From a virus, in the IMG/VR virus record IMGVR_UViG_3300032516_000113, positions 1 through 31,365 of that record: a stretch of DNA of 31,365 bases. The stretch is one strand, 5' to 3'. Shown in pieces: positions 1 to 31,365 of this stretch. A program made the position numbers and the translations under genes. Positions within the stretch are counted from its first letter, which is position 1, and each line of letters begins with the position of its first letter. The notes below the pieces were generated by a model. That model searched no databases and was not told where the DNA came from. It saw only the letters and a program-made list of their open reading frames with translations.

Positions 1-307
1 TGACCTTCGCCATCTCGGCAGCGGCCTTCGCAGCCTCGGCGGCGTTGCGGGCGTTGCGACTCTCGACGAGCCCAGCGTCGCGAGCCTTGCGGGTCTCAAC
101 GTCGGCGGCGAACTTGCGTTCGGCGAGGTCGGCCTGGGCAACCCTGCCCGCGATGCCGGCGCCGGTGTCAATCAGGGCGGGCAGAAGCGAAGCCAACGCC
201 GTCGACCTCGCAGCGTCACGACCGGCGCGGATGCGCTCCTGTTCGAGTTGCAGGGGAACGAGGCCAGCGGCGGCGAGGATTTCAGCGGTTCGAGATGCGC
301 GAGACAT
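1..307 (-). CDS. Internal virion / ejection protein, N-terminal part cut by window edge
   Basis: This holds the first 102 codons or so of the gene that is complete at 28417-29610. The start codon is at 307 and the window edge removes the rest, so it is an edge effect of the terminal repeat and not a broken gene. The visible part begins MSRASRTAEIL and becomes a long Ala/Lys/Glu/Arg-rich helix. See the complete copy for function. Confidence 0.9.
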   Translation of the reverse strand, partial: MSRASRTAEILAAAGLVPLQLEQERIRAGRDAARSTALASLLPALIDTGAGIAGRVAQADLAERKFAADVETRKARDAGLVESRNARNAAEAAKAAAEMAKV

Positions 308-310
308 GAG

Positions 311-952
311 TCACCCGTTCACAAGTTGGATTTGGTCATGGGCCGAACGACGCCAAAAAATGCCAGAGTCGCGCACGACCCCGAGGGTCAGCGGCGTCGC
401 CGACCAGCCCGGCAGGTTGATGGTCGAAGTGCAGGAAGCCTGCAGCTCGGCGCGGCGCTTCTCCATCGACGACAACGGGGGCTCGCCGGTTTTGACCCAG
501 CACATCGACGCGGCGGTGTGGCACAGGAGCTGGTCCAGCGTCGTCAACGAGATGGACGCTTGCGACCAGATGAACGGGTCCGACGACAGCGCCGGGAACG
601 CCGCGCGCGGGACGTACTGCACGCGGCAGGGCTGTACCGATGTGACGTTTGCGAACCCATCAAACACGCGGCAGGGCGGAACCTGCAGGACGCCATTGCC
701 GACGACCAGGGCGACGTTCGCGATTTTCAACGGGGTGATGGACGCGAGGGAGATAACACCGGCCGACGAGGACGAAACGTCGGCCGACTGGTAGTAGATG
801 TTTGCGCCACTGTCGACGACGCTCTGCCAAACCTCCTCCTGCGCGACCTGCAACGCCGTCGTGATTTCGGCATCAGAAATCAGCGGGTTGTTGTCCTTGT
901 CGTCGAGGAGAAACCGAACGCGAACGATGGCCTGGGCGAGTGTGACTGTCAT
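311..952 (-). CDS. Probable head-tail adaptor (connector) protein
   Basis: The product is 213 residues. It opens with a helical stretch (MTVTLAQAIVRVRFLLDD, then a second helix around residues 28-48), followed by a beta-rich middle and a helical section. This layout and its place in the head operon resemble podovirus adaptor proteins of the P22 gp4 / T7 gp11 kind, which sit under the portal and connect it to the tail. The match is by general pattern and context, not by a diagnostic motif. The start at 952 has a GAGG ribosome site and overlaps the stop of the upstream gene by 4 bases. The next gene begins 3 bases after its stop. A different minor virion protein is possible. An identical copy lies at 29614-30255. 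Confidence 0.5.
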   Translation of the reverse strand: MTVTLAQAIVRVRFLLDDKDNNPLISDAEITTALQVAQEEVWQSVVDSGANIYYQSADVSSSSAGVISLASITPLKIANVALVVGNGVLQVPPCRVFDGFANVTSVQPCRVQYVPRAAFPALSSDPFIWSQASISLTTLDQLLCHTAASMCWVKTGEPPLSSMEKRRAELQASCTSTINLPGWSATPLTLGVVRDSGIFWRRSAHDQIQLVNG

Positions 953-1332
953 CGGCGGCCTCGGTGTTTTGGCAGGGCCATCGCAGCGGCGAGCAGGTCA
1001 CGGCCATCGACGACGCGGGCGAGACTCTTGTTGATTTCGCGGCGAAAGTCGGCGCGGTGGTCTTCAAGGGAAAGCTCCTGCTGCATCTCCTCGCGGATGC
1101 GATGACGCTCGGCCTTGTCGAGGACGTGCCATGCTTCCCACTGGCGTTTGCCATGCAATCCGTCGAAGACGCCGGCGCCGTCGCGGAGGAGGCCAACGAC
1201 AATCGGCATGCTGCTGGCGGCGTGCTCAATCGAGCACATCGGGACCCCACCACCGTGAGCACGCGAGACGAGCACGCGGCCGAACGGCGTGTGGTGAAGG
1301 TCGGGGTCCTCGTTCATGGCGGCGAGGTCCAT
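949..1332 (-). CDS. Hypothetical protein in head operon
   Basis: The product is 127 residues and unrecognised. The N-terminal half contains a Gly-rich segment with Cys and His (GGGVPMCSIEH, about residues 27-37). The C-terminal half is charged and helical (KAERHRIREEMQQELSLEDH) and ends in a basic tail. The ATG at 1332 overlaps the previous stop as TGATG. A GTG at 1335 would add one residue, and a later ATG at 1317 is also possible. It lies between a membrane protein and the probable adaptor, so it may be a minor structural or lysis-related protein, but nothing in the sequence fixes a function. Confidence 0.7.
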   Translation of the reverse strand: MDLAAMNEDPDLHHTPFGRVLVSRAHGGGVPMCSIEHAASSMPIVVGLLRDGAGVFDGLHGKRQWEAWHVLDKAERHRIREEMQQELSLEDHRADFRREINKSLARVVDGRDLLAAAMALPKHRGRR

Positions 1333-1682
1333 CACTTGGCCTCGACGACGACGGTGAGCGACGGGGCCGACTTGGTGACGACGGCCTTGCTGATGGCCTT
1401 GACCTTCACCGCGTTTTTGATCCCAATGGCGCCCAGCTCGCGAACGACCATATCACTCACGTCGAGGATGCGGTCGTCGATGTCGGTGGGTGTCGCGCGG
1501 ATGAATGGCCCCAGGGCGTCGTTCGCGCCTTTGACGGCGGCGACGATTTGTCGACGTCGGGCCTCGTCCATGTGTGCGGCCCACAGCGGGATAACCAGGG
1601 GGCCAGCGATGAGCGCCAATCCGCAGGCGGTGACCAGGGCGGCGAGGATGACGGGAATCATGGCAAGGACGGCGGCGGGCAT
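1332..1682 (-). CDS. Small membrane protein, holin candidate
   Basis: The product is 116 residues. A strongly hydrophobic N-terminal segment (about residues 3-36) is long enough for one or two membrane passes. A mixed charged region of about 80 residues follows, with a helical stretch (EARRRQIVAAVKGANDAL) and a beta-like C-terminus. This arrangement is seen in some phage holins that anchor by the N-terminus, and the phage has an endolysin but no other obvious holin. It could equally be a virion membrane-interacting protein. A GAGAGG ribosome site stands 7 bases before the ATG. It is co-transcribed with the head genes, not with the endolysin. Confidence 0.6.
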   Translation of the reverse strand: MPAAVLAMIPVILAALVTACGLALIAGPLVIPLWAAHMDEARRRQIVAAVKGANDALGPFIRATPTDIDDRILDVSDMVVRELGAIGIKNAVKVKAISKAVVTKSAPSLTVVVEAK

Positions 1683-1692
1683 GGTGGGCCTC

Positions 1693-1974
1693 TCAGCGTG
1701 GACGGTTGCGAGTGTTTGCCTCGTCGAGGCGGTTCACGTCGGCGCGCAGGGCGTCGAGTTTGGCGCAGATGCTGCCCAGCTGCGTAAGAATCTGCGACCG
1801 CTCGGCGCTCGCAGCTTCAAGGACTTGCACCTTTTCGTTCAACACGAGCGTCGTGTCACGAACGCTGGTGATGGATTGCGCGATGACGAGGGAGCTGGCG
1901 ACGGCGATGGCACCGACAATGGAGACCAGCCAAAGAGGCACGATCACGCCATTGGAAGTTGTAGGCTGATTCAT
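1693..1974 (-). CDS. Membrane-anchored coiled-coil protein, spanin-like candidate
   Basis: The product is 93 residues. Residues 9-35 (GVIVPLWLVSIVGAIAVASS and on) form one clear transmembrane helix. Residues 40-88 form a probable coiled coil with heptad-spaced Leu and Val (VLNEKVQVLEAAS, ILTQLGSICAKLDAL). A short N-terminal tail, one membrane pass and a soluble coiled coil is the architecture of inner-membrane spanins, and also of some other phage lysis or exclusion proteins. If the host lacks an outer membrane, the spanin reading fails. It is the first gene after the capsid gene, from which a strong hairpin separates it, so its expression may be lower than that of the capsid protein. Confidence 0.6.
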   Translation of the reverse strand: MNQPTTSNGVIVPLWLVSIVGAIAVASSLVIAQSITSVRDTTLVLNEKVQVLEAASAERSQILTQLGSICAKLDALRADVNRLDEANTRNRPR

Positions 1975-1991
1975 GGTTTTCCATTAGAGAA

Positions 1992-2021
1992 CCCGGCCCC
2001 GTCGTCGTCAACGGGGCCGGG
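1992..2021 (-). terminator. GC-rich hairpin just downstream of capsid gene
   Basis: An 11-bp perfect stem (CCCGGCCCCGT / ACGGGGCCGGG) with an 8-base loop lies 9 bases beyond the capsid stop codon. The leftward transcript meets it straight after the capsid gene. There is no run of U after it, so it may be a partial terminator or a 3'-end stabiliser, not a full stop. Either role would keep capsid mRNA more abundant than the downstream membrane-protein genes. It recurs at 31295-31324. Confidence 0.65.
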
Positions 2022-2029
2022 GCGGTTGC

Positions 2030-3364
2030 TCAGAGACCGGTGAGGCCGGTCATCACGCCGATGGCGCCGCGCTTGGCGCAGTACAGCTGATAGGAGCCGG
2101 TGAAGTCGGCATCCATGCTCAGCGTGGTGCGGTTGGTGACGACCACGCCACCCAGCTCGGTCAGCTCCTCGGGGGCCATCTCGGACCAGCATCCGAGCTT
2201 CGCATGGTCACGGTTGTGAAAAACCACGATTGTCTGCGGGCAGTTCGGGTCAATCAACACCGGACGACCGGCAAGGTCGAGGCCCGAGCTGCGCACGTCG
2301 CCGTACTTGTCAGCACGCGCGCCAAGGGGCTGCGGGCGCTGCGCCGTCGGCTGGATCGACATACCGAAAACAGCACCCATCGCACCGGCCTGGATGCGGT
2401 GCGCGGCGGCGACCTGTGGCGACATCAGCGCATCGGTGAACTGCTCACCGCTGTACTGCGTGATTCGGGCGTCGAACTGCAGCGCAGCCTCGTGGGAGTA
2501 AGCCGCGCCGAGGGCGATGGTTTGCCCAACCCAGCCGGGCAGGTTGGCGGGAGCGATGCCGCCAAACGTCGACGATGCGCCGCTGCCGGCGATGTCGTCG
2601 AATGAGTTCAGCCGCTTGCCCGCGATGGCGGTGGCGCTGCCACCGAAACCGGGGAAAGTTCCGCGCAGGGCGAGGATGTCGTCGGTTGCAACGGCGGTGG
2701 CGCCGAGGGCCACGACAGCACCGGTTGCGGGGTTGATGACGTCATTGATGAACGTGACCGTACCGGCTACGTTCGCTGAATTTGCTCCGACGACGGCAGC
2801 GACCTTGCTCTGGCACCGGACGGTGTAAGAGAAGGTCAACGACGTATCGACGAAATTGTACGACGCGCCGGGAATAAACAACGACACGTCGAGGAACGAG
2901 ATGGTTACCGTGGAATCGGCAGCGGTGCCGGACCAGGTGGCGACGGCCTGGGGGACGACGGCGCCGGCGTACAGACCACGGCCGATGTGACGAGCAACGC
3001 TCTTTGCCGAGGCGTCAAGTTTGGCGTCAAGCAGTTTGGTCAACTCCTTGTCGGCGAGCTGGCCAAGCGCGGCCTGCTTGCCCAGCGAGACGCGCGTGGT
3101 GACCATGGTGGGCACAAAGCGGGCCTTGACGGGGGTGGTGGTTTGGCCGTTGGGCCGATTGTCGAAATCCAGGGCGTAGGTGGTCGCGGGCGACTCACCG
3201 ACGTCGGCGGTGACGGTGAGTTCCTCGCCGTCCTGTTCGACCTTCTCAAGGACACCGCTGCCGATGAGCGGGGACATGTTGTTGATCGTGTTGACGAAAC
3301 GCTCGGGGCCGAACTCGGCAATGATGCCGCTGATGCTGTTGATTGTGACGTTTGCGAGAGCCAT
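2030..3364 (-). CDS. Major capsid protein (HK97-fold likely)
   Basis: The product is 444 residues and forms the head shell. It follows directly after the scaffold gene, the usual order. The N-terminus (MALANVTINSISGIIAEFGPE) precedes a helix-rich region with many basic residues (about 95-130). A beta-rich insertion-like middle (about 140-250) follows, then an Ala-rich helix and a C-terminal beta region ending GAIGVMTGLTGL. That is a typical layout and length for HK97-fold capsid proteins, here perhaps with an extra domain in the middle. The call rests on order, size and composition; no sequence motif defines this family. A GAGG ribosome site lies 7 bases before the ATG, partly inside a small hairpin. 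Its last codons recur at the window's right edge. Confidence 0.8.
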   Translation of the reverse strand: MALANVTINSISGIIAEFGPERFVNTINNMSPLIGSGVLEKVEQDGEELTVTADVGESPATTYALDFDNRPNGQTTTPVKARFVPTMVTTRVSLGKQAALGQLADKELTKLLDAKLDASAKSVARHIGRGLYAGAVVPQAVATWSGTAADSTVTISFLDVSLFIPGASYNFVDTSLTFSYTVRCQSKVAAVVGANSANVAGTVTFINDVINPATGAVVALGATAVATDDILALRGTFPGFGGSATAIAGKRLNSFDDIAGSGASSTFGGIAPANLPGWVGQTIALGAAYSHEAALQFDARITQYSGEQFTDALMSPQVAAAHRIQAGAMGAVFGMSIQPTAQRPQPLGARADKYGDVRSSGLDLAGRPVLIDPNCPQTIVVFHNRDHAKLGCWSEMAPEELTELGGVVVTNRTTLSMDADFTGSYQLYCAKRGAIGVMTGLTGL

Positions 3365-3366
3365 TT

Positions 3367-3391
3367 GAGAACCTCAGAGAAGTGGTTTCTC
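3367..3391 (-). promoter_or_regulatory. Small hairpin over capsid ribosome site
   Basis: Between the scaffold stop and the capsid start, GAGAACC (3367-3373) can pair with GGTTTCTC (3384-3391) with one bulged base. The capsid GAGG ribosome site (complement of 3372-3375) lies at the edge of this stem. It could tune capsid translation or couple it to ribosomes leaving the scaffold gene. The stem is short, so this is tentative. Confidence 0.25.
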
Positions 3392-3395
3392 GTCG

Positions 3396-4307
3396 TCAGG
3401 ATTGACGGCGAGCGTCAAGGAAATCGAGCATTCCCCTGGCGTTGTTTGCAAACCGACCAGTCCCGCCGGATGCTCCCCCGGGCGCCCTTGCCCCGACGGG
3501 GGCGTTGCTGGCGACGGGGGCGGACTGGCGAGGGGCGTAGCCAAGTGCCTCAAGCCGCTTGACCTCCCGCTCATGAATCAAGCGCGCGGCCTCGCTGGCA
3601 CTGAGGTCATGGCGCGCTTTCATGGCGGCGATGACGTCGGCGCGATTGGCAAGGCGATGCGTGGCCAACGCGCTCTCGATTTGCGTCGAGAGTCGCGCCT
3701 TGATTTGCTCGCGCTCGGCTTCCATCACAAAGTTCTGCTGCATCTCGCGCAGTTTTGCTTCGTGCTCTTGGGCGAGGGCGTCGGCGCGCTCCTTCGCTCT
3801 CTGCGACAACCTGACGTCAGCAAGCTCCTCGTCACGAGCGTCGTACTGCACACCTTCACGCAGCTGCTGACGGAGGCGTTCGTTTTCCTCCTGCAGGAGC
3901 TGCGCAGCTGTGCTGTACCGCTGATTCTCGTGAACGAGCCGAGCCGATTCCTCTCGCGCCGCTTTCACGTTGTCGCTGAGTTTCCCGATACGAGCCTTGA
4001 ACGCTGCCATGGGCACAACGTCGGCCTTTTCGCGTTCGTCTGGTGCGTCGACACCCTCGGGGCTGTCGGCTGCATCATTACCCGGTGACGATTCCGGTGA
4101 ATCACCCGAGGAAGCAGGCTGGCCGGCGGGTGAGCCCGGGGCCTGGGGGGTTGCAGTGGCTGCAGCGGCGCGCTTGGCGGCGATGTGGGCCATCATGCGA
4201 GACTGCGTGGACGCCGGGGCCTGAGTGGCACTGGTGTCCGCTGTGTCGGTGGGCGAGACCGAAGATGCGCCCGAATCAGCCGTCGATGCGGCAGAGGTGG
4301 TAGACAT
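3396..4307 (-). CDS. Capsid scaffolding protein
   Basis: The product is 303 residues. The first 90 or so are Ser/Thr/Ala/Pro-rich and probably disordered. Residues about 95-240 form a long charged, helical, coiled-coil region (for example KAAREESARLVHENQRY and LREMQQNFVMEAEREQIKAR). The C-terminus is short and basic, with a final helix LDFLDARRQS. Low-complexity plus coiled coil with a basic end, directly upstream of the capsid gene, is the classic scaffolding profile; such proteins guide procapsid assembly and are then released. No ribosome site is visible before the ATG at 4307, which is unusual in this genome. The only in-frame alternatives, the adjacent ATGs at codons 37 and 38, also lack one. 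Confidence 0.8.
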   Translation of the reverse strand: MSTTSAASTADSGASSVSPTDTADTSATQAPASTQSRMMAHIAAKRAAAATATPQAPGSPAGQPASSGDSPESSPGNDAADSPEGVDAPDEREKADVVPMAAFKARIGKLSDNVKAAREESARLVHENQRYSTAAQLLQEENERLRQQLREGVQYDARDEELADVRLSQRAKERADALAQEHEAKLREMQQNFVMEAEREQIKARLSTQIESALATHRLANRADVIAAMKARHDLSASEAARLIHEREVKRLEALGYAPRQSAPVASNAPVGARAPGGASGGTGRFANNARGMLDFLDARRQS

Positions 4308-4329
4308 GTTACATAGCTAGCACTGTACT
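4301..4329 (+). promoter_or_regulatory. Candidate promoter for rightward portal/tail operon
   Basis: In the 57-base gap between the divergent scaffold and glycine-zipper genes, TAGACA (4301-4306) and TGTACT (4324-4329) are separated by exactly 17 bases. They match the sigma70 -35 and -10 boxes at 5 of 6 and 4 of 6 positions. Transcription would start near 4336 and give a leader of about 30 bases ending in AGGAGG. No comparably good leftward promoter is seen here. Confidence 0.4.
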
Positions 4330-4364
4330 TAGTTATGTGCAACGATGCCGCATCAGGAGGCCAC

Positions 4365-4724
4365 ATGGCGCGACGATTGACCCCCGAGGATTTGGTGTTG
4401 ACGGCAGCCGAGAAACGTGCTGCGCAGGTGCAGGCCGAAGGTGGAGCCGGCAATCGAGCCATCGGCGGGACCATCGGGAGCCTCGCCGGGGCTGGTCTTG
4501 GTGCTCTCGGATTTCTCGGCGGGCCTGCTCTCGGTGCGGCAACGCTCGGCCTTGGGTCATCCATCGGCGGCGCTCTCGGCGGCATGGCTGCCGATGCGTT
4601 GTCTGAAGACGAGCTGCAAAGCGCCGATGACACCCTCGACGAGGGTGAGATGGAGCGGCAAAAGAAGCTCGCGCGCTACAAGCTGCGACAGGATGCGCTG
4701 AACGCGCTGATGAGCGAGGACTGA
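4365..4724 (+). CDS. Glycine-zipper membrane-active small protein
   Basis: The product is 119 residues. Residues about 28-76 are almost entirely Gly, Ala, Leu and small residues with GxxxG spacing (GGTIGSLAGAGLGALGFLGG, then GLGSSIGGALGGMAADAL), so they can insert in or line a membrane. They are flanked by charged helices, the last one ERQKKLARYKLRQDALNAL. Such glycine-zipper stretches occur in phage ejection and internal virion proteins, so a role in crossing the host membrane is likely but not proven. The ATG at 4365 is chosen because AGGAGG lies at 4355-4360; an upstream in-frame ATG at 4335 lacks a ribosome site. It is the first gene of the rightward operon, and the portal ATG is at 4726, one base after its stop. 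Confidence 0.75.
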   Translation: MARRLTPEDLVLTAAEKRAAQVQAEGGAGNRAIGGTIGSLAGAGLGALGFLGGPALGAATLGLGSSIGGALGGMAADALSEDELQSADDTLDEGEMERQKKLARYKLRQDALNALMSED

Positions 4725-4725
4725 G

Positions 4726-6495
4726 ATGGCCGACCTCCCGCTGACGTCGTCGATTCTCGAAGATTTCAACAAGCACAAGCGCCAAGGGGAACGCATCGCG
4801 CTCCCCTATCGGCAGCTGGGCGAGCTGTGCGAGATGTTCGTCGGCGGCCGTCAATGGGGCGTCTACAGCGGGCAGCGTCGACAGGTCATGAAAGACGCAT
4901 GGTTCGACGACGAGAACGTGCCCCGTTCGCATATCAACGTCTGCCAAGGGCTGATGACGACGTTCTCGTCGTTGCTCAACAAAGACCGCCGCAGCGCCCT
5001 CGCGACGGCGTCGACACCCGACGACCCCGAGGACATTTACAACACGGAAATCACCAACCGCGTCATCGACTACATCGCGCAGGAACAGAAGACGGCGAGC
5101 AAGATTCACCAGGCCGTGCAGTACGCTTTTCAAGACGGCACTGCAGGCGTCAAAGTATGGCCTGATGAGGTTCGCGGCGAGGTTCGTTGGGCCCGTCTCA
5201 CCATCCACGATTATTGGATCGACCCCGTAGAGGATTGGCACGACGCCAAGTGGGTCATTTTCGAGAATCACTACGGTGCCGATGAAGTCGCGGCGATGTG
5301 GGAAGCTGGCGGGATTGCTGGCCTTCCCCCCGAGGAGACCGAATACGTCAACGCGGCCGGCGAGACGGTCTGTGGAATCGTCGGGTACGAGTACTGGGTG
5401 CGGCCTTCGAGGAAGTTCCCCGAGGGCGTCTTCGCCGTCATCATCGGCACCGTCATCGTGGTCCGCAAGGCGTACCCGCTCATCGTCAACACCGAGGGCG
5501 ACCGCAAGGAGTCGTTGCTTCCCCTGTCGCTGATGAAGATTCGCTTCCGTCGAGACAGCGCCTACGGAATCACTCCCCTTGCCGACGTCATCAACCTTCA
5601 ACGGCTGCTGAACGAGACGCACGCGCGCACCATCAAGGTGATGCGACTGGTGACGAACCCACAGATTGCGATGCCGAAGCCCCTTGCGGATTCCATCGAC
5701 ATCACGCGCACCAATACCATCGACTACGACCCCAAGATGGACGACGCGCGGTCGAAGATATTCGCTGTCGAACTGGGCGCGGTGGGCCTCGACCTATACA
5801 AGCTGCGCGACGACGCAAAAGCTTTCATGTTCGACGTCGTCGGCCTCAACGAGGTGACCAGCGGCGGCGCTGCCCCGACGCTGAGCGGGCGAGCAATCGA
5901 GGCGTACTACGAGCTGGACGCGCAGAAGAACAGCGACGCGTTGAAGTCGCTCGAGGACATGGTGCTCGATGCTTGGCGCCTGTGCCTTGCCATCATCCAG
6001 CTTTTCTACCCTGCCCCTCGGGTGGCAGAGATTACGCGCATGGATGCGGCCGACGTGTTCACCTTCACCGGCGCCGATGTGCAAGGCAAAAACATCAGAC
6101 TAGAATCGGCCAGCGAGTTGGAGCGCCGCACCGACGTCCGTGTCGGGAAAGCCGTCGAGAATGCCCAGGCCGGCGTCGGCGGGGCGCAAGACATCGCGAC
6201 GGCGCAGAAGTCTGCCCCGAACGCGGTGGCAAAGCAGGCGGCGGACCTCGCGGTGCGCACCTACCTCGCAGCGGGTGACGTCGACATCAACGTCAACGAT
6301 TACAGCATCCCGGCGCTACGTGAAAGCATCGCCCGGGCGAAGTCGCGGGCCATCGCGCAGGGCCGCAAGTCGGATTTCGTCGACTTGGTGCTGCTCGAAA
6401 ACATCATCAGCGACCAGATTGAGGGCAGCGAACCAGACACCGGCGAGACGTCGCCGACGATGCCCGACCAACAACCAACGCAGCCTGAAGGCTAG
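4726..6495 (+). CDS. Portal protein
   Basis: The product is 589 residues and would form the ring at the head vertex through which DNA is packaged and ejected. The N-terminus is helical and charged with the aromatic-rich stretch EMFVGGRQWG (about residues 36-45). The pattern FSSLLNKDRRSALATAS and VQYAFQDGTAGVKVWPDEVRGEVRW resembles P22-type podovirus portals. A long helical C-terminal half (about 300-520) fits the wing and stem. The last 60 or so residues are Pro/Gly/Gln-rich and disordered (PDTGETSPTMPDQQPTQPEG). The length is within the podovirus portal range. Large terminase is at the other end of the same operon. I am confident of the role, less so of the exact subfamily. Confidence 0.85.
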   Translation: MADLPLTSSILEDFNKHKRQGERIALPYRQLGELCEMFVGGRQWGVYSGQRRQVMKDAWFDDENVPRSHINVCQGLMTTFSSLLNKDRRSALATASTPDDPEDIYNTEITNRVIDYIAQEQKTASKIHQAVQYAFQDGTAGVKVWPDEVRGEVRWARLTIHDYWIDPVEDWHDAKWVIFENHYGADEVAAMWEAGGIAGLPPEETEYVNAAGETVCGIVGYEYWVRPSRKFPEGVFAVIIGTVIVVRKAYPLIVNTEGDRKESLLPLSLMKIRFRRDSAYGITPLADVINLQRLLNETHARTIKVMRLVTNPQIAMPKPLADSIDITRTNTIDYDPKMDDARSKIFAVELGAVGLDLYKLRDDAKAFMFDVVGLNEVTSGGAAPTLSGRAIEAYYELDAQKNSDALKSLEDMVLDAWRLCLAIIQLFYPAPRVAEITRMDAADVFTFTGADVQGKNIRLESASELERRTDVRVGKAVENAQAGVGGAQDIATAQKSAPNAVAKQAADLAVRTYLAAGDVDINVNDYSIPALRESIARAKSRAIAQGRKSDFVDLVLLENIISDQIEGSEPDTGETSPTMPDQQPTQPEG

Positions 6496-6503
6496 GAGCA
6501 ACC

Positions 6504-6878
6504 ATGGCAACGTCTCTCGTCAATCGCGCAGGGTTCGGCATTTTCATCAACGCAGGCGCCGTTTCCGACGGCAGCGCCGTCCTCGGGACGACACCGGTCA
6601 AGGTCACGCTCCCCGACGTCACCGTCAACGGTGGCCTGCTCGCATACGTTTTGGTGCGCGTTGTGAACCCAAACGCGGCGGGGGTGGTGCTGGCGACCAA
6701 GATTGTCCCCCGGGGTGCAGCTGCCCCGACGTTTGACGCGACGTTCTCCGCGACCGGCGGGCGCCATGTGCTCGGCGGACAGTTCGACGAGTTCATCATG
6801 AACTCAACCACGGAGCTCTACATCGTCGCGAGCGCCGCAGCTTCCTCGTGGGGCGTCAACTCGCAGCACGTCCACTGA
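6504..6878 (+). CDS. Small beta-rich virion protein candidate
   Basis: The product is 124 residues. It is rich in Val, Ala, Thr and Gly with alternating hydrophobic positions (VTLPDVTVNGGLLAYVLVRVV, TELYIVASAAASSWGV), which suggests a compact beta-sandwich. No family is recognised. Its place right after the portal, with AGGAG 5 bases before the ATG, suggests a structural part such as a decoration or head-completion protein. That is inference from position only. Confidence 0.65.
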   Translation: MATSLVNRAGFGIFINAGAVSDGSAVLGTTPVKVTLPDVTVNGGLLAYVLVRVVNPNAAGVVLATKIVPRGAAAPTFDATFSATGGRHVLGGQFDEFIMNSTTELYIVASAAASSWGVNSQHVH

Positions 6879-6920
6879 ACGGCGCCTTGTCGACCATCAT
6901 CACCAACCGGAGCGCATCAC

Positions 6921-7820
6921 ATGGCCATCCCTCGCCCTGACACTCGACGACAACCACCGAAGCTCCCCCCACAGATGCGTCCCTTCGACGACCTCGACGG
7001 GCTGGCGGCATCGAGGATGCCCGCAAAGCCCAGCACCGAGCGGCCGGTGGGTGCGACGCAGGCGCCGACGGCCATCGAGACTCGCAGCGACAAGCGGGAG
7101 GACGAGCGCCGGCGGGCCGACGAGCAGGCCCAGGCCGCGCAGGCCGAGGCGGCGGGGCAGGGCGGGGGCGTGCAGTACACCAGTGGGAAGGCCAGCGACA
7201 AGGACGCGCGAGACAAGCAGATGGAAGCCGGGCTCGCCGCAAAGGGCGACGACGGCATGGACGAGCTGGCGCGCGCACGGCAAGCGGCGGCGCAGGAAAT
7301 CGACGCGCGCAACGCCCAGGCCGCGATGGACCAGCGCTCACGCGCCGGTCTCGGTGGCCTCGGGTTGTCGGGTGCTGCATCGGCGGCCGAGGGCGACCTT
7401 GCCCGGCAACAGGCGCGGACGAAGGTGCTCACCATGCAGGAGTTCGACCAGGCCGCCGAGGAGTTCGACCAGGCCGCCGAGGATGCGAAGTTCACCGACA
7501 TCCAGCGGCGCGCAGCCCTCGATGACCTCGAAGACGCGGCCGACACCGACTACAACGGCGACGGCAGGATTGCCGGGCAGACCGCAGGCGAGCGCAAGCA
7601 GGACCAAGAACTTCAGTCGGTCATTCTCCCCGACAAGGCCGACGAGTACGTCGCGGGCAACAAGGCCAGCGCCAAGGAAATCACTGCGGCCGAGTTCAGG
7701 TTGCTTAGCGGAACAGGCACACCGGACGCGGACGGATACCTGTACCTCATCACCGATGAGACCCCCCGTCGGTTTCTCAAGGTGAAGGCCAGCGCAATCG
7801 GAGCAGGAAGGTCGGACTGA
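6921..7820 (+). CDS. Coiled-coil virion protein with EF-hand-like loop
   Basis: The product is 299 residues. Residues 1-50 are Pro-rich and disordered. Residues 50-200 are highly charged, Ala-rich and helical, including a perfect 7-residue tandem repeat EFDQAAE at 174-187. At 210-221 the sequence DYNGDGRIAGQT matches the calcium-binding loop core D-x-N-x-D-G-x-I of EF-hand and dockerin domains, preceded by an acidic helix. The last 60 residues form a small mixed domain (DADGYLYLITDETPRRFLKVKAS in part). The family is unknown. Operon position between portal and fibre genes suggests an internal or tail-associated structural protein. Position 12 of the loop is Thr, not Glu or Asp, so calcium binding would be weaker or absent. 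Confidence 0.7.
   Translation: MAIPRPDTRRQPPKLPPQMRPFDDLDGLAASRMPAKPSTERPVGATQAPTAIETRSDKREDERRRADEQAQAAQAEAAGQGGGVQYTSGKASDKDARDKQMEAGLAAKGDDGMDELARARQAAAQEIDARNAQAAMDQRSRAGLGGLGLSGAASAAEGDLARQQARTKVLTMQEFDQAAEEFDQAAEDAKFTDIQRRAALDDLEDAADTDYNGDGRIAGQTAGERKQDQELQSVILPDKADEYVAGNKASAKEITAAEFRLLSGTGTPDADGYLYLITDETPRRFLKVKASAIGAGRSD
7440..7481 (+). repeat. Perfect 21-bp tandem duplication inside a gene
   Basis: Two identical 21-base units (7440-7460 and 7461-7481) lie head to tail. Each encodes EFDQAAE, exactly one heptad, so the duplication lengthens a helix by one coiled-coil turn pair without breaking register. Identity at the DNA level suggests a recent slippage event. Confidence 0.95.
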
Positions 7821-7823
7821 ACC

Positions 7824-8051
7824 ATGCTCATCAATCGCGCCACAATTCGCCGTCAGCTCGCCGGGGAACCTCCCGAGGACACCGGCTCACCCGAGGCACG
7901 CGCCGGCGCCCTGGACGAGCTGGGAGCCGTCGACGCAATCCCCGCAGGCCCGGGCCTCCCACCACCGGAGACCAGGGCGATGCAGGGACGAGCATCGCCG
8001 ATGTCGCAACAAGCGCGCACCGGACGGGCGAGCCTGCTCGGTGATCGCTGA
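7824..8051 (+). CDS. Small hypothetical protein
   Basis: The product is 75 residues, rich in Pro, Gly, Ala and Arg (MLINRATIRRQLAGEPPEDT ...), probably mostly disordered with one short N-terminal helix. The C-terminus carries two similar GRAS segments (QGRASPM and TGRASLLGD). The start is 3 bases after the preceding stop. The stop overlaps the next start as TGATG, so the gene belongs to the operon chain. Function is not apparent; small linker or chaperone-like proteins for fibres are common at such positions. Confidence 0.6.
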   Translation: MLINRATIRRQLAGEPPEDTGSPEARAGALDELGAVDAIPAGPGLPPPETRAMQGRASPMSQQARTGRASLLGDR

Positions 8052-9169
8052 TGGTCCGCGCATTTGGGCCGAACGTCGACCGCATCGTTCGGCGGGCGAC
8101 CATCGTCTACAACGCCGACGACATCAGGCGGAACATCACGCTGCGATTGCGTGACGGGCAGCCGTGCGTGCTCGAGCTCGGCGATGACATCGTCGTCACG
8201 TCGGGGTTCACCATCCCCGGCGGGCTGCGGTCGTTCTCAATCGACGGGGCGCAGCGGTATAGGTTCTTGGTGCTGGGCGCCGTTCCATTCCTTTTTTACG
8301 CCCAGGGCGCGAGCGATGACACCGGCTTTCCCGTCGAGGTTCGCGACGTCACCGTTCAGCTGAAGGCGCAGGCGACGCTGACAACGTGCTTCGTCGTCGA
8401 GCAGGTTTCGTACGTCTCGACGGCGACGTTTTCGGATGCGTTCAGCGTGTCCGGCGTCGACATCAACGCATCGGCGGGAACCTGTACCAACGTGTTCGCT
8501 CACGGCAGCTATGCGACCGCTCTCGGGTTTCGCATCGGGCGGATTTACGTCGACAGGCTTGCGACCAACGGCGTCGCCAACTTCCTCGCCGTCGGGGACT
8601 CGAACGCATTCTGGCAGGACTGTACAGCGCGAAATGTGCTGATGGCATCAACGGGGGCGATGACGTTCGGGCAAGGAGCAGCGTCATCGGTTTTCAGCGG
8701 CATCATTGAGAACCTGTCCGGCAGCGTCGACGTTTCCCTGGGGTCTCGGTCGGTGGTGTCGATTCAGTACGCGCTCATCAGTTCTTTCACCGGCAACAGC
8801 GTCTCGCCGACCTTTGGCAAGGTGACGCTGATGCGCGTTGCGACGTCTGGGGCGCGCACACTGTCGGCCTATGACGTCGACCTCGACAATCTTGGCGGCG
8901 GCGGTGGTGCATCGCTCACGGCGGCAACCATCACGGTCCCGTTCGGGCTGCAGGAGCAGACGGCCACCGTCGTCGATGCTGGCGCTACAGCATTGAGCAA
9001 GATTATTGTCGCATGGGGTGCCGCAGTGCCAACCGACGAGAACGAGCCTGAAGCCAGTAACGTCACGTTTTCTGCCGTCAGCGGTGCTGGTGTCGTGCTC
9101 ATTACGGTAAGCTCCAACGACCGTGACAACGTCGGCGGGGCGTATAAGGTTCTCTACATTCTCGGGTGA
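8051..9169 (+). CDS. Beta-helix-like tail spike or fibre protein
   Basis: The product is 372 residues. After a short basic N-terminus (MVRAFGPNVDRIVRR), the body is a series of short beta strands with repeated turns (about 30-280), as expected for a right-handed beta-helix that binds or cleaves surface sugars. A separate C-terminal domain (about 290-372) follows a GGGGG linker. Its pattern (VPTDENEPEASNVTFSAVSG, then a final beta strand ending VLYILG) resembles a small domain often found at the ends of phage tail proteins. No catalytic site is assigned. The next genes are further tail components. Confidence 0.55.
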   Translation: MVRAFGPNVDRIVRRATIVYNADDIRRNITLRLRDGQPCVLELGDDIVVTSGFTIPGGLRSFSIDGAQRYRFLVLGAVPFLFYAQGASDDTGFPVEVRDVTVQLKAQATLTTCFVVEQVSYVSTATFSDAFSVSGVDINASAGTCTNVFAHGSYATALGFRIGRIYVDRLATNGVANFLAVGDSNAFWQDCTARNVLMASTGAMTFGQGAASSVFSGIIENLSGSVDVSLGSRSVVSIQYALISSFTGNSVSPTFGKVTLMRVATSGARTLSAYDVDLDNLGGGGGASLTAATITVPFGLQEQTATVVDAGATALSKIIVAWGAAVPTDENEPEASNVTFSAVSGAGVVLITVSSNDRDNVGGAYKVLYILG

Positions 9170-9172
9170 ATC

Positions 9173-9946
9173 ATGACTCAGCTTTTCGATGTTCGCGGGA
9201 ACCCATTTGCGGGGCAGCTCGATGCCATCACCGGCGAGACCATCACCGACGCGCGCGCGGCGACGGCGACGGTGTCGGCACTCAATGCGACGACGGCGTG
9301 TGACCTCAACGGGAAAACCGTCGTCGCCGTCGACCTTCGTGCCGCGGCCTTCACGGGCACCGTCGTCTTTGAAGGGACCATCGATGGGGTCAACTGGTTC
9401 GCGTTGACGGGCCTTGTGGGCACGGTGACGGTTTCGCTCGTCACGGGCGCGGGCGTCGTCAACACGCAGGTCATGGTTGGCGTGTCTGGGTTTCGTTCGT
9501 TTCGCGTTCGCGTGTCGGCTTTCACTTCGGGCTCGCTCACGGTGGCGCTGCGGGCATCGATATCTAACTACGCAATCCTCGCGACCCCAGCACCAGCGCC
9601 GTTCTGCGTGACGGCGACGGCGGCCGTGAATACGGCGGTGACGTTGACGATTCCCGCGAACCCGGCGGGCCTGTTTCACCTTTTTACGCGCATCAACATC
9701 AAGCGATTTTTTGTGACCGCAGGCCTCGCCGGCACTACACCTACACTGGTGACGACGACGAACCTGCCCGGTTCTCTCGCGTTCTCGTTCGGTACAGCTG
9801 GCGCCATCGGGACCACCCTCGAAGAAGTCCTCGAACCATCGGCGCCGATAAAATCGGTCACGGCGGCGACGGCGACGACCATCGTTTGCCCTGCAGTCAC
9901 CGACACTATCTGGCGCGTTACGGCGCTATACTTGTTGGGCGGTTGA
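9173..9946 (+). CDS. Beta-sandwich virion protein
   Basis: The product is 257 residues, nearly all beta in character. Residues about 48-110 contain the pattern VVAVDLRAAAFTGTVVFEG followed by TIDGVNWFAL. That strand-turn-strand signature (a V/T-rich strand, FEGTxDGxNW) recurs in many phage tail and decoration proteins. A second beta domain (about 140-257) ends in VTALYLLGG. It lies 3 bases after the spike-like gene and 3 bases before the probable nozzle gene, consistent with a tail or fibre accessory. The precise role is unknown. Confidence 0.6.
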   Translation: MTQLFDVRGNPFAGQLDAITGETITDARAATATVSALNATTACDLNGKTVVAVDLRAAAFTGTVVFEGTIDGVNWFALTGLVGTVTVSLVTGAGVVNTQVMVGVSGFRSFRVRVSAFTSGSLTVALRASISNYAILATPAPAPFCVTATAAVNTAVTLTIPANPAGLFHLFTRINIKRFFVTAGLAGTTPTLVTTTNLPGSLAFSFGTAGAIGTTLEEVLEPSAPIKSVTAATATTIVCPAVTDTIWRVTALYLLGG

Positions 9947-9949
9947 ACC

Positions 9950-11410
9950 ATGAGCACCATCAGTCTGCGAAACTTCGAGCGGCACAACGTCGTCAACGAC
10001 AACGGGCGATTGTCGACGCGGCGGGGGTTCGTCGTGTCGGTGTCGTCGTCGTCGTTTGGCGTGACGAACGGCGAATTCGTCGGCGGTTTCTCGGTGCTGG
10101 TCCCGTCGTCATCAGAGATGGAGCACTACCTTTTCGTCCAGGACGGCGAGACGGGACTCGTCACGATGGTCGTCACCGACGAGGAATGGATCCAGCGCTA
10201 CCGCCTCGCCCTCGGGGCGCATCCCGACCAGCCGGTTTTCAGTTATGCGATGGTGAACAACCAGCTGATGATCAACGCGCCGTCGATGTCGGCGCCGTTG
10301 TACGGGTTGCCCGGTGGCGGGGCGATGCCTGCGGTGGCGACGCCCTCGAGGAACCCCGACACGACGGCGCTTGATGTGCCGCCGGGGCATATTTGCTCGT
10401 TCGGTGACCGGATGCCGATTGCGCAGGGGTCCATCGTCTATTTCAACGACCCCACCCTCGACCCTCGAACCTACGTCGGGGGCAATAACATCCCGCTGCC
10501 GGCGACGGTTCATGCCATCACGCAAGGGCCCGACGGCGCCCTGTGGATGTTCACTCCGGCCGGGGCCTACTCGATGGCGGCGGATGCCCTGGGGCAGGGG
10601 CAGAGTGTCGCCGGGTTCATCTCGCTGGTCCCGCAAGTGCTCACCTCTCGGCCTGGTGGTGCCTGTTCAACTCCGTTCGGTGTCGTCGCCCTCACCGTCG
10701 ACGGGGTGACGGTGCTGAACGGCGGGAACTCCCGCGAGATTGGGTTCTCGTCGTACCAAGGCCGCCGAAAACTGACGCGCCCCATCGACGTGATGGACGT
10801 TCGCCAGTTCGGGCGAGTCTTTCCCACCTCGTTCGGCGTGCTCGTCGGGTTCGGGTCCGACCGAAACTACGCAGTCGCCGTCGATCTCAACGAGGGCACG
10901 ACGTCGTTCTGGTACACCGGCCTCGCCGCGAACCCGCTGAACGTCGTTGGGACGTTGCGCACGCGCGACGGGGAAGACCTCATCATCAGTCGCACCGGCA
11001 TTTACGCAATCCACACCAAGGGCCTGCGGGATTTCTCAGACCTCGTCGCCAACGACATTGCCGGGGCGCTCTGTGGGCGCGTGCAGTCAGGCCCACAAGA
11101 GAACCCGCTGGTGCGTCGGGTCTCAATCTCAGCGGCCAATGGCGGGGCCCCTGTGAGCGTCTGCGGGAATGGGGTGGTCGACAGCGGCAAGTCAACGACC
11201 GTCAACGGGGACACCGTCATCGAGACGGACCTTTGGGGCACGACCAACTGGGCAACGCTCACCGCTCGCAGCGTTCGCGCGACCCTGAACGTGCGCGCGA
11301 CCGAGCTGGACCTCGAGGTGACCGTGAGCAGTATGGGCCGGGCCATTGTCGAGAGCGCCGACGTCCAGGCCGGCGGGACGTGGACGAACAAGAAAGAGAC
11401 TCAGACATGA
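9950..11410 (+). CDS. Probable tail nozzle / stabilisation protein
   Basis: The product is 486 residues. It starts with a strand-rich segment with an NDNGRLSTRRGF motif (residues about 17-28). A long series of beta-blade-like units follows (for example ITQGPDGALWMFTPAGAYSM and GVVALTVDGVTVLNGG), then a final beta domain. Propeller-like proteins of this size, following portal and fibre genes, match podovirus tail nozzle or stabilisation proteins (T7 gp12, P22 gp10), which extend the tail tube below the adaptor. The assignment is by architecture and position, without a signature motif. The stop overlaps the next start as ATGA. Confidence 0.5.
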   Translation: MSTISLRNFERHNVVNDNGRLSTRRGFVVSVSSSSFGVTNGEFVGGFSVLVPSSSEMEHYLFVQDGETGLVTMVVTDEEWIQRYRLALGAHPDQPVFSYAMVNNQLMINAPSMSAPLYGLPGGGAMPAVATPSRNPDTTALDVPPGHICSFGDRMPIAQGSIVYFNDPTLDPRTYVGGNNIPLPATVHAITQGPDGALWMFTPAGAYSMAADALGQGQSVAGFISLVPQVLTSRPGGACSTPFGVVALTVDGVTVLNGGNSREIGFSSYQGRRKLTRPIDVMDVRQFGRVFPTSFGVLVGFGSDRNYAVAVDLNEGTTSFWYTGLAANPLNVVGTLRTRDGEDLIISRTGIYAIHTKGLRDFSDLVANDIAGALCGRVQSGPQENPLVRRVSISAANGGAPVSVCGNGVVDSGKSTTVNGDTVIETDLWGTTNWATLTARSVRATLNVRATELDLEVTVSSMGRAIVESADVQAGGTWTNKKETQT

Positions 11411-11931
11411 CCGTCGCCAACGGCTCAACCATCCTCGCGGCAGACCTGAACGCGCTGACATCGTCGTCGTTGACGCTGATGCGAACCGACAACCGGCGAC
11501 TGCCCGGATATGCCCCGCTCATCTTCACGTTCCAGGGCCTCATCAACGGGACGCCTGCAGCTCGTCGAACGGCGCGGTTCGTTGTTCCCGTGAACATGCT
11601 CGTCGACACGCTCGCGGTCATCACGACGCCGGCCACGTCAGCGGCGGCGACCATCACCGCCCGGGTCAGCGCCGGGGGCATCCTCGATGATTGGGCGATG
11701 GAGGTGACCGGCACCCTCGACACCATCGCCAAAAAACAAGCGCGATTGCTGTTCGACGGGAACATGGACGCCAAGCCGGGGCTGAATCAGGCGACGACGT
11801 CGCGCGTGGTGCGATTGCTGCCGAAAGGGGCTATCATCGACGTCAACGTGTCGACGACAAACGCCCTCGCTACCATGGTTGCAACCATCGTCTTGTGCTC
11901 ACGTTCGAGCCTTGCCCGGGGGATTTCGTGA
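11407..11931 (+). CDS. Fibre-like protein A
   Basis: The product is 174 residues. The N-terminus NGSTILAADLNALTSSSLTL has the form 'G-x-x-L-x-x-x-DLN-x-L', shared with the next gene product and typical of phage fibre or tail-associated proteins that start with a short oligomerising motif. The rest is a beta-sandwich-like domain (RFVVPVNMLVDTLAVITTP, and a final strand LATMVATIVLCS). The start at 11407 overlaps the previous stop. The true protein begins here although the frame stays open far upstream. Likely a tail fibre or decoration component. Confidence 0.65.
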   Translation: MTVANGSTILAADLNALTSSSLTLMRTDNRRLPGYAPLIFTFQGLINGTPAARRTARFVVPVNMLVDTLAVITTPATSAAATITARVSAGGILDDWAMEVTGTLDTIAKKQARLLFDGNMDAKPGLNQATTSRVVRLLPKGAIIDVNVSTTNALATMVATIVLCSRSSLARGIS

Positions 11932-12944
11932 AGGTGCTCGCCTCGCAGCAGATTGTCCGATTCACGGCGGGGGACGCGCTTTCACCAACCGACCTCAATG
12001 AGCTATTCTTGTACTCGAAGGACGCCCTCGCCGACGTCAGCGAGAAACGCTACGCCCTCGCGGCGCTGACGTTTCCCTTCAACAAGGACATGGCCGGCGG
12101 GATTGCAAACATCGACACCATCGGGACGCGGACGCAGCGCTTCACCTGCCCCGTGGCCTGCACCGTCGTGCGTGCATTTCTGAACGGCAACGTCACGGCG
12201 GCGTCGGCGATGACGATTGCACTCAAGCGAGCGGTCACCGGGGTCGTTCCCACCGGGGCGACGACGCCGTACCTGAACGTCGCTGCGGGGGCGACGACAG
12301 CCTCCGACGTCGACGACACCAATATTCAGAGCGTCACCCTCGACGCCGGGGTAAGCTACGACCTCATCATCGAGGGCGTCTCATTCACGACCGAGCGTTG
12401 CGACGTCGTCCTGCACGTCCAGGTCGACCGCTGGCGAGCTGGCGGGTTCCTCGACGTCCCCGATTTCGCCTTCGCCGACTTCACCGACGGGCTGGCCGAT
12501 GCGTTGCTCGTCGGGAGCGCTGGCGTTGGGGCGACGGTGGAGCTGGCGGTTCAGGTCGCCAAGCTCACCGCGCGGGGGATGACGGCGGCCATGGCGACGC
12601 ATACCGTTTTCAGCGGCTTCACCACGCCGGCCAACCTCCTGCGAGTGCTACCGGTCCCGTCGTCGGCGCGGTGCTCCTCGCGCATCGTGCGCGCCTACCT
12701 GACATCATCGGCGAACGGCACCGGCAACACGGTCTCGGCTGTCGTGAAGGACTCGGCGGGCACGACGGTAGCGACGCTCTCGAACAACCATGCCGTCGAC
12801 CTGCTTATGACGGCCGACAGCGGGGCCCTGGCCATCGCGCTAAACGGCGGGGTGGAACTCCTTGCGCAGGATTTTACCGTGCAATTTGCCGCCACGGCCG
12901 GCGTCGTCGAACGTGCGTCTCTCCTCCTTTGGTTCGAGTGGTGA
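11928..12944 (+). CDS. Fibre-like protein B, two beta domains
   Basis: The product is 338 residues from a GTG at 11928 that overlaps the previous stop as GTGA. The N-terminus (IVRFTAGDALSPTDLNELF) repeats the DLN-x-L opening of the preceding protein. Two similar beta domains follow, about 45-165 and 205-338; each contains a hydrophobic-strand pattern such as CTVVRAFLNGNV and SRIVRAYLTSSANG, and the last ends SLLLWFEW. Compared with the preceding protein it looks like an enlarged relative with a duplicated domain, as in receptor-binding or head-fibre proteins. The function is inferred from architecture and position. Confidence 0.65.
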   Translation: MKVLASQQIVRFTAGDALSPTDLNELFLYSKDALADVSEKRYALAALTFPFNKDMAGGIANIDTIGTRTQRFTCPVACTVVRAFLNGNVTAASAMTIALKRAVTGVVPTGATTPYLNVAAGATTASDVDDTNIQSVTLDAGVSYDLIIEGVSFTTERCDVVLHVQVDRWRAGGFLDVPDFAFADFTDGLADALLVGSAGVGATVELAVQVAKLTARGMTAAMATHTVFSGFTTPANLLRVLPVPSSARCSSRIVRAYLTSSANGTGNTVSAVVKDSAGTTVATLSNNHAVDLLMTADSGALAIALNGGVELLAQDFTVQFAATAGVVERASLLLWFEW

Positions 12945-13405
12945 ACACGATGAAGGGCCCCCACGACGTCGCACGAACGCAGCTCGGGGTCAGCGAGGCC
13001 ACCGGAAAAAACGACGGCATCCCGGCCCAGCGGTACATGCGCGGGGACGCCCTCGCCTGGTGTGCCGGGTTCGTCCTGTGGTGCATCCATCAGTCAGACA
13101 ATCGATGGCGCCATGCGTTCGAGGCCCAGCACTACAAATGCCGCCGGGTCTCGGGGTTCATCGATGTCGCCGGGGAGAATGGCGTCTTCCGTCCTCGCAA
13201 GGGCTACGACCCCCAACCGGGCGACGTCATTTTTTTCGCCAACGCAACGAGCGACGTCGGGGTTGCGGGGAATCACTGCGGAATCGTGGAGCATGTCACC
13301 GAGGGCCGGGTGCATACCATCGAGGGGAACAGCTCGAACAAGGTGGCTCGGCGGGACTACGCTGTCGACGACAAGCGTATCTCGGGATATGCGAGTCTCG
13401 CATGA
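12941..13405 (+). CDS. CHAP-domain endolysin
   Basis: The product is 154 residues and would cut the cell-wall peptide for host lysis. It has the CHAP / NlpC-P60-like layout: a catalytic Cys in ALAWCAGFVLWC (Cys41), the strand QPGDVIFF (92-99), a catalytic His in GNHCGIVEHV (His112), and the acidic or polar partner in HTIEGNSSNKV (Glu128, Asn130). It is a single catalytic domain without a wall-binding domain or signal peptide, so it should need a holin or other release route. The GTG at 12941 is chosen because it overlaps the previous stop as GTGA; an ATG at 12950 is possible. It lies among virion genes, so a virion-bound role in entry is an alternative. Confidence 0.82.
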   Translation: MNTMKGPHDVARTQLGVSEATGKNDGIPAQRYMRGDALAWCAGFVLWCIHQSDNRWRHAFEAQHYKCRRVSGFIDVAGENGVFRPRKGYDPQPGDVIFFANATSDVGVAGNHCGIVEHVTEGRVHTIEGNSSNKVARRDYAVDDKRISGYASLA

Positions 13406-13743
13406 GCACGAGGACACACATGACCAAGAAACCAGACCAACCGCAGCTCGTCGACGCCCAGGCCGTCAAAGTGCCAAAGCATCGGCACCCGACCAACCTT
13501 CGAGGGTGGTACGCGCAGTCGAAATACCTGACGAACCAGTTCGTCCCCCTCGCGGTGCTGCAGACCCTCTCGCAGCTCGCCGACGATGACGGGGTGTGCT
13601 CGCTTGTCGAGGCAAAGCAGGAGATGAATCAGGAAATCCTGTTCGCCATGCTGCGGATGCTGACCCTCATGGGTCACATCGACGTCGACGGCGAGCGCAT
13701 CATCATCAAGTCAATCCCCACCACCAAGGACACCAGCCAATGA
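13402..13743 (+). CDS. Hypothetical protein, possibly winged-helix
   Basis: The product is 113 residues from the ATG at 13402 (overlapping the previous stop), or 107 from the ATG at 13420, which has GAGG 6 bases before it. The N-terminus is basic and polar. Residues about 55-100 have a helix-helix-helix-strand order (LAVLQTLSQLADDDGVCSL, EILFAMLRMLTLMGHI, then DGERIIIKS) that resembles a winged-helix fold. That could mean DNA binding or protein contact; no family is recognised. It lies between the endolysin and the GroES-like gene, and overlaps the next start by 4 bases. Confidence 0.6.
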   Translation: MSTRTHMTKKPDQPQLVDAQAVKVPKHRHPTNLRGWYAQSKYLTNQFVPLAVLQTLSQLADDDGVCSLVEAKQEMNQEILFAMLRMLTLMGHIDVDGERIIIKSIPTTKDTSQ

Positions 13744-14216
13744 CCGAGCAAAAGTTCACGATTGTCGACCGCCGCAACACCGAGGACGCCGCCGAGGTTG
13801 CTCCCGTCACCCCCGACGGCATCACCCCTGCAGCCATCGACGGCGCCGTGAGCGTCCACGAGCTGTATTCATGCGGGCTGCCCATCGGCGCGTTCGCCGA
13901 CGTTGCACCGAACACCGTGCTTCTGCTGCCCCTGCGAAGGCCGGCGAAGTCGACGGGCGGGATTGTGACCGCTGTCGACGAGGTGAAGGGCACCCTCGGG
14001 ACGGCCTGCATCGCCTACGTCGTCGCCGGCATCGGCACCGTCGAGGCCGCAGCGGACCAGCATCCGCAGACGTGGGTGAGCGTCGACCCGGGCGACGTCG
14101 TCGTGGTGCGTAACGCGATGTTGGAACCGCTGCACCCTGACCTTGAGCCCCTGCTGATTCATCGCCGGCATGTGTTGGCGAAGGTCCGTCTGCGCGACGA
14201 GCTGGTCGAAGGGTGA
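13740..14216 (+). CDS. GroES-like co-chaperonin
   Basis: The product is 158 residues. Residues 58-150 read like a 10-kDa chaperonin: the opening strand NTVLLLPLRR, the mobile-loop-like PAKSTGGIVTAV (compare the KSAGGIVL segment of bacterial GroES, whose Ile-Val-Leu touches GroEL), a middle strand CIAYVVAGIG, then VDPGDVVVVRN and a closing strand HVLAKV (compare GroES GDIVIFND and DILAIV). The first 55 residues are an extra extension. Phage co-chaperonins such as T4 gp31 replace GroES so that host GroEL can fold phage proteins; that role is inferred here. The gene overlaps the previous one by 4 bases and precedes the terminase genes. Confidence 0.65.
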   Translation: MTEQKFTIVDRRNTEDAAEVAPVTPDGITPAAIDGAVSVHELYSCGLPIGAFADVAPNTVLLLPLRRPAKSTGGIVTAVDEVKGTLGTACIAYVVAGIGTVEAAADQHPQTWVSVDPGDVVVVRNAMLEPLHPDLEPLLIHRRHVLAKVRLRDELVEG

Positions 14217-14217
14217 G

Positions 14218-14607
14218 ATGACGACAGCCAAACGGCGGGACATTTTCGACACCGGCGCGGTCTCGAAGGCGACGGTCGACAAGAGCGCGGCGGACATTCC
14301 CGCCGACGCTTGGGTCCCGCGCGTCCCTGTCATCGAGGGCGTGGTGATGACGTTCGACGAGGCTGCGGACGAAATCCAGCGCGTCACGAGCATCAACGCC
14401 GCGCGCTATATTCACGAACTTGAGATGCTGGCGACGGCATGGCGGGGCGATGTGACGTTGGCGGGCACGTCAGCCAAGGCGGCGATGCACCTGCTCTCCC
14501 TCGCCGCCGGCGCACCCGAGAAACGCAACAAGCCCGCCCCGAAGGTCTCGCGGCGCGTCGACGAGCTGCGGGCGTTGCTCACTGGCGACGACGAGGGCGA
14601 GGCGTGA
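14218..14607 (+). CDS. Probable small terminase subunit
   Basis: The product is 129 residues, mostly helical (FDEAADEIQRVTSINAARY, HELEMLATAWRG, AKAAMHLLSLAAG), with a charged C-terminus. Small size, helical content and a 4-base overlap with the large terminase gene directly after it fit a small terminase, which recognises the phage DNA for packaging. No DNA-binding motif is certain, so the call depends mainly on position. It begins one base after the GroES-like stop. Confidence 0.55.
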   Translation: MTTAKRRDIFDTGAVSKATVDKSAADIPADAWVPRVPVIEGVVMTFDEAADEIQRVTSINAARYIHELEMLATAWRGDVTLAGTSAKAAMHLLSLAAGAPEKRNKPAPKVSRRVDELRALLTGDDEGEA

Positions 14608-16136
14608 AGCGGCCCATCCTCGACGTCGCCCGGCGGCTGTCGGGCTTGCTGATGATACTGAATCAGGAGCAACAGGGGGCCATCAGCCGCTGGCGCATCA
14701 CCGACGCCCAGGTGGAAGTGCTCGAGGCCATCCTCGAGCACGAGCGCACCATCGTGCTGAAGGGCCGACAGATGGGCGTGTCGACGGTGAGCCTGCTCGC
14801 CGTCCTCGCCTTCGCCATCGCAAACCCGGGCGTCCCCTGCGCCATTGTCGCCGACACTCGCGACAAAGCTCAAGGTCTGCTTGCTCGCCTCGCCGGGTGG
14901 TGCGACCAGCTCGGCATCGAGGTGGGCGCGCGCAATAAGGGCAGCGTGGAGCTGGCGAACGCGGGGCCCGATGGGGTGTGCACGGTCATCGATGCGCTCT
15001 CGGCCGTCTCTCGCGCCGAGGGTGGGGAATCGCGGGTGGGTCGCTCGAAGTCCTACGGGTTTATTCACGCCAGCGAGCTTGCCTTCTGGCTGTCGGATGC
15101 AGCGGTGTTTCGCGGGTTGACGTCGACGGCGTTGCCCGGGGCGCGCATCGTCATCGAGTCCACGGCCAGCGCGGCCGACAATCTTTTCCGCACCCTGTGG
15201 CACGGGGAGGATGAGGGCAGCGCCGACGAGTGGCACCGGGTCTTCCTCCCCATCGAGCGTCATCCGGTCTATCAGCGGGAGCCGTCGACCATCGACGAGG
15301 ACACGTGGCTGACCCTGTCGGGGACGCGGTACGGGTTCACTCAGCGAAGCACGGCGGCCTGGTGGTGGCATCGCATGCGCGTTGATTTCGCGGGCGACGA
15401 GGACGGGGCCATGCGGGAGTTTCCCCAGCTCCCCGAGCACTGCTTCTCGTTCGCGCGCGGCCGGTGGATTCTCCGCTTCACCGATGCGCTCGTCGTCGCT
15501 GACGGCAAGTGGGATGGCAAGGCGAAGCGCTTCGACGGGTGGCACCGGTACCGCGATGCGCTGCCGGACGAGCCGGTGGTATTTGGCGTCGACGTCGCGG
15601 CCGGCGGGGGCGGGGACTCATCGGCAATCGTCGTCTTGTCGTTGTTGACGGGCACCATCCTCGCGACTTGGGTGAGCAACAGCACAAGCCTCCCTGACCT
15701 TGTCGAGATGGTGAAGGACACCGCCGAGCGCTACGTCCCGCAGACCATCGTCGTCGAGAGCAACGGGGTGGGCGTCGGCGTGTACGAGACGCTGAAACAG
15801 TTCTCGAGGTGGCACGTCACAGAGCAACGCAGCGGCGAGGAAAAACACTTTCGGCTGCAGCGCCTGAAGCTCGCCATCGAGCAGGGCGTCGTGCCCATCG
15901 GGCCCGAGCTGGTCGTCGAAGTCAAGTCGTCGAACATCCAACCGCCGACGGGGCCGAAGGGTCGACCGTCGTATGAGGGCCTTGACGACTGCCTGAACGC
16001 CCTCTCGTTCGCGCGGGAGTTCTATCTCGACGCGCTGCCGGCATCGGTGCCTGTCGACGTCGTCGCCAGCATCGACCATAGCGTCATCATTCACTCGTCG
16101 AGGGCGCTACGCCGAGGGTCACGAGAGCGATACTGA
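14604..16136 (+). CDS. Terminase large subunit
   Basis: The product is 510 residues from a GTG at 14604 that overlaps the previous stop (GTGA). It is the ATP-driven DNA packaging motor and nuclease. The ATPase part has a Walker A-like KGRQMGVST (53-61), a Walker B-like YGFIHASE (151-158) and the coupling motif IESTAS (184-189). The nuclease part has the acidic residues of the RNase H-like fold: Asp330 in VFGVDVAAGGGGDSS, Glu385 in VVESNGVG, and Asp461/462 in GLDDCLNA. All key residues are present and the length is normal. It is the last gene of the rightward operon and faces the leftward resolvase gene. Confidence 0.92.
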   Translation: MKRPILDVARRLSGLLMILNQEQQGAISRWRITDAQVEVLEAILEHERTIVLKGRQMGVSTVSLLAVLAFAIANPGVPCAIVADTRDKAQGLLARLAGWCDQLGIEVGARNKGSVELANAGPDGVCTVIDALSAVSRAEGGESRVGRSKSYGFIHASELAFWLSDAAVFRGLTSTALPGARIVIESTASAADNLFRTLWHGEDEGSADEWHRVFLPIERHPVYQREPSTIDEDTWLTLSGTRYGFTQRSTAAWWWHRMRVDFAGDEDGAMREFPQLPEHCFSFARGRWILRFTDALVVADGKWDGKAKRFDGWHRYRDALPDEPVVFGVDVAAGGGGDSSAIVVLSLLTGTILATWVSNSTSLPDLVEMVKDTAERYVPQTIVVESNGVGVGVYETLKQFSRWHVTEQRSGEEKHFRLQRLKLAIEQGVVPIGPELVVEVKSSNIQPPTGPKGRPSYEGLDDCLNALSFAREFYLDALPASVPVDVVASIDHSVIIHSSRALRRGSRERY

Positions 16137-16157
16137 CCCCAGAAAGGCCGAACCCCA

Positions 16158-16178
16158 CCCCTAGCAGAATCGCAGGGG
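16158..16178 (+). terminator. Weak hairpin between convergent operons
   Basis: The 94-base gap after the terminase gene contains CCCCT (16158-16162) facing AGGGG (16174-16178) with further G/C pairing outside a mismatch. There is no T run. It is the only visible candidate for ending the rightward transcript, and it is weak; nothing else is seen in the gap. Confidence 0.25.
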
Positions 16179-16230
16179 CAGGGTCCACGTGCTGTTGCTT
16201 AGGCTGCACCTCGACAGGTTGCCATCGGCC

Positions 16231-16908
16231 TCACCCGAGGTCAACGGGGCCAACGTCACCCGGCACGGCATCCCAGGCGGCCATGGCTTTGTCGGCGCGC
16301 CATTGGATAGCGGCGTCCGGCGCAATGCTGCTGTGATACTCGCGGGCGGCGTAGTAGCGCAGGGCCTTAGCCAGGTCCTCGGCCAGTCGCAGCCGCGCGG
16401 CCTGCGCGACAACCTGCACCCCGAGGGCCCATTCTCGGGCCTCGGCCTGGGCGAGGGCCTGGGCTTGCGGGTCGATGTCGCCGACGGGCATCACCTCGAT
16501 GCGCAGCAGCGGGCGGGTGTCGTGGTCGGTGCTTGCCCGGGTCCGGCCGGGCTTGGTCGACCGACCGGTGACGACGGCGGGCGACTGCATGTAGACCCAA
16601 TGCAGCCGGGCGCTGGCGTCGTCGACCCCGAGGAACGCAGCGACCTCGTCCCGCACGGCTTTGCAGGCGGCAGAGAGGTTGTCGTTGTCGAGGGGCGTGG
16701 TGACGAACGGGCGGACAATCGTCACGCGCGCGCCCAGCTCGGCGCGACGGAGTGACACCGGGTCGCCGCGCCAGTCGCCGGCGGCGAGGGCGAGGCGGGT
16801 CGCCTCGCGCTCGGCGGCGACGCGGGCCGCGCGGACGCGGTGGTGCTCGCGGTTGTTCTGGCCGCGCGCGAGGGTGGTCTCGACGCGGGCGGTGATGGTC
16901 GTGCTCAT
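16231..16908 (-). CDS. RusA-like Holliday junction resolvase
   Basis: The product is 225 residues. The core (about 60-115) carries the RusA pattern: a strand RVTIVRPF, then PLDNDNLSAACKAVRDEVA (Asp74, Asp76, Lys83, Asp87) and LGVDDASARLHWVYMQ (Asp96/97). These acidic residues correspond to the metal site of RusA nucleases, which cut four-way DNA junctions; phages use them to resolve recombination or replication intermediates before packaging. It is longer than E. coli RusA, with an N-terminal helical section and a C-terminal Ala-rich helix. The ATG at 16908 overlaps the upstream stop by 4 bases. It is the last gene of the leftward early operon. Confidence 0.7.
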   Translation of the reverse strand: MSTTITARVETTLARGQNNREHHRVRAARVAAEREATRLALAAGDWRGDPVSLRRAELGARVTIVRPFVTTPLDNDNLSAACKAVRDEVAAFLGVDDASARLHWVYMQSPAVVTGRSTKPGRTRASTDHDTRPLLRIEVMPVGDIDPQAQALAQAEAREWALGVQVVAQAARLRLAEDLAKALRYYAAREYHSSIAPDAAIQWRADKAMAAWDAVPGDVGPVDLG

Positions 16909-17054
16909 CGGTCCTCGCGGGTCGTAAATGAGTCGAGGGCGCGCTGCCGGCGACGGCTGCGCAGGGCGTCGTCGACGGCCTCGCAGGCAGCGACGACACC
17001 GAGGGCGGCACCGATGGCAACGGCGCCGACGAGGGCGATGATGCCGATGCTCAT
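16905..17054 (-). CDS. Tiny single-pass membrane protein
   Basis: The product is 49 residues. Residues 2-25 (MSIGIIALVGAVAIGAALGV) form a transmembrane helix. A basic, Arg-rich tail follows (RSRRRQRALDSFTTREDR), so the tail would face the cytoplasm. It overlaps both neighbours by 4 bases (ATGA), which strongly supports translation despite the small size. Function is unknown; small early membrane proteins of phages often interfere with host processes. Confidence 0.7.
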   Translation of the reverse strand: MSIGIIALVGAVAIGAALGVVAACEAVDDALRSRRRQRALDSFTTREDR

Positions 17055-17263
17055 CGGAACCCCGGGCGGCGCCACCTGCGGAACGTGGTGGGCTTCGAGG
17101 GCTTGCTGAAAAACTGCCCGATGGCGTCGACCACGCGCTGCTTGCGGGCCAGCTCGTCGGGGCTGGGGGCATGCTCGGCGCATTGCTCGCCCTGGTCGCC
17201 GGTCAGCGTCGCCCCACACACTGGGCAATCGTGGGTCCAGCGGGGCTCGTTGTCGTCGCTCAT
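17051..17263 (-). CDS. Small zinc-ribbon protein A
   Basis: The product is 70 residues. CPVCGATL followed by QCAEHA gives Cys13, Cys16, Cys28 and His31, a likely zinc site (C-x2-C-x11-C-x2-H). The C-terminus is basic and aromatic (FFSKPSKPTTFRRWRRPGFR), suited to nucleic-acid contact. It overlaps both neighbouring genes by 4 bases. The role is unknown. Confidence 0.7.
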   Translation of the reverse strand: MSDDNEPRWTHDCPVCGATLTGDQGEQCAEHAPSPDELARKQRVVDAIGQFFSKPSKPTTFRRWRRPGFR

Positions 17264-17433
17264 GGCTCCTGCCCCTCGACAGGGGCCTGGACAAGCAAGC
17301 GCTCTAAGTGCTGCAGTCGGGCGAGAGTGGCGGCGAGGACGAGCCCCGCAGCGGTCTCGCCTGCGCTGGTGCGCTCGCGGTCGATGAGGCTGCGCAGATG
17401 ACGCAGCTGGTTGTCGGTGAGAGGGGGGGTCAT
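17260..17433 (-). CDS. Small helical hypothetical protein
   Basis: The product is 57 residues, nearly all helix (TDNQLRHLRSLIDRERTSAG, then LVLAATLARLQHLERLLVQ), with a leucine-rich face suggesting dimerisation. It overlaps its neighbours by 4 bases on each side. No family is recognised. Confidence 0.65.
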   Translation of the reverse strand: MTPPLTDNQLRHLRSLIDRERTSAGETAAGLVLAATLARLQHLERLLVQAPVEGQEP

Positions 17434-17696
17434 GGAATCACCGGCCCGATGACGGCGCCGGTCTCGTCGTCGACCACGAGCTGCGCGAGCGAGGGGCTCG
17501 GCCATCGCCAAGTCCGCTCGGTGGGCGTCGCTCGGTACCGCACGTTCAGCGCGTCCGTCGTCGACAAGTGGACGAAAACCGTCAGGTCGACGGCATCGAG
17601 GTCGCCGACGGTGACGACGATGGCGGGCCAGCTCGCGCCGTCGCGGTCGGTGTAAATCACAATGCGGCCGGGCGTCGGGGCGGTGATTTGGCTCAT
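17430..17696 (-). CDS. Small beta-rich hypothetical protein
   Basis: The product is 88 residues, with alternating strands (GRIVIYTDRDGASWPAIVVT, VDLTVFVHLS) followed by TWRWPSP and a final strand. It has the look of a small beta-barrel similar in style to other phage proteins of the 'TDRDG..WPAIV' type. It overlaps both neighbours by 4 bases. Function is unknown. Confidence 0.65.
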   Translation of the reverse strand: MSQITAPTPGRIVIYTDRDGASWPAIVVTVGDLDAVDLTVFVHLSTTDALNVRYRATPTERTWRWPSPSLAQLVVDDETGAVIGPVIP

Positions 17697-17917
17697 CGGG
17701 GGACCTCGGGGAGGGTGTAGGTGGACGTGGTGGCGCGCAGGTCGGCCTCGCGCAACAGGCGCTCGATGACGGTGACGGCCGGGGCGCTGCGGTGACCGAC
17801 CACCGACAACACCAGGCGGCAGCGGTGAGGCCGCTGGGCCACGACATCGGCAGGGGTGCGGCACTGGTACCCGGCGGCGGCGCCGCAGAGCTCACAAGGG
17901 ACATCAACGGCCCACAT
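17693..17917 (-). CDS. Small zinc-ribbon protein B
   Basis: The product is 74 residues from the ATG at 17917, chosen for the AAAGG ribosome site before it; an in-frame start at 17974 would give 93. Cys8, Cys11, Cys19 and His31 (CELCGAAAGYQCRTPAD, then PHRCR) form a probable zinc site of the C-x2-C-x7-C-x11-H kind. Similar short 'C..CGA..G..CR....H..R' segments are common in actinobacteriophage proteins thought to bind nucleic acid. It is the first gene after the structured intergenic region and may be led by a promoter there. Confidence 0.7.
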   Translation of the reverse strand: MWAVDVPCELCGAAAGYQCRTPADVVAQRPHRCRLVLSVVGHRSAPAVTVIERLLREADLRATTSTYTLPEVPR

Positions 17918-18008
17918 TTTCAGCCTTTCGCGTTTGTGTTCGACACCATCATCGACGACCGACCACGCGAGCAATCAAAAAAGCTGCGGCGTTTTGCCGG
18001 AGGGTCGG

Positions 18009-18035
18009 TGGACGGACTTGGACACACTGGTTTTT
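18009..18035 (+). repeat. Inverted-repeat arm, left
   Basis: This 27-base arm reads TGGACGGACTTGGAC then ACACTGGTTTTT. It pairs with the arm at 18252-18278 with one mismatch (A for G at its 16th base). The spacing between the arms is 216 bases. Confidence 0.9.
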
Positions 18036-18055
18036 TAGGGTGCGTCCACCGTTTT

Positions 18056-18073
18056 ACGGCTCTGTGAAGCCGT
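18056..18073 (+). terminator. Hairpin, left member of facing pair
   Basis: ACGGCT and AGCCGT form a 6-bp stem around the loop CTGTGA, followed on the + strand by TTTTATA. The stem is identical to that of the terminator at 18206-18236 in the opposite arm. On the + strand it could stop antisense transcripts coming from the left; in the leftward direction it lacks a U run. Confidence 0.45.
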
Positions 18074-18113
18074 TTTATACCCCTTTTCTGTCTCTTGGAC
18101 AGACTTTTGTCAA
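18074..18113 (-). promoter_or_regulatory. Possible leftward promoter elements
   Basis: On the - strand a perfect TTGACA (18108-18113) is followed after 17 bases by the weak box CAGAAA. A better TATAAA (18074-18079) is 28 bases away, too far to pair normally. A promoter for the 17917-16231 gene set is expected here because a terminator ends the primase transcript upstream, but these boxes do not make a clean one. Confidence 0.3.
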
Positions 18114-18149
18114 AAAACAGCCTTTAGAGAAACGACCTTCCGCAGTTGA

Positions 18150-18174
18150 GTTGCGGCCCTGTATCTGCCGCAAC
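18150..18174. other. Central hairpin of the intergenic region
   Basis: GTTGCGGC (18150-18157) and GCCGCAAC (18167-18174) make a perfect 8-bp stem with a 9-base loop near the centre of the larger dyad. It could be part of an origin or of a structured RNA. Confidence 0.5.
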
Positions 18175-18190
18175 ATCCGCATTCCTGCGT

Positions 18191-18203
18191 CCAGTGCGTC
18201 CAA
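18191..18203 (+). repeat. CCAGTGCGTCCAA iterated site, copy 1
   Basis: This 13-base sequence is repeated exactly at 18257-18269 in the same orientation. It also occurs once inverted at 18018-18030 with one change (TTGGACACACTGG). Additional TGCGTCCA cores lie at 18041, 18186 and 18279. The pattern suggests binding sites for one protein. Confidence 0.85.
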
Positions 18204-18205
18204 CC

Positions 18206-18236
18206 AAAAAAAAACGGCTTTGTGCAGCCGTTTTTT
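18206..18236 (-). terminator. Strong terminator after primase-helicase gene
   Basis: AAAAAACGGCT pairs with AGCCGTTTTTT around a 6-base loop (TTGTGC). For leftward transcription the stem is followed by nine U residues, a textbook intrinsic terminator, 62 bases beyond the primase-helicase stop. In the rightward direction it also has six U residues, so it can work both ways. Confidence 0.85.
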
Positions 18237-18251
18237 CGGGGTCGCATGGCC

Positions 18252-18278
18252 AAAAACCAGTGCGTCCAAGTCCGTCCA
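18252..18278 (-). repeat. Inverted-repeat arm, right
   Basis: Partner of the arm at 18009-18035. It contains the second exact CCAGTGCGTCCAA site (18257-18269) and GTCCAAGTCCGTCCA (18264-18278), which is the perfect reverse complement of 18009-18023. Confidence 0.9.
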
Positions 18279-18297
18279 TGCGTCCAGGCTCGTCGGC

Positions 18298-20607
18298 CTA
18301 AGTCCATGATTTATCAGCGCTGTCGTTTTCGCCGTCGTCCTGCGGGGAGTTTGACGACCCCACTCCGCGCAATTGCAGCGCTCGATATCGGCGCTCGCCG
18401 GAAATCTTGCAGGGCTCGTACCCTCGGCTCTTGACTTCTGTGCCAAAAGCGTTTTGTCCCCCTGCGCTTTCCCCTCGGTCTTCACACCATGAGCGAAAGG
18501 CCTTCCACATCACGCCGGCGGAAATCGTCGCCATAGCGGCCCGCTCGCAGCGCTCTTCAATGAACTGCCCCACTCGGTCGGACTCCTCGCGGTAGTCGGC
18601 GGTGGCGTCGAGGACTTCCTGCGGCGCAACGAGGCCCAGGCGCTGCCAGTCGAGGCACCAGCGGACGATGAGGGCCAGCACACCGGGCAGCTCGGCGTGG
18701 ATGCGCGCCTTCAAGCCCAAATCCTCCCTGCCGACGAACGAGACGCCAAACGGAATCACCCTCATTCGAGCCCACAGTGCCGGGTCTCCACCTCTCACCC
18801 TCGGCTTGTAGTTGGTCTGCAAAAATAACTTTTGAGTCGGGGAGAAGCTGAAGAACTCGCCGCCCATAAATCGCGCGCGGATGGTGTCCCCGCCGGTGAG
18901 CTTCTTCAACATGCCCTCGTTCAGCTTGTCCGACGGTCGAAGCTCGGCGGCGACGCCAAACCGGACCCCGAGGAGCTGCGCGAACATATTCGGATGCGGG
19001 TCATTGCGGGCTTCGAGGATCACGTCGTTGGGCAGGGCGGTGGCATAGGGGCCCAGCGCCGAGAACACGGCCTCGACGAGGGTGCCCTTTCCGTTGCGCC
19101 CGGTCTGGCCCCACAGGACAGGAAAAACATGCTCGCGGATGACGCCCGTCGCAGCGTACCCGATGCACCTCCCGAGGTACTCGCGGGTGTCGGCATTGGG
19201 CAGCACCTGGGCGAGGAACGCGGTGAAGGTCGGGCAGGCTGCGGCGGGATCGAACATGACGGGGATGATGCGGGTGCAAAGGTCCTCGCGGCGGTGCGGC
19301 TGCAACTTCCCCGTGCGTAGGTCGACCGTCCCGTTTTTGCAGTTGAGCACCCAAGGGTCGACGTCAAGTTCGTTGCTGGCGACGCTGATGCCGGTCTCGC
19401 TGGCGGCGAGGGTGAGCATCGCCGCGCGGCGTGATGCGGCCTCGCTGCGTTCGGCGTGACGACGCAGGAGAGTTTTCTTGGCAATGTCGGGTTCGCCGAC
19501 AGCGTCGAACTGCCATGACCGTGCGACAGCTTTTGTCGCATGCAGCGCGGCAGCGTCGCCACCTCGCTCCCAATGTGTGCCGGTCCAATGCAGCCACACG
19601 TCCTCGTCGACGAGGTAGCGAAAGTCCTTCCCGTGCATCCTGACCCAGCGCTCAGCGTTGCCGCTGTCGGTGAGGTAGTCGGCAGCACCATTGGCGGCGG
19701 GCGGGGCTGGCTGGATGACCCCGGCGACGACTGACAGGCGGGCGTCGAGGATGAGCGCTTGAAGGCCCTCGCGCGTCCCGCCGGCCGCAATCCAATCGGC
19801 GGCATCGGCGCCCTTCTGATTCTGTGATGTGCTGATGGTCAGCACCTCGGCGGCGACTCCTCGCAGCACGCTGCCAATCTTTGCCATGGCCGCGCGGCCG
19901 ACGTCATCGTTGTCGGGCCACAGGGCGAGATGGGCTCCACGAAAATGCTCGGCGAACTGCGGGCTCCACGTCGTCCGCTCGCCCTCCCCGACGGCGCCGG
20001 TACCACCGGCCCAGGTGGTGGCGACGATGCCAAGGGCGGCGACGGCATCGGCGGCTTTCTCTCCCTCGGTGAGGACGATGAAGGCGCCCGAGGCCCGGGC
20101 GGCGACGAGCTGCGGGAGGCGGTAGGGCAGCTGCACCGAGGCCTTGCCCGGGTACCCGTCGCCCTGGTGCTGCGAGTAGGACTTTCGCTTGCCGTTGGAT
20201 TTCCCGTCGCGACCTCTCCCGGGCTCCCAGCGCTTCACCGAATAGGCGCGGGCCCCGTCGGCATCGAGGTAGTGCCACTCGGCAACGATGCGCGGGGACT
20301 CCTCGGCTGCCTCTTGTAGAGGTATCCCGGCGATGGTCGACAGCTCTTCAAGGGCGGCGGCGAACCCGACACCACGGAGGCGTTCGAGCATCGTCAACGC
20401 ATCACCACCGGCCCCACACGCGCGGCAGATGTAGACGCCCTTGACGTCGTCAATGTCGAGGCTTGGGCTTGTGTCCTTGTGGAATGGACACACCGCAGAA
20501 TAGTGGGGGCCGTGCTCGTGTTTGACCCGCTGGCAGAAGACGCGGGCAACGGCGGCCATCGACGACGCTCGCTTGACGTCGTCGATTGATTGCTGGGTGT
20601 ATTTCAC
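18298..20607 (-). CDS. Primase-helicase (CHC2 zinc, TOPRIM, SF3 helicase)
   Basis: The product is 769 residues from a GTG at 20607 with GAGG before it. It is a bifunctional replication protein that makes primers and unwinds DNA. Domains in order: CHC2-type zinc finger with Cys40, His43, Cys61, Cys64 (VCPFH ... CRACGAGGD); TOPRIM primase domain with Glu181 (TEGEKAADA) and Asp232/Asp234 (WPDNDD); a D5-like middle; and an SF3 helicase with Walker A GQTGRNGKGT (500-509), acidic box VAAELRPSD (about 552-560), sensor LFLQTNYKP (about 595-602) and basic residues ALWARMRVIPF (610-620). The C-terminal 90 or so residues look like a small helical DNA-binding tail. No DNA polymerase is encoded, so it probably recruits the host polymerase. 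Confidence 0.9.
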   Translation of the reverse strand: MKYTQQSIDDVKRASSMAAVARVFCQRVKHEHGPHYSAVCPFHKDTSPSLDIDDVKGVYICRACGAGGDALTMLERLRGVGFAAALEELSTIAGIPLQEAAEESPRIVAEWHYLDADGARAYSVKRWEPGRGRDGKSNGKRKSYSQHQGDGYPGKASVQLPYRLPQLVAARASGAFIVLTEGEKAADAVAALGIVATTWAGGTGAVGEGERTTWSPQFAEHFRGAHLALWPDNDDVGRAAMAKIGSVLRGVAAEVLTISTSQNQKGADAADWIAAGGTREGLQALILDARLSVVAGVIQPAPPAANGAADYLTDSGNAERWVRMHGKDFRYLVDEDVWLHWTGTHWERGGDAAALHATKAVARSWQFDAVGEPDIAKKTLLRRHAERSEAASRRAAMLTLAASETGISVASNELDVDPWVLNCKNGTVDLRTGKLQPHRREDLCTRIIPVMFDPAAACPTFTAFLAQVLPNADTREYLGRCIGYAATGVIREHVFPVLWGQTGRNGKGTLVEAVFSALGPYATALPNDVILEARNDPHPNMFAQLLGVRFGVAAELRPSDKLNEGMLKKLTGGDTIRARFMGGEFFSFSPTQKLFLQTNYKPRVRGGDPALWARMRVIPFGVSFVGREDLGLKARIHAELPGVLALIVRWCLDWQRLGLVAPQEVLDATADYREESDRVGQFIEERCERAAMATISAGVMWKAFRSWCEDRGESAGGQNAFGTEVKSRGYEPCKISGERRYRALQLRGVGSSNSPQDDGENDSADKSWT

Positions 20608-20693
20608 TGGGGTGCCTCGTCGTGGTGCGCACGCGTGTCGTGTGTGCGAGCGCTGGTTGGGTCGTGTTCGATGGGGGCTCGTAGTTGCCAGAG

Positions 20694-20730
20694 AAGCGAC
20701 GGGGCGGCAATGACACCAGCCCCGTCGCTT
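20694..20730. promoter_or_regulatory. Strong hairpin in leader of primase-helicase gene
   Basis: AAGCGACGGGGC (20694-20705) and GCCCCGTCGCTT (20719-20730) form a perfect 12-bp stem with a 13-base loop. It lies in the 133-base gap between the preceding gene and the primase GTG. There is no U run, so it may be an RNA processing or pausing site or a partial terminator lowering primase expression. No gene is seen in this gap. Confidence 0.6.
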
Positions 20731-20740
20731 CGTGCTGCGC

Positions 20741-21007
20741 TCAAATGTGGCGCAGCTTCATCGCGAGGGCATACGCCTTCGCGTCGGCTCGTCTTTGTCT
20801 GCTGCGCTCTTTGCTCGCCGCAGTGTCTTTGGCTCGTTGCGCGATGGTTTTTTTCCTCTCGCATGCGGCCTTCGCGACGAGGTCGGCGTACTTCTCCGGC
20901 GGTATCAGCTCGTCCTCGAGAGACCGGACGGGCAGCGCCGGAGGTCGCGGGGTGTCGTCGTCACCCCAGGTGAGAGCCCACCCGTTGATGTCGGTCTGCG
21001 TCGTCAT
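20741..21007 (-). CDS. Hypothetical basic helical protein
   Basis: The product is 88 residues. An acidic N-terminus (WGDDDTPRPPALPVRSLEDE) is followed by a long, very basic helix (CERKKTIAQRAKDTAASKER, then RQRRADAKAYALAMKLRHI) that could bind DNA or RNA. No family is recognised. The ATG at 21007 overlaps the upstream stop (ATGA). It lies before the primase-helicase gene, from which a hairpin-bearing gap separates it. Confidence 0.65.
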   Translation of the reverse strand: MTTQTDINGWALTWGDDDTPRPPALPVRSLEDELIPPEKYADLVAKAACERKKTIAQRAKDTAASKERSRQRRADAKAYALAMKLRHI

Positions 21008-21267
21008 GCGTCACCTGGTGGTGCTCGGTGGTGAATCAAATGGAACAGGTCATGCGCGGCAACCTCGAGGTCCACCCGGTCAATCAGGGCCAGCGACCGT
21101 CGCCCGTCGACGAGGAGCTGGATCCACCATTTGCCCGTCGGCCCTCGGACGACATTCGTCGCGCTCAGAATGCTCCCTCGCAGGCCTGCGCGCAGCTCAA
21201 GGGCGGCGAGGGTGACGACGAGCTGCGGGGGCAGCACGCGATTATCGAGGGTGAGTTGCTCACTCAT
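21004..21267 (-). CDS. Hypothetical protein
   Basis: The product is 87 residues. It starts MSEQLTLDNRVLPPQLVVTL, with a beta-rich middle (GPTGKWWIQLLVDGRRSLAL) and a His-rich C-terminal helix (AAHDLFHLIHHRAPP). The ATG at 21267 has a GAGG ribosome site and overlaps the end of the upstream gene by 8 bases. No family is recognised. Confidence 0.65.
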   Translation of the reverse strand: MSEQLTLDNRVLPPQLVVTLAALELRAGLRGSILSATNVVRGPTGKWWIQLLVDGRRSLALIDRVDLEVAAHDLFHLIHHRAPPGDA

Positions 21268-22165
21268 TGTCCACCTCACCCTCTCCCACGTCGTCGGCGG
21301 CGAGGGCCTTCGCCTTGCGCTTCGCCTTGGCCTTTTTTTCGACGCGCGAGACCAGGTGCTCGGCAAGCCATGCGGGGATGTCCTCGCGTTCGACGGTGGC
21401 GGGCATGCCGGCGGACTCGCAGACGGACTCGATGGCCTGTAGCTCAGTCTCGATTTGGTTGGCGTTCGCCTGTTCAAGCGCAAGCGCTTTCATCGCCAAG
21501 CCTCTTTCCCCGTCGACGATTTGACCGGCCAGCTCGGTCACGGCCTGGGCGACGACATCGATGGCGGCGCCGACGTCGCAACGGGCGGCAACCTCGGCGG
21601 CGGCGCCGTTCACCGGGCGGATGGACTCGGCGAGGGCGCGCACCTTGCTGGTAAGCGTCCTGATTTCCTCGTCCCACATATCGTCGTCGGCGTCGGCGTT
21701 ATCGGTGGCGCCTTTGATGCTCGCATGATGCGCGGCCTTGGATTTGGCCAACTCCTCCTGCGTCCAGGCGAGCGACTTGCGCAGGCTCTCGGTCTCGCCG
21801 TCGGGCCACGCGGTGGCGACGGCGATGATGTGCGCGAGCAGCTGGTGGATGCTGTCGACCACCTGCACCTGCCCGTCCTCGACAACGAGCAGCTCCTGCA
21901 CCGTCGTGTGTGTCTCCTCGGCGAGGATGGCGCGGATGTCATCGAGCCCGACGGTCATGCTGTCGACGGCAGGGCGGGCGTCCAACTGGCGATGGGCCTC
22001 GGCCAGCTCGGTTTTGAGTGCGTCGACCTGGTGACCGTGCCGACTCGCGGCGCTGATTGCGGCCTCCTCGAGGTCGGCGAGGACGTCGCGGGTGAGGCGG
22101 GCGCGGGCTCGGATGCGCTCGCGGTCGGCGTCGTGGGTAACAATGGCAAAAAGTTCTTCGGTCAT
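21260..22165 (-). CDS. Hypothetical acidic coiled-coil protein
   Basis: The product is 301 residues, mostly helical and charged, with coiled-coil stretches (for example VDALKTELAEAHRQLDAR and SLRKSLAWTQEELAKSKAAHH) and a Lys-rich patch near the end (RVEKKAKAKRKAKALAAD) followed by an acidic tail. A central acidic segment (DNADADDDMWDEEIRTL) divides it. It may be a scaffold-like or DNA-associated early protein; nothing specific is seen. AGGAG lies 9 bases before the ATG. It shares 8 bases with the following gene. Confidence 0.7.
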   Translation of the reverse strand: MTEELFAIVTHDADRERIRARARLTRDVLADLEEAAISAASRHGHQVDALKTELAEAHRQLDARPAVDSMTVGLDDIRAILAEETHTTVQELLVVEDGQVQVVDSIHQLLAHIIAVATAWPDGETESLRKSLAWTQEELAKSKAAHHASIKGATDNADADDDMWDEEIRTLTSKVRALAESIRPVNGAAAEVAARCDVGAAIDVVAQAVTELAGQIVDGERGLAMKALALEQANANQIETELQAIESVCESAGMPATVEREDIPAWLAEHLVSRVEKKAKAKRKAKALAADDVGEGEVDNE

Positions 22166-22234
22166 GTGTGTTGCTCCTGGTGGCCGTGTCGAAGGTGCCC
22201 CGTGTCGCCGGGGCCACGCGATGCGGGCGAGCGG

Positions 22235-22858
22235 TCAGTCTTTTTTCCAGCCACCGACGACGGCGGCGGCGACAATGGCGGGGGCGTCGGGGATGACGGC
22301 GGCGATGCGCGCGACCATATCGGCGTGCTTGGCGGCGCAGGCGTTGACGTCCTCGGCACTGGCGATGTCGGCGAGGATGGTATCGAGCGTCGTCTGCGCC
22401 TTCGCTCGTTTCTCCTCGGTGGTAGCGGTCTTCTTCGCCGGGGCCGTCGCGACCACCAGCGGCTGCACGACGTACGGTTTCCGCGATGCCTTCGAGGCGG
22501 TCAGCGAGAGCGTCACGGGGCGGGCCAGCTCGCTCATGTGCGAGATACGGATGCCACCGACGGCGGCGCCACCGAACACGACGCTATCGTCGCGAAAGAG
22601 CGTCATCGAGCGGCCGACGTAGGCGCCACCGTCGCGGCCCCAGACGTGGACGAGGACGCGCCGCATGGACTTGCAAGGCAGGTATGGCTTTCCCCCATCA
22701 CCCTCGAAATGAACGGCCACGGGTTGGTCACCCTGCCCCGTCGACGCGCGGGCCTTGACGGCGGTCACGAGGATGGTTCGAGGGCCGACGATAAGGTCGT
22801 CAGCGTTCAGCTGGTCGGATTTGGGCGCGATGGTTGCGCCAAGGTCGATGCCGGTCAT
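22235..22858 (-). CDS. Conserved phage protein paired with YqaJ exonuclease; recombination partner candidate
   Basis: The product is 207 residues. The core (about 55-135) has a striking pattern: KPYLPCKSMRRVLVHVWG, then YVGRSMTLFRD, GGIRISHMSEL and SRKPYVVQPL. I recognise this style from uncharacterised proteins of other phages, often next to exonucleases, but know no proven function. The C-terminal third is a Lys/Ala-rich linker and a helical domain ending GGWKKD. A beta-rich core followed by a charged tail is compatible with single-strand DNA binding or annealing. The start at 22858 is set by the AGGAG site before it. The exonuclease gene ends 35 bases upstream, so the two are co-transcribed. 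Confidence 0.7.
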   Translation of the reverse strand: MTGIDLGATIAPKSDQLNADDLIVGPRTILVTAVKARASTGQGDQPVAVHFEGDGGKPYLPCKSMRRVLVHVWGRDGGAYVGRSMTLFRDDSVVFGGAAVGGIRISHMSELARPVTLSLTASKASRKPYVVQPLVVATAPAKKTATTEEKRAKAQTTLDTILADIASAEDVNACAAKHADMVARIAAVIPDAPAIVAAAVVGGWKKD

Positions 22859-22892
22859 GGTGTGCTCCTGGTGTCGTGTGTGTTCGCGGTGG

Positions 22893-23576
22893 TCAGATGA
22901 CGATGGTGTCGTCACGGCGCTCGGTGGGAATGAGCCGGTAGTCCTTGCCGCTCATGCGTTCCACCATTTTCGCATATTTCTCGTCGAGAGCGGCGTGGAA
23001 CTTTGTCGCAGCTTCGACAATGGCGGCCTGTACTTCGAGGTCGCCAAAGATTCGTAACGTGAGCATTGGAAGCCCAGCGCAGAAGGAAACGAAGTCGCAC
23101 CATGAGCGCTCACTCACAAGCAAGCCCGTCTGCACCTGCAATAAGAAATCGGCGGGCATCTTGTCTTCGTCGATGGTCTGCATTTGGAATCGGCCCTTGC
23201 GCGATTTGACCTCGACAAGCCCGTCGATGCCCACAAGAGCGTCGGGGGAATATCCCAACGCAAAGCCCCACTTGTCGTTGGTGATGAACCCAACGCGTTC
23301 AATCTCGCCGTAGTTCTCGGCGTAGATTTCGAGGGCGTCGACCTCGTCAACCTCGCCGCGCAGCATGTCGTCGCCAATGTAGCTCGGTTCGACGTACTGC
23401 GTGACACGCTGGGCGAGCAGCTCGTACAGGTGAGACCGGCTCTTGTCGTTGTCGGCGGCCTTCAACTTCGCAGGCGTGACGATCTGCTTCATCTCGCTGG
23501 CCGTGAGCAGTCCGCAGCGAGCCTGCAGCCACTCGGGCGAGCCTTGAATCAGCTCCTTGTAGACGGTGATGGTCAT
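22893..23576 (-). CDS. YqaJ-type (lambda-exonuclease fold) DNA exonuclease
   Basis: The product is 227 residues and would degrade one strand of DNA ends for recombination. Family features appear in order: a start helix with SPEWLQARCGLLTASEM (13-29), an acidic segment LRGEVDEVDALEIYAE (72-87), the metal and catalytic site SPDALVGIDGLVEVKS (Asp112, Glu122, Lys124), and the closing LLQVQTGLLVSERSW with Gln147 and Gln149. The length is usual for the family. The start at 23576 overlaps the stop of the 47-residue gene upstream (ATGA). Phages often pair such an enzyme with an annealing protein; the next gene is the natural candidate. Confidence 0.88.
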   Translation of the reverse strand: MTITVYKELIQGSPEWLQARCGLLTASEMKQIVTPAKLKAADNDKSRSHLYELLAQRVTQYVEPSYIGDDMLRGEVDEVDALEIYAENYGEIERVGFITNDKWGFALGYSPDALVGIDGLVEVKSRKGRFQMQTIDEDKMPADFLLQVQTGLLVSERSWCDFVSFCAGLPMLTLRIFGDLEVQAAIVEAATKFHAALDEKYAKMVERMSGKDYRLIPTERRDDTIVI

Positions 23577-23716
23577 GGTGTTTCTTTCTTTGTTGGTTTT
23601 GGTTTTGGCAGAGCGTTGATTGCATCGAGAAAGTTTGACGGCGTCGTTCCTGCCCCTCTGCCGTTTCGCTGGTATGTCGTTTTGACAGCTGACGTCGTCC
23701 CCTTCTTTGATTTCAT
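23573..23716 (-). CDS. Tiny basic protein, hidden gene in recombination cassette
   Basis: The product is 47 residues: a basic N-terminus (MKSKKGTTSAVKTTYQRNGR), a short helix (PSNFLDAINAL) and a Lys/Pro tail (PKPKPTKKETP). It fills exactly the gap between the ParB-like gene and the exonuclease gene. Its ATG overlaps the upstream stop and its stop overlaps the downstream start, both as ATGA. This double coupling makes translation likely despite the size. AAGGTG upstream can serve as ribosome site. Role unknown; it may be an exonuclease accessory. Confidence 0.75.
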   Translation of the reverse strand: MKSKKGTTSAVKTTYQRNGRGAGTTPSNFLDAINALPKPKPTKKETP

Positions 23717-24450
23717 GACAGCACCTTGAAGTCTTCGGTAGCGGCGTAGAGGCGGACAACATTTTGGCCGGTGGCGAACAGCATGATGGCGCGAACGGCA
23801 TAGGGGTACTGCGCTCGTCCCCGGCGGCTGTTGCGGTCATTGGACAACCGCAGGATGCACGTCGCCGAGTCTGGGCCGTCCCATGAGCCACGGCGGTATT
23901 CGTCGCAGAACTTCAAGGCAGCGGCCTCGTTGATGACGGCGGCGCGGACTGCACGAGACAGGGCGCCGATAACTGCGCTCGGTATGACGTCGCCGAGGAC
24001 CATTTGACGCAGCAATGCGCCATGCTTTCCGGCCACAAACATGGCGACCTCAGTCTTTGACGCATGGCGGGCGGCGTATCCGACGACTGCGAAGTTTGCG
24101 GCGGCGGCAAGCTTGTTCGTGTTCAGCTCACCGGCCAGGTGTAGCACGTCGGCGGCGGTGCGTCGGCTTGCGTCACCGATGACGTGGAAGGTGCCGGCCT
24201 CGCAGTCGCGAAACACCAGCGACGTGATGCTCACACCGCTTTTGATGACGGCGGAGAGTCGGTGCTGCCCGTCAATGAGACTGCCGTCCTTGGCAAACGC
24301 AATCCCCTCGTGAGTGCATTGCCAGTGGCCTGCAATCATGGACTCGGCCAGGGCTTCGACGTGTTTGGATTTCAGGGTGCGGTTCGCTGTGTTGCGTTCG
24401 AGGTAGGCGGCGGCGGTGGTCGGGGTGATGGTCTCGGTTGATGTGTGCAT
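23713..24450 (-). CDS. ParB/sulfiredoxin-like domain protein
   Basis: The product is 245 residues. Residues about 20-90 hold the pattern LKSKHVEALAESMIAGHWQ, then GSLIDGQHRLSAVIKSGV (DGQHR at 60-64) and a strand TSLVFRDCEAGTFHVIG. This is the ParB-like nucleotide-binding or nuclease core found in many phage proteins. The remaining 150 residues are helical and may bind DNA. Its job in phages is unclear; partition, nuclease and regulatory roles have been proposed for relatives. The start at 24450 is chosen for AAGGA before the ATG. It is the first gene of the recombination cassette. Confidence 0.7.
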   Translation of the reverse strand: MHTSTETITPTTAAAYLERNTANRTLKSKHVEALAESMIAGHWQCTHEGIAFAKDGSLIDGQHRLSAVIKSGVSITSLVFRDCEAGTFHVIGDASRRTAADVLHLAGELNTNKLAAAANFAVVGYAARHASKTEVAMFVAGKHGALLRQMVLGDVIPSAVIGALSRAVRAAVINEAAALKFCDEYRRGSWDGPDSATCILRLSNDRNSRRGRAQYPYAVRAIMLFATGQNVVRLYAATEDFKVLS

Positions 24451-24452
24451 GT

Positions 24453-24746
24453 TCAGGTGTCCTTTTTCGCAAGAGTCGTGAGGGCGAGGGCGATGGATTC
24501 GAGGGCGGCGACGCGGCGGGCTTGCAGGGTTTCCTTCTCGGTTTCGTTCGACGGCGGTGGCGACGTCGATGGGCGGGGGCGGTTGATGTAAGCGTGAGTC
24601 TGCGCGGCGCATTGTTTGGCGATGACGTCGGTCACGTTGCAGAAGTCATCGACGAGGTCGTGGGCGAGCTGCTCGAACTCCAGGCGGTCGAGGAACGTCC
24701 CGCGCACCAGCGCATCGTGGGCGCCTTTGCGGTTGAAACTGCTCAT
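24453..24746 (-). CDS. Hypothetical helical protein
   Basis: The product is 97 residues. A helical N-terminal half (LDRLEFEQLAHDLVDDFCNV) and a Pro/Ser linker (RPRPSTSPPPSNETEKETL) lead to a final helix (RRVAALESIALALTTLAKKD). The start overlaps the previous stop by 4 bases and the stop lies 2 bases before the next ATG. No family is recognised. Confidence 0.65.
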   Translation of the reverse strand: MSSFNRKGAHDALVRGTFLDRLEFEQLAHDLVDDFCNVTDVIAKQCAAQTHAYINRPRPSTSPPPSNETEKETLQARRVAALESIALALTTLAKKDT

Positions 24747-24991
24747 GCGTCACCGTCGACGGCGCCGTAGTTGATAAATGCGGTTCGGTTCCCCTCGGGC
24801 TTCGACGCACGCCATAAGCGCATCTCAGCGACGTTGCAGTAGAACATGAACCCGGCGGGCGTCGTCGGGCATGCGACCTGGTCGTGTGGCGCGCCAGAGC
24901 GACACCAGCGGGCGATGGTTTTTCGGTCGACGCCCATCATTATCGAGGCCTGCGCCAGCGTCGTGTTTCGTTTCGGTTTTTTCTTGGCCAT
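24743..24991 (-). CDS. Small helix-turn-helix DNA-binding protein
   Basis: The product is 82 residues. Residues 10-36 (TTLAQASIMMGVDRKTIARW, then CRSGAP) form a helix-turn-helix of the excisionase/MerR-like small type, with a basic start MAKKKPKRN. The rest is a compact beta-containing tail. It could be a transcription regulator of the phage or a DNA-architecture protein. It is the only clear candidate DNA-binding regulator in the early operon and so a possible ligand of the operator at 26396-26413. The ATG at 24991 is set by AAGGAG 6 bases before it; an in-frame GTG start at 25144 lacks such a site. Confidence 0.7.
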   Translation of the reverse strand: MAKKKPKRNTTLAQASIMMGVDRKTIARWCRSGAPHDQVACPTTPAGFMFYCNVAEMRLWRASKPEGNRTAFINYGAVDGDA

Positions 24992-25087
24992 GCGTGCTCC
25001 TTCAGGCGTCCTCATCAGGACGAGCCACCGTGTCGGTGCGCCTTGCTCGTCGTCGGGCGGCGAATCCAAGCGCCCCCCGATTCGGTT

Positions 25088-25119
25088 GTTGTCCCTGCAG
25101 CGGAATGCTGCAGGGCAAC
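25088..25119. promoter_or_regulatory. Hairpin in 168-base intergenic gap
   Basis: CCCTGCAGC (25093-25101) and GCTGCAGGG (25107-25115) pair perfectly around GGAAT. The stem extends by GTTG/CAAC past one bulged base. It lies between the stop of the upstream gene (25160) and the helix-turn-helix gene. No U run follows in either direction, so it may be a pause, processing or protein-binding site. No gene is seen in 24992-25159. Confidence 0.55.
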
Positions 25120-25159
25120 CATTCTCCCGCTGCGTCGAAATCACCGGGAAACCTTGAAT

Positions 25160-25687
25160 CTATCGCTCGCGGTGCCGACGCTGCCGGTCCGCCACCCAGG
25201 CGCGGAGCATGCCCTCGTCGGCCCATCCCGCACCGACCTCGGCGTCGAGGTCGCACTGGTCGATGACGTGCAGCACCTCTCGCTCGATGCGCGCGAGGCA
25301 CATCTCAGGCGTCCACGCCGTGCCGTCGATGGTTGCCCCGGGCCCGACGAGCAGGGCAGCGTCGACGACGGCGGCGAGGCCAGCGATCAGGGTGCGGCGG
25401 CGGGCGTCGACTCGGCCCCGCAGCGCGAGCGTAGCGGCGTGTCGGGCGTGAGCGTCGTCATCGCACACCACGACGCAAGCGCCGGTGAGCAGGTCTAGGG
25501 CGGTGCGGGCGACGCTCCCCTGCGTCTCGTCGACTGCGCGCGCAGCGACGCGCACAGCCCCGCTCAGCGCGCGCTGGGCGCCGGGGTTGGTCTTCCAGGT
25601 GCTCGCATCCCAGCCCGAGCTCGCCACCGAGGGCCACCCTGCGGCGATGCGGACGAGGCCCTGCGTGCTCTCGATGGCGTAAATCAT
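25160..25687 (-). CDS. Hypothetical early protein
   Basis: The product is 175 residues. It opens MIYAIESTQGLVRIAAGWPS and is then mostly helical and Ala/Arg/Asp-rich (ARTALDLLTGACVVVCDDDA, LRGRVDARRRTLIAGLAAVV), ending in a basic tail. No family or motif is recognised. The ATG at 25687 overlaps the stop of a 42-residue upstream gene. Confidence 0.65.
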   Translation of the reverse strand: MIYAIESTQGLVRIAAGWPSVASSGWDASTWKTNPGAQRALSGAVRVAARAVDETQGSVARTALDLLTGACVVVCDDDAHARHAATLALRGRVDARRRTLIAGLAAVVDAALLVGPGATIDGTAWTPEMCLARIEREVLHVIDQCDLDAEVGAGWADEGMLRAWVADRQRRHRER

Positions 25688-25812
25688 CGGCCACCCCCTC
25701 GCAGCACACTGAACGCCGCAAGGGCCCCGGCAGCAGACACACCGACGACGACGGGGACACCGTCGACAGCGACGACCCAGCCCGCGCGCCCATGGCGCGT
25801 CACGGTAGTCAC
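25684..25812 (-). CDS. Tiny membrane protein, hidden gene
   Basis: The product is 42 residues from a GTG. A basic start (VTTVTRHGRAG) leads into a hydrophobic stretch (WVVAVDGVPVVVGVSAAGAL, then AAFSVL, residues 12-37) interrupted by one Asp, and an RGGGR end. Its GTG overlaps the previous stop (GTGA) and its stop overlaps the next start (ATGA), so it fits exactly into the translation chain. A single membrane pass is likely. Function unknown. Confidence 0.65.
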   Translation of the reverse strand: MTTVTRHGRAGWVVAVDGVPVVVGVSAAGALAAFSVLRGGGR

Positions 25813-26012
25813 ACATCCGCCAGGTAGTCGGCGATTTGGTCGGCGTGGTCGGCCTCGAAGGCCTCGCGGACGACGCAGTTGTCGCGGACCCAGTCGGCCA
25901 GCTCGGCGAGGGTCATGCCATCGAGGACGGCATCGAGGGCGCTGTTGTCCTCGTCGAGGTGTCGACCGCGCGCGGGGTCGGGGAGCAGGGAGTCAAAGTC
26001 GGGCAGGTCCAT
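25809..26012 (-). CDS. Small acidic hypothetical protein
   Basis: The product is 67 residues with very high Asp/Glu content (MDLPDFDSLLPDPARG; LDEDNSALDAVLDGMTLAEL; ADHADQIADYLADV). Strongly acidic early phage proteins are often DNA mimics that block host DNA-binding enzymes; that is a possibility only. GAGGAG precedes the ATG at 26012. It lies just downstream of a terminator-like hairpin. Confidence 0.65.
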   Translation of the reverse strand: MDLPDFDSLLPDPARGRHLDEDNSALDAVLDGMTLAELADWVRDNCVVREAFEADHADQIADYLADV

Positions 26013-26053
26013 GTGTGTGTCTCCTCGCCGGGGTCGTGGTCCCGGCGCAAGCC

Positions 26054-26074
26054 AAAACCCCGGGCTCACCGGGG
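26054..26074 (-). terminator. Terminator-like hairpin after first early gene
   Basis: CCCCGG and CCGGGG pair around a 5-base loop, followed for leftward transcription by UUUU. It is 9 bases beyond the stop of the first early gene. A second stem (GCCGGG 26027-26032 with CCCGGC 26041-26046) follows at once. The U run is short, so partial read-through into the rest of the operon is expected. Confidence 0.6.
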
Positions 26075-26082
26075 AATGCTGG

Positions 26083-26346
26083 TCAGGTTGTGGGTGGGAA
26101 AAGCGCCTGCTCGGCGGCAGCGCAGACCTCGGCGGCGATTTCGGCGATGACGTCACGCGGCAGGCGGCACAGGTTGCCGGAGAGCCACATAGTTACGTCG
26201 TCGCCGTAGACGGCATAGCCACCGTTGATTCCGTCGGGAGCGACGGTGGCCTCACCCTCGAGGCCGTTGACGGTAACAGTGACGTCAAGTGCGCTGCGGA
26301 CGCCAGTGGTGGTGGGGCGGATGGTGCTGATGATGATGCTGGTCAT
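26083..26346 (-). CDS. First early gene, hypothetical
   Basis: The product is 87 residues. It has a beta-rich N-terminal half (TSIIISTIRPTTTGVRSALD; VTVTVNGLEGEATVAPDG), YAVYGDDVTMWLSGNLCRL, and a C-terminal helix (DVIAEIAAEVCAAAEQAL). No family is recognised. It is the promoter-proximal early gene, with AGGAG 9 bases before the ATG and a leader of about 40 bases. A terminator-like hairpin follows it, so it should be the most strongly expressed early product. Confidence 0.65.
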   Translation of the reverse strand: MTSIIISTIRPTTTGVRSALDVTVTVNGLEGEATVAPDGINGGYAVYGDDVTMWLSGNLCRLPRDVIAEIAAEVCAAAEQALFPPTT

Positions 26347-26392
26347 GGTCGTGGCTCCTGTTACGGCGGTGTGTGTCGTGCGCCGTGAGCCC

Positions 26393-26421
26393 ACTATGTC
26401 GCAGCTGCGACATGCTGTCAA
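26393..26421 (-). promoter_or_regulatory. Early leftward promoter
   Basis: On the - strand TTGACA (26416-26421), a perfect -35 box, is followed after exactly 17 bases by CATAGT (26393-26398), 4 of 6 to the -10 consensus. Transcription would begin near 26386, about 40 bases before the first early gene. It is the best sigma70-like promoter found in the window and suits immediate use by host RNA polymerase. Confidence 0.7.
26396..26413. promoter_or_regulatory. 18-bp palindromic operator candidate
   Basis: ATGTCGCAGCTGCGACAT is a perfect 18-base palindrome that fills the spacer between the -35 and -10 boxes and enters the -10. A second inverted repeat, CATGCT-GTCA-AGCATG (26411-26426), covers the -35. 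A dimeric protein bound here would block the promoter. The binding protein is unknown. Confidence 0.65.
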
Positions 26422-26447
26422 GCATGGTGGTGATGTTTTTTTTCTGG

Positions 26448-26461
26448 GGCTTTGCAAAGCC
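26448..26461. other. 14-bp palindrome in early control region
   Basis: GGCTTTGCAAAGCC is a perfect palindrome upstream of the early promoter. It is preceded by a run of eight T and followed by GTTTTGC on the + strand. It may be an activator site or a weak rightward terminator. Apart from this, the promoter and the terminator at 26514-26547, nothing is seen in 26347-26617. Confidence 0.4.
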
Positions 26462-26513
26462 GTTTTGCGTGCATTGGGTGCGACATTGCGCAGGCTGCTT
26501 TGTGACCGCGCGC

Positions 26514-26547
26514 ACAAAAAACAAACGCCACCCCGCGAAAGGTGGCG
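26514..26547 (-). terminator. Terminator of head/ejection operon
   Basis: For leftward transcription, CGCCACC and GGTGGCG form a 7-bp stem with an 8-base loop, followed by UUUGUUUUUUGU. It lies about 70 bases past the stop of the last ejection-protein gene, and insulates the early promoter from the late operon. Confidence 0.8.
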
Positions 26548-26617
26548 CCTGCCGAACACACAAAACCCAGACCCACGACGGCCCGTCACCCGAGATTATG
26601 ACCCTGCGTCGTCGACG

Positions 26618-28420
26618 TCAACGCAGTTCGTCGAGGGCTGCGCTGCGCTGATTCAATCCGAGGATGCTGGCAATCTCGTCCTCGGACATGCCTCGGCGCC
26701 GCAAATCATCGGCGAGGGCGACGTCATCGGGAGACATCGGCGCGCGGTATTTGGCCTCGCCAGCCCCTCGAACGGCCGAGGTGATGGCGCCGGCGGCGCG
26801 AGCTGACGCAGCGCTCGCCGGGGCCTCGGCGGCGCGGGAGAGGTTGCCCAAGCGCTCCCCGAGGGCGGCGGCGGCCTCCTTCCCCGTCGCTCGCATTTGC
26901 GAGCCGCGAGCGGACCCGGCCTTGAAAGCAGCGACGGCGGCGGCACCACCGACGGGTCCGGCCATAGCCTCGCCTGCCGTCGCCGCCTCGGCCTCGCGGA
27001 GTCCGACCAAGCGGCCACCGGCGGCGCGGCCCAGACTCTCGGCGGTCTGCTCCTCGACGAGGTAGGCGACCTGCTCGGCCTTGCGCAACTCCTGATAAAG
27101 GTCTTTCGCACCTTTCGGTCCCGGGCTTCCTCGAAGGCGAGCGACCATCGTCGACACCTCTGACGGAGGCACACCAAACAAGGCGGCGTCAGCGGCGTCG
27201 TCGGTGACGTCTCGCATGGCGCGAACGTACTCCTGTACCGACTCGTTCGCGGCCTTCGATTTCGTCCAGTCGCCCGCGAGCCTGCCGGTGATGTTCGCTT
27301 TCCGCTGCATGTCTAGCAGCGAATACGTTTTTCCCTCGCCAGCGACCTCGTCGGCCTTGGCGAACATCAGCTCTGCCGTTGGGGCGTTTGCGTCGTTGTA
27401 CGCGAGGAACTCGCGGGCTCGCTTGCGAAGTCCCTCGGCGAGCTGCAGAGACGTCACGCTGGCGCCGGCCTGGTCGGCCTGCTGCATCAGCATTTCCTTG
27501 GCCTGGCTCACGGTCTCGCGGGTCTCGGTTGCGGCCTCGTTCAGCGCCGTCGTCGTCGACGCTTTCGGAGCCATTCCATATTCGCGCATAATGCGCGCGG
27601 CCTCGGGGACCCCACCCTTGACCGGCGGCCTGTTCGTAGCCCTGCCTTCGACTAGCTTGACGATTTTCAGGCCCTCGATGTTCGCGCCGGTCGCGCCTTT
27701 CGTCGTCGCAAGGCGGGCGATGTCGGCACCCTTGCCCATCTCGGTGAGGGGCTTCGACAGCAACGACGCGACGGCGGGGGCGGCGCTGCGGGCCATTTGC
27801 ACGGCTGCGGGAGCAGCTCCACCTGTGAGGGCGCTCATGAGCCCGGTCTTCGTCATCTCGCCGACGAGCTCCTGCGGTTCGAGGGTCTTGGATTCACCTG
27901 CGCCGGTCACGACGCCCTGCAGTCCACCGACACCGATGCCGGTGAGCACGGCCTTCCCGAGGTCTTTGACTTTTCCTGCGGCCCCAGCGGGCAGGAGCAA
28001 CGAGGAGAGGACCTGCCCGGCTCCGGTTTTCAGCGGCTCGGCGGCGCGGGACTCATCGAGACGCTTGCGCTCCTCGTCGCGGGCCTCGCGGTAGGCGCGG
28101 CGCGCGGATGTCATGAACCCGTCGGACTCGACGGGCTCGAGCCCGGTGAGGGCGTCGCGGGCTCGCCCGTAGACGTTGCCCAGGGCGCCGGCAGCGCCGG
28201 CCAGCTCGTCGCCGAACGAGGCGGTGACGCCTTGCTTGGCACCTGTGGCAAAGCTCTGTTCGTAAAGCGGGCGGGCGTTGATGCGGCGCATCAGCTCCTC
28301 GTCGCGGCCTTCCTTGCCTGCGTCAGAGACGGCGGCGGTGGGTACGGCTGCGGCGAGCTTTGCCCGACGGCGTCGCTCTTTTTCGATTTCAATAAGCGCA
28401 AGCTCGTCGTCAGGGTTCAT
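26618..28420 (-). CDS. DNA-ejection / internal virion protein
   Basis: The product is 600 residues. The N-terminus is charged and helical (ALIEIEKERRRRAKLAAA). The segment about 55-185 has the pattern GVTASFGDELAGAAGALGNV, then ARRAYREARDEERKRLDESR and hydrophobic Gly/Ala-rich stretches (LLPAGAAGKVK, LTGIGVGGLQGVVTGAGESK). That pattern is common in podovirus internal proteins injected with the DNA. The long middle is helical, and the Ala-rich C-terminus ends with LRRRGMSEDEIASILGL. It overlaps the other ejection-type gene by 4 bases and is the last gene of the head operon. The role is inferred from pattern and position. Confidence 0.65.
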   Translation of the reverse strand: MNPDDELALIEIEKERRRRAKLAAAVPTAAVSDAGKEGRDEELMRRINARPLYEQSFATGAKQGVTASFGDELAGAAGALGNVYGRARDALTGLEPVESDGFMTSARRAYREARDEERKRLDESRAAEPLKTGAGQVLSSLLLPAGAAGKVKDLGKAVLTGIGVGGLQGVVTGAGESKTLEPQELVGEMTKTGLMSALTGGAAPAAVQMARSAAPAVASLLSKPLTEMGKGADIARLATTKGATGANIEGLKIVKLVEGRATNRPPVKGGVPEAARIMREYGMAPKASTTTALNEAATETRETVSQAKEMLMQQADQAGASVTSLQLAEGLRKRAREFLAYNDANAPTAELMFAKADEVAGEGKTYSLLDMQRKANITGRLAGDWTKSKAANESVQEYVRAMRDVTDDAADAALFGVPPSEVSTMVARLRGSPGPKGAKDLYQELRKAEQVAYLVEEQTAESLGRAAGGRLVGLREAEAATAGEAMAGPVGGAAAVAAFKAGSARGSQMRATGKEAAAALGERLGNLSRAAEAPASAASARAAGAITSAVRGAGEAKYRAPMSPDDVALADDLRRRGMSEDEIASILGLNQRSAALDELR

Positions 28421-29610
28421 TTTTTCCTCGCTTTGACTGCAGCTTCATATGCGGCGAACTCTTCGTCAGTCATTTCGCTGACAGGCTTGGTGGCGACGGG
28501 CACTGCGGCGGCGGGGGCTGCACCGTCGGGTAGGTCCAACCCGCGCGAGAGGTACGCGGCGGATCGGCGCTGCTTGACATCACCCTTCAGCGCATCGAGG
28601 ACAGCCTTCGCGGTCTCGTTGCGAGTAGCGAGACCGAGGAATCCGCTATCAACGAGGCCCTGCCTCATCAGCTTGACCTCATCGCTTCGTGCGACGCTGC
28701 CGGGGTCGGCGAGCTTGGCGAGGTCAGTCGCGATTTCAGTGAGGCGGCGGTCCATGACAGCCCCCTCGGGGCCGGTGAGTTCAAAGGTGCCGGTTTTGTC
28801 GATTTGCTCCTTGATGGCGTCGATGTTGCGGTCGATGTTGCTCGTAAAGTTCTCAACCTCGAGGACTTGTTGCCGTCGCTTCTCGCCGACCGCTGTGGCG
28901 GCGGTGTCGCGAGAGGACCCGGGTCCACCGGCGGCCTCGTTGCGCAGGCGTTCGACTTCAAGGCGCAGTTTCTCCGACCGCATCGCAGCATCGGGGCTCG
29001 GCTGCTTTGCGCCACCACCGAGGGGGGCGACGACCTTGCGCTCGGCGAACTTGGCGGCGGCCTCACCCTGTCGGGCCTTGGCGGCGAGAGCGGCGGTTTC
29101 ATCGACGGCGGTATCGCGGGCCATCAGGACCGTGCGCCAGTCGGATGCCGGCAGACCCCGGGCAACGGCGACACGCTCGAGCTCGGCCTGCGAGACACCA
29201 CCAGGGCGAGAGATGAGGCTCTCGGTGTCCGATGCCGCGCCGGCGATGTTCGTCGGGCGAGCCTCGACGGCGGCCTTCGCCCTGTCGGCCTCGGCCTTCG
29301 CGCTGACCTTCGCCATCTCGGCAGCGGCCTTCGCAGCCTCGGCGGCGTTGCGGGCGTTGCGACTCTCGACGAGCCCAGCGTCGCGAGCCTTGCGGGTCTC
29401 AACGTCGGCGGCGAACTTGCGTTCGGCGAGGTCGGCCTGGGCAACCCTGCCCGCGATGCCGGCGCCGGTGTCAATCAGGGCGGGCAGAAGCGAAGCCAAC
29501 GCCGTCGACCTCGCAGCGTCACGACCGGCGCGGATGCGCTCCTGTTCGAGTTGCAGGGGAACGAGGCCAGCGGCGGCGAGGATTTCAGCGGTTCGAGATG
29601 CGCGAGACAT
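28417..29610 (-). CDS. Internal virion / ejection protein, complete copy
   Basis: The product is 397 residues. Residues 35-120 form a very Ala/Lys/Glu/Arg-rich helix (RVAQADLAERKFAADVETRK; NAAEAAKAAAEMAKVSAKAE). More coiled coil follows at about 205-260 and 235-300 (RSEKLRLEVERLRNEAAGG; VENFTSNIDRNIDAIKEQID), and the C-terminus has EMTDEEFAAYEAAVKARKK. Long helical, Ala-rich proteins encoded next to the adaptor and another ejection-type protein are typical of the podovirus ejection set that forms a channel for DNA through the envelope. It starts 3 bases after the adaptor gene. The first 102 codons recur at 1-307. Confidence 0.65.
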   Translation of the reverse strand: MSRASRTAEILAAAGLVPLQLEQERIRAGRDAARSTALASLLPALIDTGAGIAGRVAQADLAERKFAADVETRKARDAGLVESRNARNAAEAAKAAAEMAKVSAKAEADRAKAAVEARPTNIAGAASDTESLISRPGGVSQAELERVAVARGLPASDWRTVLMARDTAVDETAALAAKARQGEAAAKFAERKVVAPLGGGAKQPSPDAAMRSEKLRLEVERLRNEAAGGPGSSRDTAATAVGEKRRQQVLEVENFTSNIDRNIDAIKEQIDKTGTFELTGPEGAVMDRRLTEIATDLAKLADPGSVARSDEVKLMRQGLVDSGFLGLATRNETAKAVLDALKGDVKQRRSAAYLSRGLDLPDGAAPAAAVPVATKPVSEMTDEEFAAYEAAVKARKK

Positions 29611-29613
29611 GAG

Positions 29614-30255
29614 TCACCCGTTCACAAGTTGGATTTGGTCATGGGCCGAACGACGCCAAAAAATGCCAGAGTCGCGCACGACCCCGAGGGTCAGCGGCGT
29701 CGCCGACCAGCCCGGCAGGTTGATGGTCGAAGTGCAGGAAGCCTGCAGCTCGGCGCGGCGCTTCTCCATCGACGACAACGGGGGCTCGCCGGTTTTGACC
29801 CAGCACATCGACGCGGCGGTGTGGCACAGGAGCTGGTCCAGCGTCGTCAACGAGATGGACGCTTGCGACCAGATGAACGGGTCCGACGACAGCGCCGGGA
29901 ACGCCGCGCGCGGGACGTACTGCACGCGGCAGGGCTGTACCGATGTGACGTTTGCGAACCCATCAAACACGCGGCAGGGCGGAACCTGCAGGACGCCATT
30001 GCCGACGACCAGGGCGACGTTCGCGATTTTCAACGGGGTGATGGACGCGAGGGAGATAACACCGGCCGACGAGGACGAAACGTCGGCCGACTGGTAGTAG
30101 ATGTTTGCGCCACTGTCGACGACGCTCTGCCAAACCTCCTCCTGCGCGACCTGCAACGCCGTCGTGATTTCGGCATCAGAAATCAGCGGGTTGTTGTCCT
30201 TGTCGTCGAGGAGAAACCGAACGCGAACGATGGCCTGGGCGAGTGTGACTGTCAT
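29614..30255 (-). CDS. Probable head-tail adaptor, second copy
   Basis: Identical to the gene at 311-952 because of the terminal repeat. In this copy the continuous operon into the complete ejection-protein gene (29610) can be seen. Confidence 0.5.
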   Translation of the reverse strand: MTVTLAQAIVRVRFLLDDKDNNPLISDAEITTALQVAQEEVWQSVVDSGANIYYQSADVSSSSAGVISLASITPLKIANVALVVGNGVLQVPPCRVFDGFANVTSVQPCRVQYVPRAAFPALSSDPFIWSQASISLTTLDQLLCHTAASMCWVKTGEPPLSSMEKRRAELQASCTSTINLPGWSATPLTLGVVRDSGIFWRRSAHDQIQLVNG

Positions 30256-30635
30256 CGGCGGCCTCGGTGTTTTGGCAGGGCCATCGCAGCGGCGAGCAGG
30301 TCACGGCCATCGACGACGCGGGCGAGACTCTTGTTGATTTCGCGGCGAAAGTCGGCGCGGTGGTCTTCAAGGGAAAGCTCCTGCTGCATCTCCTCGCGGA
30401 TGCGATGACGCTCGGCCTTGTCGAGGACGTGCCATGCTTCCCACTGGCGTTTGCCATGCAATCCGTCGAAGACGCCGGCGCCGTCGCGGAGGAGGCCAAC
30501 GACAATCGGCATGCTGCTGGCGGCGTGCTCAATCGAGCACATCGGGACCCCACCACCGTGAGCACGCGAGACGAGCACGCGGCCGAACGGCGTGTGGTGA
30601 AGGTCGGGGTCCTCGTTCATGGCGGCGAGGTCCAT
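30252..30635 (-). CDS. Hypothetical head-operon protein, second copy
   Basis: Identical to the gene at 949-1332 because of the terminal repeat. Confidence 0.7.
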   Translation of the reverse strand: MDLAAMNEDPDLHHTPFGRVLVSRAHGGGVPMCSIEHAASSMPIVVGLLRDGAGVFDGLHGKRQWEAWHVLDKAERHRIREEMQQELSLEDHRADFRREINKSLARVVDGRDLLAAAMALPKHRGRR

Positions 30636-30985
30636 CACTTGGCCTCGACGACGACGGTGAGCGACGGGGCCGACTTGGTGACGACGGCCTTGCTGATGGC
30701 CTTGACCTTCACCGCGTTTTTGATCCCAATGGCGCCCAGCTCGCGAACGACCATATCACTCACGTCGAGGATGCGGTCGTCGATGTCGGTGGGTGTCGCG
30801 CGGATGAATGGCCCCAGGGCGTCGTTCGCGCCTTTGACGGCGGCGACGATTTGTCGACGTCGGGCCTCGTCCATGTGTGCGGCCCACAGCGGGATAACCA
30901 GGGGGCCAGCGATGAGCGCCAATCCGCAGGCGGTGACCAGGGCGGCGAGGATGACGGGAATCATGGCAAGGACGGCGGCGGGCAT
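30635..30985 (-). CDS. Holin-candidate membrane protein, second copy
   Basis: Identical to the gene at 1332-1682 because of the terminal repeat. Confidence 0.6.
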   Translation of the reverse strand: MPAAVLAMIPVILAALVTACGLALIAGPLVIPLWAAHMDEARRRQIVAAVKGANDALGPFIRATPTDIDDRILDVSDMVVRELGAIGIKNAVKVKAISKAVVTKSAPSLTVVVEAK

Positions 30986-30995
30986 GGTGGGCCTC

Positions 30996-31277
30996 TCAGC
31001 GTGGACGGTTGCGAGTGTTTGCCTCGTCGAGGCGGTTCACGTCGGCGCGCAGGGCGTCGAGTTTGGCGCAGATGCTGCCCAGCTGCGTAAGAATCTGCGA
31101 CCGCTCGGCGCTCGCAGCTTCAAGGACTTGCACCTTTTCGTTCAACACGAGCGTCGTGTCACGAACGCTGGTGATGGATTGCGCGATGACGAGGGAGCTG
31201 GCGACGGCGATGGCACCGACAATGGAGACCAGCCAAAGAGGCACGATCACGCCATTGGAAGTTGTAGGCTGATTCAT
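30996..31277 (-). CDS. Membrane coiled-coil protein, second copy
   Basis: Identical to the gene at 1693-1974 because of the terminal repeat. Confidence 0.6.
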   Translation of the reverse strand: MNQPTTSNGVIVPLWLVSIVGAIAVASSLVIAQSITSVRDTTLVLNEKVQVLEAASAERSQILTQLGSICAKLDALRADVNRLDEANTRNRPR

Positions 31278-31332
31278 GGTTTTCCATTAGAGAACCCGGC
31301 CCCGTCGTCGTCAACGGGGCCGGGGCGGTTGC

Positions 31333-31365
31333 TCAGAGACCGGTGAGGCCGGTCATCACGCCGAT
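31333..31365 (-). CDS. Major capsid protein, C-terminal end cut by window edge
   Basis: Only the last 10 codons and the stop of the capsid gene (complete at 2030-3364) are present before the window ends. This is an edge effect of the repeat. Confidence 0.9.
   Translation of the reverse strand: MGVMTGLTGL

Follow-up and report, generated by a model that had tools for sequence, protein, structure and literature searches.

We propose that the 323-base gap between the primase-helicase gene and the next gene of an uncultured phage is a replication origin of the iteron type represented by P4 crr and the SaPI/PICI origins, located directly 3' of the gene for its initiator. Judged from the sequence and its relatives, this reading has a probability of roughly 87%. 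The gap holds nine iterons of ~10 bp with the consensus TGGACGSACT. A replication origin beside the primase-helicase gene was among the suggestions of the original prediction for this locus, and it is now well supported by the iteron cluster, by the observed linkage of the element to the primase gene and by the observed concerted change of its repeats. If correct, the proposal provides a precise candidate origin/initiator pair for a family of uncultured phages.

The window, that is, the whole 31,365-base stretch of DNA that was analysed, is an IMG/VR record with an exact 2062-base terminal repeat (1-2062 and 29304-31365). The genome unit is therefore 29303 bases long, and its assembly in this record is either circularly redundant or permuted. 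The genome has an average A+T content of 35% and encodes a terminase, a P22-like portal, a YqaJ-type exonuclease and a CHAP protein; a search of the genome found neither a tyrosine integrase nor a DNA polymerase A. Known phages gave no DNA match to the record, and the bacterial genome collection gave a single weak match and nothing more, so that no prophage relative or host was identified. The gene and the parts of the adjoining gap are arranged as follows.

17975..18297, no strand: putative origin region (alignments of 10-11 relatives)
17985..18000: short stem GCGGC...GCCG bounding the conserved block (97.5% paired in relatives)
18009..18035, plus strand: left arm of the dyad
18009..18018, plus strand: iteron TGGACGGACT, outer left arm (motif scan)
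18019..18028, plus strand: iteron TGGACACACT, in 10-bp tandem with the 18009..18018 copy (motif scan)
18039..18048, minus strand: iteron TGGACGCACC, facing the 18009-18028 pair across a T/A tract (motif scan)
18056..18073, plus strand: second hairpin ACGGCT-loop-AGCCGT (weak in the window)
18065..18124: A+T-richer spacer, candidate melting region (composition)
18096..18105, plus strand: inner iteron TGGACAGACT, inverted relative to the primase-side set and duplicated in relatives L037 and L038
18139..18156: central conserved box or dyad TCCGCAGTTGAGTTGCGG (minus strand, CCGCAACTCAACTGCGGA), nearly invariant and inverted in L037
18184..18193, minus strand: degenerate iteron TGGACGCAGG, in 9-bp tandem with 18193..18202
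18193..18202, minus strand: iteron TGGACGCACT (motif scan)
18214..18231, minus strand: terminator-like hairpin ACGGCT-loop-AGCCGT with T9 on the minus strand (sequence; pairing in relatives)
18252..18278, minus strand: right arm of the dyad
18259..18268, minus strand: iteron TGGACGCACT, right arm (motif scan)
18269..18278, minus strand: iteron TGGACGGACT, right arm, 10-bp tandem (motif scan)
18277..18286, minus strand: partial iteron TGGACGCATG, 8-bp tandem (motif scan)
18298..20607, minus strand: primase-helicase of 769 aa, predicted self-loading initiator (Pfam and PHROG matches)

The nine iterons occupy 278 bp (18009-18286) with two mismatches or fewer, three on the plus strand and six on the minus strand, and several of them stand in tandem at 8-10 bp spacing. 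They form two main sets of opposite orientation, with additional copies in the middle. A de novo search recovers 8 copies of one 9-mer, compared with a mean of 2.6 and a maximum of 4 in 300 dinucleotide shuffles, and none of the 471 other 350-base windows of the 29.3-kb unit matches the repeat score of the element. The spacer between the sets is 57-63% A+T against the genome average of 35%, a modest difference.

The locus had originally been described as a large dyad, and its 27-base inverted arms are confirmed (18009-18035 versus 18252-18278; 26 of 27 bases identical, 96%). The longest one-mismatch inverted repeat of the intergenic sequence measures 27 nt, compared with a maximum of 13 nt in 100 dinucleotide shuffles of that sequence. 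The arms are composed of the ~10-bp TGGACGSACT unit, and further copies of this unit lie outside them (18039-18048, 18096-18105, 18184-18202 and 18277-18286). The long dyad is thus a by-product of iteron sets that share one sequence and face each other. Both ACGGCT...AGCCGT hairpins are also present (18056-18073 and 18214-18231). The description of two modules facing each other holds for the arms and is not clearly true of the hairpins, whose 21-mers form a direct repeat (90%); they fit an inverted module too, because their stems are palindromes.

A large stem-loop 3' of a gene for an SF3 replication protein, with a terminator in front, is shared with plasmid pRN1, in which a stem-loop origin follows the replication protein gene and its terminator (PMC4234260). 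However, pRN1 uses an archaeo-eukaryotic prim-pol and has no iterons, whereas the relatives of the present phage keep the iterons and not the long stem. We rejected both a stem-loop origin of the pRN1 type and the idea that the long dyad is a stem conserved at the RNA or DNA level, because several relatives disrupt the pairing of its inner part and its two-sided changes are at control level (reached by 246 of 500 shuffles).

Related primases were taken from IMG/VR, and the element was aligned over 10-11 relatives. The relatives share a conserved block of ~320 bases that follows the primase stop and breaks off abruptly near 17985; the genes on its far side differ from one relative to another. 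The original prediction had called for a search of related phages, and a scan of IMG/VR with the central motif yields 16 stretches, each of which follows immediately on the gene for a primase of this family or on its cut end at a contig edge. The primase gene is directly upstream in 15 of the 16 (tblastn), two of which contain its 3' part only, as the stretch ends there; the sixteenth, L032, starts inside the last codons of the primase gene. Tandem iteron pairs were found nowhere but in the element when the complete records of L038, L012 and L019 were scanned. At 69-74% primase identity, the iteron sequence changes as a set while the positions are kept: the iteron is TGGACAGACT in L038 (11 copies), ATGACGGACT in L037 and GTGACGCGCT in L036. 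At 63% primase identity, L017 carries GTGACAGAGT at the corresponding places, too degenerate for the de novo test, and the de novo iteron score is unexceptional in both L017 and L036. The degenerate iteron at 18184..18193 is followed by TTTGCGG in the relatives and in mycobacteriophage Milly.

Two other readings of the array were weighed. One takes the element for an attachment site (attP) that includes arm sites for an integrase, or for a small mobile element, the latter having been proposed originally. The arm repeats of the P4 attP do lie close to crr, but the genome has no tyrosine integrase, each genome has the long arms only once, and all copies found sit directly 3' of this primase gene or begin where the contig edge truncates that gene; this contradicts a mobile element and leaves the whole reading a negligible chance. 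The other regards the repeats as an operator array, in which repressor or activator sites control the early operon. Tandem and inverted 10-bp sites could suit any dimeric regulator, and the neighbouring gene (17693-17974) encodes a predicted zinc-binding protein. However, that gene is replaced in several relatives that keep the element, and the element lies at a 3' end rather than at a promoter, with no sigma-70-like promoter found by a promoter scan. We consider an operator array highly improbable.

In several relatives, a minus-strand frame encoding SRKTVDAL-KT-ASKSVHRP (18009-18110) runs through the right module without a stop. It was rejected as coding because the frame contains a stop in the window and in near-identical copies, and most copies lack a start as judged by eye. 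The peptide-like frame is probably a by-product of repeat conservation.

The hairpin at 18214-18231 is flanked by A9 and T6 and thus has the look of the strong leftward terminator that was predicted, and of a plausible rightward terminator as well. Its stem is 98.8% paired across the relatives, with two compensated pairs. The hairpin at 18056-18073 is followed by a T-run on the plus strand in most relatives, which makes it a rightward terminator there. With one terminator-like hairpin in each direction in most relatives, the bidirectional transcription barrier of the original prediction probably exists as a subsidiary feature. Could it be the whole function of the element, with two facing terminator hairpins placed between the early operon and its neighbours and the repeats as bystanders? 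The primase gene is immediately followed by a strong hairpin with a T tail, and a second one has its T-run on the opposite strand in most relatives; both would suit such a role. Yet a barrier leaves the nine iterons, their concerted change and the conserved central box unexplained. Moreover, P4 has the same terminator beside crr, and pRN1 replicates without the corresponding terminator but not without the adjacent origin (PMC4234260). A barrier as the sole function is therefore unlikely.

Does the element act as duplex DNA or as RNA? A structured non-coding RNA read from the minus strand, such as a packaging RNA or one that underlies an RNA-based origin, would account for the very stable fold of the single strand (z about -8.6; folded as DNA, z about -8.7), and mycobacteriophages have RNA-based origins (PMC7157519). 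The local hairpins and foldbacks also show compensatory changes above shuffles (reached by 0 of 500). The covarying foldbacks are largely facing iterons, together with the terminator stem, and such covariation is expected equally from facing DNA repeats that change in concert and thereby mimic it. The window has no Rfam match at gathering score, the covariation term of RNAalifold on the relatives is not favourable, the two-sided changes of the long dyad do not exceed the control, and the terminator after the primase gene would halt a primase-sense transcript inside the element. Furthermore, the central box of L037 (CAACTCAACTGCGGA, ~20 bases) is reverse-complemented between neighbours of normal orientation (L037:4194-4480), which a duplex DNA element accommodates better than an RNA. 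The structured RNA of the original prediction is thus disfavoured, and we regard it as very unlikely. The inversion in L037 itself looks like a local foldback inversion.

The candidate initiator combines a CHC2 zinc-ribbon primase with D5_N (1.1e-33), SF3 helicase, Pox_D5 and DUF5906 regions (Pfam/PHROG). Its closest solved relatives by PDB profile are the DnaG zinc domain, AsfvPrimPol, the 7ola primase and poxvirus D5. The match to 7ola, which we take to be a SaPI5 primase-helicase, spans residues 413-746, and P4 alpha aligns weakly over the helicase region. An AF2 model of 290 residues was poor outside the C-terminus, and a shorter C-terminal construct was used. The C-terminal 115 residues are modelled as a winged helix with a pLDDT of about 88 over the domain. 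A Foldseek search with this model returned the RFX winged-helix DNA-binding domain (probability 1.00, E about 2e-3) and also matched the C-terminus of AsfvPrimPol; no match fell below E 1e-3. The initiator is thus predicted to end in a Pox_D5-like winged helix that binds DNA. Among the aligned relatives of this group, TGAC-type iterons pair with AEVR in this domain and TGGAC-type iterons with TEVK or VEVK, a correspondence that is suggestive only, as it compares three sequences with seven and is confounded by descent.

How would such an origin work? In the proposed mechanism, the winged helix would bind the iterons, and SF3 helicase hexamers would assemble on the facing iteron sets. The hexamers would melt the A+T-richer middle and then unwind outward, upon which the primase part would prime and the host polymerase would extend. 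The two terminator-like hairpins would shield the origin from transcription on both sides. We infer iteron binding, melting and origin activity; what the sequences themselves show is the anatomy, the linkage to the primase gene and the concerted change. Several considerations weigh against the origin reading: GC skew, which the original prediction had proposed as a check, shows no turning point at the element and follows the overall trend; the A+T enrichment of the spacer is modest; the de novo iteron scores of L017 and L036 do not stand out; no counterpart of the second site that P4 needs was found; and the layout is not universal, as 6 of 16 sampled phages with distant primase homologues lack it.

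The original statement that no described feature matches the element is wrong, as P4 crr and the SaPI/PICI origins match it closely. Like the present phage, P4 encodes a D5/SF3-type primase-helicase initiator (alpha) with a terminator right after its gene, comparable in position to the 18214-18231 hairpin (t-alpha in P4). The alpha gene is followed by crr, a region of ~300 bp whose 8-10-bp iterons run in both directions; some are spaced 9-10 bp apart, and some face each other as local foldbacks. As a control, the motif scan applied to P4 recovers the direct and inverted type-1 repeats of crr after alpha and the terminator. The two systems differ in that crr is a 120-bp direct duplication, a kind of repeat that was not found in this phage, and that P4 also depends on another iteron site (ori) some 4.5 kb distant, whereas no second cluster occurs in the 29.3-kb unit. 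On these two grounds, a crr in the strict sense was rejected. In addition, the P4 iteron is GGTGAACA instead of TGGACGSACT, and the terminator precedes the iteron region in P4 and lies inside it here.

The SaPI/PICI systems supply the corresponding precedent for the initiator. The C-terminal domain of SaPI Rep recognizes iterons directly downstream of the rep gene, and that of SCC Cch2 binds direct repeats downstream of its own gene in vitro (PMC7581432). PICI origins consist of two iteron sets around an AT-rich region, 3' of rep (PMC6092414). The present phage shares with SaPI/PICI and with Cch2-ori of SCC an initiator helicase with a C-terminal DNA-binding domain (here predicted) and an iteron origin immediately 3' of the gene (here putative). 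Its two opposed iteron sets may likewise flank an AT-rich part, although there are also copies in the middle and the spacer is only moderately richer in A+T. In contrast to these satellites, it has a fused bacterial-type CHC2 primase, extra conserved hairpins and a central box. It is also a phage that encodes a terminase and a P22-type portal of its own and in which no tyrosine integrase was found, and its classification as a PICI, a satellite that has an integrase and relies on a helper phage for packaging, was rejected.

The repeats of Milly closely resemble those of the window. The 3' flank of its gene 72, which encodes a primase-helicase of about 35% identity, carries the iterons TGGACGGAT and TGGACAGAT in tandem and inverted orientation, followed by TTTGCGG. 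Unlike the present element, the Milly repeats lie inside a stretch annotated as gene 73, and no ACGGCT hairpins were seen there. A literature search on phage origins 3' of primases returned nothing directly on point; the origin of Lactobacillus phage phi-adh is said to have been placed near its primase.

Is the layout found more widely? In a non-random sample of 16 public-collection phages with distant primase homologues (about 24-35% identity), an iteron cluster lies 3' of the primase gene in about 10. The 350 bases after the gene are the top repeat window in A9Y, Validus, Milly, Mae-JY28, JNU_P5 and Peas and score high for repeats in AcaML1, R24.1 and B025, and GMA4 has its cluster 350-660 bases downstream of the gene. 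No cluster was found 3' of the primase in Pixelle, Lilbooboo, SanaSana, OscarSo, NosilaM or Vibrio phage 1.196. A DNA polymerase is annotated in four of these six (L063, L065, L066 and L069) in this non-random sample, and it is possible that an own polymerase is linked to a different origin.

We tentatively suggest, at slightly less than even odds, that the gene-then-iteron cassette is a general module of tailed phages that have a D5/SF3 primase-helicase and no DNA polymerase, and that the hairpin pair of the present phage group could provide priming sites for the fused primase instead of acting as terminators alone. The cassette has been described as a PICI hallmark, and the sample suggests that it is common in ordinary phages. 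If this holds, the module would span actinobacterial, firmicute, proteobacterial and cyanobacterial hosts, and the origins of such phages could be read directly from sequence. The layout in Milly and Validus makes origin mapping testable in laboratory strains.

Most of the sampled cluster-bearing phages have no DNA polymerase annotated nearby. In Milly (L060:13332-13793) and Validus (L057:4440-4760), the clusters fall within annotated small hypothetical genes, 73 and 75, respectively, which may not be real genes.
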